Source of the DNA: Bacillus sp. CGMCC 1.16541
Lineage (GTDB): Bacteria > Bacillota > Bacilli > Bacillales > Bacillaceae_H
Assembly: GCF_003184905.1 (NCBI RefSeq)
Contig: NZ_KZ821206.1
Coordinates: 113,443 to 177,442 of the forward strand
Length of the DNA: 64,000 nucleotides
Direction of reading: 5' to 3'
Positions 1 through 64,000 of this stretch are shown in pieces (within the stretch, counting starts at the first letter, position 1; each line of letters starts with the position of its first letter). A model generated the notes under the pieces. That model saw only the letters and a program-made list of their open reading frames with translations. It had not been told where the DNA came from and did no database searches. The position numbers and the translations under genes were made by a program.

Positions 1-32
1 CCACGTTAACAATTAAATAAGGACGTGATTAA

Positions 33-164
33 ATGCAATTCTCTAAAGAAATAATAAAGGCTGTTTCAAAAGGTGAAAAGTTAGAACTAATTAAACAGCT
101 TAAACCTGACCAAGCTTTAAAGTTAGGTCTTTTAGTAAGGAAGTACAAACAAGAAAGCAAATAA
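33..164 (+). CDS. Small hypothetical protein (43 aa) of the mobile element
   Basis: The ATG is preceded by an AAGGA-type site at 19-23 with normal spacing, and the frame closes at TAA 162-164. The product is Lys/Leu-rich, soluble and probably helical, with no Cys, signal or membrane segment. A strong terminator follows at once, so this looks like the last gene of a transcript entering from the left. The family is not recognised. It is real on ribosome site, spacing and terminator, but functionally unknown. Confidence 0.6.
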   Translation: MQFSKEIIKAVSKGEKLELIKQLKPDQALKLGLLVRKYKQESK

Positions 165-182
165 TTTCCCTCTTAAATATAT

Positions 183-212
183 TCCCACTGGCTTTGCTGG
201 TGGGATTTTTTA
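183..212 (+). terminator. Rho-independent terminator after the 43-aa gene
   Basis: Arms 183-192 and 196-205 form a 10-bp stem with two G-T wobble pairs and a 3-nt loop, followed by a T run at 206-211. Plus-strand orientation. Confidence 0.85.
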
Positions 213-236
213 TTTGAATAAAAAGGAGATTTAAAA

Positions 237-587
237 ATGAGATCAGGTATTAAACAACTAGTCATTTCATCATGTGCAAACTTCGTAGACGGTAACTGCA
301 TATTGCTAGATAAACCCTGTCCGTTAATTAGTGGCGGTGAGTATAGAGGTAAAAAGATACCAGCTAGTGATTGTTCCTGTACTTACTTTGAAAATTCTGT
401 ACTACCAACAAATAAAGCATTAGAGGCTGTTTATTATGGCAAGGAAACATTATTAAACAAGGTATGTAAAGGCTGTGGAAAAGGTTTTAACTCAGTGTCT
501 AACAGGGCTGTTTATTGTTCTGATACTTGCAGACATTCAGCTAGGAAAAAGACATTTATAAAGGCTAATCAAAAACGGGCTAAATAA
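237..587 (+). CDS. Cysteine-rich VLP-type small protein with C-terminal zinc motif
   Basis: This 116-aa protein starts at ATG 237 behind AAAAGGAGA. The N-terminal half carries spaced cysteines (SSCANF, GNC, PCP, SDCSC) like the Cys-rich VLP domain found on Firmicutes plasmids and integrated elements. The C-terminal half has CKGCGK, then YCSDTC, then a basic tail, a plausible four-Cys zinc finger that could bind nucleic acid. The role in the element is unknown. Its stop codon overlaps the left arm of a long inverted repeat at 586-686. Family assignment is from the Cys pattern only. Confidence 0.7.
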   Translation: MRSGIKQLVISSCANFVDGNCILLDKPCPLISGGEYRGKKIPASDCSCTYFENSVLPTNKALEAVYYGKETLLNKVCKGCGKGFNSVSNRAVYCSDTCRHSARKKTFIKANQKRAK

Positions 588-686
588 CAACAGTTAGAAT
601 TAAATAAAGTCTTATATATCAAGGGGTTTAGCGGTCAAAAATCAAAGGGTAAGGGGTTAATACCTAGCCAGTTTCTAACTGTTGTT
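586..686. repeat. 14-bp perfect inverted repeat enclosing a 73-nt core
   Basis: Left arm 586-599 and right arm 673-686 are exact reverse complements (AACAACAGTTAGAA). The 73-nt centre contains TATCAAGGGGTTTAGCG at 617-633, which nearly matches a word inside another inverted-repeat unit at 9679-9794. No T run follows the right arm, so it is not an ordinary terminator. It could be a structured RNA, a leader for the next gene or a small DNA element. Confidence 0.7.
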
Positions 687-715
687 CTACTAAATCTAAT
701 ATAGGCGGTAAGAAT

Positions 716-1108
716 ATGAATAAAGGCATGAATAGAAAACAGTTTGAGGCTAAATTAAATGATAATTATAGCGGTGCTGTGACACCTTTAACAAATTATA
801 TAAATGAACGTGCTGTAATGGTATTCCAATGTAAAGAGTGCCAATTAAAGTTCTTTGGTAAGCCTAGTCATATGGTAGGAAAGGAACACCAAAGACATTT
901 ATGTCACCACCCATACGGTGATAGAAATGGAACGAGAGTACAGCATATTATTGGAAAACATAAGGTTAAAAAGAAACAGCAACCAGTAAACTTGGAACAG
1001 TTAAATGAAATGATATGGAATGACTATTCATATAAGCAAATAGCGGAAAAATTAACAGTTAACCCTAAGCTTATTAAAGATTACTTTAAATCTGAGGGGT
1101 TAATTTAA
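716..1108 (+). CDS. Hypothetical zinc-ribbon/HTH DNA-binding protein
   Basis: This 130-aa basic protein starts at ATG 716 behind AGGCGG; a second in-frame ATG lies at 728. Residues 38-66 contain a zinc-ligand pattern, CKEC followed by CHH. The last 35 residues (from about 96) read like a helix-turn-helix: YSYKQIAEKLTVNPKLIKDY. A DNA-binding regulator of the element is the natural reading, but no named family is recognised. It follows the 586-686 inverted repeat by 29 nt, so that structure may lie in its leader. Confidence 0.65.
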   Translation: MNKGMNRKQFEAKLNDNYSGAVTPLTNYINERAVMVFQCKECQLKFFGKPSHMVGKEHQRHLCHHPYGDRNGTRVQHIIGKHKVKKKQQPVNLEQLNEMIWNDYSYKQIAEKLTVNPKLIKDYFKSEGLI

Positions 1109-1127
1109 CACAATTCACTTAGCCACT

Positions 1128-1170
1128 AACTTTTAAAAGAAAAACCCAGGTGCAATAATACACTTGGGTT
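1128..1170 (-). terminator. Terminator of the 1184-1618 gene
   Basis: Arms 1143-1152 and 1161-1170 pair with one wobble. Read on the minus strand, the hairpin is followed by TTTTTCTTTT. It lies between two convergent genes and serves the minus-strand one. Confidence 0.75.
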
Positions 1171-1183
1171 GTGTAGTGGTTGG

Positions 1184-1618
1184 TTATAGACAAGCCTGAT
1201 TTTGTTCCCTAAACCATTTACTAAATTCACTTCTAGTCATTTGGGTATCTTCTGTCTCTACCCCGTCTGCATCCCAGTCAAGCACTTCCATAAGAAGAAT
1301 CTTATCCTCGTGCGTTGTACCTTTTTTTGCATAGTTAACTAAATAAAGTGTGGCATCAAGATCATCAGCAACTTGACATAGACTAATAAACTTTCTTTTA
1401 TTTTTGTGCCAATATCTTCTCGGATGACTAGTGTGAGGATTAACAGTTTGACCCTCTTCACATAACAGATACTCAAAGATAACATACTCATCATCCGAGT
1501 TCTTTTGAATCCTGTCAAAGTTGATAGCAGCTGTCACATCGCCAGCTAACATTTCTTTTGCGAATTCAAATCCACTTGAATCATCAATACCTAACTTTTT
1601 ACTTACTGGCATATTCAT
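1184..1618 (-). CDS. Hypothetical acidic protein downstream of the Type III R-M genes
   Basis: The frame gives 144 aa. GGGGG lies directly before ATG 1618 and six bases before ATG 1612, so 1612 may be the true start (142 aa). The protein is acidic, cytoplasmic and has no recognised domain. The central part alternates short hydrophobic strands with conserved-looking acids (VIFEYLLCEEG, ISLCQVADDL, YLVNYAKKG, ILLMEVLDWD), loosely reminiscent of restriction-endonuclease-like folds; this is a weak impression. It is codirectional with mod and res, but separated from res by a terminator and followed by its own. It could be an accessory defence protein or an unrelated cargo gene. Confidence 0.6.
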   Translation of the reverse strand: MNMPVSKKLGIDDSSGFEFAKEMLAGDVTAAINFDRIQKNSDDEYVIFEYLLCEEGQTVNPHTSHPRRYWHKNKRKFISLCQVADDLDATLYLVNYAKKGTTHEDKILLMEVLDWDADGVETEDTQMTRSEFSKWFREQNQACL

Positions 1619-1671
1619 CCCCCTTTGTCTATATTTTCCACACTATTCCATAATAACACAACTAGAGTCAT

Positions 1672-1704
1672 AGAAAACAAAAAGCCCCCAAAAAAATGGA
1701 GGCT
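1672..1704 (-). terminator. Terminator of the mod-res operon
   Basis: Arms 1683-1690 and 1697-1704 pair with one mismatch. On the minus strand the stem is followed by a T-rich run (complement of 1674-1683), just after the res stop codon. Confidence 0.75.
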
Positions 1705-1710
1705 ATTGAC

Positions 1711-4239
1711 CTATTCAAGCAGACTTAATAAACTCTTTTTCCATTCTTCTTGTGACACTAGTTGGAAAACAAATTCCTTATCCTCAAATTCTAATCCTAA
1801 GGCATTCCAGGAAGTTTTTTTGCCCAATTCGTTACATAAGTTGAAAATATTTTCTTTATAGGTTGTATCATCGTTCCCCATTAAGTGCTTACCTTTAGTT
1901 TCCATGACATAAACAGTTGAAAAATCATTGTCTTCCTTAGGCTTAATGTCAGAGAAAATAAAGTCAGGATAAATCTTTTGTTTCCTCCAGCCCTGAATAG
2001 AATAATCAACACGTTCAATATTCCTGTACCACCACAATAACTTTTCATGAGTATCAAGACAGATAGCGAATGCTTTTTCTAACGGATTGTAATCACTTTC
2101 CACAACAGGTTCGACTAAGCTTTTCTCTATCGGATCATAATTAGACCGCAGAAGTCTTTTTTCATTTTTTCCAACCTTATATTCTAGGTTTGGTATTGAA
2201 GCCTTTCTTTCTTCTAAGATGAATTGAATTCTGTTGCTATCAATCAGCTTATAAAAGATTATTTGGGCTAGACGGTTCTTTTCCTGTTCCAGTAGTTTTT
2301 TTAGTTCCTCAATCACATAAGACAAGTTCGCATTAACTATATGCCTTTCATATGAGGAAGTTAATAATTCAACTACCTTGTTACAAATATCGTAGGCAAT
2401 CCACATATTAGGTACTATATCCGTAATCTGCCTAGTCATTAACGAAATATCAATGTCGGTTTCAATGTTTTCTTCCTCATGGTAATCGTATCTATTTATC
2501 AGATCATTTCCATCAGCGATTCCGACACGAAAAACTTCATCTTTAGACCGTTCCGTAGCGGATAATGTAAGGTCTTTGATACTACCGAGGTTTATTTCAT
2601 TCCAATCAATTCGGCTTAAAATATCTATTTCATAACTAATAGGACGCCAACCTTGATTTTCTTGTTCATACAAGAATCTTGGAAGAAATATTTTCCCTTT
2701 TAAGTGTTTATATTTATCCCTAATTTTAACCTTTTGCTTAACCTCATCCGAGTTATCATCTTCATTTTCAGATAACCCTGTTACACGATTTGTTAAGTCT
2801 CCCATACCTTCTAACTTTAGACCGCCACGAATACTCTCCAAGATTTTGCTTGATTCTTGTTGGTAACAGTACACATAGCTTTCATCTAATTCCTGTATTC
2901 CAGTTTTCTTAGCATATGGCTGCCTTAAAATTCGACCTACTAATTGGGTAAGGCCAGTTTCTGAACTTGATTTAGATAAGATTGTCAGTGTATATGCAAA
3001 TGGACAATCCCACCCCTCTTGTAGTGCTTGTTTAGTGATAATAAATCGGATTGTAGAATCCCCAGACAATAAGTCAATACCTTCAATATCATCTTTATCA
3101 CTTGATTTAATGGCAATTTCATCCGGTGAAATATTACATTGTTTTATTAAAAACTCCTTAACATCTTCGGAATGAATGTGATTACCGTCTTGTTGATTCT
3201 TTCCTGTCCGTTCTACTTGAATCAAGGAAATAGGTCTTATATATTTTCCTGTTGCCTTTCGATAGTCATTAGCCAGGTTTTCCAGTTGCTTTCTCTTTTC
3301 TACCGTAGCAAGAACAGTATCCTTCCAATCACCGCTGGATTTGTTGATAATGTTTAAATCAAGCTTAATCATTTCTTCACGATCTAAATCCAGCCCACTA
3401 ACGTTAACCAAGATATTACTTTCTTTTTTAGGGGTAGCGGATAACTCAACAATCACTCTTGGATTAAAGTCTAATATCGTTTTTTGGGCACTAGCTGTAT
3501 ATGCTTTGTGTCCTTCATCAATTATAACGATTGGCTTTAATACTCTGAGAACGTTCCCTAAAGAAGTTTTTACTTGCCTAGTAGGGAATAAAGAGTGGAT
3601 TTCCTCAAAAACATCAACATTAGGATATGCATCGATAAGTTGCTGATGTTCAATCATGTTGTCTTCTGGTGGGAAAAATTCTACATACCCCCCAGAATCC
3701 TGGAACATTTTTAATGTTTCTTTAGTTTTACGGTTTGATGATTGTAACATCAGTACCATTACAACCAGATTTTCATTAACATCTTGTGGGGTGAACCGAT
3801 CATTTTTTTCAATGATTAAGGTTCTTCCTCCACTTGAAATATCTAGCTTTTGTCTATATGGATGATTTCTATCCTTTAGTGCTTCAAGCGTTTGATTATA
3901 AATCTGACTTGAAGGTACTATCCATAGCACAAAACCAGTTTGCTTGCGTAGGTAGTGAGTATTTATTAAATCTATGGAATAGGTTGCAAGCAATGTTTTT
4001 CCTCCACCAGTTGGAACCTTGAGGCAGATATTTGGAACATCTTCACCTAAACCATTTTTCTTATTGTTATATTTATTTATCTCAAGCTTGTCCCAAGCTT
4101 CGCTAGTAAAGTTAATTTTACTAGCGATTTTTGGCTTCACTTCTTTTAGTTCTTGAAGATCATCATATTCTGCTTTGAGTATGTTTAAATAATTTTCTAC
4201 CGTTTTTATTGCATTTAATTGATAATCCTTTAACTCCAT
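1711..4239 (-). CDS. res: Type III restriction enzyme, Res (helicase/endonuclease) subunit
   Basis: Res subunit of a Type III restriction-modification system: an SF2 ATP-dependent translocase with a C-terminal nuclease. Numbered from the TTG at 4248 (845 aa), Walker A PTGGGKT is at 79-85, the DEGH box at 244-247, then SATPKK and a motif VI region ending QLVGRILRQP; the PD...ETK nuclease signature is at 761-762 and 783-785. That TTG overlaps the mod stop, but AAGGG sits nine bases before ATG 4239, which I take as the start (842 aa). Length and motifs are intact, so it should be active with Mod. A terminator follows. Confidence 0.93.
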   Translation of the reverse strand: MELKDYQLNAIKTVENYLNILKAEYDDLQELKEVKPKIASKINFTSEAWDKLEINKYNNKKNGLGEDVPNICLKVPTGGGKTLLATYSIDLINTHYLRKQTGFVLWIVPSSQIYNQTLEALKDRNHPYRQKLDISSGGRTLIIEKNDRFTPQDVNENLVVMVLMLQSSNRKTKETLKMFQDSGGYVEFFPPEDNMIEHQQLIDAYPNVDVFEEIHSLFPTRQVKTSLGNVLRVLKPIVIIDEGHKAYTASAQKTILDFNPRVIVELSATPKKESNILVNVSGLDLDREEMIKLDLNIINKSSGDWKDTVLATVEKRKQLENLANDYRKATGKYIRPISLIQVERTGKNQQDGNHIHSEDVKEFLIKQCNISPDEIAIKSSDKDDIEGIDLLSGDSTIRFIITKQALQEGWDCPFAYTLTILSKSSSETGLTQLVGRILRQPYAKKTGIQELDESYVYCYQQESSKILESIRGGLKLEGMGDLTNRVTGLSENEDDNSDEVKQKVKIRDKYKHLKGKIFLPRFLYEQENQGWRPISYEIDILSRIDWNEINLGSIKDLTLSATERSKDEVFRVGIADGNDLINRYDYHEEENIETDIDISLMTRQITDIVPNMWIAYDICNKVVELLTSSYERHIVNANLSYVIEELKKLLEQEKNRLAQIIFYKLIDSNRIQFILEERKASIPNLEYKVGKNEKRLLRSNYDPIEKSLVEPVVESDYNPLEKAFAICLDTHEKLLWWYRNIERVDYSIQGWRKQKIYPDFIFSDIKPKEDNDFSTVYVMETKGKHLMGNDDTTYKENIFNLCNELGKKTSWNALGLEFEDKEFVFQLVSQEEWKKSLLSLLE

Positions 4240-4244
4240 AGCGA

Positions 4245-5894
4245 TCAACCCTTAATACTGTAAATTTCATAAGGTAGTTTGGCAAATCTGATATTATATT
4301 TGTCTAAATACTCCTCATCAAGGAATTTCATTGGTGCAAAAACAATTCGACTCTTGTTCGGCTTATAAGAAACGATTTTTTCTGCTTTATCTAAACTAAG
4401 GGAAGTGGTTTTTAGATAATCTAAATCAGGCTTATAGAACAAGAACAAGTCATGTTTGTCCGTAGAACCTATATAATGGTTTTCTTCATCTACAAGTTCT
4501 GGCTTGAATTCTTCTCCAGTTGCAATATAGAACAGGTATCTTGCAAGGCTTTCAAATGATGGCAAGCTTTCCCCACTTAATATCTTGTCGAACTCAATAG
4601 CCTCACCAAGTTCAAAATATGAGAAGCTTCCGCCTAGACCTTCCCTTAGTTCCTTACTTTTTGCTTTTGGAACCCCTTTAATAACCCGTCTCATTCTTTC
4701 AGCTGTTAATTCATTAGCATACTCTTCCATTTCAACGAGGATGAACTTATGATTTGTTCCTTCTTCCCTGTTGTACTCTAGAACAGCATGTCCTGTTGTT
4801 CCTGACCCAGCAAAGGAATCGAGTATAATAGCTTCATCCTTCATTACAGCAAATTTAATTAACCGTTTTATTAGATCAGTAGATTTCGGTGTATCAAATA
4901 CCTTTTTACCGAAAATCGTTTTTAATTGGTTTTGACCATTTGGCTTTAAGTCATACCACATGTTACTCAATAACTTTTTATCTGTTGGCGGTATATAGTG
5001 TTCAGGTTTACCGTTTACAGATAACCTTAATAAATCTATTTCATCACCAGTTTCTTCAACATATTTCAAATACCATGAATCAATGTTCTCCGGGGTCAGT
5101 TCAATACCGTTCTCTTCAAATTCTTTAACGAGGTTTTCGTAATTTTCCACTGCTTCGATACTTCTCGTTTCGCCCCAACGCCACTGACCTGATTCTGGCT
5201 TGATTCCAAACAATTCATACCTCATTGTTGGCCGGTCAGTACCTCTCCAGTGATTATTCCATCCACCATCCTGAACATCTTCTAATTCAGCATATACTTT
5301 GTTAAATCTGCGTTCTGGATTTTTGGTATAAACTAAAACAGTTTCATAACCACTTGATAATGAATCAATAGTTTCAAATTGGGCTTGTACGTTTTTTACC
5401 CCTCTTCTGATACTAATTGAATCACGATAATTCTCTTCTCCAAACATTTCATTCATTAAGCTTTTTAAATGATGTTCTTCGTTATAATCAATACTGATGA
5501 AGATTACACCATCTTCATGAAGTAAATCCTTCAACATCTTTAAACGAGGCATCATCATACACAGCCACTTATCGTGTCGACAAAGGTCATCTTTATCCAC
5601 GACTTTCCCTAGCCAATCCTGAATCATAGGTGAATTAACATTATCGTTGTACACCCAATGTTCATTTCCAGTATTATATGGTGGGTCTATGTAAATACAA
5701 TCGACTTTCCCAGCGTATGTAGGCAGCAATGCTTTTAATGCTTTTAAGTTATCGCCTTGAATAATTAAATTATCGTTGTTTAAAACAACATTTTCGGTAA
5801 TACTTAACTCTTTATTCGGAATCAGATCATGATAATTTACTGTTATATGATGATTTTTAACTTGACTTTTACCTTTAAATTGTAAAATTGGCAA
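4245..5894 (-). CDS. mod: Type III DNA methyltransferase, Mod subunit (adenine-specific)
   Basis: Methylates adenine in the recognition site and provides sequence specificity for the Mod-Res complex. The catalytic DPPYNTG is at residues 70-76 and the S-adenosylmethionine-binding FAGSGTT at 361-367. This catalytic-before-cofactor order is that of beta-class N6-adenine methyltransferases, as expected for Type III Mod. The stretch between them (about 160-330) should hold the target-recognition region, so the target site cannot be read from sequence. The start is TTG 5894 behind GGAGGGG. Its stop overlaps the alternative res start, so the two genes are translationally linked. At 549 aa it is on the short side for the family. 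Confidence 0.93.
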   Translation of the reverse strand: MPILQFKGKSQVKNHHITVNYHDLIPNKELSITENVVLNNDNLIIQGDNLKALKALLPTYAGKVDCIYIDPPYNTGNEHWVYNDNVNSPMIQDWLGKVVDKDDLCRHDKWLCMMMPRLKMLKDLLHEDGVIFISIDYNEEHHLKSLMNEMFGEENYRDSISIRRGVKNVQAQFETIDSLSSGYETVLVYTKNPERRFNKVYAELEDVQDGGWNNHWRGTDRPTMRYELFGIKPESGQWRWGETRSIEAVENYENLVKEFEENGIELTPENIDSWYLKYVEETGDEIDLLRLSVNGKPEHYIPPTDKKLLSNMWYDLKPNGQNQLKTIFGKKVFDTPKSTDLIKRLIKFAVMKDEAIILDSFAGSGTTGHAVLEYNREEGTNHKFILVEMEEYANELTAERMRRVIKGVPKAKSKELREGLGGSFSYFELGEAIEFDKILSGESLPSFESLARYLFYIATGEEFKPELVDEENHYIGSTDKHDLFLFYKPDLDYLKTTSLSLDKAEKIVSYKPNKSRIVFAPMKFLDEEYLDKYNIRFAKLPYEIYSIKG

Positions 5895-5970
5895 TTTGGT
5901 TCCCCTCCGATTGAAAAAAAGTACCTTATATTATAATAACATTTTAGTCCGATATTTGGGGCAACTAAAT

Positions 5971-5997
5971 AAAAAAAGCAAGACACTAAGCCTTGCT
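5971..5997 (-). terminator. Terminator upstream of mod
   Basis: AGCAAG/CTTGCT stem (5977-5982 with 5992-5997). Read on the minus strand it is followed by seven T. It ends the transcript of the small genes at 6077-8223 before mod begins. Confidence 0.7.
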
Positions 5998-6076
5998 GTG
6001 AAAGGATTTGTTTTGTCACTGGCAATGTATCTATATCAAATAAATTGTAACTTTCCTTAATAAACTGCTTTTCGTT

Positions 6077-6394
6077 TTAGTTTGAATAAAAGTACGATGA
6101 TTTCCTATGACTTTTCCTACTAGGCTTAGTTCTTTTCATATAGCCGGTTCTAATTATCCTGTGAAGTTCATCAGACGGCTTTCCGCTTATAACAGAAGAA
6201 ACATATTGATGATCTACTGAATAACCCTCATCAGTCATTACCTTTACAACCTTCGCCAGACTATTGGAACAGGCATAATTTTTAATTATTTGCTTTTCAA
6301 CGGTATCAGCTTTATATGATTCCACTAAAGTTATGTATCTTTGAAGTCGTTCAACTTCTTCCTTTACTTTTTTAACTGTGATTAAAGTTTTCAA
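6077..6394 (-). CDS. Hypothetical small basic DNA-binding-like protein
   Basis: The true start is probably TTG 6394: AGGAGGG lies at the right distance, whereas an upstream in-frame ATG at 6430 would place that site inside the gene. The product is then 105 aa. The N-terminus is a likely coiled coil (KKVKEEVERLQRYITLVESY). The middle reads like a helix-turn-helix (SLAKVVKVMTDEGYSVDHQ, then VSSVISGKP), and the tail is very basic. A phage-type regulator is possible; no family is recognised. It is the last of four small minus-strand genes before a terminator. Confidence 0.62.
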   Translation of the reverse strand: MKTLITVKKVKEEVERLQRYITLVESYKADTVEKQIIKNYACSNSLAKVVKVMTDEGYSVDHQYVSSVISGKPSDELHRIIRTGYMKRTKPSRKSHRKSSYFYSN

Positions 6395-6467
6395 AATAAC
6401 CACCCTCCTATTTAAGAAGGATTCGACCATTAAAGGATATTTCCTTTTGGCAATTCAGTGAACAAAT

Positions 6468-6932
6468 TCACCTACCCATTAGATAATTAGTTTTCATTTG
6501 TTCTATTTGTTGTTCTACTAGTTCCCAACGATCATCCAATATATCAATATCCTTTATTTCCAGTTTACCGAAAGCCTCAATGTACGCTTTATCTCGGGTT
6601 TCTTTGTATAATAAATCTAACTTTTCTAGTTCATGATTGACAATAGTGGTTATCCACCAGTCTTCAAATCCTTGACTATTTAACTCCACATATGTATTTT
6701 TACAATCTATTCTTAGTTCATCCCTTTTTATTACCCAATCTCTTGGCAAATCATTATTCCCACTAAGAGGGCTTATAGCCTTATTTAACCTCTGCAAATT
6801 CCTTGTAGCATGGGATAATTCCCTAATTTTCCGTTTGAGGGCTTCGTCATGCTTTAATCTTTCAAAACTTCTGTGCATTTTATCTTCTGTTACCTTCATG
6901 ACCTGGTGTTCAAATACTTCCGCCATATTCAC
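6468..6932 (-). CDS. Hypothetical helical protein (154 aa)
   Basis: GTG 6932 is the start, with AAGGAGG eight bases upstream. The protein is charged, without Cys or membrane segments, and is predicted mostly helical with coiled-coil-like stretches (residues 20-55 and 105-150). Trp-rich GFEDWWITT sits at its centre. I do not recognise the family. It lies in a row of minus-strand genes with strong ribosome sites, 73 nt before the next gene. Structural or regulatory roles cannot be told apart. Confidence 0.6.
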   Translation of the reverse strand: MNMAEVFEHQVMKVTEDKMHRSFERLKHDEALKRKIRELSHATRNLQRLNKAISPLSGNNDLPRDWVIKRDELRIDCKNTYVELNSQGFEDWWITTIVNHELEKLDLLYKETRDKAYIEAFGKLEIKDIDILDDRWELVEQQIEQMKTNYLMGR

Positions 6933-7038
6933 TATTTCTTCCTCCTTAAGCCCAGTAAAAAGTTTTCAAAAAATACCGCAAAAATTTTTAGAGGAATATT
7001 GATTTTCAGGAATAACAAAATCCTTAACCACCCCTCAC

Positions 7039-7239
7039 CTATGATTTATTCTTGTCAATCATTATATCCAACCGATCATTGAGTGCCTTAAATTCTGACT
7101 TTGTTTCAAAAGATGTACTTCTAAAAGTCTCTCTTAAGTCGCCTATAGTTGTTTCTATTTTCTCCAGCATTTCAATAATGGAATTTAGTAATTCATAAGT
7201 TTGTTTAGTTTGATTAGTTTGGTCTGTTTGCTTAGTCAT
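7039..7239 (-). CDS. Small coiled-coil protein with QT-rich start (66 aa)
   Basis: The best start is ATG 7239 behind GAGGTG; the longer frame to 7323 has no ribosome site. The N-terminus is a low-complexity Thr/Gln run (TKQTDQTNQTKQT), encoded by a direct repeat of about 10 nt. It is followed by an amphipathic helix (LLNSIIEMLEKIETTIGDL) and a second heptad-like stretch. It probably oligomerises. No domain is recognised. Confidence 0.55.
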   Translation of the reverse strand: MTKQTDQTNQTKQTYELLNSIIEMLEKIETTIGDLRETFRSTSFETKSEFKALNDRLDIMIDKNKS

Positions 7240-7947
7240 AAAAAAACACCTCACTGTATTTATAAAGCGATTATACAACGCTTGATTTTTTGGGTAAACG
7301 GAATATAGAAAAGCTAATAACAAAGGACTTCTAATTACAAACCAATTTTTACCACAAAAGATTCTGAACCATTATGTATATGTTCCAGACCCCAGACCGA
7401 CCATTTAGAGATACCCGCCCCACCCTTACTACCCTTCCTGTGATTTTACCTTTTCTGCTATTGATCGCTGTTAAGTCGTTAGTGCTACATTGGTGTTGTC
7501 AATCCTTTTCTTTGTCTTTCTCTATTCTCATTCTTTCCTTTGTTGTTCTTTCTGTTCTGTGCTGTATTCACTGCTGTTCAGTTCCTTCCTGTTTTCCTTC
7601 CCTGTCTTGTACTGTCCTGTGCTGTCTCTTGTGTCTTCTACCCTGTCACAGTGGACTGGTGCTATGCTGTGGGGTACTGTAAGTAGTGGGTACTATACTA
7701 GGGAATTATTTTAGAGGGTATTTTAGAGGCTAGAATTTAACTGAATACTACCCCATATATCCTAATTTTCATCCCCATCTATACCCTTTATTTTCTCCTA
7801 GAGTTTTATATTTTCTTTAGTACCTCTTTTGGCTTCACTTTTGGCTACAAACTTTTGATAGTTACTTTTGATTGGCGGTAAACCCTAGAAAAATCAGCAC
7901 TAAAAAACGTCAATCATATGTCTTGAGTTTTGATAGGTTTTGGGTAA
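7240..7947. other. 708-bp gene-free stretch with a pyrimidine-rich, CTGT-repeating core
   Basis: No convincing gene lies here: plus-strand frames at 7374-7714 are low-complexity translations without ribosome sites. From about 7495 to 7646 the plus strand is strongly C/T-rich, and CTGT occurs twelve times between 7552 and 7680. The minus-strand transcript would be purine-rich with repeated ACAG. Right of 7680 the sequence becomes ordinary AT-rich DNA. It may be a long leader for the 7039-7239 gene or a cis site for the element. Confidence 0.55.
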
Positions 7948-8223
7948 TTACTCTTGCAGAATTTGAATGCCATTTTTAATCTTATTATCCATTCTAAGAA
8001 TTTCATGTTGCTGTTCATGAACAAGATTTTTTAATCGTTTATTCTCTAATTGCAATTGATCTATCTTATCTAAATTTTCCCATGTGAATCTAATACACAG
8101 TCTTATAAGATCAGCATTTCTAAATTTACCTATTGTTTCTTTCGTAAGTTTTTTCATCAGTTCATTAAACTTCTTTTCATCTTCCGCTTCCAGATTGCAA
8201 CTGATACTGTATTTTTCTATCAT
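7948..8223 (-). CDS. Hypothetical regulator-like coiled-coil protein (91 aa)
   Basis: The start is taken as ATG 8223, eight bases after AGGAGG; an in-frame GTG at 8232 overlaps that site. The first 25 residues alternate like a short strand, then come helices (DEKKFNELMKKLTKE, then RNADLIRLCIRFTW), a layout that recalls ribbon-helix-helix repressors. The C-terminus (55-91) is a leucine-rich coiled coil. It is divergent from the resolvase across a promoter region with repeats, so it could regulate that region. The family is not confirmed. Confidence 0.6.
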   Translation of the reverse strand: MIEKYSISCNLEAEDEKKFNELMKKLTKETIGKFRNADLIRLCIRFTWENLDKIDQLQLENKRLKNLVHEQQHEILRMDNKIKNGIQILQE

Positions 8224-8539
8224 GAAAGCCACCTCCTACCCTTCCTTTATTTGTACCAAATCCGTTCATATTTGTAAATATTTTTATTTACATACAATAT
8301 AACATATGATAAAATTAAATATTTTACCTTAATTTAAGTTAACTTACTCTAACTTAAAGAATTATAATTCTAAAAAGGTACACCTTTATAGACAGCGGAA
8401 AATATAATAAAAACACTGTTTATTTATATCTAATATAAACCTTTATAGACTTCTATAAAATCATTGACCTTTATAGACAACTATTGTATATTTTGCTTAT
8501 TAAAAACAGTACAAAACAATAGTAAAGGGGATATTCGCT
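8224..8539. promoter_or_regulatory. Divergent promoter region with palindrome and CCTTTATAGAC repeats
   Basis: A 316-bp AT-rich gap between divergent genes. It holds a TGTAAAT/ATTTACA dyad near 8272-8290, a perfect 12-bp palindrome TAAGTTAACTTA at 8335-8346, and three exact copies of CCTTTATAGAC at 8383-8393, 8440-8450 and 8468-8478. The last copy sits between a -35 (TTGACC, 8465-8470) and a -10 (TATATT, 8487-8492) with a 16-bp spacer, which would drive the resolvase gene. The repeats are therefore likely operator or recombinase sites. Confidence 0.65.
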
Positions 8540-9148
8540 GTGACAGGAATTTCTTTTGGTTATACTCGTGTTAGTACGTTAGAACAGAACTTAGATAGAC
8601 AGTTTGAGGCACTAAAACCTTATGTAACTGATGAAAAATATATATACAGTGATAAGGCTAGTGGCAAGGATATGGAACGTGATGGGTTTCAGAATATGTT
8701 AAAGGCAATGAGGGCTGGAGATACTCTTTACATAAAATCTGTTGACCGTCTTGGAAGAAATAAAACTTTAATAAAAAAGTACCTGGAGTATTTTAAGAAT
8801 GAGGGTATTAGAGTAAAGATTATTGATCTGCCTACTACTATGCAAGATGTTCCAGAGGGGCAAGAATGGGTTTTAGACATGATCAACAACATTATCATTG
8901 AGGTTTACACTACAATAGCACAACAAGAGAGAGAAACAATAAAACAGCGACAAGCTGAAGGAATAGCGGTTGCTAAAGCTAAAGGTAAGCATGTAGGCAG
9001 ACCACCTAAGGAACTACCTAAGGGTTGGAAAAGTCTATATAATGATTGGAAGTCAGGTAAGATAAAGAAAGCCGATTTTATGAATGAAATTGGAATGAAA
9101 CCAGCCACCTTCTATAAAAAGCTTAAAGAATACGAGGCTACACTCTAA
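8540..9148 (+). CDS. Serine resolvase/invertase family recombinase
   Basis: A 202-aa small serine recombinase. It starts at GTG 8540 behind AAAGGGG. The nucleophile motif YTRVSTLEQNLDRQ lies near residues 8-21 with Ser at about 12; SVDRLGRN follows at about 73-80, then the long E helix and a C-terminal HTH region (GKHVGRPP, then KADFMNEIGMKPATFYKKL). Such enzymes resolve cointegrates or invert DNA, usually at sites near their own gene, here perhaps the upstream repeats or the dyads downstream. It ends in its own terminator. Confidence 0.88.
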   Translation: MTGISFGYTRVSTLEQNLDRQFEALKPYVTDEKYIYSDKASGKDMERDGFQNMLKAMRAGDTLYIKSVDRLGRNKTLIKKYLEYFKNEGIRVKIIDLPTTMQDVPEGQEWVLDMINNIIIEVYTTIAQQERETIKQRQAEGIAVAKAKGKHVGRPPKELPKGWKSLYNDWKSGKIKKADFMNEIGMKPATFYKKLKEYEATL

Positions 9149-9166
9149 AAGGGTTAGCCTTTTTTG
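9135..9166 (+). terminator. Terminator overlapping the end of the resolvase gene
   Basis: AGGCTA (9135-9140) pairs with TAGCCT (9155-9160), followed by TTTTTG. The left arm is within the last codons of the gene. Confidence 0.65.
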
Positions 9167-9488
9167 ATTTCTTTTTTAAAGAATCATCTAAAATACTGAT
9201 AATAAAACTATGATTGTGCAACAGATTTTTAATGTCCAAATGTTAGTTGTTACGACATATCGTAAAAAAGCTAGCAACTATATGTATTATGCATTAGAAA
9301 GTTTTTGAAAGTGAAGTGCATAAAGGGCAAACAAGCATTCTGAATGCACAAGTTTGACCAAATTAGTCTACCCCTATATTTGAATATATTTTTTCCATTT
9401 TTAACAATCTGCTTAAACTTATTTAAATGACGGTGTATTATAAAATATCATGATTCGATAATTTTTTATTTTTCCTGCTTTTTAATAA

Positions 9489-9661
9489 TCACAAGATGGT
9501 GGTACTAACAAATCCAAAAAAGCTTAGTTTTATTAGGATTTATATAGTATTTAGTCACAATTCTAACCTTGTGATTAACAAACTAAGAAAACCCAGTAAT
9601 ATAAAGGGTTTAGTTATTTTTATAATCACAATTAAAGTCACAAGACGGTGTGATTAACAAA
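9489..9661. repeat. Three direct repeats ending in TTAACAAA or CTAACAAA
   Basis: Copies at 9489-9512, 9555-9582 and 9638-9661 share TCACAA at the left and RTTAACAAA-like ends (ACTAACAAA in the first). Copies one and three also share AAGAYGGTG. The gaps are 42 and 55 nt, with no spacer-like uniformity. Confidence 0.65.
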
Positions 9662-9678
9662 ATTTACACCAAAACTTA

Positions 9679-9794
9679 TACAGGTTCAAGATAAATATTC
9701 AGACAATTTAAAAAGATGGTGAAAACCCAGTCGTATCAAGGGTTTCAGCGTTTTGTAAAAAATTCCTAAAAAAAATTTCTGAATTGAACCTGTA
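9679..9794. repeat. 11-bp inverted repeat enclosing an AAACCC/GGGTTT hairpin
   Basis: TACAGGTTCAA at 9679-9689 is the exact reverse complement of 9784-9794. The enclosed 94 nt contain AAAACCCAGT (9722-9731) and TATCAAGGGTTTCAGCG (9734-9750), which together form a small hairpin. The same internal word occurs in the 586-686 unit. Confidence 0.65.
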
Positions 9795-10140
9795 ATCACT
9801 GCTATTTTATGCACTATATACTGTAGAAAACTGATAATAAAGATTCTATAACTATAAAATATAATTTATATAATTGTTTAAGAAATTGGCGAAAGCCCGT
9901 AAGGCTTAAGGATAAGTATGTTTATTTAGCAATAAACCAATAAATAATATAACCTCACCCCGTTCGGTGTTCGGGCTTAAGCCCTCACTACTATTAGTAT
10001 CAAAAACAATTCTATAATTATTATTCTATAGATAGTGACACTATATAGTTAAATATAGTATTAAGTTTTATATATAGTTATATAGTGTTTTTAGTCTCCT
10101 TTCTTTATTTTAACAGCATGGCAGCTGATCTCTTCCCATT

Positions 10141-10180
10141 CCCTTCACTGGTCACTAGCTGATCGGTGGAGGGTTTTTTT
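10141..10180 (+). terminator. Plus-strand terminator with no upstream gene
   Basis: Arms 10141-10148 and 10166-10173 pair with one wobble and are followed by seven T (10174-10180). The nearest plus-strand gene ends a kilobase earlier with its own terminator, so this one implies a non-coding plus-strand transcript or protection of the convergent recombinase gene. Confidence 0.75.
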
Positions 10181-10219
10181 CATATATAAAATAAAAAGGA
10201 ATATTCATAACGATTATCC

Positions 10220-11698
10220 CTACTTGTAAACTATCCTCATTGTCGGAGATTCTGCACCTTTTTTATATGACCACAAAATACCGCTAATTAACCCATGTAA
10301 CAGACGATTCACCTGTTCATTAGACAATCCCTCCCCGTCTAGAAATTCCCACTTTCCAACAAGGTTGTCTATAGCTTTTATCTGTTCTTTTAAGGTGTCA
10401 ATTTTAGCTGTTTTATCTTCCTTCTCCAGTGCCAATATTTCTTCTTCTATTTGCTTTATTTCTTCCTGTCTTTCAGCTTTCCTTTCTCTATAAGTAACAA
10501 TATCATAATCCCCTTCTTCAAAAGCATAGTTAATCCTTTGCAAAGCCCTCTTAGCCTTGTTTAAACGGCTTATAAGCTTTTCTTTTTTATACTCAGTGTT
10601 ATTAACTTCTTTACCCTCTTCCAACGTTTCTAGGGTCTGTAGAAGCGTTTCCCTATGCTTTAAAACCTCTTCTTTAATTACCTCCAATGCAGAGTTGTAG
10701 TAAAAACTTCTGTTACCACACTGGCAGTGCTTAATATAATACTTATCAATATGCGGGTGATAGTTGTTACCTTGCACCTTACCGCAGTTTGCACAATAGA
10801 TAAGACTACTTGTTGGATAAATCTTATTCTTACTTCTTGGGGCTTTAAAAGAGTACTCATTTACAATCTTATTAGCAGTTTCCCAAGTCTTCTCGTCAAT
10901 GATTGCTGGGTGTGCATTATGGACAATAATCCATTCTTCTTTGGGTCGAATGTTGCTTGAATATTTTCCAATGGTTCGGTTACTTATTATAGTGCCTTTA
11001 TACGCCTCATTGTTAATTATTCTTAAAATGCTGTTATAGTGAAACAAGTTGCCTTCTCGTGTTTTTAGTCCCATAGTATTTAAACTTCTGACTAAATCAG
11101 GTACTGTAGTGCCTTTAATAATCTCCGAATAGATAAATTTAATATCCTCAGCACGATCATTAGGAACAAGCTTTTTTGTTTTAGGGTCTTTGGAATAACC
11201 TAACGGTGCAATACCATTTGTCCAATGTCCTTGCTTCTGTGCGTATTCTTTTCCCCTTCTCATACGCTTTAGAATTTGCTTGTATTCACCACTCGCAATA
11301 AGGCTGGTTATTCCTAATAGTAAGCTGTCATCATCTCTTGATAAATCATACAGTCTGTATGGTGTAACGATATATGTCTGGGTTTCAAAAAGAATTCTTT
11401 TAATTATACTAGCGTCATATTCGTTTCTTGACAGTCTGTCTATGTCCATTACAACAACAGCATCAAAATGATCTTGCTGAATTCTGTCTAGTAGCTTAAC
11501 CATTTGTTCACGATTTATAATCGTACTACTGGACGCAACTTCTTCAAATAACTCATATGACCATTTGTTTTGACTACATAATTCAATTAGTGTTTGTCTG
11601 TGATTAGCCAAAACTTGTTCAATTCCTAAATTTTCTTCGTCACGACTTAGACGCAAATATACCGCTACATGTTTTATGTTCTCGTTGTTAAATAGCAA
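10220..11698 (-). CDS. Large serine recombinase (integrase) of the comGA-inserted element
   Basis: Catalyses site-specific integration and, with a directionality factor, excision. The probable start is TTG 11698 (492 aa), eight bases after AGGAAGG; the longer frame to 11707 starts inside that site. The resolvase domain carries YLRLSRD with catalytic Ser at about 18 and MDIDRLSRN near 90; a recombinase domain follows, then a zinc ribbon (YCANCGK and HCQCGN), a long coiled coil (about 375-450) and a tail. All expected parts are present. It lies 45 nt after the comGA fragment in the same direction, the usual place beside an attachment site. Confidence 0.95.
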   Translation of the reverse strand: MLFNNENIKHVAVYLRLSRDEENLGIEQVLANHRQTLIELCSQNKWSYELFEEVASSSTIINREQMVKLLDRIQQDHFDAVVVMDIDRLSRNEYDASIIKRILFETQTYIVTPYRLYDLSRDDDSLLLGITSLIASGEYKQILKRMRRGKEYAQKQGHWTNGIAPLGYSKDPKTKKLVPNDRAEDIKFIYSEIIKGTTVPDLVRSLNTMGLKTREGNLFHYNSILRIINNEAYKGTIISNRTIGKYSSNIRPKEEWIIVHNAHPAIIDEKTWETANKIVNEYSFKAPRSKNKIYPTSSLIYCANCGKVQGNNYHPHIDKYYIKHCQCGNRSFYYNSALEVIKEEVLKHRETLLQTLETLEEGKEVNNTEYKKEKLISRLNKAKRALQRINYAFEEGDYDIVTYRERKAERQEEIKQIEEEILALEKEDKTAKIDTLKEQIKAIDNLVGKWEFLDGEGLSNEQVNRLLHGLISGILWSYKKGAESPTMRIVYK

Positions 11699-11720
11699 TA
11701 TAATCACCTTCCTGACGGTA

Positions 11721-11749
11721 ATTATATTACGTTATCCCTAAGGACTCAA
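11721..11749 (-). promoter_or_regulatory. Predicted sigma-A promoter of the integrase gene at the junction
   Basis: On the minus strand TTGAGT (11744-11749), a 17-bp spacer and a perfect TATAAT (11721-11726) precede the TTG start by about 23 nt. The -35 overlaps the stop codon of the comGA fusion, so it lies on element DNA at the attachment junction and may be altered on excision. Confidence 0.6.
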
Positions 11750-11762
11750 CAAGTAGGACCTG
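11738..11762. other. Attachment-site junction between comGA and the element
   Basis: Codons for Phe-Thr-Gly-Pro-Thr of comGA (ending near 11752) run into element sequence coding Cys and a stop. The family motif continues Gly-Ser-Gly-Lys-Thr, so the crossover is within or just before the Thr codon. The core cannot be fixed without the left junction. Confidence 0.75.
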
Positions 11763-12189
11763 TGAAAATAATCATTCCATGAGAGTGTTTGAGCAAGGAG
11801 ATTAATTTTTGGGTATCTTTTTTAAAAAGTGCAAGGTGAGACATTGAAGTGATTTTATCTTGAGGGAGAACGCGAATGACAAGACTTTCATCGTAAGAGG
11901 TAGGCAGAGTGGATAAACGCAAATTCACTTCATTTCCTTCAAGTCCGATAGTCAGTGCACCGTTTTGAGGCTTACGTCGCTCACCGATATCCATTCCACC
12001 TAAAAACTTGAAGTGAGAAATGAGTCGTTCACACACGGAGCGAGGAATGATCTCTTTCTGCACAAGCTCTTGGTCCATTCTCAATTGAATGAGAGCATCT
12101 TGCTTTCTCGGGACAATGTGAATATCTGATACATGATACTTGTTTGCATATTTAACTAGTTGATCAGCAAACGTTTCAATTTCTTTCAA
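11746..12189 (-). pseudogene. comGA: comGA, 5' part only, interrupted at the Walker A motif
   Basis: ComGA is the cytoplasmic traffic ATPase that drives the competence pseudopilus for DNA uptake. These 147 residues match the ComGA N-terminus (SDIHIVPR, HFKFLGGMDIGERRKPQNG, LRLSTLPT, HSHGMIIFTGPT). The frame then ends two codons into the mobile element, before the Gly-Ser-Gly-Lys-Thr of the P-loop. The nucleotide-binding core and the rest of comG must lie left of the window, cut off from this promoter. The start ATG 12189 has AAGGAGGG upstream. Upstream DNA holds one ComK-like AT box (AAAA, five bases, ATTT) and a palindrome AACTACGTAGTT at 12214-12225. Confidence 0.95.
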
Positions 12190-12345
12190 TTTTAATCCCT
12201 CCTTATTAGTATGAACTACGTAGTTTTACTAAACCACCCTACATAATTTCTACATGGTTCTACAAATACCTTCTAAATTCCCACAAAAAATAGTTCTTTT
12301 TACATATTCCGAAAAAAGTGAAAGAATTGAGACATAACTTCTTTT

Positions 12346-12400
12346 TAAAAAAGGATATGCTGAGACGACTAGCAACTCTTTCCGGTTTTTGTCTCAGCAT
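12346..12400 (-). terminator. Terminator of mgsR
   Basis: ATGCTGAGAC (12357-12366) and GTCTCAGCAT (12391-12400) form a perfect 10-bp stem with a 24-nt loop. On the minus strand a T run (complement of 12346-12352) follows. Confidence 0.75.
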
Positions 12401-12444
12401 CAGACTCTCTTTATTTGTGTATCTTCTTCATAAGAAACGAATTA

Positions 12445-12828
12445 TTAACCAACCAAAGAAGAAGCTCGCTTTTTACGTTTGACTAAGTTTTTCAATGCAG
12501 ACTCATTGTATCCAACAACTAACTTTTTCCCATCCGTTAAAATAGGACGTCTTAATAAACGAGGTTGTTCCATTAGAAGATTTACTACTTCTGAAAGAGA
12601 CATATTATCAACATCTAAGTTTAGATTTTTATATTCTTGGCTTCGTTTCGCTAACAATTCATCTATTCCTTCAGTTGTCATCGTTAACAATTGAAGCATT
12701 TCCTCATACGTTGGTGTATCTCGAAATAAGTGACGCTCTGTAAAATGAACATCTTGTGCTTTCAACCATTTTTTTGTTTTACGACAAGAAGTACAGCTCG
12801 GATATGTAAAGAATGTAATATTCTCCAT
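12445..12828 (-). CDS. mgsR: Spx/MgsR-family redox-responsive transcriptional regulator
   Basis: A 127-aa ArsC/Spx-fold protein that would bind RNA polymerase alpha and redirect transcription under oxidative stress. The CxxC redox switch is at residues 12-15 (YPSCTSCRKTKKWL) and the RPIL motif near 94, typical of Spx and MgsR rather than true arsenate reductases. Its position beside comGA and yqgY is that of B. subtilis mgsR (yqgZ), which decides the symbol over spx. The start ATG 12828 has AGGAGG upstream. Phased TGTAYA repeats lie in its upstream region. Confidence 0.85.
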   Translation of the reverse strand: MENITFFTYPSCTSCRKTKKWLKAQDVHFTERHLFRDTPTYEEMLQLLTMTTEGIDELLAKRSQEYKNLNLDVDNMSLSEVVNLLMEQPRLLRRPILTDGKKLVVGYNESALKNLVKRKKRASSLVG

Positions 12829-12868
12829 CTCGATTCCTCCTAATGTCTAATTTGTTGTTCAACTTATT

Positions 12869-12905
12869 TGTATACATTGTACATGTTTTGTATAACTTCT
12901 GTACA
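12869..12905. promoter_or_regulatory. Four phased TGTAYA hexamers between mgsR and the divergent regulator
   Basis: TGTATA/TGTACA begin at 12869, 12878, 12889 and 12900, spaced 9, 11 and 11 bp, so they lie on one face of the helix. Two are themselves palindromic. This resembles a direct-repeat operator; the binding protein is unknown. Confidence 0.45.
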
Positions 12906-13017
12906 GTATTTTCTTTAATGATTTGTGAATTTTTTATAACAACGAACCTTTCATTATAGAATTTAGATTTTTTGTATTATAATGGAAACGATAATTATTC
13001 AATAGGAGGGAGAATAG

Positions 13018-13716
13018 ATGACCGATACACTTAAAATTACTGGTGTGTTATCCGATCCAACTCGATTTCATATTTATGAGTACATGACTCATAAAGGTAC
13101 AGATGTGACAGTACAAGAAGTTGCAGAAACCTTTCACATTCACCCAAACGTAGCAAGATTACACCTCTCAAAGCTTCATGAAATAAACTTTGTGGCTTCT
13201 CATACAAAAAAAACGGGTAAAGGAGGTCGACCTAGCCGTGTCTATCGTCTATCTAGCAACGCTGTACAACTGTCCTTTCCCTATCGAGACTACCAGCTTC
13301 TATCAACAACCTTGCTAAAGACTCTTTCACACTTTGGTGAAGAAGGGTTGAATATCTTATATCAAAGTGCTTATGATCATGGAATGACGTATTTTAAACA
13401 AAAATATGCGTACGCCTTGAACGAAGAACACTTATTATCCATGGATGAAAAATTAAAGATACTTCAGCAAGCAGCCAAGGAAGCTGGCTTACTTCCTATC
13501 ATTGAATCTTATCCTGAAAGTAACACCATTCACTTTACCATTAACAACTGTCCATTTAGAGAACTAGCAATCTACGAACAATCAGTCTGCGTTGCACATA
13601 ACGCTTTCTTAAAAGGGATGTTTGACTTGTTATTCAAAGAAATTAACTTCGTAGCTGAAACCAATATCGCGACAGGTTGTGAAACTTGTACATATCGAGT
13701 AGCCGTCACAAACTAG
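13018..13716 (+). CDS. SufR-like HTH regulator with C-terminal cysteine cluster
   Basis: This 232-aa protein has an N-terminal winged helix (residues 5-75, with HPNVARLHLSKL as recognition helix and the GKGGRPSRVY wing) and a C-terminal ligand domain. Cys178, Cys191, Cys221 and Cys224 are spaced like the cluster ligands of SufR-type regulators, so an Fe-S or metal sensor is plausible. The symbol is left blank because Bacillus members are uncharacterised to my knowledge. GGAGGGAG precedes ATG 13018. It is divergent from mgsR and shares the phased-repeat region. Confidence 0.75.
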   Translation: MTDTLKITGVLSDPTRFHIYEYMTHKGTDVTVQEVAETFHIHPNVARLHLSKLHEINFVASHTKKTGKGGRPSRVYRLSSNAVQLSFPYRDYQLLSTTLLKTLSHFGEEGLNILYQSAYDHGMTYFKQKYAYALNEEHLLSMDEKLKILQQAAKEAGLLPIIESYPESNTIHFTINNCPFRELAIYEQSVCVAHNAFLKGMFDLLFKEINFVAETNIATGCETCTYRVAVTN

Positions 13717-13797
13717 AAACAAAGTAATATTTACAATTGTATAAAATATCCTTTATAATAAATAATTGATATGTGGATTAAAAGGAGGGGGATGCAC

Positions 13798-14043
13798 ATG
13801 GAACGCATGTACCGCGTGTTAGGTTTTTGGACTGGTATTTTTGCAGTTATGTTTTATTTAGGTCATATGCCAACAACGGCGTTAATTTTCTTAGCGCAAA
13901 CTGGATTTTTTGTCTTTTTAAGTTACTTAAAACTTTCTGAACGCATGTATATTTATGTGTTTGGAGCCTATTTAACTGTTTTCTTTGTTGCCTTTACATA
14001 TTGGACAACTTTTATGATGGTTCCTGGTCAAGGCGGACACTAA
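13798..14043 (+). CDS. yqgY: Small membrane protein, YqgY family (DUF2626)
   Basis: The chosen start is ATG 13798 (81 aa), nine bases after GGAGG; two earlier in-frame ATGs lie before or too close to that site. MERMYRVLGFWTGIFAVMFYLG and the rest form three hydrophobic segments, matching DUF2626 proteins of Bacillus. The function is unknown. Position between mgsR and yqgX supports the name. A terminator follows at once. Confidence 0.8.
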   Translation: MERMYRVLGFWTGIFAVMFYLGHMPTTALIFLAQTGFFVFLSYLKLSERMYIYVFGAYLTVFFVAFTYWTTFMMVPGQGGH

Positions 14044-14067
14044 AAGCGATGATTTTTCATCGCTTTT
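14042..14067 (+). terminator. Terminator of yqgY
   Basis: Perfect 11-bp stem 14042-14052 with 14057-14067, TTTT loop, ending in a T run. Confidence 0.9.
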
Positions 14068-14091
14068 TTGTTTCCGCTTTCTTCTATGACT

Positions 14092-15213
14092 CTATCGCTT
14101 TTTAATAACATCCACTAAAAAAGATTCGCTCATCTCAATGTGTTTGTGCTGGACGATAACATGAAAATAATCGCTAATACTTCCCTCTATCATTAAACTG
14201 CTAATGGAACGATTTGATTTTGCCTGAGAAGAAAAAGGATTTGTTGAAGAATGTTCTTCTAAAAGATTGAGTAGTCCCATCATCATTAAAAATTCACGCT
14301 GGCGTTTAAACGTTGTCACGTGTAATCCGTATTGCTGACCTTCTGCAATTAAACTATCAAAATGGATATGTGTCGTTAAGTCCATTTCTCCTACATGTAA
14401 GAGTGGATTCTTAATTAACTGATGTTGAAAGTACCCTCTAAGACTTCCTCTACTACGCGCAGGGTGTTGCCATTCTTCAAACGTATATCCATAATCCACT
14501 GTCACCACCATACCGCTGTTTAGCATCTCACTTATATCTTTAATGGCTTTTAGCATCTGCAACGGAACCTCAAAGCGCTGACCTTCTTTTATCGATAAAC
14601 GATGTTGTGATAGATAATCAATGATTTGTTGATTATCTATCGGAATATACGTTTCGACCAACTCATCATTTTCTAACGCAACCCATACTTCATACAATAC
14701 ACCATCTCTTTTTTCAATCACTTCTACCGGTAAAGCATCCAACCATTCATTAGAAAACACAACTCCATCAAACTTTCCTACTTGCAAAGCAAATGCTTCT
14801 AGACTTTCAAAACATAACACATCATTTGAGGAAGAGAGATGATGTCTTTGTAGCTGTTGATGATATAAACTCTTTTCAATCATATAATACGTTAACTGAT
14901 TAGCTGTTTTTGGAGAAATTTTACGCCATTCATTTATAACAGCCTCAGCAAACTTCCCGTTACCTCCCCCTATCTCACAAATGACTGGAGGTATTAGACG
15001 ATGTTCAACCGCTTTTACAAAAAGGTGAGCCATCGCCCTTCCAAAAGAGGACGATAACTCACTTGTTGTTACAAAATCTCCATGCTTTCCTATTTTCCGA
15101 TTGTTTTTCATATAGTAGCCGTTTTCACCGTATAAAGCGATATTCATATATTCACTATAAGAAATACGCTTATGCAATGACTCTTTTATTTGCTTTTTCA
15201 ATACTTGTTTCAT
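14092..15213 (-). CDS. SAM-dependent methyltransferase, MidA/NDUFAF7 family
   Basis: A 373-aa class I methyltransferase of the COG1565 (DUF185) family, whose mitochondrial member NDUFAF7 methylates an arginine of complex I; the bacterial substrate is unknown. The opening ISYSEYMNIALYGENGYY and the glycine-rich CEIGGGNGKFAEAV (about 99-112) are characteristic, as is VVFSNEWLDALPVEV near 154. It begins 3 nt after the MBL hydrolase stop, so the two are cotranscribed and probably coupled. Confidence 0.85.
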   Translation of the reverse strand: MKQVLKKQIKESLHKRISYSEYMNIALYGENGYYMKNNRKIGKHGDFVTTSELSSSFGRAMAHLFVKAVEHRLIPPVICEIGGGNGKFAEAVINEWRKISPKTANQLTYYMIEKSLYHQQLQRHHLSSSNDVLCFESLEAFALQVGKFDGVVFSNEWLDALPVEVIEKRDGVLYEVWVALENDELVETYIPIDNQQIIDYLSQHRLSIKEGQRFEVPLQMLKAIKDISEMLNSGMVVTVDYGYTFEEWQHPARSRGSLRGYFQHQLIKNPLLHVGEMDLTTHIHFDSLIAEGQQYGLHVTTFKRQREFLMMMGLLNLLEEHSSTNPFSSQAKSNRSISSLMIEGSISDYFHVIVQHKHIEMSESFLVDVIKKR

Positions 15214-15216
15214 TGT

Positions 15217-15855
15217 TTAAAATCCATTTAAGAACGGGTTTTGATCCATCTCCTGCCCAACTGTTGTTTCACTACCATGACCAGATAATACAACCGTTGC
15301 TTCTGGAAGTTGCATTAACTTTTTATCAATACTAGCTAAAAGTTTCCTGTGATTGCCTCCCGGTAAATCTGTTCTCCCTATACTTCCTGCAAATAAAGCA
15401 TCTCCAGAAAACACTATTCCCTCTTTTACAGCATAATAAGATACGCTCCCTGGTGAATGTCCAGGAGTTTCAAACACATGTAAGTCAAATGACCCTATAC
15501 TTAGCGGTCCTTCCTCGGAAATAATATCCGTTGCTTCTCCAGCAGAAATAGCACCAACTCCAAAGAACTGCGATCCGTTTAAAGCTGGATCGGTTAGCCA
15601 ATCTTGTTCTTCTTTATGTATGTAGACAGGAATGTCATATCGTGCCTTCACATCATCTACTGCACCAATATGATCAAAATGAGCATGTGTCAGTAAAATA
15701 GCTAACGGCTTGTAACCCTTCTTTTCAATAAACTCGATAAGTTTCCCTCCTTGAGCACCAGGGTCAAAAATTAAACATTCGTTTTGTTCATTCGAAAATA
15801 CATAACAGTTCGTTTGTAACGGACCTAAAGGAATTTGATAGTATGTCATCTTCAT
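15217..15855 (-). CDS. yqgX: Metallo-beta-lactamase-fold hydrolase, YqgX family
   Basis: A 212-aa glyoxalase II-like hydrolase. Zinc ligands are visible: THAHFDHIG (about 57-65), the GHSPGS histidine, the Asp of SGDALF and the His of LSGHGSET near the end. It probably hydrolyses a thioester such as an acyl-bacillithiol or lactoyl conjugate, but substrates of YqgX are not settled. Length fits the short single-domain class. It leads a two-gene operon with the MidA-type methyltransferase. Confidence 0.85.
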   Translation of the reverse strand: MKMTYYQIPLGPLQTNCYVFSNEQNECLIFDPGAQGGKLIEFIEKKGYKPLAILLTHAHFDHIGAVDDVKARYDIPVYIHKEEQDWLTDPALNGSQFFGVGAISAGEATDIISEEGPLSIGSFDLHVFETPGHSPGSVSYYAVKEGIVFSGDALFAGSIGRTDLPGGNHRKLLASIDKKLMQLPEATVVLSGHGSETTVGQEMDQNPFLNGF

Positions 15856-16075
15856 TTACCTCCACTTTCAGCTAAAATAAGTGTTGCTTGTAGTTTTATT
15901 CTACAATACAAACCTCTATTTTAAAAATAATCACATAATTTCATATATCCATTAAAGTGTCACTTTTTCATCTCGACAAACGATAAGAAAACCTTTACAA
16001 TAAAATTAGCTATTTTATTGCCAAAACCTTACTATAAAAGGTTTTATAAATTTTAACGTAAGGGGGGTTTTGCAG

Positions 16076-16249
16076 ATGGGTCTTATGATTATTTTTGCAT
16101 TAACAACATTACTAGGAATTTTCGGTGCTGTGTCAGCAATGCGAAATAAAAACTTCCTTGGATTAGGATTTGCAGTATTAACGTTTGGAATCTTTGGTTG
16201 GTTTACGGTAATGACGATCTTAAATCACGGTTATCCAACTGCTCACTAA
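16076..16249 (+). CDS. yqgW: Small membrane protein, YqgW family (DUF2759)
   Basis: A 57-aa frame from ATG 16076 to TAA 16249, behind a long G run (AAGGGGGG). It has two hydrophobic segments, the first starting LMIIFALTTLLGIFGAVSAM, a short basic loop (RNKN), and the second around GIFGWFTVMT. It matches the DUF2759 type, and it lies where B. subtilis has yqgW. The function is unknown. A bidirectional terminator follows. Confidence 0.8.
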   Translation: MGLMIIFALTTLLGIFGAVSAMRNKNFLGLGFAVLTFGIFGWFTVMTILNHGYPTAH

Positions 16250-16272
16250 TGTCATTCGTACATAGTGTATAC

Positions 16273-16304
16273 AAAAAAAGCCACCTTCGCAGATGGCTTT
16301 TTTT
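16273..16304. terminator. Bidirectional terminator between yqgW and yqgU
   Basis: AAAAAAAGCCA (16273-16283) pairs with TGGCTTTTTTT (16294-16304), giving a T run on either strand. It overlaps the yqgU stop codon. Confidence 0.9.
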
Positions 16305-17379
16305 ACTTGAAATTTACTAAATCTATTACGTCTCCCTCTTCAATATCAATGATTTGTTCAAATTGATAACCAACTAAACTTAGTTTTCCATTAATTGAAA
16401 GGTTTAACGGCATATTCTCCATATCTTCTACGATTACTTGTGCTTTACGATCTTTTAGGGAGTAACCAATCAGGTCAAACTGATTATCTACACCTGCGCT
16501 AAATGTATAAAAAGACTGGCTAGCTTGATCAATTTGACTATAAGGAATCATTAAGCCTTCATGCTCCGTTATGATAGGCAATTTCATTTTATCTAGTTTT
16601 TTAAATTCGCTATTAAAGAAGGTATACGTTCCAACACCGTTATTCTCTTCAATTGTCACAATGAGTGACTTTGACGACGACAATCCAACAACTTGATCTT
16701 TCACCACTCGCTCTTCATCTGTGTTTAAATTTAACACAACAAGTGGAGCGTATGGGTTTTCCAATGTATCGTCCAAGTCTAAATAAGCAATTTCATCTTC
16801 TCCTATCCAATGGATAAAAGGTTGTGGTAAATCATATAGTTGATGCGCTTTCGTTGTTGTATTTCTTAAAAATAGATGAAATGTCCAATCTTCTAAAAAG
16901 CTAGTTATAAACACCTCGTCTGTTGAAAAAGGATTCCATGTGTATTGAACATCAAATGATTCCATCGTAAACGTATCTTCAATTTCACCATCTCGATTAA
17001 GAACTAGCAACGTTGCTTCTTGTTCTGATGATGCGATGTGCACAAGAAACATTTTGTCATCATCATTGGCTTTTACTGAAATAATTTTGTCGTCAGAATA
17101 AAAAAATGGTTCGGCTTCTCCTGTGTAGATGTTGTACTTATCAATTACAAATCCTTGCTTATCTTCTTTTATGACTAACACATGATGATCATCGTACCAA
17201 TCTCCAATTCCATGAAAAGCAGATTGTTCAATGGTTAATGGCTGAATTTCTTCCTGTTCAATTACGACTTTTTCGCCCTCATGTTGCTTTTGTGCTTTGT
17301 TAGAATCATTTGTTTTCTCTGACTGACAAGCAACTAACATCACGATGACGAAAATGAACGTTATAGCCTTTTTTATCAT
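16303..17379 (-). CDS. yqgU: YqgU-like lipoprotein with beta-propeller domain
   Basis: The start ATG 17379 sits eight bases after AAAGG; GTG 17388 and ATG 17385 are too close to it. The product has 358 aa with a signal ending LVAC, Cys18 being the lipid-anchored residue. A charged linker is followed by repeated beta-rich blocks (ITIEENNGVGTYTF, FLVHIASSEQEATLLVLN), consistent with a propeller. It is extracytoplasmic, anchored in the membrane; the ligand is unknown. It is downstream of yqgT with about 100 nt between, as in B. subtilis. Confidence 0.82.
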   Translation of the reverse strand: MIKKAITFIFVIVMLVACQSEKTNDSNKAQKQHEGEKVVIEQEEIQPLTIEQSAFHGIGDWYDDHHVLVIKEDKQGFVIDKYNIYTGEAEPFFYSDDKIISVKANDDDKMFLVHIASSEQEATLLVLNRDGEIEDTFTMESFDVQYTWNPFSTDEVFITSFLEDWTFHLFLRNTTTKAHQLYDLPQPFIHWIGEDEIAYLDLDDTLENPYAPLVVLNLNTDEERVVKDQVVGLSSSKSLIVTIEENNGVGTYTFFNSEFKKLDKMKLPIITEHEGLMIPYSQIDQASQSFYTFSAGVDNQFDLIGYSLKDRKAQVIVEDMENMPLNLSINGKLSLVGYQFEQIIDIEEGDVIDLVNFK

Positions 17380-17490
17380 CTTCATCACCTTTATCTTTCA
17401 ATCAAATTATGCTATGTCTATTTCCTCAATGCAAGTAAAATATCGTTCTCTTCATTACTTCTCTTTGTTATATCTCGCTTTTTATGATTA

Positions 17491-18384
17491 TTACGCATAC
17501 ATAGATGCTAATAAAATAGGAAGGGTTCGTTTATAAATAGAAGATATCATAGATAAGGGTAATGGATTAATTCCTCTTCCTAGCTCAAGTGTAAATCCTG
17601 GTCGCTTATATATAAGAATAAACCAGTCCTTATAACCTGCATGGCTATCGATTGTTCGAACAGCACGATAACCACTAACCCTTTCAAACTCGCTTGCAAG
17701 GTGAGCCGCGTCTTTTGGTTCACAATCCATGTACCCCCAATAAAACTCTTCTCCTTGCGTATGCAGTGCTACCACTCGATCAAATTGCAATCGTTCAGTC
17801 AGATTTACCATGGCAATTGCTTCTGGTTCGGATAATGGACACTGGCCTGGATAGTCTCTTGGGGCTGGTCTTTTAGGGATTTTCCGCTCTTTCTCAATCG
17901 CCCAATTAGCTGGAAATTGATTATTCAAATCGACACCTCTTATATTAGCTTTCCACCCTGTGAAACCTTCACATTCTTTATTGATTTCTAAAACAGTTGA
18001 ATAGTAAGGTTCAAGACAAGGAACCCCGTTTACTACAAGGTCCACGCCGTCTGGGTTTACCATAGGTACAATTGATAAAGAAGTGTCTTGATACAGTTTC
18101 CTAGCACTTATACCGTTTAGATTTTCATCATAATAAATGGCCCGTAAGTAATCTTCTATAAATCTCATCATAACATTGGTTGTAATCCATTCATTTGCAT
18201 GAAATGACGCATTCATGTGTACGCTCTTATCTCCATCACCGATTACGATATGAGGAATCAACTTCCCTAACACACTTTGACCAATGCTTTCGATTGAAGC
18301 AATCGGATATCGGTTAAGCAGCCTTACTAGATTTTCTTGCATACGCTCATAATTATATGGTACATGCATGTTAACAATCCTCAT
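17491..18384 (-). CDS. yqgT: M14-family carboxypeptidase, YqgT-like gamma-D-glutamyl-L-diamino acid peptidase
   Basis: A zinc carboxypeptidase of the type that cleaves gamma-D-Glu-diaminopimelate bonds in peptidoglycan peptides. ATG 18384 lies six bases after AAGGAGG. Zinc ligands His62 and Glu65 are in SFHANEW, the third His is probably in VALHTQGEE, and the catalytic Glu is in FTLELGRG near the C-terminus; NPDGVDLV is also typical. No signal peptide is seen. It is shorter (297 aa) than B. subtilis YqgT as I remember it. Confidence 0.82.
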   Translation of the reverse strand: MRIVNMHVPYNYERMQENLVRLLNRYPIASIESIGQSVLGKLIPHIVIGDGDKSVHMNASFHANEWITTNVMMRFIEDYLRAIYYDENLNGISARKLYQDTSLSIVPMVNPDGVDLVVNGVPCLEPYYSTVLEINKECEGFTGWKANIRGVDLNNQFPANWAIEKERKIPKRPAPRDYPGQCPLSEPEAIAMVNLTERLQFDRVVALHTQGEEFYWGYMDCEPKDAAHLASEFERVSGYRAVRTIDSHAGYKDWFILIYKRPGFTLELGRGINPLPLSMISSIYKRTLPILLASMYA

Positions 18385-18743
18385 CACTTACCTCCTTAAA
18401 GGTTTAGATTGAAAAGACTGCTTTCATAAACTGCGTTACAACTTAACTTTTCAGCTACTCTTCTTGCACTCTTTTAACATTTGCACTCAATATGATAAAG
18501 TACGATGTCAATTCATTTATATATATATGTAAACGACGGAAGAATTTGACATCGTTTCTGTAAGCTCTGTTCCAAAAGATAATTGCTTTTAACTTGATTG
18601 CTTAAAAGATAGCTCTCTAAAGGTGGTTACTCTACTCCTCTCTACTTGCTCAATAGCACTAACGTTTACCATTACTGTCTTTTCGTAAACAAAAAGACAC
18701 ATAATAAAAGGACTTTGACACTAGAATGTCAAAGTCCTTTTTA
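18385..18743. other. Gene-free gap between yqgT and the LTA synthase gene, with a dyad
   Basis: No gene is seen. An inverted repeat ACGATGTCAA (18502-18511) with TTGACATCGT (18546-18555) encloses 34 AT-rich bases. It sits about 120 nt upstream of yqgT and could be an operator or old terminator. The right end holds the LTA-synthase terminator. Confidence 0.5.
18706..18742. terminator. Strong terminator of the LTA synthase gene
   Basis: AAAAGGACTTTGACA pairs perfectly with TGTCAAAGTCCTTTT around a 6-nt loop. A-rich and T-rich flanks make it work on either strand. Confidence 0.92.
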
Positions 18744-20654
18744 TTACTCTTTATCGTCTTCTTTTTCAAGTCGATAATTTTTCCCTTCGTAAAAACGAAG
18801 AAGATCTCCATATACAATCTTATCTGAGTAATCTAACTCTTGTTTAGCTTTTTCCATATAAGGTTCACAAGCAGCTAAATCAGTTTCCTCTTCCGTTGCC
18901 TTATCGAAGCATTTATTATCTGCGTATACATACTTATCAGTAATGAAGCTACCGTCACGTAAAACAGCAAAATCCATCTTTTCTTCAGAGAACATATCTG
19001 AACCAAATTGTACGTGATCCTTCGTATCTACACCTAACAAATGAAGGATTGTTGGTTTTAAGTCGATTTGACCAGATACTTTAGAAATCTTTTTCCCTTT
19101 ATGTTCTTCACCAGGAATATGAATAATCATCGGTACTTTTTGTAATTGTGTCCATTGGTAAGGAGTCACTTCTTTACCCAAATACTGTTCCATTGCTGCA
19201 TTATGGTTTTGAGAAATACCATAGTGATCACCATATACAACAATGATAGAATCTTCATATAACCCTTCTGCTTTTAGATCTTCAATGAAGTGTTTGAATG
19301 CTTCATCCATATAACGAACCGTTGGGAAGTATCGGTTTAATGTTCGGCTATTTGAATCAAATTCATCTACCATTTTATCTTCTTCATCAAGTTCAAATGG
19401 GAAGTGATTTGTTAATGTAATAAATTTCGTATAGAACGGTTGTGGTAGGTTCTTCATATGTTCGACAGATTGTTCAAAGAACTCCTTATCCTTTAATCCC
19501 CACCCTACTGAATTCTCAGGATTTACTTCATAATCTGCTAGTGAGAAGAAACGATCGTATCCCAGTCTTGGATACACAACATCACGGTTCCAGAAACTAC
19601 GGTTATTAGCATGGAAAACGGCACTATAGTAGCCACTTTGTTTTAGAATTTCTGGCGTACCATTAAACTCATTTCCACCATGCGTAAAGAATACCGAGCC
19701 ACGTCCTAGTGGATACAATGAATTATCTAGTAAAAACTCACTATCAGATGTTTTTCCTTGCCCTGTCTGATGATAGAAGTTTTCAAAGTAATAGCTTTCT
19801 TCAATAAAATCATTTAAAAATGGTGTAACTTCTTGGCCATTCACTGTATTACCAATAACAAAATCTTGCAATGATTCTAGTGAAACAACAATAACATTCT
19901 TATCCTTTGCCACTCCATATAACTCTTCGTTTGGAGCCTTTTGATTTGCTTTTAAATAGTTTTCAATCTCAACAAACTCACTACTATCTGCTAGTGCTCG
20001 TTGTGCTTTTGTTTTTGATTGAAGAACTGCATCATAAATATGGTAATTGTACGTACCAATATTCTTGACTAGCATTTCACGATCGAATGCACGTGTTAGA
20101 AGTTCTGGTCGCTCTGTTTCAGCTAGAGCTAAATTTGAGATAAACACTGCTACTACTGCTACATAATAGGCAAATCTCGTTTTCCGACTAACTCCTTGTT
20201 GAACTTCTTCCACTGTTTCATTCTTCTTAACTAAGAATTTACCTATTAGTACTAAAGCAATGACATCAATAAACATTAAAATGTCTGTCCATTGAAATAA
20301 TTCAAATGCACTGTTTCCTAAATCACCCATATTACTTGTTTGAAATAAAACCGGTAATGTTAAAAAGTCATTAAAAAAGCGATAAAACATAACGTTTGCA
20401 AATAGAACAAAGGTAATAATAAAACTCGTTATAATTGTATAGCGATTACGTCCTTTCGCTGATTTAAAAAATAACCCTACTCCAAAAATAAGTAGCAAGA
20501 AACTTAAAGGGTTAATAAACAAGATGAACTCTTGTGTCGCATTTTCAATCTTAATATCAAATTGACTTTTATAGACAATATACGTTTTAATCCATAATAA
20601 AATTGTTGCTGTAAGAACAAAAGACAGCTTTGACAACAATAATCGGTTTGCCAC
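18744..20654 (-). CDS. yqgS: Lipoteichoic acid synthase (LtaS family, YqgS-like)
   Basis: Transfers glycerophosphate from phosphatidylglycerol to build lipoteichoic acid at the outer membrane face. Five hydrophobic segments fill residues 8-180, then an extracellular sulfatase-fold domain. The catalytic Thr302 lies in [11 protein letters not shown], with metal ligand Glu260 in VVSLESLQD and further ligands around VYGDHYGIS. At 636 aa it is full length. B. subtilis has four paralogues; the name follows position beside glcK and yqgT. Confidence 0.9.
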
Positions 20655-20972
20655 GCTTAAACCTCCTTAAAAACTGTATTCCTTCATAAAAAACGATTGT
20701 TTTATTTTCATATCTTCACAATAACGAAGATAATCTTAATGCTTTTTTTACAAAAATGCAAATCATTTTTCATAATCAAAAGGTAGAATAGTAATGTTAT
20801 TGATATTCGTTTATACAATTATTTAGACGAATATCTCTCAAAAAAGTTTCGCCAAAAATTAAATTCGCAATATTAAAAATATTATAAACCTTCATATAAA
20901 AGAGCCTCCTATAAAGAAGACTCTTTTAGACTACTAATATATATCCATCTTTCAGCTATTTCAAACCCACTT
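20655..20972. other. AT-rich gap upstream of the LTA synthase gene
   Basis: No gene is present. On the minus strand TTGCAT, 17 bp and TAAGAT near 20740-20770 could be a weak promoter for the LTA synthase gene. A TATCTTC/GAAGATA dyad at 20711-20732 lies in its leader. The glcK terminator is at the right end. Confidence 0.45.
20898..20930 (-). terminator. Terminator of the glcK operon
   Basis: AAAAGAG...CTCTTTT stem (20898-20930, with mismatches) downstream of glcK on the minus strand, followed by TATAT rather than a pure T run. Confidence 0.65.
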
Positions 20973-21947
20973 TTACAAACTAGCAATTTTTGTTTTCACT
21001 AACCACGCTCCGCCAATGACTCCTGCATCGTTTCCTAATGTAGCAATTGTTAACTCTACACCTTGTGCAACTCTTGGAAAAGCAAATCGATCAAAGTAAA
21101 CTCTTACTGGTTTAAGAAGTACATCTCCAGCTCTTGATACGCCACCACCAAGTACAATTTTCTCAGGATTTAACGCGTTCGCTGAGTTAGCTAATGCAAG
21201 ACCTAAATGGAATGCCAGCTTATCTACAACTTTAACCGCTAATTCATCATTTTCTCTTGCTGCATCAAAAATCATTTTAGCTGTCATAAGACCCGTTTGA
21301 GTGTATTCATCACGTAATGCGCTTGCAATTGTCGTATTTGCTACCTCTTCCATTGCTAATCGAACAACCCCAGTTGCTGATGCAATTGTTTCTAAGCAGC
21401 CCGTTTTTCCACAATTACATGATGCTCCACCTTCTGGGATAGAGGTAATGTGACCAATTTCTCCAGCAGCACCATTTACACCGTGAACGATTTCTCCATT
21501 TGCAATAACACCGCCACCTACGCCTGTGCCGAGTGTTACACACAATAAATCTTTTGCGCCATCTCCAGCACCTTTCCACATTTCTCCAATGGCTGCAATA
21601 TTTGCATCGTTGTCAACAACAACAGGTAATCCCGCTTCTACTTCCAATATATCTTTAATCGGGAATTTTTCCCATCCTAAATTAACAGCTACCTCAATTG
21701 AACCGTTAGCAAAGTTTACTGGTCCAGGAGCACCAATTCCAATTCCAACTAATTGACTCTTATCACGACCTAATTCCGTAACTGTTTTATCAATTGATTT
21801 CGCGATATCCGTTGGAATATTTCGCCCTTGCTCACTAATATCTGTGTTGATTTCCCACTTATGAATAATCTCTCCATAATGATTAATAAAGGCCATTTTA
21901 ATTGTCGTACCACCTAAATCAACACCAACTAACCATTTCTCATCCAT
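20973..21947 (-). CDS. glcK: ROK-family glucokinase
   Basis: Phosphorylates glucose with ATP in the cytoplasm. The 324-aa protein begins with the phosphate-1 loop [10 protein letters not shown] and carries the ROK signature with zinc cysteines [10 protein letters not shown] (about 175-184) after [13 protein letters not shown]. Asp in [10 protein letters not shown] is the catalytic base region. It overlaps yqgQ by 8 nt and follows gluP and yqgQ in the same operon, as in B. subtilis. Confidence 0.94.
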
Positions 21948-22155
21948 TCTGTCTCATCCTTTTTTCTTTTTGTAATTGTAACTCTTGGCGAACTAATAAG
22001 AGAGCCATTTGAAAATCTTGACTATCCATTAACTTAGAATGAAATAACTCTTTTAACTCTTCTTCCATCAATTCAAGATCTGCAAGACGATCTCCGACAT
22101 ATATAATTGTGCCAAAAGATTTTAAAAATTGTTGAACATCATATAGTGTTTTCAT
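21940..22155 (-). CDS. yqgQ: Small protein, YqgQ family (DUF910)
   Basis: A 71-aa helical protein opening [20 protein letters not shown], characteristic of YqgQ. It has been suggested to bind single-stranded nucleic acid on structural grounds; no role is established. It overlaps the glcK start, so the two are translated together. Its own start ATG 22155 is preceded by an AGGTG-type site. Confidence 0.88.
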
Positions 22156-22218
22156 CTTTTCACCTATTTACATTAAACGTTTACATATACATAAAGTATA
22201 AAGGAAACTAGTCTTACG

Positions 22219-23748
22219 TCAAGACGATTTATTGTGAAGTTTTTGCCATAACTCATTATATTGATTATCATTCGGATGAAGCTTCACAGCTTGGTTAATT
22301 GCATCTTTTGCTTGATCAAATTCACCTAACTCTCTATAAATAAGCGCTAAATTATAATATGCTTCATGAAATTGATTATTATATTTCACTGCAACCTCTA
22401 AATAATTTTTGGCTTGCTCAATCTCATTTTCTTGAAATTTTACGATAGACGCTAAAAAGTACACACGACTATCCTTGCTTTTGTTTTCAATAAAAGGAGC
22501 TAAAGCACGATTAGCTTCATCATATTTTTCTTTTTCAATATATTGAGAAGCAATGCTTAGTGCAGAATTTGTATCTTTCTCTATATTTTTTTCACTAAAT
22601 CCATATATCAATAAAGATGTAACGAGAGTAATTGTGAATAACAAAGTCAATAATTGCATCCCTAGGCGTTTATGTTTAGGCAAATGAACAATACTGGCCG
22701 CCAGGAAACCACCAATTAAGCCACCAATGTGTCCTGCATTATCAATACCAGGAACAACGAAACCAAACACAAGGTTAATACCAATTACCATCATGATGTT
22801 ATAGCCCATTGTGCGAAGAAACAAATTTGGATAAGCTCTACCTATAAACAAAAGAGCACCGAAACAACCGAAGATCGCTCCTGAAGCTCCCGCAGATAAC
22901 GATGAACTAAAAATAAAGCTCCCTAATGTCCCTGCAAATCCAGCGAAGATATAAATAAAGAAGAAGCGAATACGGCCATATATCTTTTCAACTAAAGGAC
23001 CTAAATAATACAAAGCAAAACTATTCATTAACAAGTGAAGCAACCCAATGTGCAACACAATTGGTGTAAAGAATCTCCACCATTCTCCTTCTACTATATA
23101 GGGATTGTATTTAGCACCGTACTCAAGCAATGTTAAATTATTTTCACTGCCGCCGTTTAGTTCCAAAAATAAAAACATCGCCACTTGAATTGATAGAAAA
23201 ATGTAAGCAAAAAACGGCTTTCCTCTATTAAAGATGTCTTGTTCTTTCTTCTTTTGTTTATTCATTACGTAAATAACGTTTTGTTTTACTCTCTCATGAT
23301 AGAGAGAGAGTTCCTCATCACCTAGTGGACTCGAGTCATAGTCGATATGAATGTTTTGCGCAAACTGCTCGTAGCTGCTTTCGTCTTCTTGTTCAGTTAA
23401 TAAAACCGTGTCAATGAACACTTTTTTTCTTTCTTCATAAGAGTGTAGAACACTCTCCCACTGATTTAATGGGTAATCATCTACTATGTATACATTTTGG
23501 ATAAATAGCTCTTTTTTCAACCACTGTTTTCGTAATGTGGCTACTCTTCTATGCACATGTTCCATATCCCTTTCAAGCAAGTTAGACCATGTAAAGTCCT
23601 TGCGAGCGATACGAAGTACCTTTGTTTTTCGATTTTCTTTTGTTTCAAACCATAATTGAGTTAAATCTTCAGAAGCTTGTAATAGTTGATAGGATTCATT
23701 TTGTAATAGCCCATCTACTATACGCAAATAACGAAAATCTTGTTTCAT
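22219..23748 (-). CDS. gluP: Rhomboid intramembrane serine protease with TPR tail
   Basis: Cleaves transmembrane segments of partner proteins. The start is ATG 23748 behind AGGAGGGG; a longer frame upstream lacks a ribosome site. In this 509-aa protein an N-terminal cytoplasmic domain (1-175) precedes six or seven membrane segments holding catalytic Ser289 (GASGAIFG) and His340 (AGHIGGLIGG). Tetratricopeptide-like repeats fill about 410-505. This order is that of B. subtilis YqgP/GluP, linked to magnesium-transporter turnover and glucose export. Confidence 0.92.
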   Translation of the reverse strand: MKQDFRYLRIVDGLLQNESYQLLQASEDLTQLWFETKENRKTKVLRIARKDFTWSNLLERDMEHVHRRVATLRKQWLKKELFIQNVYIVDDYPLNQWESVLHSYEERKKVFIDTVLLTEQEDESSYEQFAQNIHIDYDSSPLGDEELSLYHERVKQNVIYVMNKQKKKEQDIFNRGKPFFAYIFLSIQVAMFLFLELNGGSENNLTLLEYGAKYNPYIVEGEWWRFFTPIVLHIGLLHLLMNSFALYYLGPLVEKIYGRIRFFFIYIFAGFAGTLGSFIFSSSLSAGASGAIFGCFGALLFIGRAYPNLFLRTMGYNIMMVIGINLVFGFVVPGIDNAGHIGGLIGGFLAASIVHLPKHKRLGMQLLTLLFTITLVTSLLIYGFSEKNIEKDTNSALSIASQYIEKEKYDEANRALAPFIENKSKDSRVYFLASIVKFQENEIEQAKNYLEVAVKYNNQFHEAYYNLALIYRELGEFDQAKDAINQAVKLHPNDNQYNELWQKLHNKSS

Positions 23749-24184
23749 CACTAATCCCCTCCTTTGTTTCAAATTGAACACACTGTGCTCATAGGACCGA
23801 GACAACCAAGACAAAGAAACACCCACCCATGTTCGACTCAGCCCCTAACAACCTTTCTATAATCCGATTCTACCAATGGATAGAGTAGCACGGGCTGCTG
23901 CATGTAAACCTACGTTCTTGAGCTTATTAACTTATGTTCCACACTCAGTTAATTTCCCTTCCAATAAACCTTCTTTCTTTAATGGCTTGGCTACATGAAT
24001 AGCTACTACCTACACATCATGTATCCTTTTTTGGTTGTCCCTCTAAACCTATGATACAAAAGAAGTACCATTTATATATAATGTAAAGATGTCAGAAAAC
24101 AGCACAAAAAGCAACCGTTACACTTCATGAATAAAGGGTGAGCAATCCCTTTAACAGGTTTCACTCACCCTTTACTCTCTTTCA
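23749..24184. other. 436-bp gene-free stretch upstream of gluP
   Basis: No supported gene. On the minus strand one frame reads a few tens of sensible-looking residues broken by stops between about 23880 and 24000, without a ribosome site; it could be a decayed small gene or chance. The right end contains the terminator of the next operon. Confidence 0.4.
24132..24174 (-). terminator. Terminator of the yqgN operon
   Basis: TAAAGGGTGAG (24132-24142) pairs perfectly with CTCACCCTTTA (24164-24174). The minus-strand downstream run is only moderately T-rich. Confidence 0.7.
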
Positions 24185-24367
24185 TTATGAATAACGAAAT
24201 ACTTGCCCTAATAGTTTGTCTTTCACATAAGGAATGTTTAATAAGGAGCTAATTGCTAAACTTCTAATTGCTGGACTTCCTAGAATAAGATTTACGACTC
24301 GATATCTCATCCGATAGCTCACAGTAAGAAGTAACAGCCCTACTAGTAATAATAAGATACGTTGCAC
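24185..24367 (-). CDS. yqgO: Small membrane protein in the position of yqgO
   Basis: GTG 24367 lies eight bases after AAGGAGG, giving 60 aa; the longer frame to 24400 would include that site. One N-terminal membrane segment (RILLLLVGLLLLTVSY) is followed by a basic amphipathic stretch. Position between yqgN and gluP suggests YqgO; similarity cannot be checked here. No function is known. Confidence 0.6.
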   Translation of the reverse strand: MQRILLLLVGLLLLTVSYRMRYRVVNLILGSPAIRSLAISSLLNIPYVKDKLLGQVFRYS

Positions 24368-24423
24368 TGTAACGACCTCCTTATTATTAACTTGCTCCAT
24401 TTATCACACTTTATCCTTTCTAT

Positions 24424-25218
24424 TTAAATCCAAAGGATATGAACAAGTCCGCCACCAATGATTGTGGCCGCTAAAACAGAAGCTACATTTACAACATCAT
24501 TATTAAACAACAGATAACCTTTCTGTTGTTCTGTATTCACCCCACAATGAGATCTCTTTTCTGTTTCCCTCATACACACTGAACAACGATAAACAACTTG
24601 AACCGTTGCACCTAATAATGTATCGAATACATTGCCTACAAAACCAAATACTGTGATAAATAACAATGCATAAAAATCGATAAGGTCAAACAACAGATAG
24701 CCTGTGTAAGCAATGATTAATGCACCACCTAGTGCTGCAAGAGTGCCTAACGGTGAAACAGCCCCTGATGTTCCCTTGTCTACTCTCTTAAACGATAAAA
24801 TAAAAAGCGGAGAACGTTTACTCAGAGATCCAATTTCAGAAGCCCACGTATCAGAGTTAGCTGCAGCTAAGCTAATGAGGAACCCATACACTAAATACGG
24901 ATTGTCAGTAAAAACAGAAAGCAAGCTAATACTAGCTGCAATACCACCATTTGCAAGCACTTGAATCCAATCTCTCCTATCGCTTTTTTCCACTTTATCT
25001 TCTAAGGTGCCTTTCTTTTCTTTTTTATACTTACTCCATACAGTGGATGTACCAAAGAAAACACCTAACACAACAAGTCCTTTCATTTCATATCCTACAT
25101 AAATACTAATGCCTACTAAGGAAGCTGCTATAGCTCCTGATGCTGATAACGAACGAGCTATATAGCCGATAAGCGAAATGAAAACTATACAAAAAAAGAC
25201 CACCATCTCTTCAATCAT
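24424..25218 (-). CDS. DUF92-family membrane protein
   Basis: A 264-aa polytopic membrane protein with about six hydrophobic segments. It shows the DUF92 pattern: SRRDWIQVLANGG-like region, AAANSDTWASEIG (about 119-131), KGTSGAVSPLGTLA and GNVFDTLLGATVQ, ending with a Cys pair and SHCG. Plant VTE6 of this family is a phytyl-phosphate kinase, so an isoprenoid or lipid phosphotransferase role is possible but unproved. It overlaps the 3' end of yqgN by 8 nt. Confidence 0.85.
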   Translation of the reverse strand: MIEEMVVFFCIVFISLIGYIARSLSASGAIAASLVGISIYVGYEMKGLVVLGVFFGTSTVWSKYKKEKKGTLEDKVEKSDRRDWIQVLANGGIAASISLLSVFTDNPYLVYGFLISLAAANSDTWASEIGSLSKRSPLFILSFKRVDKGTSGAVSPLGTLAALGGALIIAYTGYLLFDLIDFYALLFITVFGFVGNVFDTLLGATVQVVYRCSVCMRETEKRSHCGVNTEQQKGYLLFNNDVVNVASVLAATIIGGGLVHILWI

Positions 25219-25789
25219 GACAGTTGATAATCTCCTTTTCTGTGATAATGGCTTTTACCGGAAGGTCATGTTCTTCAAAAGGTACTTTATTTGTGACTTG
25301 AAACGAGAAAGCAAGTGCAATGACTTCTCCATTATAACTAGCTAAGTACCGATCATAATAGCCTCCACCATATCCAATTCGATAGCCTTTTTGATCAAAG
25401 ACAATGCCTGGAGTAATAATCAGATCAATTTGGGTGGGCAAATATCTTTCTGTTTGCTGTACAATCGGCTCTTGCAACCCAAAATAAACAGTCTCTAATT
25501 GAGAAAATGATGTTAACTTATAAAAGGTCATCTTTTTTTCTTTAGCATCACATTTTGGGACAACAACCTGTTTTCCTTCATTCCACGCACGGTGAATCAA
25601 TTCATTTGTCTCCACTTCTCTACCTCTAGAAATGGTTACACCAATTGTGTTCGCTTCTTTCCAATATGAAGATTGACATAGCAAATTTATAATATCAATT
25701 GAACGCCTTTTATATGTAAGCTCACTTATTTCGTTTAATTTTTCTTTTATCTTCATTCGTAAAATTGCTTTTGTAGCCAAATTCTTCAT
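25211..25789 (-). CDS. yqgN: 5-formyltetrahydrofolate cyclo-ligase (YqgN)
   Basis: Converts 5-formyl-THF to 5,10-methenyl-THF using ATP, salvaging folate in the cytoplasm. The motif YGGGYYDRYLA (about 130-140) and the FDQKGYRIG phosphate loop before it are typical. AGGAG is flush with ATG 25789 but eight bases before TTG 25780, so the shorter start may be the one used. It heads an operon with the DUF92 gene and the yqgO-like gene. Confidence 0.9.
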   Translation of the reverse strand: MKNLATKAILRMKIKEKLNEISELTYKRRSIDIINLLCQSSYWKEANTIGVTISRGREVETNELIHRAWNEGKQVVVPKCDAKEKKMTFYKLTSFSQLETVYFGLQEPIVQQTERYLPTQIDLIITPGIVFDQKGYRIGYGGGYYDRYLASYNGEVIALAFSFQVTNKVPFEEHDLPVKAIITEKEIINCHD

Positions 25790-25821
25790 CTCCTGTCTAG
25801 TAAAAATTGAAAAGAGTCTAT

Positions 25822-25851
25822 AAAAAAAACAGTAGGAATGACTTCCTACTG
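25822..25851 (-). terminator. Terminator of rpmGA
   Basis: CAGTAGGAA (25830-25838) pairs with TTCCTACTG (25843-25851). Minus-strand readout ends in eight T. Confidence 0.95.
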
Positions 25852-25852
25852 C

Positions 25853-26002
25853 TTACTTTGTTTCACGGTGAAGCGTTACTTTTTTAAGTCTTGGGCTGTA
25901 TTTCTTTAACTCAAGACGATCTGGGTTGTTACGCTTATTTTTCTTTGTGATGTAGTTACGATCACCAGTTTCAGTACAAGCTAATGTAATGTTTACACGC
26001 AT
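25853..26002 (-). CDS. rpmGA: Ribosomal protein bL33 (zinc-free type)
   Basis: A 49-aa frame from ATG 26002 to TAA 25853, with GGAGG upstream. It reads [19 protein letters not shown] and ends [12 protein letters not shown], the bL33 sequence of the 50S subunit. Only one Cys is present, so it lacks the two CxxC pairs of the zinc-binding paralogue. Zinc-free forms let cells release zinc under starvation, which is of note with zur in this window. It is monocistronic. Confidence 0.95.
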
Positions 26003-26235
26003 CTATTTTCCCTCCAAACATTAAGAACATAAATCAGACTATACTATAATATCACTTTTTATTTTGAAATTCTAGTCTGTTTTTAGGAAGAATATCATTT
26101 CTTCCTTTAAATTTGTTTTTTATCATCATTTCTGCATGATAAACAATGATTTCAGTGCTTTTACTTTGAACGTAAGTTTGGTATGTTGCATGTTTTAAAG
26201 TATATCCAATTCAAAAGCATGTTATGAACCTTGAA

Positions 26236-28551
26236 CTACACCTTTTGATATTCTCTGATTTTCTTCATGACATCTGATGAGAATTTCTTTGCCAATACTT
26301 CGTTTGTTGCTTCAGAGTAAATAGTCAGAGCTGGTATTTCCCCGTGAGGTAAAATAAGTGTCCACCCTTGATTTGGATGATAAATCTTCAATCCATCTAT
26401 TAGCTCAATCTGTCTATCATCAAACTCTTCTACCAACTTCCTCATCACAAGACCTTGTGATTCCCATGGACAAAATACATTCTCTTTTTCAACATGAATG
26501 TTAGGGACTGTCTTTATAAGAGCGGAAATGGAATGAAGTTGAACAGAAAGTAATTCAACCATTTGACAAAATGCGTATAATGCATCTACTTGAAAATGCG
26601 TCGGCCCTAGCACGTTTAACAAGTCTCTTTTCTGAGACTTCACTCGTATCAACTTTTCGTGAAGGTCGTTAGCAAGTAACTCTAATGATGATGAATAATG
26701 TACCGGTATCGGAATAAAAGGCAGCTTTTTCGTCAAGCTTACACTATAAATATAAAGTGCTAACACTTGCGTTTCTGTTAAAAGGTCACCATTTTCATCA
26801 TACAATAAAAAAGATTCACCTATATCATCAATAACCATGGCAAAACTAGCTCGATAACGGTTGATTAACATCGCAACATCTTGTTCTATTTCGTGTTTAC
26901 ACGTAACATACCTTCTTATATGTAACTCATTACATACACGTTGAACAACTTCTTGCATATAAGGAGGACAAATGACGACAACAGATGAATTTGCACCAAT
27001 GACAGAAGGAATATCAATTGAATGAACAAGGTAATCAATATAATCACTTTTATTACTTTCAATCGTTACAATTGGATTCATCCTATCTACTTTTATATCT
27101 AGTTCCGCCACATTTTTATACTGCTTTTCAATTCGCCATTCCGTCATTGTATCAATAAGACACCCTTTTTGATCATAAATCTCTAAAGAAAGCTCATGTT
27201 CTTCTCTTGTAGAGTCTTTGTAAAGATAAACGGCATACTCTCCTTTCTTTTGCGCTTTGTAATAACGGAATAATGGAAGTGAAAGAGCTCCCATTGTATG
27301 GACTTGAAAATTTTGAACCTGAAGACCTGATATAACTAGGTGACTAAACATCGTTGAACAAATGTGTTCATCGCTTCCTACGATAATTGTACTTGAAGAG
27401 GGAAAGCTCATTTGTAAAGCTTGACAAAGCCGAAAGATAATTTGAGGAGATATACTAGCTTGAGTATCGATAATCATTCGCCCATTCACAAATAGTGAAT
27501 GTTCCATATCTGCTATGGACTCTTGTTCCTTCGTCTTCTCCCATTCCTTTCCTACCACGGACTTTGACAGCGTCGTCCCCTTTTGGATACGTACATGAGG
27601 AGCTATCGTCGCTTCATGAATTTGACAATTATTTCCTACTGCTGTCTCTTGTGATAAAATACTATGACTGATTAAAGACGAGGCACCGACAACACTACCG
27701 GATCCAATCGTCGTATAAGGCCCAATGACTGCTCCTTTTCGAATTATTGCTCCTTTCCCTATATAAACAGGTGAATGAATGGTGACTTGCTCTTCAACAA
27801 GCACATCTTCCTCTACATAGGAAGATGAAAGAGAAGAAAGGGTATACCTTTGGCTCAATAAATCATTGTGAGCTTGTCGGTAATGGTGAATTTGACCAAT
27901 ATCAATCCAGTAGTCGTCTGTTAAATAACTACAAACTCTCTCTTTATGTTTCAGTAATTTAGGGATTAAGTCTAAACTAAAATCAACTGATTTATTTTCT
28001 TCAATATAGTTCAGTACCTTTTTTGTAATAATGTACACACCCGTGTTAATAAGGTTACTCGTTATTTCATGCTTTCTTGGCTTCTCCACAAATTTTTTAA
28101 CGAATCCGGCCGCATTGCGTAATACCATTCCATAATCTAAAGGATTTTTCACTTCTTTCGTAATGATGGTCATGACTGCGTTTTGATCATTATGATGGGC
28201 TATCGCAGATGTTAAATGAATGGATGTGAGTGCATCTCCACTAATAATGACACAGTCGTCATCAATAAACTTATGTGCATTTTGCAAACTACCTGCGGTT
28301 CCTAGTGGCTCTTTTTCAATAAAATAGTGAAGTCTCACCCCCCACTTACTTCCATCTCCAAAATAAGACGTGATGTGATAATGAAGGTGTTGCAGCGTAA
28401 CACCAATCTCCGTAATCCCATGCTCTTTTAGAAGTTCAATGCTATATTCCATGACTGGCTTTCCACACAAAGGAAGCATAGGCTTTGGCACTTCATCCGT
28501 TAAAGGCTTCAACCTCGTCCCTTTTCCACCAGCTAATATAATCCCCTTCAA
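26236..28551 (-). CDS. Sugar-phosphate nucleotidyltransferase fused to a degenerate phosphomannomutase-like domain
   Basis: The N-terminal domain (1-235) is a nucleotidyltransferase: GGKGTRLKPLT at 8-18, PKPMLP, and EKEPLGTAGSL. Residues about 250-345 are hexapeptide left-handed helix repeats (VYIGKGAIIRKGAVIGP). From about 355 to the end it resembles phosphohexomutases, but no TASHNP active-site serine loop is visible, so it is probably regulatory or inactive. It likely makes a nucleotide sugar for the neighbouring GT4. It overlaps that gene by 4 nt. The product (GDP-mannose, ADP- or UDP-glucose) cannot be told. Confidence 0.85.
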   Translation of the reverse strand: MKGIILAGGKGTRLKPLTDEVPKPMLPLCGKPVMEYSIELLKEHGITEIGVTLQHLHYHITSYFGDGSKWGVRLHYFIEKEPLGTAGSLQNAHKFIDDDCVIISGDALTSIHLTSAIAHHNDQNAVMTIITKEVKNPLDYGMVLRNAAGFVKKFVEKPRKHEITSNLINTGVYIITKKVLNYIEENKSVDFSLDLIPKLLKHKERVCSYLTDDYWIDIGQIHHYRQAHNDLLSQRYTLSSLSSSYVEEDVLVEEQVTIHSPVYIGKGAIIRKGAVIGPYTTIGSGSVVGASSLISHSILSQETAVGNNCQIHEATIAPHVRIQKGTTLSKSVVGKEWEKTKEQESIADMEHSLFVNGRMIIDTQASISPQIIFRLCQALQMSFPSSSTIIVGSDEHICSTMFSHLVISGLQVQNFQVHTMGALSLPLFRYYKAQKKGEYAVYLYKDSTREEHELSLEIYDQKGCLIDTMTEWRIEKQYKNVAELDIKVDRMNPIVTIESNKSDYIDYLVHSIDIPSVIGANSSVVVICPPYMQEVVQRVCNELHIRRYVTCKHEIEQDVAMLINRYRASFAMVIDDIGESFLLYDENGDLLTETQVLALYIYSVSLTKKLPFIPIPVHYSSSLELLANDLHEKLIRVKSQKRDLLNVLGPTHFQVDALYAFCQMVELLSVQLHSISALIKTVPNIHVEKENVFCPWESQGLVMRKLVEEFDDRQIELIDGLKIYHPNQGWTLILPHGEIPALTIYSEATNEVLAKKFSSDVMKKIREYQKV

Positions 28552-29801
28552 TCTGCTTCTTCCTTCCCTATTTGATTTTTTATCGCTTTCTCTTTAAACA
28601 GTTCACTTGTTTTAGAAGCAATTTCATCCCATCCAAATTTACTTGTCACTTCTTCTTTTGCATTATTTCCTATCGTTTTGGCTAACTGTTCATCTGACAA
28701 AATAAACGCTAAACAGTGCGCTAAGCTAGATACATCTCCCGTTTTACAAAGCAAACCCGTTACATGATGAGTGACAATCGAGCTTAATCCCCCTGTATCT
28801 GAAACGACAGTCGGTTTTCCAGCAACCATCCCCTCTAATGCTACAATTCCAAAAGGTTCATACAAACTTGGGAACACAGCTACATCACATAAGTGAAAGA
28901 ATTGATTACGCTCTTCGTCTGTAATATATCCAATAAAATAAACATGCTGTTGCAAGTTCTTTTCTTCTACAACCGTTCGATAATGATGTAACAACGGACC
29001 TTTTCCAGCAATAACAATTCGTATAGTTGGAAAAGCATTAACAAGATGTTCTGTTGCTTCAATTAACGTACCAAATCCTTTTTCATACACAATCCTACCA
29101 ATCGAAAACACCAGAGGACCTTGCTCAATATGAAATTTATTTTTCACTTTTAAGGAGCGAGTATGTGACACCATCATATCAATGTCAATTCCATTAGGAA
29201 AAACAGATATCCTTTCCTCTTCCACGTGAAATAACTGGTTAATCTCCGTTTTCATATAGTCACTACACACAATAATTGCTTCAGACTGTTGAATTAAATA
29301 GTGCTCTTGCTCATGAATAGATTGTTGCATTTCTGTAAAGATACCGTTGTTCCTTCCATGTTCTGTTGCATGGATCGTTGTAATTAACGGTTTATCTATT
29401 TGCTTTTTTATGACACGAGCAGCTGCTCCTACTAACCAGTCATGTGCATGAATTAAATCAAATGACATATTCTCAACTAATTTTAGTGCCCTTTGTGCCA
29501 TTGCAATATTTAAGCTACTGACCCAAGCTAAAAAATCTTGATGGTGCGGCTGCAAACTTTTCACACGGTAAACATGAACACCATATAAACATTCGTAAGC
29601 TGGTAATCCCTCTACAAATGCAGTGATAACATGAACTTGATGACCAGCTCTCGCTAACGCTCGCGATAAATCAAAAACATGACGAGCCAAACCACCAATC
29701 ACATGCGGCGGAAATTCCCATGACAACATTAAAATGGATAAAGATTGAGTCATCACGATTGAATGACCTTTAGAGGTTATACTTTCATACTCATTTACCA
29801 T
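28548..29801 (-). CDS. GT4-family glycosyltransferase, glycogen-synthase-like
   Basis: A 417-aa GT-B enzyme. LSWEFPPHVIGGLARHV (about 27-43) matches the acceptor/nucleotide loop seen in GT4 and GT5 enzymes, and the C-terminal donor site FPSLYEPFGIVALEGM has the EX7E glutamates. GAGGGTG precedes ATG 29801. Between DUF4912 and a nucleotidyltransferase it probably builds a polysaccharide or glycolipid, perhaps glycogen-like storage or a cell-surface glycan; B. subtilis has a GT4 (YqgM) in this area, but equivalence is not shown. Confidence 0.85.
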   Translation of the reverse strand: MVNEYESITSKGHSIVMTQSLSILMLSWEFPPHVIGGLARHVFDLSRALARAGHQVHVITAFVEGLPAYECLYGVHVYRVKSLQPHHQDFLAWVSSLNIAMAQRALKLVENMSFDLIHAHDWLVGAAARVIKKQIDKPLITTIHATEHGRNNGIFTEMQQSIHEQEHYLIQQSEAIIVCSDYMKTEINQLFHVEEERISVFPNGIDIDMMVSHTRSLKVKNKFHIEQGPLVFSIGRIVYEKGFGTLIEATEHLVNAFPTIRIVIAGKGPLLHHYRTVVEEKNLQQHVYFIGYITDEERNQFFHLCDVAVFPSLYEPFGIVALEGMVAGKPTVVSDTGGLSSIVTHHVTGLLCKTGDVSSLAHCLAFILSDEQLAKTIGNNAKEEVTSKFGWDEIASKTSELFKEKAIKNQIGKEEAD

Positions 29802-29811
29802 TTATTCACCC

Positions 29812-30336
29812 TCACACATACCTGTGACTTTTAAGTAACGCTACATTTCTTCGGTTTTGTTTTATGATTTTTGTGTCCATTGTATAGCACGAATACACAC
29901 TAAATGTCTCTTCCCACTTGGGAGTTTGGTTAGTAGGATACGACCACTTTATCTTACAGTTTCTGCTGAAACCTTTCGAATCTTCTAAGTGTATTTCGTT
30001 TGAACGAATAAACGAAAAGAGGTGACCTTTTTTTGTATAGATCCCTACATCCACAATGTATGTCCGACCCAAAGGTAGGTGTGGAATAAAACCTCTACTT
30101 CTTTGTTTCCTATTTCGATATATTTTTAATTTATGAGCATTGTGACCATTAAATGCAATGTTCGTAACATCATAAATCACAACAACCATGTTTTTTTCAT
30201 TCACTTTTAATCCACAACTCTCTTTAACCATCTCTTTGGTGATGTTAGATACGTACCAATGAACCAAAAGAGAATTACTTCCTTTTCTTAAGATTACGCA
30301 CTCATCAAATTGATTATTTCTTTTAAACCTACTCAC
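29812..30336 (-). CDS. DUF4912 protein
   Basis: A 174-aa basic protein whose middle (VHWYVSN, VVIYDVTNIAFNGHNAH, RTYIVDVGIYTKKGHLFSFIRSNE) fits the DUF4912 domain found beside GT4 and 1,4-alpha-glucan genes in Firmicutes. The fold is thought to resemble carbohydrate-binding or Ig-like sheets; activity is unknown. It is first in the three-gene operon, 10 nt before the GT4. Confidence 0.75.
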   Translation of the reverse strand: MSRFKRNNQFDECVILRKGSNSLLVHWYVSNITKEMVKESCGLKVNEKNMVVVIYDVTNIAFNGHNAHKLKIYRNRKQRSRGFIPHLPLGRTYIVDVGIYTKKGHLFSFIRSNEIHLEDSKGFSRNCKIKWSYPTNQTPKWEETFSVYSCYTMDTKIIKQNRRNVALLKSHRYV

Positions 30337-30481
30337 TATTTTCCACCTTATTGTTTCTTACTGTTGCTGTCATTTAAAATCATCTTAACATTAAGCAAAT
30401 GTTGCCACAATGAACACATTTTGTCGATTAATGGTATACTAGATTCGTTATAAAAGGAATCATTTATTTAAGAGGTGAATT

Positions 30482-30865
30482 ATGACTTACGCATTTATTA
30501 GTTTGACGATACTCTCTCTCTTCCTGCTCTTTGTTTCCTTTTTAAAAGAAAACAAAATAAAAGTGATAGAGAAGCAAGTTGAACAACTCTCTTTAAACGC
30601 CCTACAGGAACAATATCAAACAAATAAACGTTTTGAACGACTAGAAGAAGAGCTATTATTTTCTTCTACATATGAACAACGACTAGCGCCTACTTCTACT
30701 GTCGTTCACTCGCCAAAAAGGAGCTTAAAATCTTCTTCCATTCATCAACACGTGTTTGAGTTGTTTCACAGCGGAATGACAGTTGATGAAATTGCGAAGC
30801 AATTAGCTATTCCCATTGAAGAAGTACGTTTACTTATAAACCATGTTAGACGGGAGGAACAATAA
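30482..30865 (+). CDS. Membrane-anchored protein with C-terminal HTH
   Basis: A 127-aa protein starting at ATG 30482 behind AAGAGGTG. Residues 3-19 are one membrane segment, 22-62 a likely coiled coil, and the last 40 residues a helix-turn-helix (MTVDEIAKQLAIPIEEVRLLINHV) like those of sigma-type regulators. It resembles membrane-tethered regulators in Bacillus, but I do not recognise a named family. The next gene starts right after its stop. Confidence 0.7.
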   Translation: MTYAFISLTILSLFLLFVSFLKENKIKVIEKQVEQLSLNALQEQYQTNKRFERLEEELLFSSTYEQRLAPTSTVVHSPKRSLKSSSIHQHVFELFHSGMTVDEIAKQLAIPIEEVRLLINHVRREEQ

Positions 30866-30866
30866 C

Positions 30867-31337
30867 TTGGACCGTTCAACTATCCGAGCATTTTCGGTTG
30901 GGCTATTACTAGCCACCTCTGTCTTAGGAATTGTCTATTACACGGGAGATCGTAACCAAGAGTATAATCGTACTTTTTCTCTTCAACAGGCAAAACAGTT
31001 ATTGCAAAATGAAGGGTATGTAACGGTTCAAACAGCCGAATACAACCAATTACTTCAATTGAAACGAGCAGAACAAGAAGAGTCTACACTTCCTATAAAA
31101 AAAGAGTCAAAAGACAAAGCAACAATTGTCCACAAGGAAATAGTCATTAAACCTGGCATGACAAGTATAGATATTGCTTCTCAACTTTTAGAATCAGAAA
31201 TTATTAAAAACTCGACCGAATTTAATGCTTATCTCACTAAACGCGATTTGACAACTAAGATCCAACTTGGTACGTACACTCTTTCTTCAGACATGACACA
31301 CGAAGAAATCGCTGCCATTCTCACGAAAAATAACTAA
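30867..31337 (+). CDS. MltG/YceG-like small membrane protein
   Basis: The start is TTG 30867, nine bases after GGGAGG; an earlier in-frame ATG overlaps the upstream gene. The 156-aa product has one membrane segment (13-31), a coiled linker, and a C-terminal block (VIKPGMTSIDIASQLLES...GTYTLSSDMTHEEIAAIL) like the LysM-like N-domain of MltG transglycosylases. The catalytic part of MltG is absent, so it is a stand-alone domain, as also seen in other Bacilli. Function unknown; a cell-wall role is likely. Confidence 0.78.
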   Translation: MDRSTIRAFSVGLLLATSVLGIVYYTGDRNQEYNRTFSLQQAKQLLQNEGYVTVQTAEYNQLLQLKRAEQEESTLPIKKESKDKATIVHKEIVIKPGMTSIDIASQLLESEIIKNSTEFNAYLTKRDLTTKIQLGTYTLSSDMTHEEIAAILTKNN

Positions 31338-31341
31338 TACA

Positions 31342-31377
31342 AAAAAAGTGGTTGCATCACTGTGCAACCACTTTTTT
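31342..31377. terminator. Bidirectional terminator between the MltG-like gene and phoU
   Basis: A perfect 15-bp stem (31342-31356 with 31363-31377) with A-rich and T-rich ends serving both converging genes. Confidence 0.93.
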
Positions 31378-31378
31378 G

Positions 31379-32038
31379 TTATTCATTTAAATCATATCGT
31401 TTACCTTTTACAAGATAAAGAACGCTTTCTCCGATGTTTGTTGCATGGTCTGCTGCACGCTCTAAAAATCGGCCAATAAACATTAGTTGAGTAATTTGAT
31501 TCATCGAATCCTTTTCACTTTGAGCAAGTCGAAGTAATTCTTTAATGGTAATACCGTACAAATCATCAACTTGGTCGTCCATTTCCGCTACTTGTTTCGC
31601 GAGTAACACATCTTCTTCTTGATAAGCAGTTAAACACGTAGATAGCATATCAATGGAAATTCTGTTCATTTCTTTAATATGCTCTAATGGTTTAATAAGC
31701 GGCTCTTCTCCAATACGAATCGTAGACTTGGCGATGTTAACACCGAAATCAGCCATTCGCTCCAAGTCAGATGCGATTTTAATTGCTACTACAACACGGC
31801 GTAAATCGATGGCTACTGGCTGTTGTTTCGCAATTAACAAAATTGCTAAATCATTGATTTCTTCTTCAAGCTGATCCACCTTATAATCTTCATCAATAAC
31901 TTGTAGAGCTAAATCAACATCTTTTGTTTCTAAAGCTTCAATTGATTTTGTTAATGCTAATTCTGTTAAGCGTCCTATTTCTAATAGTTTTTCACGAAGC
32001 ACTTTTAGCTCTCCATGAAACTTTTCACGTACGACCAT
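31379..32038 (-). CDS. phoU: Phosphate-signalling protein PhoU
   Basis: A 219-aa protein of two three-helix PhoU repeats (metal-binding ExxxD patterns DLERMADFGVNIA and FLERAADHATNIGE). It links the Pst transporter to the PhoR kinase and is needed to hold the Pho response off when phosphate is plentiful. The start is ATG 32038 after GAGGAGG; the frame to 32149 overlaps pstB and lacks a site. Last gene of the pst operon. Confidence 0.93.
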   Translation of the reverse strand: MVVREKFHGELKVLREKLLEIGRLTELALTKSIEALETKDVDLALQVIDEDYKVDQLEEEINDLAILLIAKQQPVAIDLRRVVVAIKIASDLERMADFGVNIAKSTIRIGEEPLIKPLEHIKEMNRISIDMLSTCLTAYQEEDVLLAKQVAEMDDQVDDLYGITIKELLRLAQSEKDSMNQITQLMFIGRFLERAADHATNIGESVLYLVKGKRYDLNE

Positions 32039-32066
32039 ATCCCGTACCTCCTCAATGATGTTTGTC

Positions 32067-32882
32067 TTAACCGAAACGACCTGTAATATAATCTTCTGTA
32101 CGCTTATCTGATGGATTTGAGAAGATTTTATCCGTTTCAGCAAACTCAACTACTTCACCATTTAAGAAGAACGCCGTTTTATCTGAGATACGAGCAGCTT
32201 GCTGCATGTTATGAGTAACGATGATAATACTGAAATCTTTCTTTAATTCTTGTACTAACTCTTCTACTTTTAATGTAGAGATTGGATCAAGCGCTGACGT
32301 TGGCTCATCCATTAAAATAACATCTGGTTCAATAGCTAAACAACGAGCGATACATAAACGTTGTTGCTGTCCTCCTGATAACCCGTATGCATTTTCATGC
32401 AAGCGATCTTTGACTTCATCCCAAAGAGCGGCTCCTTTTAAGCTTTTTTCAACAATTTCATCTAGTACCTTTTTATTGCGGATACCGTGAATCTTTGGAC
32501 CGTATGTCACATTTTCATAAATTGATTTTGGGAATGGGTTTGGTTTTTGAAACACCATTCCTACTTGTGTACGTAAATCTTCTACACGATATGAACGATC
32601 AAAAATATTACGACCTCGATACTCAATTTCTCCAGATGTACGAACAGTTGGTGTCATCTCAACCATACGGTTTAACGTTTTAATATAAGTTGACTTTCCA
32701 CACCCTGATGGTCCGATGATGGCTGTTACTTCGTTTTCATAAATAGGTAAGTCAATGCTTTTTAGTGCATGAGTTTCTCCATACCATAAATTCAATCCTT
32801 TTGTGTTATACACAATGTCTTTCTTTACACCTTGCACTCCTGTTGTCTCTTTTTTATCTTGAGTTTCAATTGTGATGGCCAT
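32067..32882 (-). CDS. pstB: Phosphate ABC transporter ATP-binding protein
   Basis: Couples ATP hydrolysis to phosphate import. Walker [10 protein letters not shown], signature [16 protein letters not shown] and Walker [14 protein letters not shown] are all present. AAGGAGG lies before ATG 32882, six codons inside the longest frame, giving 271 aa. A leading extension of about 25 residues precedes the ABC core. One pstB is seen, where B. subtilis has two. Confidence 0.95.
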
Positions 32883-32932
32883 AAAATGGTCCTCCTTCAT
32901 CCAAGTTGAAAATTAATAGGTACGCTTCTTTA

Positions 32933-33808
32933 TTAATAACGCTTTTGAAATTTATTTCGAATAAACACGGCAATTGAGTTCATTAGGATTAAGAATGTGA
33001 GTAATACGATAATCCCCGCTGCTGCTACACTTTGGAAATCAGCTTGCGGTCTACTCGTCCAGTTGTAAATTTGCATTGGTAATACAGTCGCTGTGTCTAA
33101 AACACCCGCTGGTAAATACGCAATGAATGTGGGTAACCCAACAACTACTAACGGTGCTGTTTCACCTACTGCACGAGATAACGCTAAAATACTTCCTGTT
33201 AAGATACCCGGAATCGCTGCTGGTAGTACAACTCGATAAATTGTTTGCCACTTTGTCGCCCCCATTCCGAAGGATGCCTCGCGTAATTCTTTCGGAACAG
33301 AACGAATGGCTTCTTGCGCTGCTACAACAATAACAGGCAAAATAAGCAAACTCATTGTTAAACCTGCTGCTAAAATACTTCTTCCTAGTGACAGTTCTCG
33401 AACAAAAATGGTTAAACCTAATAAACCAAATACGATGGATGGTACACCTGCTAAGTTAGAAATATTCAGCTTAATAAAATCATTAAATTTATTTTTCTTT
33501 GCATATTCTTCTAAATAAAGTGCTGCTCCCACTCCCAGAAATAACGATACAGGAGCAACAACCGCCATTAACCATAACGAGCCAACAAGTGCTGCTTTAA
33601 CACCTGCTTGTTCAGGTCTTCTCGATGCGTAATTTTGAAGAAAATCAATATTTAACCAGCCTAACCCTTGAGTCAATATCCGATATAAGAGCATTGCTAA
33701 AACAGCTAATCCAAAAATCGTTGCACAAAAGAAAATGAATCTGAAGATGTTATTTTGAACTAATCTTCCACCCATTCGCTTTTGTACTTGTTGTCGATCT
33801 ACATACAT
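32933..33808 (-). CDS. pstA: Phosphate ABC transporter permease PstA
   Basis: A 291-aa permease with six predicted membrane segments and the EAA loop (LREASFGMGATKWQTI, about 179-194) that contacts PstB. It starts 2 nt after the pstC stop, behind GGGAGG, and forms the channel with PstC. Confidence 0.94.
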   Translation of the reverse strand: MYVDRQQVQKRMGGRLVQNNIFRFIFFCATIFGLAVLAMLLYRILTQGLGWLNIDFLQNYASRRPEQAGVKAALVGSLWLMAVVAPVSLFLGVGAALYLEEYAKKNKFNDFIKLNISNLAGVPSIVFGLLGLTIFVRELSLGRSILAAGLTMSLLILPVIVVAAQEAIRSVPKELREASFGMGATKWQTIYRVVLPAAIPGILTGSILALSRAVGETAPLVVVGLPTFIAYLPAGVLDTATVLPMQIYNWTSRPQADFQSVAAAGIIVLLTFLILMNSIAVFIRNKFQKRY

Positions 33809-33810
33809 GA

Positions 33811-34764
33811 TTAATATTCCTCCCTAAAGCGCTTCGTAATAAACTGTGCAAGCAAGTTCATCACAAGAGTAAATACGAATAATGTCATTCCAACAGCGTA
33901 AATACTGTAATAAACCGTTGTACCATAACCCGCATCACCTGTTGCTACTTGAACAATATACGCAGTCATTGTTTGAACAGAAGATGTCACATCTGTCGCC
34001 ATTGTCGGCGTTGCTCCACCGGCAACTGTTACAATCATCGTTTCTCCAATTGCACGAGAAATACCTAATACGAATGAGGCGATAATTCCTGATAAAGCAG
34101 CAGGAAGCACAACTTTAATGGCTACTTCAAAGCGTGTTGCACCTAAAGCTAATGCACCTTCACGCATTGATTTAGGTACAGAGCTCATTGCATCTTCAGA
34201 TAAGGAAGCAATCATCGGAATAATCATAATACCAACAACAATCCCTGGGCTTAATGCATTAAATAACCCTAAACTTGGAATAAACTGTTTCAATATAGGA
34301 GTAACAAACGTTAGAGCAAAGAATCCATAGACAATTGTCGGAATCCCAGCAAGAACCTCTAAAATCGGTTTAATAATTCGTCTTGTACGATCTGAAGCAT
34401 ACTCACTCAAGAAAATAGCTGCCCCTAATCCAACAGGTATTGCCACAACCATTGCAATAGCTGTGATTAATAATGTACCTGTTACTAAAGGTAGTACACC
34501 ATAGTTTCCTTTTGCATCAACAAATGGTAACCACTTTGTACCTGTAATAAAATCTAAGAATGGTACTCTTGAAAAAAATGTAGCTGTTTCAAAGATTAAC
34601 GTAAATAAAATTCCTGCTGTTGTTAATACAGAAACAATCGCTGTTAACAGTAGGATGATGGGCATCACTTTTTCTATAATTGTAGATGCACCTTTTTTCG
34701 ATTTGTTTTCTTTAATCATTTCTCGAATGGAAACTTTCTTTTCATCACTCTTTACGAAAGCCAA
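33811..34764 (-). CDS. pstC: Phosphate ABC transporter permease PstC
   Basis: A permease of six membrane segments with the EAA loop MREGALALGATRFEVA. TTG 34764 lies eight bases after AAAGGGG and gives 317 aa; the ATG at 34788 would put the site inside the gene. An N-terminal cytoplasmic tail of about 30 residues is basic. A stem-loop separates it from pstS. Confidence 0.93.
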   Translation of the reverse strand: MAFVKSDEKKVSIREMIKENKSKKGASTIIEKVMPIILLLTAIVSVLTTAGILFTLIFETATFFSRVPFLDFITGTKWLPFVDAKGNYGVLPLVTGTLLITAIAMVVAIPVGLGAAIFLSEYASDRTRRIIKPILEVLAGIPTIVYGFFALTFVTPILKQFIPSLGLFNALSPGIVVGIMIIPMIASLSEDAMSSVPKSMREGALALGATRFEVAIKVVLPAALSGIIASFVLGISRAIGETMIVTVAGGATPTMATDVTSSVQTMTAYIVQVATGDAGYGTTVYYSIYAVGMTLFVFTLVMNLLAQFITKRFREEY

Positions 34765-34793
34765 TGTCGTAACCCCTTTCCATTGCATGGAAA

Positions 34794-34821
34794 GATGAGA
34801 AGCACATCCACGCTTCTCATC
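34794..34821 (-). promoter_or_regulatory. Intercistronic stem-loop between pstS and pstC
   Basis: GATGAGAAGC and GCTTCTCATC form a perfect 10-bp stem with an 8-nt loop and only a short T run. Such hairpins allow partial read-through or protect the pstS message, giving more binding protein than permease. Confidence 0.75.
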
Positions 34822-34833
34822 TTCATTTGTCTA

Positions 34834-35814
34834 TTACTTCTTTAATTCTTCAAGCGTTTTTAATTGCTCATCATACTCTTCTTGCTTCAAGCTTACATAA
34901 CCAACTTCTTCTGCAAGCGCTCCAGCATTTTCAAGCATGAATTTTGCATAATCATATACTTGCTCTTTATCTTTAACTGCAGCTGTATTTACATATGTGA
35001 ATAAAGGACGTGATAATGGTGCATACTCACCAGACATTACAGTGTCATTATTTGGTTCTACAGGTCCGTTACCACCATCAATTGGAACAACCTTTAACTT
35101 ATCTTTGTTTGCTGCATAGTAAGCATAACCAAAGTAACCAATTGCATTTTTATCACCTGTTACACCATTTACTAATACGTTGTCATCTTCAGAAAGAACT
35201 GCTGATTCGTTCATTTCTTCACCGTCTAAAATTACTTCATCAAAGTAATCGAATGTACCAGAATCATGACCTGGAGAATATAACTTAACTTCTTCTTCTG
35301 GCCAACCTTCACGAATGTCAGACCATTTTACTTTTTCACCACTGTTCACCCACATTTTTTGCAGTTCTTCAACAGTTAAGTGATCTACCCAATCATTTTC
35401 CTTATTAATAACAACTGATAAACCGTCATATGCTAATTGGAATTCTTGAACGTCGATTCCACCTTCTTCAGCTGCTTTTTTCTCTTCGTCTTTAATTGGA
35501 CGAGAAGCATTACTGAAGTCTGTTTCACCTTTTGTAAACTTTTCGAATCCGCCACCTGTACCAGATAATCCAACTGCTACTTTTACACCTGGTTGTGTAG
35601 CCATGTATTCTTCACCAATTGCCTCCATAATTGGATAAACAGTCGATGATCCGTCAATTGCAACGTTACCTTCTAATTGTTTGTTTTCTTCCCCAGACTG
35701 TTCTTGCTCTTGTCCAGATGCTCCGTTACCTCCGTTAGATTGACCACATGCAGTTGTAAATGCTAATACTGCTCCGATCATGACTGATAATGCTAGAAAC
35801 TTAAAGCTTTTCAT
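34834..35814 (-). CDS. pstS: Phosphate-binding lipoprotein PstS
   Basis: The extracellular receptor of the Pst importer. A lipoprotein signal ends FTTAC (Cys about 23), followed by a Gly/Gln/Glu-rich linker. Phosphate-binding segments are visible (IDGSSTVYPI, GLSGTGGGFEKF, GHDSGTFDYF). Full length at 326 aa. First gene of the operon, behind the four-repeat Pho box. Confidence 0.95.
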   Translation of the reverse strand: MKSFKFLALSVMIGAVLAFTTACGQSNGGNGASGQEQEQSGEENKQLEGNVAIDGSSTVYPIMEAIGEEYMATQPGVKVAVGLSGTGGGFEKFTKGETDFSNASRPIKDEEKKAAEEGGIDVQEFQLAYDGLSVVINKENDWVDHLTVEELQKMWVNSGEKVKWSDIREGWPEEEVKLYSPGHDSGTFDYFDEVILDGEEMNESAVLSEDDNVLVNGVTGDKNAIGYFGYAYYAANKDKLKVVPIDGGNGPVEPNNDTVMSGEYAPLSRPLFTYVNTAAVKDKEQVYDYAKFMLENAGALAEEVGYVSLKQEEYDEQLKTLEELKK

Positions 35815-35876
35815 TCTTTAATTCCCCCTACGACATTTGGTTGTTTTGTCCTACGAGTTATAGAATAAAGCTTAAC

Positions 35877-35915
35877 TATTAATGCTGTTTTAATCACATG
35901 TTAAGCTTTTGTAAA
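35877..35915 (-). promoter_or_regulatory. Pho box upstream of pstS
   Basis: On the minus strand four hexamers, TTTACA, TTAACA, TTAAAA and TTAATA, lie exactly 11 bp apart (35910-35915, 35899-35904, 35888-35893, 35877-35882). They match the PhoP site TTHACA with 5-bp gaps, about 63 nt before the pstS start. Confidence 0.88.
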
Positions 35916-35994
35916 GGCGCAAAATTTGTCTTATAAATCTACAACATAAAAGGACACACTATTATCTTTTGTTTTATTTATAAGTTCATACATA

Positions 35995-36032
35995 AAAAAA
36001 GCATGGAAGCCACCTTGAGCTTCCACGCTTTT
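35995..36032 (-). terminator. Terminator of pbpA
   Basis: AAGC-TGGAAGC and GCTTCCA-GCTT pair across an 8-nt loop, and the minus strand ends in seven T. Confidence 0.9.
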
Positions 36033-36038
36033 CGTTTT

Positions 36039-38207
36039 CTATTCTTCTAGGTTTTGCAATTCTTCTTGCTCTTCTTGTTCTATGACTTCTTCTTCGCCTT
36101 GTTTCTTCAAATCAAAGTATGCATCTAAAGCTGCTCTTCCCACATCTCGACTCATACTATGAGAACTGTTAGGTGTGTAAGCTGAAGGAACAACAACGGC
36201 AAAAGCCACTTCTGGGTTGTCGTAAGGAGCATATCCAACTAACGTCGAGTTACGGACTTCAATTGGTTTGGCCCCTTTCACTTTATTTGGAACGAATGCT
36301 TCTGCTGTCCCTGTTTTTCCAGCCGGTTTATAAGGCGCATTCGCAAAAGCACCGTAAGCTGTTCCATTTTGAGATTGCATTACTTGTCTAAATCCTTCTT
36401 GCACACGTTTAATTTCTTCTGTACTCATTGTTACTCGGTTTAACACTTCTGGCTCAAATGAGTGCTGTACACCACCAATTTCTTCTTCACGAATTGTAGG
36501 CTCTCGCACTTCCTTGACAATTTGTGGCTTAATACGATAACCACCATTTGCAATGGTCGATACATATTGCACTAACTGCAAGGGTGTATACGTATCATAC
36601 TGTCCAATGGCTAAGTCTAGTGCGGTACCAGGGATATCACTGCCACCTTGAAAACCAGTTGATTCATTATCAAGTTCAATTCCAGTAGAGATACCGAGTC
36701 CAAACTGACTATAATAAGAGCGTAATTGAGCAAATGTAGATGGTTTAATCGGTAACGTTCCATTTTGACGATACTTAACATCCGCCATCTCCATCACCGT
36801 TCTGAACATATAAACATTCGATGAGCGTTGTAAAGCTGTTAAATCGTTAATAGCACCAAAATTACGAACCGATTTTTTCTCTTTCGTTCCAGCAAACTTT
36901 AATGGCTGATCGACAAACACATCTCCTGGTGAAATCGCTCCGGAATCAAAACCAGCTAAAATGGTGGCTCCCTTGACAACCGATCCCATCGTGTAAGAAC
37001 TTGAAATATTGCCCAAAGCAAAATCATCAATCTTCGGTCTTCCTGTTGTGTTATCAATGGTATATTGCTTACCAGCCATCGTAAGAATTTCTCCAGTGCG
37101 AGGGTCCATTAACACGACGAAGGCACGATCTAGATGCTGTGTGCCCGGCTTGCGTTTTGTTTTTAATAACTCTTCCTCTAATACTTTTTCTACTTCTTTT
37201 TGTAGCTCCACATCAATTGTTAAAACTAAGTCACTACCTCGTTGACCTTCTGAAACTTGAATCGTCTCTAACAAGCTTCCATCCTTATTTGTCACATGTC
37301 TCACTTGCGCTTTTTGACCACTTAATACATGTTCGTATTGCTTTTCAAGATAACTTGTTCCAACACGATCATTGCGGTTATATCCTCTTGATAAGTAATA
37401 ATCAATTCGATCACGAGGCAACCCTTCGTTTGCAGACGAAACGTTTCCTAACAACGTACGAAGAGTACGGTCCTCTGGATAAAAACGTTCCCAGTATGTT
37501 GTCGTGTCAACACCTGGTAGTTGCTCTAAGTTTTCACTGACAACAGCAAACTCTTCTTTTGTTACACCACTTTTAATAATTTGTGGCGTCAGAGCATACC
37601 CCGCTTCCATTTGCCTTTTAATTGCAATCACTTTCACTTCATCTTGAAGCTCTAGTAAATCTTTTTTCGTAATGCGACTTAGTTGGCGATCATATACCTC
37701 TTGATCTGTTAGTTCGCCCTTTTCAAGCAAATCACGATCTTCTTTCGTAATCTTCTTTTCAGCTTTTTTTGGACGAGTTAAAATCCAGTAATCTTTTAGA
37801 TCTCGTTCTGTTAATCGTACTTCTTTTTGTCTAATTTCTCGATCACCCGAACCTTTGATGTCAATAAATTCTGCAGACAGCGGAACGTAAATGAGTTTGG
37901 CTAACTTTTTAGCAACCTCTAGGCGTTCTTCTGCGTTTGTTCCTTGAAAACGCGTATATGTAATCGCATTTAACGGTGCATTATCAACAATGACACGATT
38001 GTAACGATCGTAAATCCGCCCCCGTGGAACAGGCGTGTTAATTTTTACATCTTCTGTTTTTTCTACTTCCCTTTGAAAGTTTTCTCCATAAACAATTTGC
38101 ACAAGACCTAAACGCAAAATCAGAACAGAGAATAATAAAAACACAACAAAAAACAACAAATTCAACCGAAACGGCACATGCGTTCTTTTCTTCCTTTTCT
38201 TTTTCAT
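36039..38207 (-). CDS. pbpA: Class B penicillin-binding protein 2 (transpeptidase)
   Basis: Cross-links peptidoglycan during side-wall elongation. One N-terminal membrane anchor (14-37), a dimerisation domain starting PVPRGRIYDRY at 60, and a transpeptidase domain with SVVK at 409-412, SSN at 462-464 and KTGT at 631-634. At 722 aa it is complete. Position next to pstS matches B. subtilis pbpA (yqgF). The C-terminus is Glu-rich. Confidence 0.95.
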   Translation of the reverse strand: MKKKRKKRTHVPFRLNLLFFVVFLLFSVLILRLGLVQIVYGENFQREVEKTEDVKINTPVPRGRIYDRYNRVIVDNAPLNAITYTRFQGTNAEERLEVAKKLAKLIYVPLSAEFIDIKGSGDREIRQKEVRLTERDLKDYWILTRPKKAEKKITKEDRDLLEKGELTDQEVYDRQLSRITKKDLLELQDEVKVIAIKRQMEAGYALTPQIIKSGVTKEEFAVVSENLEQLPGVDTTTYWERFYPEDRTLRTLLGNVSSANEGLPRDRIDYYLSRGYNRNDRVGTSYLEKQYEHVLSGQKAQVRHVTNKDGSLLETIQVSEGQRGSDLVLTIDVELQKEVEKVLEEELLKTKRKPGTQHLDRAFVVLMDPRTGEILTMAGKQYTIDNTTGRPKIDDFALGNISSSYTMGSVVKGATILAGFDSGAISPGDVFVDQPLKFAGTKEKKSVRNFGAINDLTALQRSSNVYMFRTVMEMADVKYRQNGTLPIKPSTFAQLRSYYSQFGLGISTGIELDNESTGFQGGSDIPGTALDLAIGQYDTYTPLQLVQYVSTIANGGYRIKPQIVKEVREPTIREEEIGGVQHSFEPEVLNRVTMSTEEIKRVQEGFRQVMQSQNGTAYGAFANAPYKPAGKTGTAEAFVPNKVKGAKPIEVRNSTLVGYAPYDNPEVAFAVVVPSAYTPNSSHSMSRDVGRAALDAYFDLKKQGEEEVIEQEEQEELQNLEE

Positions 38208-38618
38208 TTAAACACCTACACTTTATGATACTAAATCATTCATATCACGTTATTTTCTGCTCGTAAAGTAAGAACTCTGTAAATACACATCCAATAATAA
38301 CCAAGTGTGTCCATCATGCAAAAAGGAACGTAAACACCATTCCATTACAAAAGGAATGATGCAACGTTCCATCTTTATTTAACTTCCATTCTTATTAAAT
38401 ACATTTAAAGATTTATTGTTAAATCACTTTCACACACTTTGTTGCTAGTGAAAAATCATTTGTTAATGTTTAAAGAAATTGAAAAGAGCTAACTTTGAAA
38501 GCTCTGCTCAAAAAAACATTTTTAACTAATCCCATGCTCAACTATTATTGTAAAAGAAATGAACGAAGATTTCTATAGTAAAAAATGTTTATCCTTTCAC
38601 CCGACAAACTTCAATCCT
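38208..38618. other. 411-bp gap between yqgE and pbpA
   Basis: No gene is seen. The stretch holds the pbpA upstream region and a hairpin at 38325-38370 that terminates yqgE. The remainder is AT-rich and unremarkable. Confidence 0.5.
38319..38370 (-). terminator. Terminator of yqgE
   Basis: An outer stem GGAACGT/ACGTTCC (38325-38331 with 38364-38370) encloses an inner ATTCC/GGAAT stem; the minus strand continues CCTTTTTG. Confidence 0.65.
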
Positions 38619-39908
38619 TCATGCTGGAGATTCTCCATCGCCTTCATTTAAAGTTGGAGGAGTGACAGGTTTTTGTCCTTCCTCTTCTTTCACACCAACA
38701 TGTTGAGGAATTCGTTTGACACAAAAGTAAATAACACTATGACCAATTCCAATAATGGATAATAAAATAGGAATACTTCTTTGTTCATCAAAGAAAGTAA
38801 CTGCTATTAAAAAAGATGAAATAGAGACAATTCGACCAATGTTTAAGAACAACTCTCTCACAACAATGTATTCAATCCGCTTTTGAACAATATCCTTTAC
38901 TCTTCCAATGACATCATAAGTTAATGACATATAAGGTACAAGCAAAATAGGATAAGCAATTGCGATGCAAATCGCATACAAAATCAGTTTTGCATAGGAC
39001 AGTTCAAAAATTAACAAAAAGACAGATCCATATAAGATTATACCGCCTATTAAAATAAACTTTAATCGATGTTCTTTTTTAATAAACCTTGAAGCAACAT
39101 AATATCCAACAAAGGCTACAGCAGAGTTTACAAGCCCAAATGTACCAAGAGCCAATTCACTATCTGTTGTAATAAACACAAGAACCGATACAACGAAAAT
39201 GAATGTACCTTCACGCAACCCTTGAAAGAAGTGAGCATTTAAAATACGACGCCAGTCCTTATTATGTTTTCGCTCAGCCAATACTTGTTTGAACATATAC
39301 TGTCCTTCTGCTGGCCTTCTTTGAAGAAACAAACTTAGAATCACAGCACTGACAAATAAAGCAAGTGAAAAACCAAAGACAATTCGATAACCGATGTACT
39401 CATAAAAGGTCGAAATCACCAAACCTGCTCCCAATGGCCCAATCATGCCAGCGAATGAATTGAGAACACCGAGAAATCCATTGAAAAAATCTCGTGTATC
39501 AGGTTCCGTAATTTCAAATGTTAGAACATTAAAAGCTAACCAGTAAAATCCATACCCTATCCCTAACAACGCTCCTAAAATGACTAGCACCTTAGACGCA
39601 TTTGTTCCAACAAACAAGACGACTAAATAAAAAACAGCTAAAAAAGAAACACCCAGTCTTAACACAATGACTCGATCAATTTTCTTAGCCCATTTTCCTG
39701 CTACGATAAATGTAATGGGTTGTAACACCACAACCGCTAAGTTATAAATAGCAAGATCAGAAAATTCTCCTGATTGCTTCCACAAATAAACGTTTACAAA
39801 TGAATTAGATATTGAAATGGATAGAGCATATAGCCCACCAATTAATAAGAGTAATACTAAATCTTTATTAACTTCTACATCTCCAACGACTTTTTTTAAT
39901 AAAGGCAT
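38619..39908 (-). CDS. yqgE: MFS-family transporter YqgE
   Basis: A 429-aa protein with about twelve hydrophobic segments in two halves, a central basic loop (LQRRPAEGQYMFKQVLAERKHNKDW is split by charges) and a cytoplasmic tail. The substrate is unknown. Between pbpA and sodA, as in B. subtilis. Confidence 0.85.
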   Translation of the reverse strand: MPLLKKVVGDVEVNKDLVLLLLIGGLYALSISISNSFVNVYLWKQSGEFSDLAIYNLAVVVLQPITFIVAGKWAKKIDRVIVLRLGVSFLAVFYLVVLFVGTNASKVLVILGALLGIGYGFYWLAFNVLTFEITEPDTRDFFNGFLGVLNSFAGMIGPLGAGLVISTFYEYIGYRIVFGFSLALFVSAVILSLFLQRRPAEGQYMFKQVLAERKHNKDWRRILNAHFFQGLREGTFIFVVSVLVFITTDSELALGTFGLVNSAVAFVGYYVASRFIKKEHRLKFILIGGIILYGSVFLLIFELSYAKLILYAICIAIAYPILLVPYMSLTYDVIGRVKDIVQKRIEYIVVRELFLNIGRIVSISSFLIAVTFFDEQRSIPILLSIIGIGHSVIYFCVKRIPQHVGVKEEEGQKPVTPPTLNEGDGESPA

Positions 39909-39973
39909 GTAAAAAACTCCTTTTCTCTTCTATCACCTAGTGTGTCAAAAAGAAAAGGAGTTATGTACATAAT

Positions 39974-40009
39974 GAAAAAACCAGAAAAGGAATACACTCC
40001 TTCTCTGGT
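39974..40009 (-). terminator. Terminator of sodA
   Basis: ACCAGAAAAGGA (39980-39991) pairs with TCCTTCTCTGGT (39998-40009), one wobble. Minus strand ends in six T. Confidence 0.92.
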
Positions 40010-40019
40010 CAGATTCTTA

Positions 40020-40628
40020 TTATTTCGCTTCTGCGTAACGTTTTGCCACTTCATCCCATTTTACTACATTAAAGAAAGCTGAAATGTAGTCTGGACGACG
40101 ATTTTGGTAGTTTAAGTAGTAAGCATGCTCCCAAACGTCTAAGCCAAGAACTGGTGTTTTACCTTCCATTAATGGGCTATCTTGGTTTGCAGTGCTTGTA
40201 ATTTCTAACTCGCCGTTGTTGACGATTAACCAAGCCCAACCAGAACCAAAGCGAGTTGTAGCAGCTTTTGCAAACTCTGCTTTGAAATTGTCATAGCTTC
40301 CGAATTTGCTGTTAATTGCATCTGCTAATTCACCAGTTGGTTCACCGCCACCATTCGGACATAAAATTGTCCAGAATAAAGAGTGATTAGCATGGCCTCC
40401 ACCGTTATTACGTACTGCTGTACGAATATCTTCTGGAAGTGCATCTAAGTCAGCAATTAATTCTTCCACACTTTTGCTTGCTAAGTCAGCTTTGCCTTCT
40501 ACTGCAGCGTTTAAGTTTGTTACATATGTGTTATGATGTTTCGTGTGGTGAATGTTCATTGTTTCCTTGTCGATATGCGGCTCTAGTGCATCATATGCAT
40601 AAGGTAATTGTGGTAATTCGTATGCCAT
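40020..40628 (-). CDS. sodA: Superoxide dismutase (Mn type)
   Basis: Disproportionates superoxide in the cytoplasm. ATG 40628 with AAAGGAGG upstream gives 202 aa; the longer frame has no site. Metal ligands: His27 ([12 protein letters not shown]), His in NHSLFW, and Asp and His in [11 protein letters not shown]. The GGHANHS region and the overall form favour Mn over Fe, though this is not decisive. Confidence 0.95.
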
Positions 40629-40780
40629 GAAAATTCCTCCTTTAAAATATGTAGACTGAATACATGGTGCAAAGCACCAATAATTTAAGATTAGCAAATT
40701 TACCCTACTCTTTCAATGAAAAAGCATTTAATTACTTCTATATAATTACCGTTTTCCCTTCTTCTATTCGAGATAAACAT

Positions 40781-40812
40781 AAAAAAGCTTCCTTATTATA
40801 ATAAGGAAGCTT
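40781..40812 (-). terminator. Terminator of the tRNA cluster
   Basis: AAGCTTCCTTAT (40785-40796) and ATAAGGAAGCTT (40801-40812) form a perfect 12-bp stem, ending in T6 on the minus strand. Confidence 0.93.
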
Positions 40813-40825
40813 GAATGTATATGTA

Positions 40826-40918
40826 TGGCGGAGGAAGAGGGATTCGAACCCCCGCGGGCTTTAACACCCCTGTCGGTTTTCAAGACCGATCCCTTCAGCC
40901 GGACTTGGGTATTCCTCC
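40826..40918 (-). tRNA. tRNA-Ser (anticodon TGA)
   Basis: A 93-nt class II tRNA with acceptor stem GGAGGAA/TTCCTCC, encoded CCA, long variable arm and anticodon loop CTTGAAA. Last of five tRNAs read leftward. Confidence 0.95.
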
Positions 40919-40937
40919 GTGTACTGTTTTTCATTAC

Positions 40938-41014
40938 TGGTGGACCCTGCAGGACTCGAACCTGCGACCGGACGGTTATGAGCCGTCTGCTCTAACCAGC
41001 TGAGCTAAGGGTCC
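40938..41014 (-). tRNA. tRNA with CAT anticodon, probably Ile2
   Basis: 77 nt with encoded CCA. Acceptor GGACCCT/AGGGTCC and anticodon stem GACGG around CTCATAA. This body resembles B. subtilis tRNA-Ile(k2CAU) rather than the elongator Met two genes away, so lysidine modification by TilS is expected. Assignment is by resemblance. Confidence 0.85.
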
Positions 41015-41016
41015 AC

Positions 41017-41091
41017 TGGCTCCACAGGTAGGACTCGAACCTACGACCAATCGGTTAACAGCCGATTGCTCTACCACTGAGCTACTGTGGA
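41017..41091 (-). tRNA. tRNA-Asn (anticodon GTT), copy 1
   Basis: 75 nt with encoded CCA and anticodon loop CTGTTAA. It differs from copy 2 only in one T-arm base pair (T-A against C-G). Confidence 0.96.
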
Positions 41092-41112
41092 ATGAAAAAC
41101 TATATATGTATT

Positions 41113-41189
41113 TGGTAGCGGCGGAGGGGATCGAACCCCCGACCTCACGGGTATGAACCGTACGCTCTAGCCAGCTGAGCTACACCGCC
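41113..41189 (-). tRNA. tRNA-Met, elongator (anticodon CAT)
   Basis: 77 nt with encoded CCA. Acceptor GGCGGTG paired with CGCCGC-type end and anticodon loop TTCATAC; closely like the B. subtilis elongator tRNA-Met. Confidence 0.92.
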
Positions 41190-41190
41190 A

Positions 41191-41265
41191 TGGCTCCACA
41201 GGCAGGACTCGAACCTGCGACCAATCGGTTAACAGCCGATTGCTCTACCACTGAGCTACTGTGGA
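41191..41265 (-). tRNA. tRNA-Asn (anticodon GTT), copy 2
   Basis: 75 nt, near-identical to copy 1. First gene of the leftward cluster Asn-Met-Asn-Ile2-Ser. Confidence 0.96.
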
Positions 41266-41332
41266 ACAATGAAACAATAACTAACGACATAGAAACTTTA
41301 TCATGATTCCGCTACCGTGTCAATACAATCTC

Positions 41333-41815
41333 TTAAAGAACAGCATATAAAAAATACCCAATCATAAATAATTGAATAACCCCTTTTGTAATTGCACCAC
41401 TAAAGAAACCGACAAGAGAACCGAACCCAATTTTTAACGCTTGTTGAAAGGATGTTTTATGAACGAGTAATTCTCCTAACACCGCACCAATAAAAGGGCC
41501 AATAATAATTCCAAGAACAGGAATAACAAAAGGACCCACCAATAAACCAATTGTACTTCCCCATATACCCGCTTTTGTTCCACCAAACTTTTTAACACCC
41601 ATTAAATTGGCCACATAATCAGCAGCAAACAAAGCTACGATTAACAAACCTTGTATAATCCAAAATAGAATTGAAAACTCTCCAAATGTATAAAAAACGC
41701 CATATAAAATAAAACCTACAGCAATAAATAACACACTTGGAATAATCGGATAAACCACCCCTACGAACGAGATGATAAACGCAATAATAATCAAGCTCCA
41801 ATACACGATGTCCAT
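41333..41815 (-). CDS. yqgC: DUF456 membrane protein YqgC
   Basis: A 160-aa protein of about five hydrophobic segments with the Gly-rich core [20 protein letters not shown] and [13 protein letters not shown] typical of DUF456. Function unknown. It lies next to sodA and the tRNAs; in B. subtilis yqgC is likewise beside sodA. Confidence 0.85.
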
Positions 41816-41902
41816 TACTCTTTAGCCACTCCTATATTTTCGATCTTTTATTATTTTATCGTAAATGAATGAATTTCATAATTCTCAGCCCAACACTCTT
41901 AA

Positions 41903-43400
41903 GGGTTTTAGCGCATAAAAAAGGAGAACCTCCCCAAACAGTCGAAAAGAGTAAGCGACGAAACAAACTCAGACTGGAGGAAATCCCCTTATGCCTATTA
42001 TAAGACAAGTGAGCCTGTTTGGCATCCAGGAATTATATGACCTGGAACCTACCCAACGATACGAAGCCATTTTTTCGGCGCTGGATCTTGAGAAAATCGT
42101 CGCTGTTGTTTCAAAGAAATCGTGGCGCGGTGCCCCGGTAGAACTGAATTATCCTGCCATGGTCTGTTCTTTAATCGTTAGGCTGGTCGAGCGTATTCCG
42201 ACGATTAAAGATTTATTAAAACGTTTAAAATATGATATTCTGTTTCGTTTGAATTGCGGCTTTTTGATTTCTGATCACGTCCCACCTGAAGCATCTTATT
42301 CAAGAATGATTCAAAAACTATCAGTTTCCGATGTATTTGATCAGGAAAATGACGCCATGATTCTTCAGGCATTTACCGAAGAATTTATCACGGATGAAAA
42401 TGTAGCGATTGATGCCTCTCACTTTGAAGCACGTGATCAGGCACCAGCGAAAGAAGAAAAGCCAAAGTCTGAACCAAAGAAGCGCGGCCGTAAAACAAAA
42501 GAAGAACAGGCTGTGTTTGATCAATTAAAGAAAGAAGCTGAACTGAATCAGACGCTATTTGAAAAAGAAGTCGCTGCACAACTGGATGCCACTTATGAAG
42601 AACTACGTTCTGATATCCCAATCGAGCCACAGTGGGGCGTCAAGAAAAACAGTGAAGGGAAAAATGCTTACTGGTTCGGTTATAAAGCACATCTCGCAGT
42701 TGGAACAAAGAGTCAGTATATCTTTCAGTCTCTGATGAGTTCAGGCAGCCTGCATGACAGTAAAGCAGCGATCCCTTTGTTAAAAGGGATTGAAAAGCTT
42801 GGTCTTCCTATTCAAGTTGGCTGTATGGATGCAGGTTATGATGTGCCGGCGATCTACCAACAGTTGTTTCGGATAAATGCTCAATCTGTTATCGCTTATA
42901 ATAAGCGCCGTGAAAAGGAAGTGCCTGGGTTCAATGAACACTTTGCCCCAACCTGTGTCAGAGAGCACGCCTATCGGTATGACAGCTTTGATCCAAATTG
43001 GAAAACCATTAAATTCACACGTCCGAAGGAATGTGCCGATTGTCCACTCGCAAAGGATTCGCTTTGCCAGAAAACATTTAAGTTCAAAATCGAAAGCGAT
43101 CTGAGGCGTTATACAGTACCTGCGAGAGGATCGAAAAAATGGAAAGCACTTTTTGCCGAACGAACCGCTGTTGAACGTGTAAATGCCTATCTGAAAGAAT
43201 TTTTTCAGTTGAATAATGTTAGACACCGTACCGGAAAGAAAGCGAAGCTGCATTTAAGCTTGATCACGCTTTTATTCAATGCATCTAAAGATCGGATTAA
43301 TCGTTTATTACAAGGTGAAATGGCAAATCAACAAACTGCTTAAGCTTCAAATGAAAGATTAAAAAATATCGATTTTAGAGAACAGGCGCTTTATTGGCTT
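41903..43400 (+). mobile_element. Insertion sequence (IS1182-like), limits approximate
   Basis: One transposase gene with more GC-rich codon use than its neighbours, between two native minus-strand genes. The flanks share only a short GCGC-containing similarity (near 41903-41916 and 43384-43398), not a convincing terminal repeat, and no target duplication could be fixed. The ends are therefore estimates. Confidence 0.65.
41991..43343 (+). CDS. IS1182-like DDE transposase
   Basis: A 450-aa transposase starting at ATG 41991 behind TGGAGG. An N-terminal HTH/dimerisation region (1-120), then the first DDE Asp in VAIDASHFEA (about 141), a Lys/Glu-rich insertion (150-185), the second in GCMDAGYDVP (about 282), and a C-terminal ERTAVERVNAYLKEFF with the catalytic Glu. 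A Cys cluster ADCPLAKDSLC (about 353-363) is common in IS1182 and ISL3-like transposases. The frame looks intact. Confidence 0.9.
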   Translation: MPIIRQVSLFGIQELYDLEPTQRYEAIFSALDLEKIVAVVSKKSWRGAPVELNYPAMVCSLIVRLVERIPTIKDLLKRLKYDILFRLNCGFLISDHVPPEASYSRMIQKLSVSDVFDQENDAMILQAFTEEFITDENVAIDASHFEARDQAPAKEEKPKSEPKKRGRKTKEEQAVFDQLKKEAELNQTLFEKEVAAQLDATYEELRSDIPIEPQWGVKKNSEGKNAYWFGYKAHLAVGTKSQYIFQSLMSSGSLHDSKAAIPLLKGIEKLGLPIQVGCMDAGYDVPAIYQQLFRINAQSVIAYNKRREKEVPGFNEHFAPTCVREHAYRYDSFDPNWKTIKFTRPKECADCPLAKDSLCQKTFKFKIESDLRRYTVPARGSKKWKALFAERTAVERVNAYLKEFFQLNNVRHRTGKKAKLHLSLITLLFNASKDRINRLLQGEMANQQTA

Positions 43401-43432
43401 TTTTTAAAAGAGCAATTATGAAATCGATTCAA

Positions 43433-43469
43433 ATAAAAAAAGAAAGCCACACTTCAAAAAGTGCGGCTT
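43433..43469 (-). terminator. Terminator of the Na/Pi cotransporter gene
   Basis: AAGCC-CACTT (43444-43454) pairs with AAGTG-GGCTT (43459-43469) with one mismatch; T-rich on the minus strand. Confidence 0.85.
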
Positions 43470-43476
43470 CTTGCAA

Positions 43477-45120
43477 TTACTTCGCTTTTGAATGACGATC
43501 TCCCAATACTGCTTCTGCAATATTCACAGCATGGTCACCAATACGCTCTAAGTTACTAATGATATCAACAAACACGATACCAGCTGAACCTGTACATGAA
43601 CCTTCGTTTACACGAATAATATGTTGCTTACGAAGTGTGCGTTCCATGCTATCAATTTGATCTTCTTTTTGCATTACTTTTACTGCTTTTTCACGATCAT
43701 TGTTTTCTAAAGCAGACATTGCTTCTTTAACAGTTGAAATTGTTAATTCAAACATTTCTTCTAGATCTGCATTTGCTTCATCTGTCATTTTCACTTTGTT
43801 TGCAATTTGATAATCCACTAACTCAACAATGTTTTCAAAGTGATCTCCAATACGTTCAATATCACGAGCTGAATCTAAGAACATTGAATGCTCTTCACTT
43901 TCAGATACAGACATAGAACTTGAAGAAAGCATTACAAGATAATCCGTAATTTTACGATCTAAGTTGTTAATGGCATCTTCAACTTGCAGTGCCATTTCAG
44001 CATGTTTATGTTGCTTTGTTTTTAAATATTTATTAGCTTCATCTAGACCAATTGTTGCAAATTGTCCCATACGAATTAATTCTTCTTTCGCTTGACCTAA
44101 TGCAATCGATGGAGACTGTTGAATGAACACTGGATCTAAATGCTTCGCTTTAAACTCCACTAATGAATCTTCACCCGGAATAACCTTTGTTACAATTAAC
44201 GCAAGCAATCCGATGAACGGGAATTGAATAATTGTATTTGATGTATTAAAAATACCGTGTGCAAACGCAATCGTCATTTCTGGATTTAAGCTTAATACAC
44301 CTTGTAAATAAATGATTAACTTTGTATAAAGCGGTAAGATAATTAAGAAAAGCGTTGTACCAATGACATTAAACATAACGTGTGTTAACGCTGCACGTCT
44401 TGCTGCTACACTTGCACCGATGGATGCTAAGATTGCTGTAATCGTTGTACCAATGTTGTCACCAAATAGAACAGGTAACGCTGCATAAATGTCTATTGCA
44501 CCTTGTCCAAATAGCTCCTGTAAAATACCAATTGTGGCACTTGAACTTTGAACAATTACTGTAAATACAGTACCAATTAACACACCTAAAATTGGGTTAT
44601 CACTCATGCTAACTGTTAAGTCTTGGAACGCTTGTAATGAGCGTAATGGCTTCATTCCTTCTCCCATTAATTCTAACCCAAAGAATAACGCTCCGAACCC
44701 AAACACAATTTGGCCAAAGTTATTGATTCTAGGACTCTTAAAGAAGAACAATAGTAAAGCACCAACTGCTAAAATTGGCAATGCATAATCGGAAACTTTA
44801 ATTCCAATAATGAAAGCTGTAACCGTTGTTCCGATATTTGCTCCCATAATAACACCAATTGCTTGACGTAAATTCATAAAGCCGGCACTAACTAATCCTA
44901 CTGTAATAACAGTGGTTCCCGAACTACTTTGAATTAAAATTGTTACAATGATCCCGGCTAGTACACCCATTAACGGATTGGTTGTAAAACGATCTAATAT
45001 ATCTCTGAGCTTATCACCTGCTGATTTTTGCAAGCCATCGCCCATGAACTTGATACCGAATAGGAAAATCCCAAGGCCACCAATGAATTCGAATATCATC
45101 TTTTGAACATCAAGTTCCAC
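43477..45120 (-). CDS. Na/Pi cotransporter family protein with PhoU-like tail
   Basis: A 547-aa NptA-type sodium-dependent phosphate transporter. The membrane part (about 10-310) has two inverted repeats with the QSSSGTTVITVGLVSAG and QSSSATIGI motifs typical of the family. Residues about 340-545 form a PhoU-like helical domain (RDIERIGDHFENIVE, NLERIGDHAVNIAE). It is probably a second phosphate uptake system beside Pst, supported by a Pho-like box upstream. Confidence 0.92.
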   Translation of the reverse strand: MELDVQKMIFEFIGGLGIFLFGIKFMGDGLQKSAGDKLRDILDRFTTNPLMGVLAGIIVTILIQSSSGTTVITVGLVSAGFMNLRQAIGVIMGANIGTTVTAFIIGIKVSDYALPILAVGALLLFFFKSPRINNFGQIVFGFGALFFGLELMGEGMKPLRSLQAFQDLTVSMSDNPILGVLIGTVFTVIVQSSSATIGILQELFGQGAIDIYAALPVLFGDNIGTTITAILASIGASVAARRAALTHVMFNVIGTTLFLIILPLYTKLIIYLQGVLSLNPEMTIAFAHGIFNTSNTIIQFPFIGLLALIVTKVIPGEDSLVEFKAKHLDPVFIQQSPSIALGQAKEELIRMGQFATIGLDEANKYLKTKQHKHAEMALQVEDAINNLDRKITDYLVMLSSSSMSVSESEEHSMFLDSARDIERIGDHFENIVELVDYQIANKVKMTDEANADLEEMFELTISTVKEAMSALENNDREKAVKVMQKEDQIDSMERTLRKQHIIRVNEGSCTGSAGIVFVDIISNLERIGDHAVNIAEAVLGDRHSKAK

Positions 45121-45176
45121 AAAAATTCAACCCCTAACTATGTTTTTTCGACATATATCTACAAGTCCTTTTTCAT

Positions 45177-45204
45177 TATTAACTTAAAGTGAAGTTAATG
45201 TAAA
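45177..45204 (-). promoter_or_regulatory. Putative Pho box upstream of the Na/Pi cotransporter gene
   Basis: Minus-strand hexamers TTTACA (45199-45204), TTCACT (45188-45193) and TTAATA (45177-45182) are spaced 11 bp, the same period and near-consensus sequence as the pstS box. Only three repeats are seen. Confidence 0.6.
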
Positions 45205-45349
45205 TATTTTTATTTCAACATTTACAATTTCTTAACATTAGCTTCACATTTTTTCTCAGCTCTTTCATTTATTGTTTGTATTGAAAACTTCTTGTATTCA
45301 TCTAGCCCTCTCGATAAAATGAACAGTAGACAGACAAGGAGTGAAAATA

Positions 45350-46135
45350 GTGAACGTATTTCAGCAATTATTTTATAGCTTATACTCACCAAAAGTGGTC
45401 GCCATGTTACGTTTTCAGGGGATCGGAAAAACCATACTATATGTATTCTTGTTAGCATTTCTTTCATTATTACCAACGATATTCTTTCTTACTCAAACCA
45501 TTGTAACTGGTTATGAACAAGCAAAAACCACATTATTAACAGACGTAAATGAATTTACAATTAACAATGATACTCTTGATTCATCACTAGACGAACCACT
45601 CATTACATCAAAAAACCAAACCACTTTTATTTTTGACTCAACAGGTTCCATCACGACCGAGGATACGAACGGTTACAACCAAGCAATTGGCTTTCTACAA
45701 AATGATCTATTTATTACAACAAATCACAATACACAAACATATAGCTACTCTCTTTTACAAATGAATGGGTTAACAAAAGAACGGTTTGTTACTTTATTTG
45801 ACCAAGCTAAACAACTACTGACTATTCTTATTCCATTAGCGATTGGTTTATTGTATGTAGTCACATCAAGTGTAAAGTTTATTGAAATTAGCCTACTTGC
45901 TTTTATAGCTTTAGGAATGGCAAAAGGACTTAACCGTACACTTACATACAAACACGTCTGGGTGATGTCAGCCTACAGTAGCACAGTTATGACCATTTTA
46001 TTTACTTTAACAGATGCCTTACAAATTGAAGTATCTTACAGTCTTCTTGTTCACTGGCTTGTGACCTTACTGTTTTTAGTTTTCGTCATTAAACGTGTTC
46101 CTATCCGAAAGCAAGCCTCTAAAACAAACATGTAA
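45350..46135 (+). CDS. yqgB: DUF1189 membrane protein YqgB
   Basis: GTG 45350 lies eight bases after AAGGAG (GTG 45341 is flush with it), giving 261 aa. One membrane segment near residue 30, an extracytoplasmic domain (about 45-145) and four to five more segments in the C-terminal half fit DUF1189. Opening VFQQLFYSLYSPKVVAMLRF is typical. Function unknown. Confidence 0.85.
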   Translation: MNVFQQLFYSLYSPKVVAMLRFQGIGKTILYVFLLAFLSLLPTIFFLTQTIVTGYEQAKTTLLTDVNEFTINNDTLDSSLDEPLITSKNQTTFIFDSTGSITTEDTNGYNQAIGFLQNDLFITTNHNTQTYSYSLLQMNGLTKERFVTLFDQAKQLLTILIPLAIGLLYVVTSSVKFIEISLLAFIALGMAKGLNRTLTYKHVWVMSAYSSTVMTILFTLTDALQIEVSYSLLVHWLVTLLFLVFVIKRVPIRKQASKTNM

Positions 46136-46136
46136 A

Positions 46137-46188
46137 AAAGGACTGTCCGTTTTCTTCCCCTTGTGGAGGATGACGTGACAGTCCTGTT
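46137..46188. terminator. Shared terminator between yqgB and the chemoreceptor gene
   Basis: AGGACTGTC (46139-46147) pairs with GACAGTCCT (46177-46185), loop 29 nt; short T- or A-rich flanks on both sides. Confidence 0.7.
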
Positions 46189-46192
46189 TATT

Positions 46193-47959
46193 TTACTTTT
46201 TCTTGATATAAAATTGACTAGTAATGGCTGTAAGGGACATTGATAACTCTCTTAATTGAACACCTATTTTATGGGTGTTATTTACATGTTCAACTTGCTC
46301 TTTTGAAGTTCCTAGCATTTGTTCGGCACTTGCTAATGTTTCTTGTGACACCGAAACAAAGCTTTCTGCAGATTGTTCCATTCCTGGTACCATATTGTAC
46401 AATTCATTACATTCCTCCTTCACTAATGTTAATTGATTACTGACATGTCCAATTTCCTTTAGTAAGTGGTTAAATGTAATTTTCGATCTTTGTGCAACCT
46501 CTACATTGTATTTACTCTTATGAAGCATCTCATTAAATTCTACCGAGGCTTTCAATGAACTATCTTCCATCGATGTAATTAATTCTTTTATTTCTTCCGT
46601 TGCATTCGTTGATTGATCTGCCAATTTCCGAACTTCATTCGCTACAATCGCAAAGCCTCTTCCTGCTTCTCCGGCACGAGCTGCTTCAATTGTCGCATTT
46701 AACGCTAACAGTTTTGTTTGTTCCGCAAAATCTTGGATTAAGCTCACGATACGTGCAATTAACCTTGAGTGTTGTTCAACTTCTTTCATCGTTTCAGTCA
46801 TATCAAAAAACTCTTTTTCAAACGTGGTCATTGAATCGATAATATTTGAAATACTTTGTTCTCCTTCATATGCTTTTACATTCATCTGCTCAGCTGTGTT
46901 AACAATCGAATCCATATAATTGGTAATGGAATGAATATCTCGTTTCATTGATTGAAATACTTGAATATTACTCTCAGAGCTTGCCGCTGTTTGTTCAGCT
47001 CCATGTTTCACAACGGAAATAGCCTCATCTAATTGACCATTATAATACAAAGAGCTTTGAGAAGCTTTCTGCAGTTCTGTTCCCGTTTCATGTAACTCAT
47101 TTGTTGTTTGATCGATTTGAGACAAAATAGTACGCATGTGATCAATCATTAAGTTGAACGTTTTACTAAGTGATGCAATTTCCGGTATAGAGGTTTTGAT
47201 ATTTATTTGTTGACTTAAATCCCCTTCCCTCACTTTTCTCATCGTGAGGCGCAGTTGAGTTAATGGGTTTGTTAAACTTCTCACTAAAAATATAACGACT
47301 ACGGATGTAATGGCTACACTTATGACAACCACCGCTACCATGAATAAACCTAACTGTTGAATTGTACCTAAGTAGTTTTCTGACGGAACAGCAATTAAGA
47401 ATATACCTTTTAATTCTGGAATTTCTTTGAAGGCAAGGGTATATGCCGTTTGCTGTTGATTGATATGTAAAACACCATGCTTTTTATCGTTCACTTGCTT
47501 TAATGTGTCATTAGAAAAAGCTAATTGACTATGTACACTGACTGAGAAAGGGTTTACTTTATTGTTTTGAATCAAAAAAAAATGTGCTTTTAATCCATCC
47601 TGTGTGAGTTGAGCGTCTTGTGATTTTATTGATTGATTAAATTGCTTCATAAAACTCTCTTCATCATTCACATACATATACATTAAATTTTGAGAAATTT
47701 CATATGTTGTTTGCGCTTCTCGCTCTAGTCGATTTTCGATAATTTGAACGGTTGTTTCTTTTGATTTCCCATATGAAATAAAACTAACAACACTCGTTGA
47801 AAGAATGAGTAAAGATAAAACAAGAATCAATAACCGAACTTGTAAAGAAATGTGATTCGTCAGGTTTTTAATCATTGCATTTTTTTTGATCTTTAACACA
47901 CTCTTTTTCTTTTTTTGTTGAGAAAAACGCCAATGTTTGATCTTTATGTTTAACTTCAT
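46193..47959 (-). CDS. Methyl-accepting chemotaxis protein
   Basis: A 588-aa chemoreceptor from ATG 47959 behind AGGGGG. A basic N-tail, a membrane segment (about 40-60), an extracellular sensor domain (60-205), a second segment, HAMP ([21 protein letters not shown]) and a cytoplasmic signalling domain. Its hairpin tip [20 protein letters not shown] contacts CheA and CheW. The ligand is unknown. Monocistronic; long sensor domain without a recognised Cache motif. Confidence 0.93.
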
Positions 47960-48053
47960 GGTAAACCCCCTATTTTCTATCCTCAACAAATTATGACAGA
48001 TAGATGTAAAGAGATTGTAAACAGAGTGTGAATTTTAGTTAAAAAGAACTATA

Positions 48054-49274
48054 TTACCTTCCCACTTCTCTAGATCTAAAGATTGGTAACCTCGAAAACA
48101 TTCTCATTTCATACCCTATCCAACCTGCACTACTACAAAGGAACATAAAACTAAAAATAAACATCAGCTTCGTATCTTGCATCCAATAACCAAAAACAAT
48201 CGGCCCTAACGCTACCCCTATAAAACGGACCGTACCGTAAAGCGAAACAACAAAGCCTCGCTCTTCATCTTTTACACTTGAAGTAATGAACATATTAAGA
48301 CAAGGAAGTACAAAACCTAATCCTCCAAATGCAATGGTTAAAAAAAACATGATAAACGATAAAGAATGAAGAAAAATCAATAGCGCAAACATAATTAACA
48401 GCAAACATAACCCCAACACCATCAAGTGATTCATTAATTCGTGATTGTTCTTGATCCGTTTCCCTGTCCAATAAGAAGTTAAAGTCATTGCCCCTAAAGG
48501 AAATACAAAAGCCGTTCCTTTAAAGAATCCATCAATGTGATACGTTTCTTCAATTAAAAATGACAAATAATACAATGTGCCAAACAATAGAAATAACCCT
48601 AATCCCCCAATTGAAAACAACGGAAAAAGCCAACTTTTCTCTCGCTTTAACACCTTTCGTACCTTTTGGATATACACGTTAAATGTCATAACATCCTTGC
48701 CCTCTGTTGATTCTCCTACACATAAAATAATTCCTATTAAAGCAACGAGCGCAACAACCGGATAGACAAAAAAAGCACTATACCACGTTATAAGAGCCGC
48801 GGTTGCTCCTAGAATTGGAGAAATAACCTTCCCTACCCCGTTATATACTTCTAATACCCCTAATACCTTGGATCGCTTTTCATTTTGAAAGATATCACCG
48901 GCTAGCACCATCGCTAACGTCGTTGTACCTGCTGCACCTATCCCTTGCAACACTCTACCTGTCATTAATAACTGAAATGCTTGCTCATGATCTACTGAAA
49001 AACCACTTACGCATGCATATACACTGCCAATTATCATAATGACTAATGACAGAATAATGATTCGCTTTCTCCCGTACCGATCTGAAGCTATTCCAACAAA
49101 TGGGATTAACAATGCAGCTGGAACTGAAAAAGAACTTAAAATAAGCCCAGTTTGAAAAGTACTTAAGTTTAACGAGGATTGAATCGTTGGGAGTAACGGA
49201 ATTAACATTGAATTACCTAATACCATAATGAACGGCAATAGCCCCAGAGTCATAATTGTTACTTTTTCCCTCAT
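48054..49274 (-). CDS. MFS transporter, multidrug-efflux type
   Basis: A 406-aa major facilitator from ATG 49274 behind GGAGG. Twelve hydrophobic segments; motif A GIASDRYGRKRI (about 59-70) and the motif C-like GVGKVISPILGA near 145 point to a drug/H+ antiporter. Substrates unknown. It has no counterpart in the B. subtilis order here and may be an insertion. Confidence 0.87.
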   Translation of the reverse strand: MREKVTIMTLGLLPFIMVLGNSMLIPLLPTIQSSLNLSTFQTGLILSSFSVPAALLIPFVGIASDRYGRKRIIILSLVIMIIGSVYACVSGFSVDHEQAFQLLMTGRVLQGIGAAGTTTLAMVLAGDIFQNEKRSKVLGVLEVYNGVGKVISPILGATAALITWYSAFFVYPVVALVALIGIILCVGESTEGKDVMTFNVYIQKVRKVLKREKSWLFPLFSIGGLGLFLLFGTLYYLSFLIEETYHIDGFFKGTAFVFPLGAMTLTSYWTGKRIKNNHELMNHLMVLGLCLLLIMFALLIFLHSLSFIMFFLTIAFGGLGFVLPCLNMFITSSVKDEERGFVVSLYGTVRFIGVALGPIVFGYWMQDTKLMFIFSFMFLCSSAGWIGYEMRMFSRLPIFRSREVGR

Positions 49275-49355
49275 TATATTGTCCTCCATTCTTATTCATA
49301 GTTTAAATTGGACAAGCATATGGTGTAATAAATAGAACGATTTAGGGGGATACAA

Positions 49356-49688
49356 ATGAAACGATTATCAGTGTTAGCAGCTGTTGTCTTCATTGGATAT
49401 ATTTGTCATTACGATATTAAACATGGAACAATTCCTTCTAGTTATGAAGAACAACCCGCTCAAGAAGTGATGAATATGACAAAGCAATCAGTTGACGAAA
49501 ACACAAAATCGTATAATATTGTAAAAGTACGTGCTGGAGATACCGTCCTGTCTATTATGGAACAACAATTAAAAGGTCCACTTCCTGTACCCATTAATCA
49601 ACTCGTGAAAGATTTTAAGGAGTTAAATGAAATTGAAGCAGAAACTATTCAAGTCGGAAAAGAATATAAATTCCCAACTTACAAGTAA
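49356..49688 (+). CDS. yqfZ: LysM-domain protein YqfZ
   Basis: A 110-aa protein with an N-terminal signal or anchor (5-20) and one LysM domain (about 55-108, VRAGDTVLSIMEQQL...IQVGKEYKFP) that binds peptidoglycan. GGGGG precedes ATG 49356. Position just before ispG matches B. subtilis yqfZ. No catalytic domain. Confidence 0.82.
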   Translation: MKRLSVLAAVVFIGYICHYDIKHGTIPSSYEEQPAQEVMNMTKQSVDENTKSYNIVKVRAGDTVLSIMEQQLKGPLPVPINQLVKDFKELNEIEAETIQVGKEYKFPTYK

Positions 49689-49831
49689 TGGAACCTTAAT
49701 AGTTGTACGTTAAATACAATCACTGATAAAATAAAAACAGTGAAGATTTTATACTAGTTATTTTCTCAATAACACGTTATTCTATTAATGAATTCAATTT
49801 CTTGATTTCGTTTCGAAGGAGAGATTAACAC

Positions 49832-50935
49832 GTGAGTGAAATTATACATCGTACTAAAACACGCCCTGTTAAGGTTGGAAACTTAACAATTGGGGGCAAT
49901 AATGAAGTCGTTATTCAAAGTATGACAACAACAAAAACACATGACATTGAAGCAACAGTTGCTGAGATTAACCGTCTTGAAGAAGCAGGTTGCCAAATTG
50001 TTCGTGTAGCTTGTCCTGATGAGCGAGCAGCCAATGCAATTGCTGAAATTAAAAAGCGTATTAACATCCCGCTTGTTGTCGATATTCATTTCGACTATCG
50101 CCTTGCTTTAAAAGCGATTGAAGGTGGAGCAGATAAAATTCGTATTAATCCTGGTAACATTGGACGCCGTGAGAAAGTAGAAGCAGTCGTAAATGCTGCA
50201 AAAGCAAAAGGTATTCCAATTCGAATTGGTGTTAACGCAGGTTCATTAGAAAAACGCATTTTAGAAAAGTACGGCTATCCAACGGCAGATGGAATGGTCG
50301 AAAGTGCTCTTCATCATATTAAAATCTTAGAAGATCTTGACTTCCATGATATTATTGTTTCGATGAAGGCTTCAGATGTTAACTTAGCTATTGAAGCATA
50401 TGAAAAAGCCGCAAAAGCATTTGACTATCCTTTACATTTAGGTATTACCGAGTCTGGAACACTGTTTGCTGGAACTGTGAAAAGTGCAGCTGGATTAGGC
50501 GTTATTTTATCTAAAGGAATTGGAAACACAGTTCGTGTTTCATTAAGTGCAGACCCTGTAGAAGAAGTAAAAGTTGCACGTGAATTATTGAAATCATTTG
50601 GATTAGCTGCTAATGCAGCGACATTGATTTCATGTCCAACTTGTGGTCGTATTGAAATTGACTTAATTAGCATCGCAAACGAAGTAGAAGAATATATTTC
50701 GAAAATTAAAGCACCAATTAAAGTAGCGGTTTTAGGTTGTGCAGTAAATGGACCTGGAGAAGCTCGTGAAGCAGATATCGGAATTGCTGGTGCTCGTGGT
50801 GAAGGCCTTCTGTTCCGCAAAGGAGAAATTGTTCGTAAAGTACCTGAAGAAGTCATGGTTGAAGAACTGAAAAAAGAAATCGATAAAATTGCGGAAGAAC
50901 ATTTCGCAAAACAAGCAGCTGAACAACAACCATAA
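49832..50935 (+). CDS. ispG: 4-hydroxy-3-methylbut-2-enyl diphosphate synthase (IspG)
   Basis: Makes HMBPP from ME-cyclodiphosphate in the MEP isoprenoid pathway, using a 4Fe-4S cluster and reduced flavodoxin. TIM-barrel part 1-240 ([27 protein letters not shown]). Cluster cysteines are in SCPTCGR and [10 protein letters not shown] near 270-310, with the Glu of GPGE as a further ligand. GTG 49832 follows AAGGAGAG. Complete at 367 aa. Confidence 0.96.
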
Positions 50936-50967
50936 AAAAATCTTGGCGTAATGCCAAGATTTTTTTT
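50934..50967. terminator. Terminator between ispG and yqfX
   Basis: AAAAATCTTGGC and GCCAAGATTTTT pair perfectly around a 5-nt loop; works for both convergent genes. Confidence 0.93.
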
Positions 50968-50971
50968 ATGC

Positions 50972-51325
50972 TTAAAAGAACGGTAAGATGAATGTCCCAA
51001 TTAATATTGACACAACCCCAATACCAATCGACCATGCTCCAAGCGTTGTTGCCCCTTTTCTACGTGCGATAAATCCTAATATAATTCCAGCAGCACCTAG
51101 AATAATTGGCAGAAAGAATAACGAAAGAATGGATAAGATTAATGCTAATCGACCATATCCTTTTCCTTCATCGCTTCCGACAACTTCACGTTCATGTGCA
51201 TGTTCACGCTCAATACGTTCATGACGTGGATGCACAGGTACAGCTACCTCAGCAGCTGTTTCTTCCATAAAATCAGACTCGTATTTCTTTTCATCATACT
51301 CTCTGTTATGGCGTTCATTCTCCAT
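50972..51325 (-). CDS. yqfX: DUF4190-type membrane protein YqfX
   Basis: A 117-aa protein. The first 55 residues are charged with His/Arg/Glu repeats (HPRHERIEREHAHEREV); then two hydrophobic segments (LALILSILSLFFLPIILGAAG and AWSIGIGVVSILIGTF) around GFIARRKGA form the DUF4190 fold. Function unknown. Confidence 0.82.
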   Translation of the reverse strand: MENERHNREYDEKKYESDFMEETAAEVAVPVHPRHERIEREHAHEREVVGSDEGKGYGRLALILSILSLFFLPIILGAAGIILGFIARRKGATTLGAWSIGIGVVSILIGTFILPFF

Positions 51326-51468
51326 TGCTATCCCTCGCTTTCATTGTAAGGAGCATTTATAGTATGAATCAATTGTAAAGAAATATAGATGTTAATGTTT
51401 TCTTACTCCATCAAAGTGAAAAAGATATGATACACTAAAAACGAAAAGATTAGAAGGAGTGCGTACAC

Positions 51469-52041
51469 TTGACTAAACGTTTTGGAATCGACATTGACGG
51501 AACAGTAACATGTCCGACTACATTTATCCCCTATTTAAATGAATCCTTTCAGTTAGACTTAACACTAGACGATATTACGGAGTATGACCTTACACCGTTT
51601 GTCGGTGTGACACAAGAGGAACTTGGAAAGTGGTTTTTAGAAAACGAATCCCATATTTACTCAAATGCTCCACTTGCACAAGATGCAAAAAAGGTTCTTA
51701 GTGATTGGCAAGCTGAACATGAGCTCTTTTTCATTAGCGCGCGTCACGATAAATTATTAGATGTCACAAAGGAATGGTTCACAAAGCAAAACTTGTCATT
51801 TCATCATATCGAATTGATTGGCTCTCATTATAAAGTAGAAACAGCAAAGCGTCTTGGTGTGGATATTTTCTTTGAGGATAAGCATGATAACGCCTGCGAT
51901 ATTAGTGAAGAATGTCAGATTCCAGTTATTTTATTTGACACTCCATATAACCGCGATCCGATCCCTAAAAACGTCATAAGAGTATATAATTGGATAGAAG
52001 CGAAACAATGGGTAAATAATTGGCTTCTGGAACACAAATAA
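51469..52041 (+). CDS. yqfW: HAD-family putative nucleotidase YqfW
   Basis: A 190-aa phosphatase-like protein with the nucleophile motif GIDIDGTVT (6-14), FISARHD as motif II region and FFEDKHDNA as the Mg-binding motif. It belongs to the deoxyribonucleotidase-like HAD group. TTG 51469 follows AGAAGGAG. Substrate not established. Confidence 0.87.
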   Translation: MTKRFGIDIDGTVTCPTTFIPYLNESFQLDLTLDDITEYDLTPFVGVTQEELGKWFLENESHIYSNAPLAQDAKKVLSDWQAEHELFFISARHDKLLDVTKEWFTKQNLSFHHIELIGSHYKVETAKRLGVDIFFEDKHDNACDISEECQIPVILFDTPYNRDPIPKNVIRVYNWIEAKQWVNNWLLEHK

Positions 52042-52071
52042 GAGTGAGCACATATGCTCACTCTTATTTAT
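52038..52071. terminator. Bidirectional terminator between yqfW and zur
   Basis: AATAAGAGTGAGCA and TGCTCACTCTTATT pair perfectly with a 4-nt loop. It overlaps both stop codons. Confidence 0.9.
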
Positions 52072-52477
52072 TGCACTCATCGCACTTTCCATATATTTCA
52101 AATTTATGACCTGTTACATCAAAACCTTTTAAGTCTTCGTTCAAACTTTCCATTGGGCACGTAATGATTTCCTTTGTTCTTCCACAGTCTAAGCAGATAA
52201 AGTGATGATGATGCTCAGACATGGCACATTTAAAACGAAAATGCTTTTCACTTGAGAGTTCTGTCATTTCTAAAATTCCAAGATCAACAAAAAGCGATAA
52301 GTTACGATAAATCGTGTCAAAACTAAGACCCGGGTAATCACCCTTCATATACTCTAATACGTCTTTCGCCGTTAAATATTTATTTGTTTTCGAAAATAAC
52401 GCTAACATTTCTTCGCGTTTTCCCGTATGCTTATACCCTTCGTTTTTCAACAAATGAATGGCTTCTGATAAGTTCAT
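52064..52477 (-). CDS. zur: Zinc uptake regulator, Fur family
   Basis: A 137-aa repressor of zinc-uptake genes when zinc is bound. The start ATG 52477 overlaps the znuB stop (ATGA), favouring it over ATG 52495. Winged helix 1-80 (recognition [11 protein letters not shown]); CLDCG and CDECNK supply the structural zinc site, and HHHHF regulatory ligands. Gene order with a zinc ABC transporter separates Zur from Fur and PerR. Confidence 0.92.
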
Positions 52478-53316
52478 TTTCTTTTTCCACCCCATCCTTT
52501 ATTTACACCAATTGATATAATTAAAATCAAGACAGCAATCATAACAATTGTACCACCTGGAGCTAAATCTAAGTAATAAGAAAGGAATAATCCGCCAAGT
52601 ACAGATATTTCTCCAAATAAGACGGACAAAAAGATCGTTTGCTTAAATCCTGTCGCTAGACGAATACTAGCTGCTACTGGTAGTGTCATTAACGAAGAAA
52701 CTAATAAAATTCCGACTACACGCATAGAGGCGGCAATGACTAACGCAACCATAATAACAAATAAAAAGTGAATCCATTTCGCTTTCACACCTGAAGCAGA
52801 AGCATGCTCCTCATCAAATGACAAAATAAACAGTTCTTTATAAAATGCAACAATTAATCCTAATACTAAGACGGCTATCCCAGTGATTGTATATAAATCA
52901 GAACGACTTACCGCACTCACACTTCCAAACAAATAATTAAATAAATCATTATTAAAGCCCTCTGCCAAAGAAATAAAAATAACACCTAACCCAATTCCAC
53001 CCGATAAAATAATGGGAATTGCCAGTTCTTGATAATGTTTGTAAACGCCTCTTAGCTTCTCGATAAATAAAGAACCACCAACAGAGAACACCATCCCTAA
53101 ATACAAAGGGTTTAGACCTTGTAATGCAGGGATTTTTTGACTTAACAGCAAACTAGCTGAAATACCAGCAAGTGTTACGTGACTTAGCGCATCTGCAATA
53201 AGTGAAAGTCGACGAACAACAATGAATACACCTAATAACGGCGCTAAAAAACCAATTAAAATACCTGTTAAAAAGGCATTCCGTAGAAATTCAAACTGCA
53301 ACAAACTGCTAATCAT
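52474..53316 (-). CDS. znuB: Zinc ABC transporter permease (ZnuB/AdcB)
   Basis: A 280-aa permease of the ABC-3 (metal) family with eight or nine hydrophobic segments; [12 protein letters not shown] (about 37-48) and the central GSVSAVS and DEEHASASG loop are typical. Overlaps zur and znuC by 4 nt each, so the three are coupled. No binding-protein gene lies here. Confidence 0.92.
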
Positions 53317-54089
53317 ACTAATTGACCTCCGTGGTTATGATCATGTGTTAAAACATGAACATGGTGGCCATAAAACATTGAAAGCTCGTGCTCGCATAAA
53401 TGTTCAAACTCTTTTGCTTTTCCATGGAAATGAAGATGTTTATTTAAGCACGCTACATGCGTCACTTTCTCTGTAATTGTTCCAACATCATGCGTCACCA
53501 ATAATAATGTAATGCCATGATCTTTGTTTAAAGACTCCAGCAATGAGTAAAAATTGTGTACATTTTGGCTATCTACCCCAACCGTTGGCTCATCTAAGAT
53601 AAGAAGTTCAGGTTCACTCACAAGTGCCCTTGCAATAAATACACGTTGTTGTTGACCTCCTGATAGTTCACCAATATTACGATTGACAAATTCAGTCATT
53701 CCTACTGCTTCGATTGCTTTTAGTACTTTCTTTTTATGCTCACTATTCATAAAACGGAAAAGACCAATTTTTGATGTCAATCCTGTAGATACTACTTCAA
53801 ACACAGTGGCTGGAAAACCTGTATTAAAACTATTTGCTTTTTGTGATACATAACCAATTTGACTTTTATCTCGAAATTTTTGAATGTCTTTTCCGAATAA
53901 TCGAACTGTCCCTTTATATGGCTTGTGTAAGCCTAAAATACATTTAATTAGTGTCGATTTACCAGAACCATTTGGGCCTACTAAACCAAGGAAAGAACCT
54001 TTTGGGATCGAAAGGTTAATATCTTCTAACACCACTTGTCGATCATAACGAAAAGATACATTTTCGATTTCAATGACGCTCTCGCTCAT
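53313..54089 (-). CDS. znuC: Zinc ABC transporter ATP-binding protein (ZnuC/AdcC)
   Basis: A 258-aa ATPase with Walker A GPNGSGKST (about 37-45), signature [15 protein letters not shown] and Walker B LLILDEPTVGVD. The His-rich tail (HVHVLTHDHNHGG) fits a zinc transporter. First gene of the operon behind the Zur box; partners with ZnuB and a binding protein encoded elsewhere. Confidence 0.92.
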   Translation of the reverse strand: MSESVIEIENVSFRYDRQVVLEDINLSIPKGSFLGLVGPNGSGKSTLIKCILGLHKPYKGTVRLFGKDIQKFRDKSQIGYVSQKANSFNTGFPATVFEVVSTGLTSKIGLFRFMNSEHKKKVLKAIEAVGMTEFVNRNIGELSGGQQQRVFIARALVSEPELLILDEPTVGVDSQNVHNFYSLLESLNKDHGITLLLVTHDVGTITEKVTHVACLNKHLHFHGKAKEFEHLCEHELSMFYGHHVHVLTHDHNHGGQLV

Positions 54090-54207
54090 TTACCTCACCA
54101 TTCTTTTAATTGAATTTTCATGTAAACAATGAGAATGGGCCACGGTTCCTAAGAATCTCGTTGCCCATACATCTTGCATTGCTACCTTTATGAATGACCT
54201 GTTATAT

Positions 54208-54228
54208 CCATCAGAATTGTTACGATTT
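54208..54228 (-). promoter_or_regulatory. Zur box upstream of znuC
   Basis: The 21-bp site matches the Bacillus Zur consensus (AAATCGTAAT-n-ATTACGATTT) at about 15 of 20 positions, with the TTACGATTT half exact. A -10-like TATAAC lies just downstream on the minus strand, so binding would block RNA polymerase. Confidence 0.78.
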
Positions 54229-54362
54229 AATCAATAATGTAGTATACAACAATCAGCTTAGAATGTAAACTAACTGATTTTATAGCACATAAATATTAGT
54301 GCCTTCATATAATGTTTATACGTGACTTTTCAAGTGATATCTACATCATAAGGAGGCGCACC

Positions 54363-54614
54363 ATGAACATCATTCAAAAAGTAGTGAATCATAAAGTTAA
54401 TAACATTAACGTAACAGAATTACTTAAATATAGTAAACAATACAACATTGCCCTTACAGAACAACAAGCAAAGGCATTAGTTTCAGTGATTAGAGAAAAA
54501 CCAATTGACATTTATAATGTAGCCGAACGCCGAGAACTCATCAAAAAAATTTCTCAAGTGACAAATCCCGAAACTGCTAAGAAAGTGAACGAACTGTTTC
54601 AACAGCTTATGTAA
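54363..54614 (+). CDS. yqfT: DUF2624 small protein YqfT
   Basis: An 83-aa helical protein from ATG 54363 behind AAGGAGG; the longer frame to 54312 has no site. It opens MNIIQKVVNHKVNNI and matches the DUF2624 type found beside nfo in Bacillus. Function unknown. Confidence 0.8.
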   Translation: MNIIQKVVNHKVNNINVTELLKYSKQYNIALTEQQAKALVSVIREKPIDIYNVAERRELIKKISQVTNPETAKKVNELFQQLM

Positions 54615-54616
54615 AA

Positions 54617-54664
54617 AAGGTTGAGCGAAAAAGCTTATTAGTTTCTTTTTCGCTCAACCTTTTT
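54617..54664. terminator. Shared terminator of yqfT and nfo
   Basis: AAAAGGTTGAGCGAAAAAG pairs with CTTTTTCGCTCAACCTTTT around an 11-nt loop, with A/T tracts at both ends. Confidence 0.93.
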
Positions 54665-55553
54665 ATTGCATTAACTTTTCTTGTAATGTGGAATCAAATG
54701 TTTTAGCTTTTAACATCTCAATTTCTAGTTTGTAAGGTGGCTTTTTGTTCTTTTTATCTTCTCCTACATACGGTGTTTCTAAAATTTTAGGAACACTTGT
54801 TAAAGAATCGTGATGAACAATGTAGTTAAGTGCATCAAAACCAATGTGACCAAAGCCAATGTTTTCATGACGATCTTTTTTTGCTCCACAAACGTTCTTA
54901 CTATCGTTCACATGTAACACTTTAATTCGGTCAATTCCAACGATTTTATCGAATTGATTTAACACTCCATCAAAATCATTGACGATGTCATATCCTGCAT
55001 CATGAACGTGGCATGTATCAAAGCAAACCGATAACTTTTCATTATGTGTAACACCATCAATGATCATAGCTAATTCTTCAAAGCTACGTCCGCACTCAGA
55101 CCCTTTGCCGGCCATTGTTTCTAACGCAATTTGCACTTCCTGTTCAGGTATTAGCACTTCATTTAGTCCTTCAATAATACGTTTAATCCCTACTTCTGCT
55201 CCCGCTCCTACATGCGCTCCTGGATGAAGCACAATTTGTTTTGCACCAATGGCTGCTGTACGGTGGATTTCAGATGCAAGAAATTCTATACCTAATTCGA
55301 ATGTAGCTGGGTTTGTTGTGTTTCCAATATTAATAATATAAGGAGCATGAACAATAATGTCACTCATGCCATGTTCCATCATGTGCTTGAGTCCTGCTTC
55401 AATGTTTAAGTCTTCAATTTTTTTACGACGAGTATTTTGTGGAGCACCTGTGTATACCATAAATGTATTTGCTCCGTATGAAGCTGCTTCTTCACTTGCT
55501 CCGAGTAACATTTTCTTTCCACTCATTGAAACATGAGAGCCGATTTTCAACAT
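54663..55553 (-). CDS. nfo: Endonuclease IV (AP endonuclease)
   Basis: Cleaves DNA at abasic sites in base excision repair. ATG 55553 behind AGAGGTG gives 296 aa. Zinc ligands are in [35 protein letters not shown] and VLHVNDSKN...[11 protein letters not shown], the full trinuclear set. In B. subtilis (yqfS) it acts in spores. Confidence 0.95.
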
Positions 55554-55650
55554 TTTGACACCTCTATCTATCATAAATAACAATCAAATAAAAACATGCT
55601 TATCTTACCATAAGCAAATAACAAGATTCAAAACTAAGAGCATACTACAT

Positions 55651-55704
55651 AAAATCCCTTGTCCTACAATCCACTTTAACGGGATGGTAAAAGCAAGGGA
55701 TTTT
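55651..55704 (-). terminator. Terminator of cshB
   Basis: AAAATCCCTTG (55651-55661) pairs with CAAGGGATTTT (55694-55704); a 32-nt loop, weak T run. Confidence 0.7.
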
Positions 55705-55733
55705 ATAGTCTCTTCTACAAGATAACCGATTAA

Positions 55734-57044
55734 TTATTTACGCTTTGTACGCTTTTGTCTCTTTACAAACTTATTAATTTCTTCTTGTCTTTTGCGCTTG
55801 TAACCTGGCTTTACTTTTTTAGGCTTTTGAATGAATCGTTGTGCTTGTACACTGACTTCATCTACTTGTTTTTGACGGTTTTTACGTCGATTACGATCAT
55901 CAAGGCTAATCCATTCTTCTTTTTGTAAATCTTTATTTACAAATTCGATTCCCATTTTCTCTAATCTTGCAATTGCATCTTCATCACTTGAATCATAAAG
56001 TGTCGCAGCGATTCCTGAGTAGCCAGCACGTGCTGTACGTCCTACACGGTGAATGTAAAAATCTAAATCAGATGGTAGCTCAAAGTTAATAACATGACTG
56101 ACCCCTTCAATATCAATTCCACGTGCAGCTAAATCTGTTGCTACTACATATTGAAACTCTAAGTCACTAATTTGCTTCATCATTTTCTTACGCTCACGTG
56201 GTGCTAAATCTCCGTGAATGCGGCCAACGCGTAAGCCTTTTTGCGCTAAGCTAGTTGCTACTTCTTCTGCCATTTTTTTCGTATTTGTAAAAACAATCGC
56301 TAAATATGGATTATATGATAGCAACATATTGTGCAAGAGGGTTAACTTATTTCGATGTCTAGTTGGAACTAGCACATGCTCAATTTTTGCAGCTGTTGCT
56401 TGTTTTGGAGCAACATGTGTATATTTAGGATTTGCCATGTATTTTTTTAAGAATGGCTTTAATTTTTCAGGGATTGTTGCAGAAAAGACCAGAATTTGTA
56501 GCTCTTCAGGCATACTAGATGCCACGATGTCTACATCTTCAATGAATCCCATATCAAGCATTAAATCCGCCTCATCAACAACTAATGATGATGTTGTATG
56601 AACAAACAATGCATTCTCTTGTACTAAATCTTTAATACGACCTGGCGTTCCAACAACTACTTGTGGCTGCGTTTTTAACTTCTCAATCGTACGTTGTTTA
56701 TCCGTACCACCAATGTAGCAACGAGCCGTTATTTGCTTGTCTTCTTCACAGAATTGAGTGACTTTTAACACTTCTTTATAAATCTGAGAAGCTAACTCTC
56801 TCGTAGGAGCTGTAATGACAACTTGTACTTCTTGCTTGCTTGAATCTACTTTTTCTAAAAGTGGAAGCAAATACGCATGTGTCTTACCCGTCCCTGTTTG
56901 AGACTGTCCAATTGCACTATCTCCCTTTAATAATGTTGGAATTAGACGCTCTTGGATCTCTGTTGGTTTATAAAAACCTAAATGTTTAATTGCATCTATT
57001 AAAAACGGTTGAAATTCAAAACGTTCAAAATTTGTTTTTTTCAT
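55734..57044 (-). CDS. cshB: DEAD-box RNA helicase CshB
   Basis: Unwinds RNA with ATP in ribosome assembly and mRNA turnover, and is important in the cold. Motifs: Q motif near 24-35, I SQTGTGKT (53-60), Ia PTRELA, II VDEADLM, III SAT, VI HRVGRTARAG. A 60-residue Lys/Arg-rich tail binds RNA. 436 aa, the size of CshB. Confidence 0.93.
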   Translation of the reverse strand: MKKTNFERFEFQPFLIDAIKHLGFYKPTEIQERLIPTLLKGDSAIGQSQTGTGKTHAYLLPLLEKVDSSKQEVQVVITAPTRELASQIYKEVLKVTQFCEEDKQITARCYIGGTDKQRTIEKLKTQPQVVVGTPGRIKDLVQENALFVHTTSSLVVDEADLMLDMGFIEDVDIVASSMPEELQILVFSATIPEKLKPFLKKYMANPKYTHVAPKQATAAKIEHVLVPTRHRNKLTLLHNMLLSYNPYLAIVFTNTKKMAEEVATSLAQKGLRVGRIHGDLAPRERKKMMKQISDLEFQYVVATDLAARGIDIEGVSHVINFELPSDLDFYIHRVGRTARAGYSGIAATLYDSSDEDAIARLEKMGIEFVNKDLQKEEWISLDDRNRRKNRQKQVDEVSVQAQRFIQKPKKVKPGYKRKRQEEINKFVKRQKRTKRK

Positions 57045-57328
57045 AACCTTCTCCTTTATCTTTCTTGCTCACGTTCAATTTTTTTAGCACAATATATCAT
57101 TATAGTCGATTTTAGCCTTTATGACTACTTCTCATTCATAATAATTGAGATAACCGACTCACTTTCTTCTTATTTCTTCTAACAAAGTTACGCACTTTGT
57201 ATTTTCACATAGTATATAGTAAATACATTGTGAATGAAACTTACAAAAAGTATAAGTTTCATTTTATGCTTCACACGCATAACATAGTATGAATGAATCT
57301 TATTACGATAAGGGGGTGCTTACCTTTG

Positions 57329-57889
57329 ATGAGGCGACAACCACCATTTCCTCCAAATATTCAAAGAGGCTTTCCACCACAACAATCATTTTACCCAACT
57401 AGGCAAATGATGAACCCACAAGGAATGAGTAGAGGACCAGGCGGTTTATTATCACGCATATTCGGTGGAGGTAGAGCCGTACCACCAGTGCAACAAATGA
57501 TGAACCCTGGCACATCGACCTCGATGTTAAGCAACTTACAAAACCTAGCCAATCCTTCTTCTATTAGCTCGATGATGGGCAATATTCAAAGAGTATTAAA
57601 AGTAGCAGAATCAATGGGACCCATGGTTCAACAATATGGTCCACTCGTTCGAAACCTTCCTTCGCTAATTAAAGTTTATCAAGCCTTAAGAACGAGCGAT
57701 GATTCTGAAGAAACGGTTTTAGAAGCAGAAACTGTTGATGTGACAGAAGACGCAAACGAAACAGAACAAGACACAACACCAGTAGGTATCGTCAGCACGT
57801 TACCAATGGATAACACTGATGCAACGTTTGAAGAAGAGTTCACTGTGCAACCTTCGAAAGGTTCTTCGACACCAAAGCTTTATATTTAA
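57329..57889 (+). CDS. yqfQ: YqfQ/VrrA-type protein
   Basis: The likely start is ATG 57329 (186 aa), after AGGGGGTG; TTG 57326 is an alternative. The N-terminus is Pro/Gln/Gly-rich (PPFPPNIQRGFPPQQ), a short helical region (85-130) follows, and the tail is acidic. It resembles YqfQ, whose B. anthracis counterpart vrrA holds the variable-number repeat used in typing. Function unknown; possibly spore or cell-surface related. Confidence 0.7.
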   Translation: MRRQPPFPPNIQRGFPPQQSFYPTRQMMNPQGMSRGPGGLLSRIFGGGRAVPPVQQMMNPGTSTSMLSNLQNLANPSSISSMMGNIQRVLKVAESMGPMVQQYGPLVRNLPSLIKVYQALRTSDDSEETVLEAETVDVTEDANETEQDTTPVGIVSTLPMDNTDATFEEEFTVQPSKGSSTPKLYI

Positions 57890-57924
57890 AGAAACAAGTT
57901 CAGAGTACAACGTATTACTCTACT

Positions 57925-57975
57925 TACATAAGCGGGAGACAAGAACTTACAAAGCTCTTGTCTCCCGCTTATGTA
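57925..57975. terminator. 20-bp perfect hairpin after yqfQ
   Basis: Arms 57925-57944 and 57956-57975 are exactly complementary around an 11-nt loop. No T run follows on either strand, so it may be a terminator of unusual type or an mRNA-end stabiliser. Confidence 0.7.
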
Positions 57976-58097
57976 TTAGGTGTTACACACGATTGGCTAG
58001 CTACATTATTTAATCTTTGTATTATTCAATGCTCTTTTATATAATAGATAAGAGTTTATTGTTACTCTTCAGAGTAAAATGAGGAGGATGCTATTAT

Positions 58098-59048
58098 ATG
58101 AAAGTAATGAAAATTGCACCACGTGGTTATTGTTATGGTGTTGTCGACGCAATGGTCATTGCACGCAACGCTGCTTTAGATAAATCACTGCCTAGACCGA
58201 TCTACATTCTTGGAATGATTGTTCATAATAAACATGTGACCGATGCGTTTGAAGAAGAAGGAATTATAACGTTAGATGGAGCAAATCGTCTTGAAATCCT
58301 TGATCAAATCAACAGTGGAACTGTTATCTTTACTGCTCATGGCGTATCACCTGAAGTAAAGAAACGTGCGAAAGAAAAAGGATTAACAACATTAGATGCA
58401 ACTTGTCCTGATGTAACAAAAACACACGACCTAATCCGTCAGAAAAAAGCAGAAGGCTATGAAGTCATCTATATTGGTAAAAAAGGACACCCTGAGCCTG
58501 AAGGTGCCCTCGGAGTTGCACCGGATATTGTCCATCTAATTGAAAAAGAAGCGGATGTTGAACAGCTAACTGTGAAAGCTAATAAAATCATTGTGACGAA
58601 CCAAACAACTATGAGCCAGTGGGATGTTGCTGATGTAATGGAAAAGGTAAAAGAACGTTTTCCTCATGCAGAAGTTCATAAAGAAATTTGTTTAGCTACT
58701 CAAGTTCGCCAAGAAGCAGTGGCTGAGCAAGCTGGCGATGCTGATGTAACCATTGTTGTTGGAGATCCAAAAAGTAATAACTCAAATCGCCTAGCGCAAG
58801 TATCAGAACAAATTGCAGGCACAAAAGCTTATCGTATTAGTGACTTATCCGAACTTGATATCGAGTGGCTAAAAGGCGCAGAAACAGTGGCTGTAACCTC
58901 AGGTGCATCTACACCAACACCTATTACAAAAGAGGTTATTTCGTTCTTAGATCAATTTGAATACGAAGACGAAACCACTTGGAAGCGCGAGCGAAATGTA
59001 CCGCTTTCAAAAATTTTACCTAAAGTAAAAGCAAAAAAAATGTCATAA
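58098..59048 (+). CDS. ispH: 4-hydroxy-3-methylbut-2-enyl diphosphate reductase (IspH)
   Basis: Last step of the MEP pathway, giving IPP and DMAPP. The 4Fe-4S ligands Cys12 (PRGYCYGV), Cys103 (DATCPDVT) and Cys198 (EICLAT) are present, as are TAHGVSPE and the TNQTTMS motif. GAGGAGG precedes ATG 58098. 316 aa, complete; in the same window as ispG, as in B. subtilis. Confidence 0.96.
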
Positions 59049-59096
59049 AAAAAGAAGCTGAATCAGGTGTATAACCTTTGGATTCGGCTTCTTTTT
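59044..59096 (+). terminator. Terminator of ispH
   Basis: AAAAAAGAAGC-GAATC pairs with GATTC-GCTTCTTTTTT with a mismatch; T6 at the end. May also serve yqfO on the minus strand. Confidence 0.88.
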
Positions 59097-59117
59097 TAGT
59101 TCGAATAATCATCCTTT

Positions 59118-60239
59118 TCACATGAATGTAAAAGGATTAGTATCTACTTCTGATGCAAAAATAGTACAATCAAAGTTCTTCTCTTTAAATATATTTTCTA
59201 ATACACGAACAACACCTTGTCGCATCACCTTTTCAACATGATGACCTGGATCAACAACATTCAATCCCATCATCATCGCATCGTGAGCGACGTGAAAATA
59301 GAGGTCTCCTGTAACATACGTATCTGCACCTTGAAACTTTGCATTGGTAATATACTTATTTCCGTCTCCACCAAGAACAGCTACTTTTCTCACTTTATCA
59401 TCTAAATCTCCTACTACGCGAACACCATCAACATCTAAGCATTTTTTCACATGTTGAGCAAACTCACGTAGTGTCATCTCGTGCTCTAATTGTCCAATTC
59501 TACCGAGGCCGTATGATTCTCCTTGATTATCAAGCGGATAAACATCGTAAGCGACTTCTTCATAAGGATGCGCTTGTTGCATAGCCTGAATAACTTTCTG
59601 TTGAATGTCTACTGGAATAATGGTTTCAATGCGTACTTCCTCAACTTGCTCCACCTTGCCTTGTTCTCCTATATAAGGATTTGTTCCTTCTAACGGCAAA
59701 AACGTTCCTGTACCTTCACTATTAAATGTACAATCACTATACTTACCAATATGACCTGCACCGGCCCTGCTCATTGCTTGTCTTACTTCATTTGCATGGC
59801 TTTTTGGAACAAACACAACTAGTTTTTTTAGTGTCACCGAACCTGTTGGAACGAGCACTTTTGTTTTTGTTAGTTGTAATGCCTCCGCTAAAAGGTCGTT
59901 TACGCCACCTTCAGCAATATCCAAATTAGTATGAGCGGCATACACAGCTATATCATGTTTGATACACTTTTCAACGATACGGCCTGAAGGTTGATCCGTC
60001 ACAATATTTTTCATCGGTCGAAAGATGGGTGGATGATGAGCAATAATTAAATCCACTTTTCGTTCAATTGCTTCATCCACAACTTCCTCAAGTACATCTA
60101 GTGTAACCATGACATTTCTTATCGTTTTGTTTAATGTCCCGATTTGAAGCCCAATTTTGTCTCCTTCCATCGCTAAATGTTTTGGAGAAAACGACTCAAA
60201 TGCTTGAATAACTTCAAATCCATTAGGTACTTTACTCAT
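59118..60239 (-). CDS. yqfO: NIF3-family metal-binding protein YqfO
   Basis: A 373-aa dinuclear-metal NIF3 protein. Metal ligands are in IIAHHPPIFRP (about 64-74), AAHTNLD and, at the C-terminus, GHHVEKV. An inserted PII-like domain (about 125-230) is typical of Bacillus members. Linked to GTP cyclohydrolase I type 2 in older names without proof. Its start overlaps trmK (ATGA). Confidence 0.9.
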   Translation of the reverse strand: MSKVPNGFEVIQAFESFSPKHLAMEGDKIGLQIGTLNKTIRNVMVTLDVLEEVVDEAIERKVDLIIAHHPPIFRPMKNIVTDQPSGRIVEKCIKHDIAVYAAHTNLDIAEGGVNDLLAEALQLTKTKVLVPTGSVTLKKLVVFVPKSHANEVRQAMSRAGAGHIGKYSDCTFNSEGTGTFLPLEGTNPYIGEQGKVEQVEEVRIETIIPVDIQQKVIQAMQQAHPYEEVAYDVYPLDNQGESYGLGRIGQLEHEMTLREFAQHVKKCLDVDGVRVVGDLDDKVRKVAVLGGDGNKYITNAKFQGADTYVTGDLYFHVAHDAMMMGLNVVDPGHHVEKVMRQGVVRVLENIFKEKNFDCTIFASEVDTNPFTFM

Positions 60240-60943
60240 TTTAACGCCTCCTTAATGAGTACAATGTCTTTTTCAAAGCGCTCTTTCTTTACCTTCCCTT
60301 CAGAAGATACCGCTCCTTGACTCAATTGCGCGACAATCTGTTCAGCGTGCTTCAATTCGTGGTTCCACTTCTTTTTAAAAACATCACTTTTACGTTTCAT
60401 TAAGATAGGCCCTAGCAACAGACCTGCTTCAACATTCCCACCATATACATCTAGGGGATTACCTTTTTCTGCGACAATGATCTCATAAATACGCCCATCA
60501 TCTTCTAAAACTTTTTCATCTATAATAGCCCATTGGTGGTCAATTAACCATTTTCGAATATTAGAAGCCCCAATATTAGGTTGTAATACTAATCGTTTGA
60601 CACCTTCTAATTTTTCCTTACCTTCTTCTAAAATGGTTCGAATGAGACTTCCACCCATACCTGCAATCGTAATACAATCCACTTCATTCGGTGAAATAAC
60701 GGCTAGTCCATTTCCTTTTCGTACCTCAATGACATGCTCTAAGTCTGTTTTCTTTACTTGCTCACGGGCAGATTGAAACGGGCCATCTGTAATTTCACCA
60801 GCGATAGCACCTTTTATATATCCATTTAGATAGGCATAACAAGGTAGATAGGCATGATCAGAGCCAATATCAGCAATCATGGATTTTGGAATAATTGATT
60901 TTACTACTTCTTCAAGACGTTTTGATAATTTTAATTCATTCAT
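60236..60943 (-). CDS. trmK: tRNA (adenine-22-N1)-methyltransferase TrmK
   Basis: A 235-aa Rossmann methyltransferase that modifies A22 in the tRNA D-loop. SAM motif MIADIGSDHAYLPCY (about 23-37), GEITDGPFQSAREQV, and VDCITIAGMGGSLI with NPPF-like LQPNIG. Cotranscribed with yqfO downstream, as in B. subtilis (yqfN). Confidence 0.93.
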   Translation of the reverse strand: MNELKLSKRLEEVVKSIIPKSMIADIGSDHAYLPCYAYLNGYIKGAIAGEITDGPFQSAREQVKKTDLEHVIEVRKGNGLAVISPNEVDCITIAGMGGSLIRTILEEGKEKLEGVKRLVLQPNIGASNIRKWLIDHQWAIIDEKVLEDDGRIYEIIVAEKGNPLDVYGGNVEAGLLLGPILMKRKSDVFKKKWNHELKHAEQIVAQLSQGAVSSEGKVKKERFEKDIVLIKEALK

Positions 60944-61097
60944 ACATTCACCTATTTTTCATTTTATCTCCTTATGATAAACGTTCCAAAAAACACTTTC
61001 AAGAAGAGTATCTACATTTCATTTTTACAGGAAGAGGCAAAGGGTCTAAATAACGATTTTTAACGTGTTCTACTGTTTGAGAAACTTAAATGAATAT

Positions 61098-61133
61098 ATA
61101 AAAACAAGCCCTTCCATTTACAGAAGAGCTTGT
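61098..61133 (-). terminator. Terminator of cccA
   Basis: ACAAGC-CTTC (61104-61114) pairs with GAAG-GCTTGT (61123-61133) with one mismatch; TTTTTAT on the minus strand. Confidence 0.88.
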
Positions 61134-61153
61134 CCGGCTTTCACACTTTGAAA

Positions 61154-61513
61154 CTATTTAATTTCAGCTAACCACGCTGCCATTTCCTCGGCTTTTTCTG
61201 CAGGAACTAAACCACCTGGCATTGAGCCTTTACCATTCACAACAATATCAGCAATTTCTTCTTGAGATAGCTTGTCACCAACACCCTTAAGTGCTGGACC
61301 GACACCACCTTGATATTGGTCCCCATGACATCCAATACAGCTCTGCTGATAAATCTCTTCTGGTGTTGCATCTGCTGTTTCTGTTTCTTTTCCGCCTTCT
61401 GCCTCGTCAGCCATTTGCTTTGCGTTATCAAGACCATTGAACGAAAGAAGAAACATAAGTCCAACACCAAAAACCATAATTAGAAAAAATGGTACGAGTG
61501 GATTTCGATTCAT
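61154..61513 (-). CDS. cccA: Cytochrome c-550
   Basis: ATG 61513 behind AAAGGAGG gives 119 aa. One N-terminal membrane anchor (6-25), an acidic linker, and a class I haem domain with CIGCHG near 58-62 and the axial Met in GSMPGGLV. It carries electrons outside the membrane in respiration. Between trmK and sigA as in B. subtilis. Confidence 0.94.
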   Translation of the reverse strand: MNRNPLVPFFLIMVFGVGLMFLLSFNGLDNAKQMADEAEGGKETETADATPEEIYQQSCIGCHGDQYQGGVGPALKGVGDKLSQEEIADIVVNGKGSMPGGLVPAEKAEEMAAWLAEIK

Positions 61514-61647
61514 TTTTATACCTCCTTTTATGTATAGACCGTGACTAATAAATATGAACACATAGTATAAACACCCTCTATTTTACTTCAAAATAGATGT
61601 TAGTGAAAGCCTTTTATTAACATTATCTTCAATTTCACCAATTAGAC

Positions 61648-61688
61648 AAAAATCGTAACCGCCCTATATGTATGCGGTTACGATTTTT
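61648..61688. terminator. Terminator of the acyl-CoA dehydrogenase gene
   Basis: A perfect 15-bp stem (61648-61662 with 61674-61688), T5 or more on both strands. Confidence 0.93.
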
Positions 61689-61704
61689 TATGGTAAGTAT
61701 AAGG

Positions 61705-62844
61705 TTAACAACCTACTTGTCTAGCAATTACCATACGCTGAATTTCAGATGTTCCTTCGCCAATCTCTAAAAGCTTAGCATCACGCATATATCTCTCAAC
61801 TTGATATTCTCTCATATAGCCATATCCACCATGAATTTGAACAGCCTCACTCGTTACTTGCATACACATCTCAGAGGCAAATAATTTACACATAGACGCT
61901 TCTTTCGTAAAAGGACGACCTTGGTCTTTTAACCATGCTGCTTTATGCACCATGTTTCTAGCTAGCTCAATTTTCATTGCCATATCCGCTAATTTAAATT
62001 GAATCGCTTGGAAAGTTGACAACGATCGACCAAACTGTTTACGCTCTTGTGCATATTGCAATGCTCGTTCATATGCTGCTTGAGCAACTCCTACCGCCAT
62101 CGCTCCAATCCCAATTCGCCCACCATCAAGCGTAACAAGGAATTGCTTAAAGCCTTCGCCACGCTTTCCTAGTAAATTCTCTTGTGGCACTCTCACGTCT
62201 TCTAAAACTAATTCAGTTGTGTTTGAAGCATGTAGACCCATTTTTTCATAATTATCGATTACAGTAAATCCTGGTGCGTCTGTTGGGGTGATAATTGCAG
62301 AGATTTCTTTCTTATCTCCATCTCGACCAGTAATAGCTGTTAGTGCTAAAAATTTCGCATAACTTGCATTCGTAATGTAGCACTTACTACCATTTAAAAT
62401 AAAGTCGGATCCATCTTCAATTGCTTCTGTTTGTGTTCCACCTGCATCACTTCCAGCGTTGGGTTCCGTTAACCCGAACGCTCCGAATGACTCACCTGTA
62501 CATAAAGGTGTTAAATACTTTTGTTTTTGCTCCTCTGTACCAAATAAATAAATTGGAGCTCCCCCTAATGAAACATGTGCTGAGTATGTAATACCCGTCG
62601 AACCACAAGCACGACTCAACTCTTCAACAACAATTGCAAAACTTACAGTGTCTGCTCCCCCACCACCGTACTCTTCAGGAAAAGGAAGACCCATAATTCC
62701 AAGCTCACTTAATTGCTTAAACGCTTCAATCGGAAATGCTTTTTCCTTATCACGCTGTTCTGCCCCTGGTGCTACCACTTCTTCAGCAAACTCTCGAATC
62801 GTTCGTTGAATCATCTTTTGTTCAGTTGTCAAATCGAAATTCAT
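61705..62844 (-). CDS. Acyl-CoA dehydrogenase
   Basis: FAD enzyme that forms the 2,3-double bond in acyl-CoA. ATG 62844 lies six bases after AGGGGG (ATG 62850 is flush). The 379 aa include FAD motif FGLTEPNAGSDAGG (about 120-133), CYITNASYA and the C-terminal EIGEGTSEIQRMVIAR, whose Glu is the catalytic base in short- and branched-chain types. Chain length is not decidable. Its place between cccA and sigA is not that of B. subtilis; a cre-like site suggests glucose repression. Confidence 0.92.
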   Translation of the reverse strand: MNFDLTTEQKMIQRTIREFAEEVVAPGAEQRDKEKAFPIEAFKQLSELGIMGLPFPEEYGGGGADTVSFAIVVEELSRACGSTGITYSAHVSLGGAPIYLFGTEEQKQKYLTPLCTGESFGAFGLTEPNAGSDAGGTQTEAIEDGSDFILNGSKCYITNASYAKFLALTAITGRDGDKKEISAIITPTDAPGFTVIDNYEKMGLHASNTTELVLEDVRVPQENLLGKRGEGFKQFLVTLDGGRIGIGAMAVGVAQAAYERALQYAQERKQFGRSLSTFQAIQFKLADMAMKIELARNMVHKAAWLKDQGRPFTKEASMCKLFASEMCMQVTSEAVQIHGGYGYMREYQVERYMRDAKLLEIGEGTSEIQRMVIARQVGC

Positions 62845-62863
62845 AGCCATCCCCCTAATGTAC

Positions 62864-62877
62864 TGAATACGTTTACA
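62864..62877. promoter_or_regulatory. cre-like CcpA site over the acyl-CoA dehydrogenase start region
   Basis: TGAATACGTTTACA matches the cre consensus TGWAANCGNTNWCA with one mismatch. It lies over the predicted transcription start, about 20 nt before ATG 62844. Confidence 0.65.
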
Positions 62878-62882
62878 ATCTA

Positions 62883-62912
62883 ATTATATAGTATAATTAT
62901 TAATTTTCTCAA
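62883..62912 (-). promoter_or_regulatory. Predicted promoter of the acyl-CoA dehydrogenase gene
   Basis: TTGAGA (62907-62912), an 18-bp spacer and TATAAT (62883-62888) on the minus strand. Confidence 0.65.
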
Positions 62913-62939
62913 CTTTTAAAACAATTTTAATATTTCGTG

Positions 62940-63479
62940 TTATAATAAAAGTGAAATTAAGATGATAACGATTCCAATTACACTAGCAATTATAAAATAA
63001 GACAACTGAAATTTTTTGCCCAAAGCTAACCAAAGAAGGCAGTGAATAAAGATTACTACCTTGACTATACCTGGTGAATCATAAAAATACATTTGCACCA
63101 TTTTATGGGATTGCACTAATAGTAAAAGTGCACTTACCGTTAATCCAGTATGTAAAAACACCCCTTCTTTACGGTAGAAAATACTGCTTAAAAAGCTAAT
63201 TAGGATAAAAATACTACTTAAGACCATTTGCAAAACGAATGACAATTCAGTAAAATAAATGACAAGTAGTTCAAATGGTAAAAAAAGCAAAATAAACAAA
63301 AGATGTAACTTGTTAAAACGTGTTAAGCAGCTATACGAGCCGTACTGATTTTCATCTCTCTCACCTTTTGTATACAACATCAATAAATAATCACAATAAT
63401 GTTCAGGAAGTATTTTACTTTCTTTCCATATTTGTATTTCATTTATAATTAATTTATTTTTATCTGTATTCTTTGACAT
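62940..63479 (-). CDS. Hypothetical membrane protein downstream of sigA
   Basis: ATG 63479 with GGAGTG upstream gives 179 aa. A cytoplasmic head (1-60) with WKESKILPEHYCDYLLMLY, then about five to six hydrophobic segments. No family is recognised. Its ribosome site directly follows the T run of the sigA terminator, and a promoter is predicted inside that terminator. AT-rich; not part of the B. subtilis order. Confidence 0.75.
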   Translation of the reverse strand: MSKNTDKNKLIINEIQIWKESKILPEHYCDYLLMLYTKGERDENQYGSYSCLTRFNKLHLLFILLFLPFELLVIYFTELSFVLQMVLSSIFILISFLSSIFYRKEGVFLHTGLTVSALLLLVQSHKMVQMYFYDSPGIVKVVIFIHCLLWLALGKKFQLSYFIIASVIGIVIILISLLL

Positions 63480-63489
63480 TTGTCTCACT

Positions 63490-63533
63490 CCAAAAAAAAG
63501 TGATTTACCCCTATCATAAGGAGTAAACCACTT
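63490..63533 (-). terminator. Terminator of sigA
   Basis: A 14-bp stem (63498-63511 with 63520-63533, two wobble pairs), about 8-nt loop and T8 on the minus strand. Confidence 0.9.
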
Positions 63534-63541
63534 CATGTAAA
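63513..63541 (-). promoter_or_regulatory. Predicted sigma-A promoter embedded in the sigA terminator
   Basis: TTTACA (63536-63541), an exact 17-bp spacer and TATGAT (63513-63518) on the minus strand. The -10 lies in the hairpin loop and the spacer over the left arm. Confidence 0.55.
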
Positions 63542-63561
63542 TAACAAACCAAATATAATGT

Positions 63562-64000
<439 letters not shown>

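Follow-up and report, generated by a model that had tools for sequence, protein, structure and literature searches.

The competence ATPase gene comGA of Bacillus sp. CGMCC 1.16541 is interrupted by a 13.0-kb island, apparently of non-phage nature, which was very probably put there by its own large serine recombinase (LSR) at an attB site within the gene, where it would block DNA uptake and to which it brings restriction genes as cargo. The island was analyzed in a window of 64,000 nucleotides (C2:113443-177442) from the 3.97-Mb draft genome of the host and in the adjoining part of the same contig. The features in the window are listed in Table 1.

Table 1. Features of the island and of the interrupted comGA gene, in window coordinates.
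Feature	Position	Strand	Basis or remark
Element part inside the window	1-11752		remaining 1,270 bp at the left, C2:112173-113442
Cys_rich_VLP-type ORF, 116 aa	237-587	+	Pfam
130-aa ORF	716-1108	+	common to two relatives, 40-54%
Type III restriction-modification Res subunit, 845 aa	1711-4248	-	PADLOC REase_III 3.6e-186, Pfam
Type III restriction-modification Mod methyltransferase, 549 aa	4245-5894	-	PADLOC MTase_III 4.6e-138, Pfam
94-aa ORF	7948-8232	-	common to two relatives, 35-44%
Small serine recombinase, invertase/resolvase type, 202 aa	8540-9148	+	relatives in three other elements
Large serine recombinase, 495 aa	10220-11707	-	PF00239, PF07508, phrog_95 integrase
Promoter-like TTGAGT-17-TATAAT, in attP right arm ahead of the LSR	11721-11749	-	TATAAT conservation
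attP right arm, 22 nt, near-palindromic with left arm outside the window	11731-11752	-	17/22 identical
ComGA-like ORF, 147 aa, ending ...IIFTGPTC-stop	11746-12189	-	runs past the core to a stop at 11746 in element DNA
comGA 5' part, to Gly-Pro-Thr of Walker A, AC core included	11753-12189	-	ORF, NCBIfam and junction
AC crossover dinucleotide, right end of the element	11753-11754	-	junction reading

The initial annotation of the window had described a frame resembling ComGA up to Gly-Pro-Thr of the P-loop, continuing into element DNA and a stop codon, with a complete large serine recombinase 45 nt further on. Both observations hold: the 5' frame corresponds to positions 2-137 of the 267 in the NCBIfam ComGA model, under whose full-length cut-off it stays because it is half a protein, and 45 nt separate the AC core from the LSR start codon. 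The 3' part, expected to the left, was indeed found on the same contig, at C2:111593-112189 beyond the left att arm of the element. Its frame covers model positions 130-266 and is open for 207 codons after the core. Behind it lie open frames of 347, 99, 171, 111, 140 and 136 aa which, named from size and order, are like comGB, comGC, comGD, comGE, comGF and comGG. The 3' half can also be read from an ATG in the left arm of the element as a 219-aa chimera (L009:549-1208, minus strand), in which TGSGKT is kept and the first Gly-Pro of the P-loop is missing.

Alignment of the two junctions, as had been suggested, defined the core. The break lies inside the Thr codon of GPT/GSGK and both comGA halves share the dinucleotide AC, with GGTCCTAC on one side and AC-AGGGTCAGG on the other; the junction windows have no shared word longer than an unrelated 5-mer. 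From core to core the insert measures 13,022 bp. When the flanks are joined at AC an uninterrupted frame of 353 codons (353 aa) containing GPTGSGKTTTLYT results, and the identity of the rejoined ComGA to the intact protein is 89% for the congener G005 and 73-76% for seven other congeners. An assembly break is rejected as the origin of the split, the element and both comGA halves being located within one 372-kb contig. An intact second ComGA, which would have spoken against the initial reading, is rejected as well: none was found in the host genome, where the only other T2SSE matches over the cut-off (2) are PilB and PilT. These two adjoin PilC- and PilD-like (prepilin peptidase) frames in a separate type IV pilus operon (L010, G000:C2:306000-313000); PilB- and PilT-like matches also occur in G005 and in none of the other eight genomes of the genus.

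In the LSR a resolvase catalytic domain (PF00239, 2.3e-21) is followed by a Recombinase domain (PF07508, 8.4e-20), and the protein matches phrog_95 at 5e-89. The zinc-ribbon PF13408, a usual LSR domain, was not reported for it at E<=0.1 and is present in the five LSRs of the other elements. Its attP is a 46-nt near-palindrome, the similarity of whose arms was reached by 0 of 100,000 shuffles. The attB is a 34-nt stretch coding for the P-loop, with the pattern GGNCC N-AC-N GG and weakly matching arms (9/16); it is intact in eight congeners, with 23-30 of the 34 nt as in the own attB. A 2-bp crossover combined with a symmetric attP unlike attB is the arrangement by which LSR sites are recognized. 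The proposal of the initial annotation that comGA serves the element as attB and is cut at a codon of its Walker A motif is well supported by the AC core, the restored frame and the attP arms, and it points to integration by the LSR. In the four relatives with both junctions read, the attP arms match at 13 (Terribacillus halophilus), 13 (Bacillus tianshenii), 17 (G361) and 13 (G195) of 22 positions, values reached by 38, 34, 0 and 24 of 20,000 shuffles, respectively. The arm symmetry of the own attP together with the recurrence of the insertion in other genera led us to reject a chance split. The promoter-like site in the attP arm is of the housekeeping type and its TATAAT is invariant across six aligned elements including the own one; its weight rests on this conservation, since one consensus match was found versus 1.3 expected in shuffles.

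The left 1,270 bp of the element contain an XRE-type regulator, a conserved 40-aa ORF and a terminator-like stem of 14 pairs, the latter two preceding the left att arm. The ORF (L009:1220-1342, minus strand), which adjoins the arm, encodes a basic protein with the C-terminal end TLG-x-x-A and no Pfam match. It is present in five of six elements examined (the own element and the left ends of four relatives) and absent in G195; a role as candidate recombination directionality factor would be a guess. A prophage is rejected, as PHROGs (8 ORFs) and Pfam (10 ORFs) returned no capsid, tail, terminase or lysis family; the PHROGs run comprised 10 ORFs, 8 of the own element and 2 of L056, with a few small ORFs outside the scans. 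Besides the recombinases and the restriction genes the island has small ORFs without an assigned function, for which PHROGs gave no useful match. Pfam searches of 10 ORFs, including the four longest, gave no relaxase, coupling protein or type IV secretion gene of an integrative conjugative element. Assignment to the SCC cassettes is rejected on the scores for CcrB (65.8 bits, cut-off 900), CcrC (51.9, cut-off 900) and CcrA (38.6, cut-off 700) and on the target, which is comGA and not rlmH.

Relatives of the LSR were searched in genome_contigs (2 loci), 397 genomes of the order, 398 genomes of the class, viral contigs (1 locus), phages and plasmids. At 1e-50, 21 of the 397 order genomes had a match, mostly at 31-36% identity, and no ComGA was detected by tblastn in the ca. 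1.5-kb flanks of these 31-36% matches. The class-wide search at E<=1e-90 returned the own copy only, and tblastn at E<=1e-30 gave 18 phage and 2 plasmid records, all below 60% identity. The resulting subfamily consists of eight copies: the own one and those of T. halophilus, B. tianshenii, G361, G195, G117, an IMG/VR record and G005, the copies in G117 and G005 being partial and the G254 copy, which by its coordinates is the B. tianshenii genome, counted once. Full-length pairs are 54-87% identical. Insertions at the same codon in relatives, which the initial annotation had proposed to look for, were found in other genera: six of the eight copies are inserted at exactly this codon of comGA and are spread over at least four genera (g1, g14, g31, g70), with Terribacillus maybe a fifth. 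After the core the 3' part of comGA is open for 203 codons in T. halophilus, 210 in G361, 213 in G195 and 209 in G379, and reaches a stop after 113 codons in B. tianshenii.

The two copies located outside comGA are those of the IMG/VR record and of G005. The IMG/VR copy is the closest relative (87% identity), and no ComGA match was found in the 56 kb of its record; a transposase-like ORF, IS3-like by eye, lies just beyond the left end of this element (L056:1-853 and 11500-11800). In G005, decayed LSR fragments at L060:11535-14767 lie away from the whole comGA, together with a small recombinase whose similarity to its T. halophilus counterpart is 85-87%. In G117 (L059 and G117:C6:252619-253416) one comGA is intact, and a different contig carries the 5' part of a comGA with a broken LSR at the same codon as in the own element; either this genome has two comG loci or one of them was acquired.

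The elements share a backbone with the LSR at one end and an XRE-type regulator at the other (own, T. halophilus, B. tianshenii and IMG/VR). Several small ORFs are common to several elements and not to all, and G361 and G195 have little in common with the others beyond the LSR. PADLOC was run on 20 proteins, mostly from the larger ORFs, of the own element and its relatives other than G117, whose contig ends. Restriction or other defence genes were found in five of the six elements scanned. The cargo comprises a type II restriction enzyme, a C5 methyltransferase and Vsr in B. tianshenii, a type II enzyme with an Eco57I-like methyltransferase in the IMG/VR record, and an MrcB-HNH protein beside a HATPase protein in G361. 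G195 carries an HNH protein like type IV enzymes, a pPIWI-associated nuclease, an AbiC-like protein and a PDC-S54 match. In T. halophilus no clear defence gene was found, the single PADLOC match scoring 7.9e-4.

The ComGA model was run on the 397 order genomes; 376 had a match over the cut-off, and all 21 others were inspected. In at least 10 of the 397 genomes comGA is split on one contig, a lower bound since splits scoring over the cut-off may be missed, with 10-50 kb between the halves. The breaks lie at motifs which we take to be Walker A (G000, the own genome, and G254, G361, G195 and G379), the histidine box (G342, G121, G332 and, scoring over the cut-off, G006) and Walker B (G029). The inserts at the histidine box and Walker B are larger, 39-49 kb in the five that were measured; these sites and an N-terminal site with a tyrosine-integrase neighbour are on L021/L022 (G006), L064-L069, L070/L071, L072/L073 and L076/L077. 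In G390 (Walker B) and G337 (before MDIGERR) the halves are on separate contigs, each beside a tyrosine integrase. The match ends at a contig end in G179 and G238; G058, G144 and G358 look like frameshifts or deletions; G091, G156, G273 and G293 have a single full-length match under the cut-off. In G394 the ComGA model found no ComGA, beside PilB- and PilT-like matches.

Different integrases adjoin these sites. The histidine-box sites are next to LSRs that are 44-60% identical to each other, and the Walker B and N-terminal sites are next to tyrosine integrases, the one in G029 being in two frames, so that integrases from outside the subfamily occupy three further comGA motifs. The LSR of G379 is only 21% identical to the own one over 351 aa, yet it is found at the same AC break in the comGA of another species; its attP arms match at 15 of 22 positions. 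The break sites seen in comGA fit the suggestion of the initial annotation that the most conserved coding stretch of the gene is targeted. As a control, spoIIIAA gave one match each in 381 of the 397 order genomes (8 of them under the cut-off) and none in 16, and no genome had it in two pieces. One control gene is a thin yardstick, and since few candidates per genome were scored in the ComGA and spoIIIAA searches a small second piece could escape.

ComGA is required for transformation in B. subtilis, and the insertion should therefore abolish DNA uptake. The requirement for comG is also stated in PMC7029219. Anatomically, the insertion leaves the host no working ComGA ATPase and cuts comGB-GG off from their promoter. 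The state of competence in the host is less simple. ComK (PF06338) gave no match in the own genome or in the congener G005, but all eight remaining genomes of the ten in the genus have it, and the own genome retains an open ComEC frame of 792 aa. With ComK missing, repair of comGA alone may not give competence, and the data do not support, in the form given, the statement of the initial annotation that the host cannot be transformed until the element is excised. Competence control may have disappeared from the own lineage independently of the insertion, either earlier or later.

From these data the following mechanism can be proposed. The LSR would integrate the island at GGNCC N-AC-N GG and thereby interrupt the Walker A motif within its Thr codon. 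The promoter-like site in the attP arm would drive the LSR, whose expression should then not need the host comG promoter. The broken ComGA would stop DNA uptake, as expected from the established function of ComG, and in this way also curing of the element by transformation, and the restriction-modification cargo would guard against incoming double-stranded DNA. If a directionality factor assisted excision, comGA would be rebuilt scarlessly, as predicted from the frame observed on rejoining. Against this reading stand the two of eight LSR copies that are not in comGA, the lack of transfer genes among the ORFs scanned, the missing PF13408 match of the LSR and T. halophilus, which lacks a clear defence gene. 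The benefit of blocking transformation may not apply in the present host now because it lacks ComK. A tentative extension, about which we remain rather doubtful, is that the island family is specialized on the comGA Walker A codon and combines a broken uptake motor as a barrier to single-stranded DNA with swappable restriction or defence cargo as a barrier to double-stranded DNA. Excision would return competence, and unrelated recombinases would have converged on the same dinucleotide because the host cannot change its P-loop to escape.

A different view of the same distribution is that comGA is just a convenient conserved site, on which LSRs settle because host range is gained, and that the loss of transformation is a side effect. 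The breaks at several comGA motifs, the reach across genera and the lack of ComK in the host are in line with this, as is the finding of a large survey that LSRs also use a single conserved site in the gene for a prolyl isomerase, which is not a competence gene (PMC10083194). The same survey reports strong enrichment of competence genes among LSR targets. Furthermore, spoIIIAA is nearly as widespread and was in two pieces in 0 of 381 genomes, as far as one control gene can tell, and the P-loop of the own PilB is uninterrupted although 25 of its 34 nt are as in the own attB. We consider that a convenient site is possible but not the likely explanation.

An element excised on cue, as gin in gerE and skin in sigK, with comGA broken during growth and rebuilt at competence, appears improbable. 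Restoration would be scarless, the 3' part of comGA is open for 203-213 codons in five of six elements at this site (own, T. halophilus, G361, G195 and G379), the own comGB-GG frames are open, and the conserved 40-aa ORF beside the left att arm could, as a guess, be the directionality factor; gin provides a precedent for a non-phage element carrying restriction genes (PMC5595907). However, the own genome lacks ComK, the LSR promoter-like site is of the housekeeping type, and the B. tianshenii 3' part has its early stop. That the island is an old dead remnant, no longer mobile, is very improbable, for in spite of the decayed copies in G117 and G005 no frame is interrupted in the own LSR, the restriction genes or either half of comGA, and the att arms look intact.

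The preferred reading, an island integrated by its own LSR that breaks comGA, bears on a wider question, since mobile elements that break competence genes are a main line of evidence that transformation cures parasites. The present elements form a compact set across genera at one codon with att sites mapped to the base pair; in the same gene a distant recombinase shares the break dinucleotide, and other recombinases occupy additional motifs. This amounts to a natural experiment on why a P-loop makes a good attachment site. A 34-bp attB, a 46-bp attP and a 495-aa recombinase are available as a testable pair, and the att pair may serve for DNA integration at a known conserved site in Bacillales.

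Among known systems, the staphylococcal SCC elements have a Ccr-type serine recombinase, no transfer genes, restriction cargo and a fixed site in rlmH. They resemble the own element in the serine recombinase, the lack of recognized transfer genes, the restriction cargo and the fixed chromosomal site, and differ in the target gene and in the low CcrB score reported above. The own element and its relatives split a competence gene site-specifically in several hosts, which places them with the elements that target such genes. Among open-licence papers, as far as their text was accessible, none was found to describe an LSR element with restriction cargo at the Walker A codon of comGA, and the supplements of PMC10083194 may list one. 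The same gene is interrupted by SpST71A, a 44.3-kb prophage described in 2020 in Staphylococcus pseudintermedius, which likewise breaks the comG operon (PMC7029219). There the break comes after 509 bp of a 988-bp gene, whereas the own element is a restriction-carrying island of 13 kb that breaks the gene at Walker A and occurs in a different group of hosts; the main text of that paper speaks of an 'integrase' and never of a 'recombinase'. A prophage within comGC is known from Macrococcus.

The gin element in gerE of Bacillus cereus ATCC10987 is similar in being a non-phage island with serine recombinase and restriction-modification genes that splits a developmental gene and is excised without a scar (PMC5595907); in the own element the split gene and the scarless frame are read from the sequence. 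In contrast to the own element, gin measures 28.6 kb, has three serine recombinases and shows demonstrated sporulation-timed excision from gerE. The own element has one LSR and one small recombinase, a competence target and a predicted excision, whereas the recombinases of gin are GirA/B/C. According to a 2016 review (PMC4774983), insertions in comK, comFA, comYC and comM are at sites conserved across species, and different integrases converge on one competence gene; these genes differ from the own target, comGA appearing in that paper only in the reference list. In Acinetobacter, elements in comM also combine an interrupted competence gene with defence cargo, CBASS and Zorya in this case (2024, PMC11472951), and differ from the own element in the gene, in the elements themselves and in the Gram-negative host.
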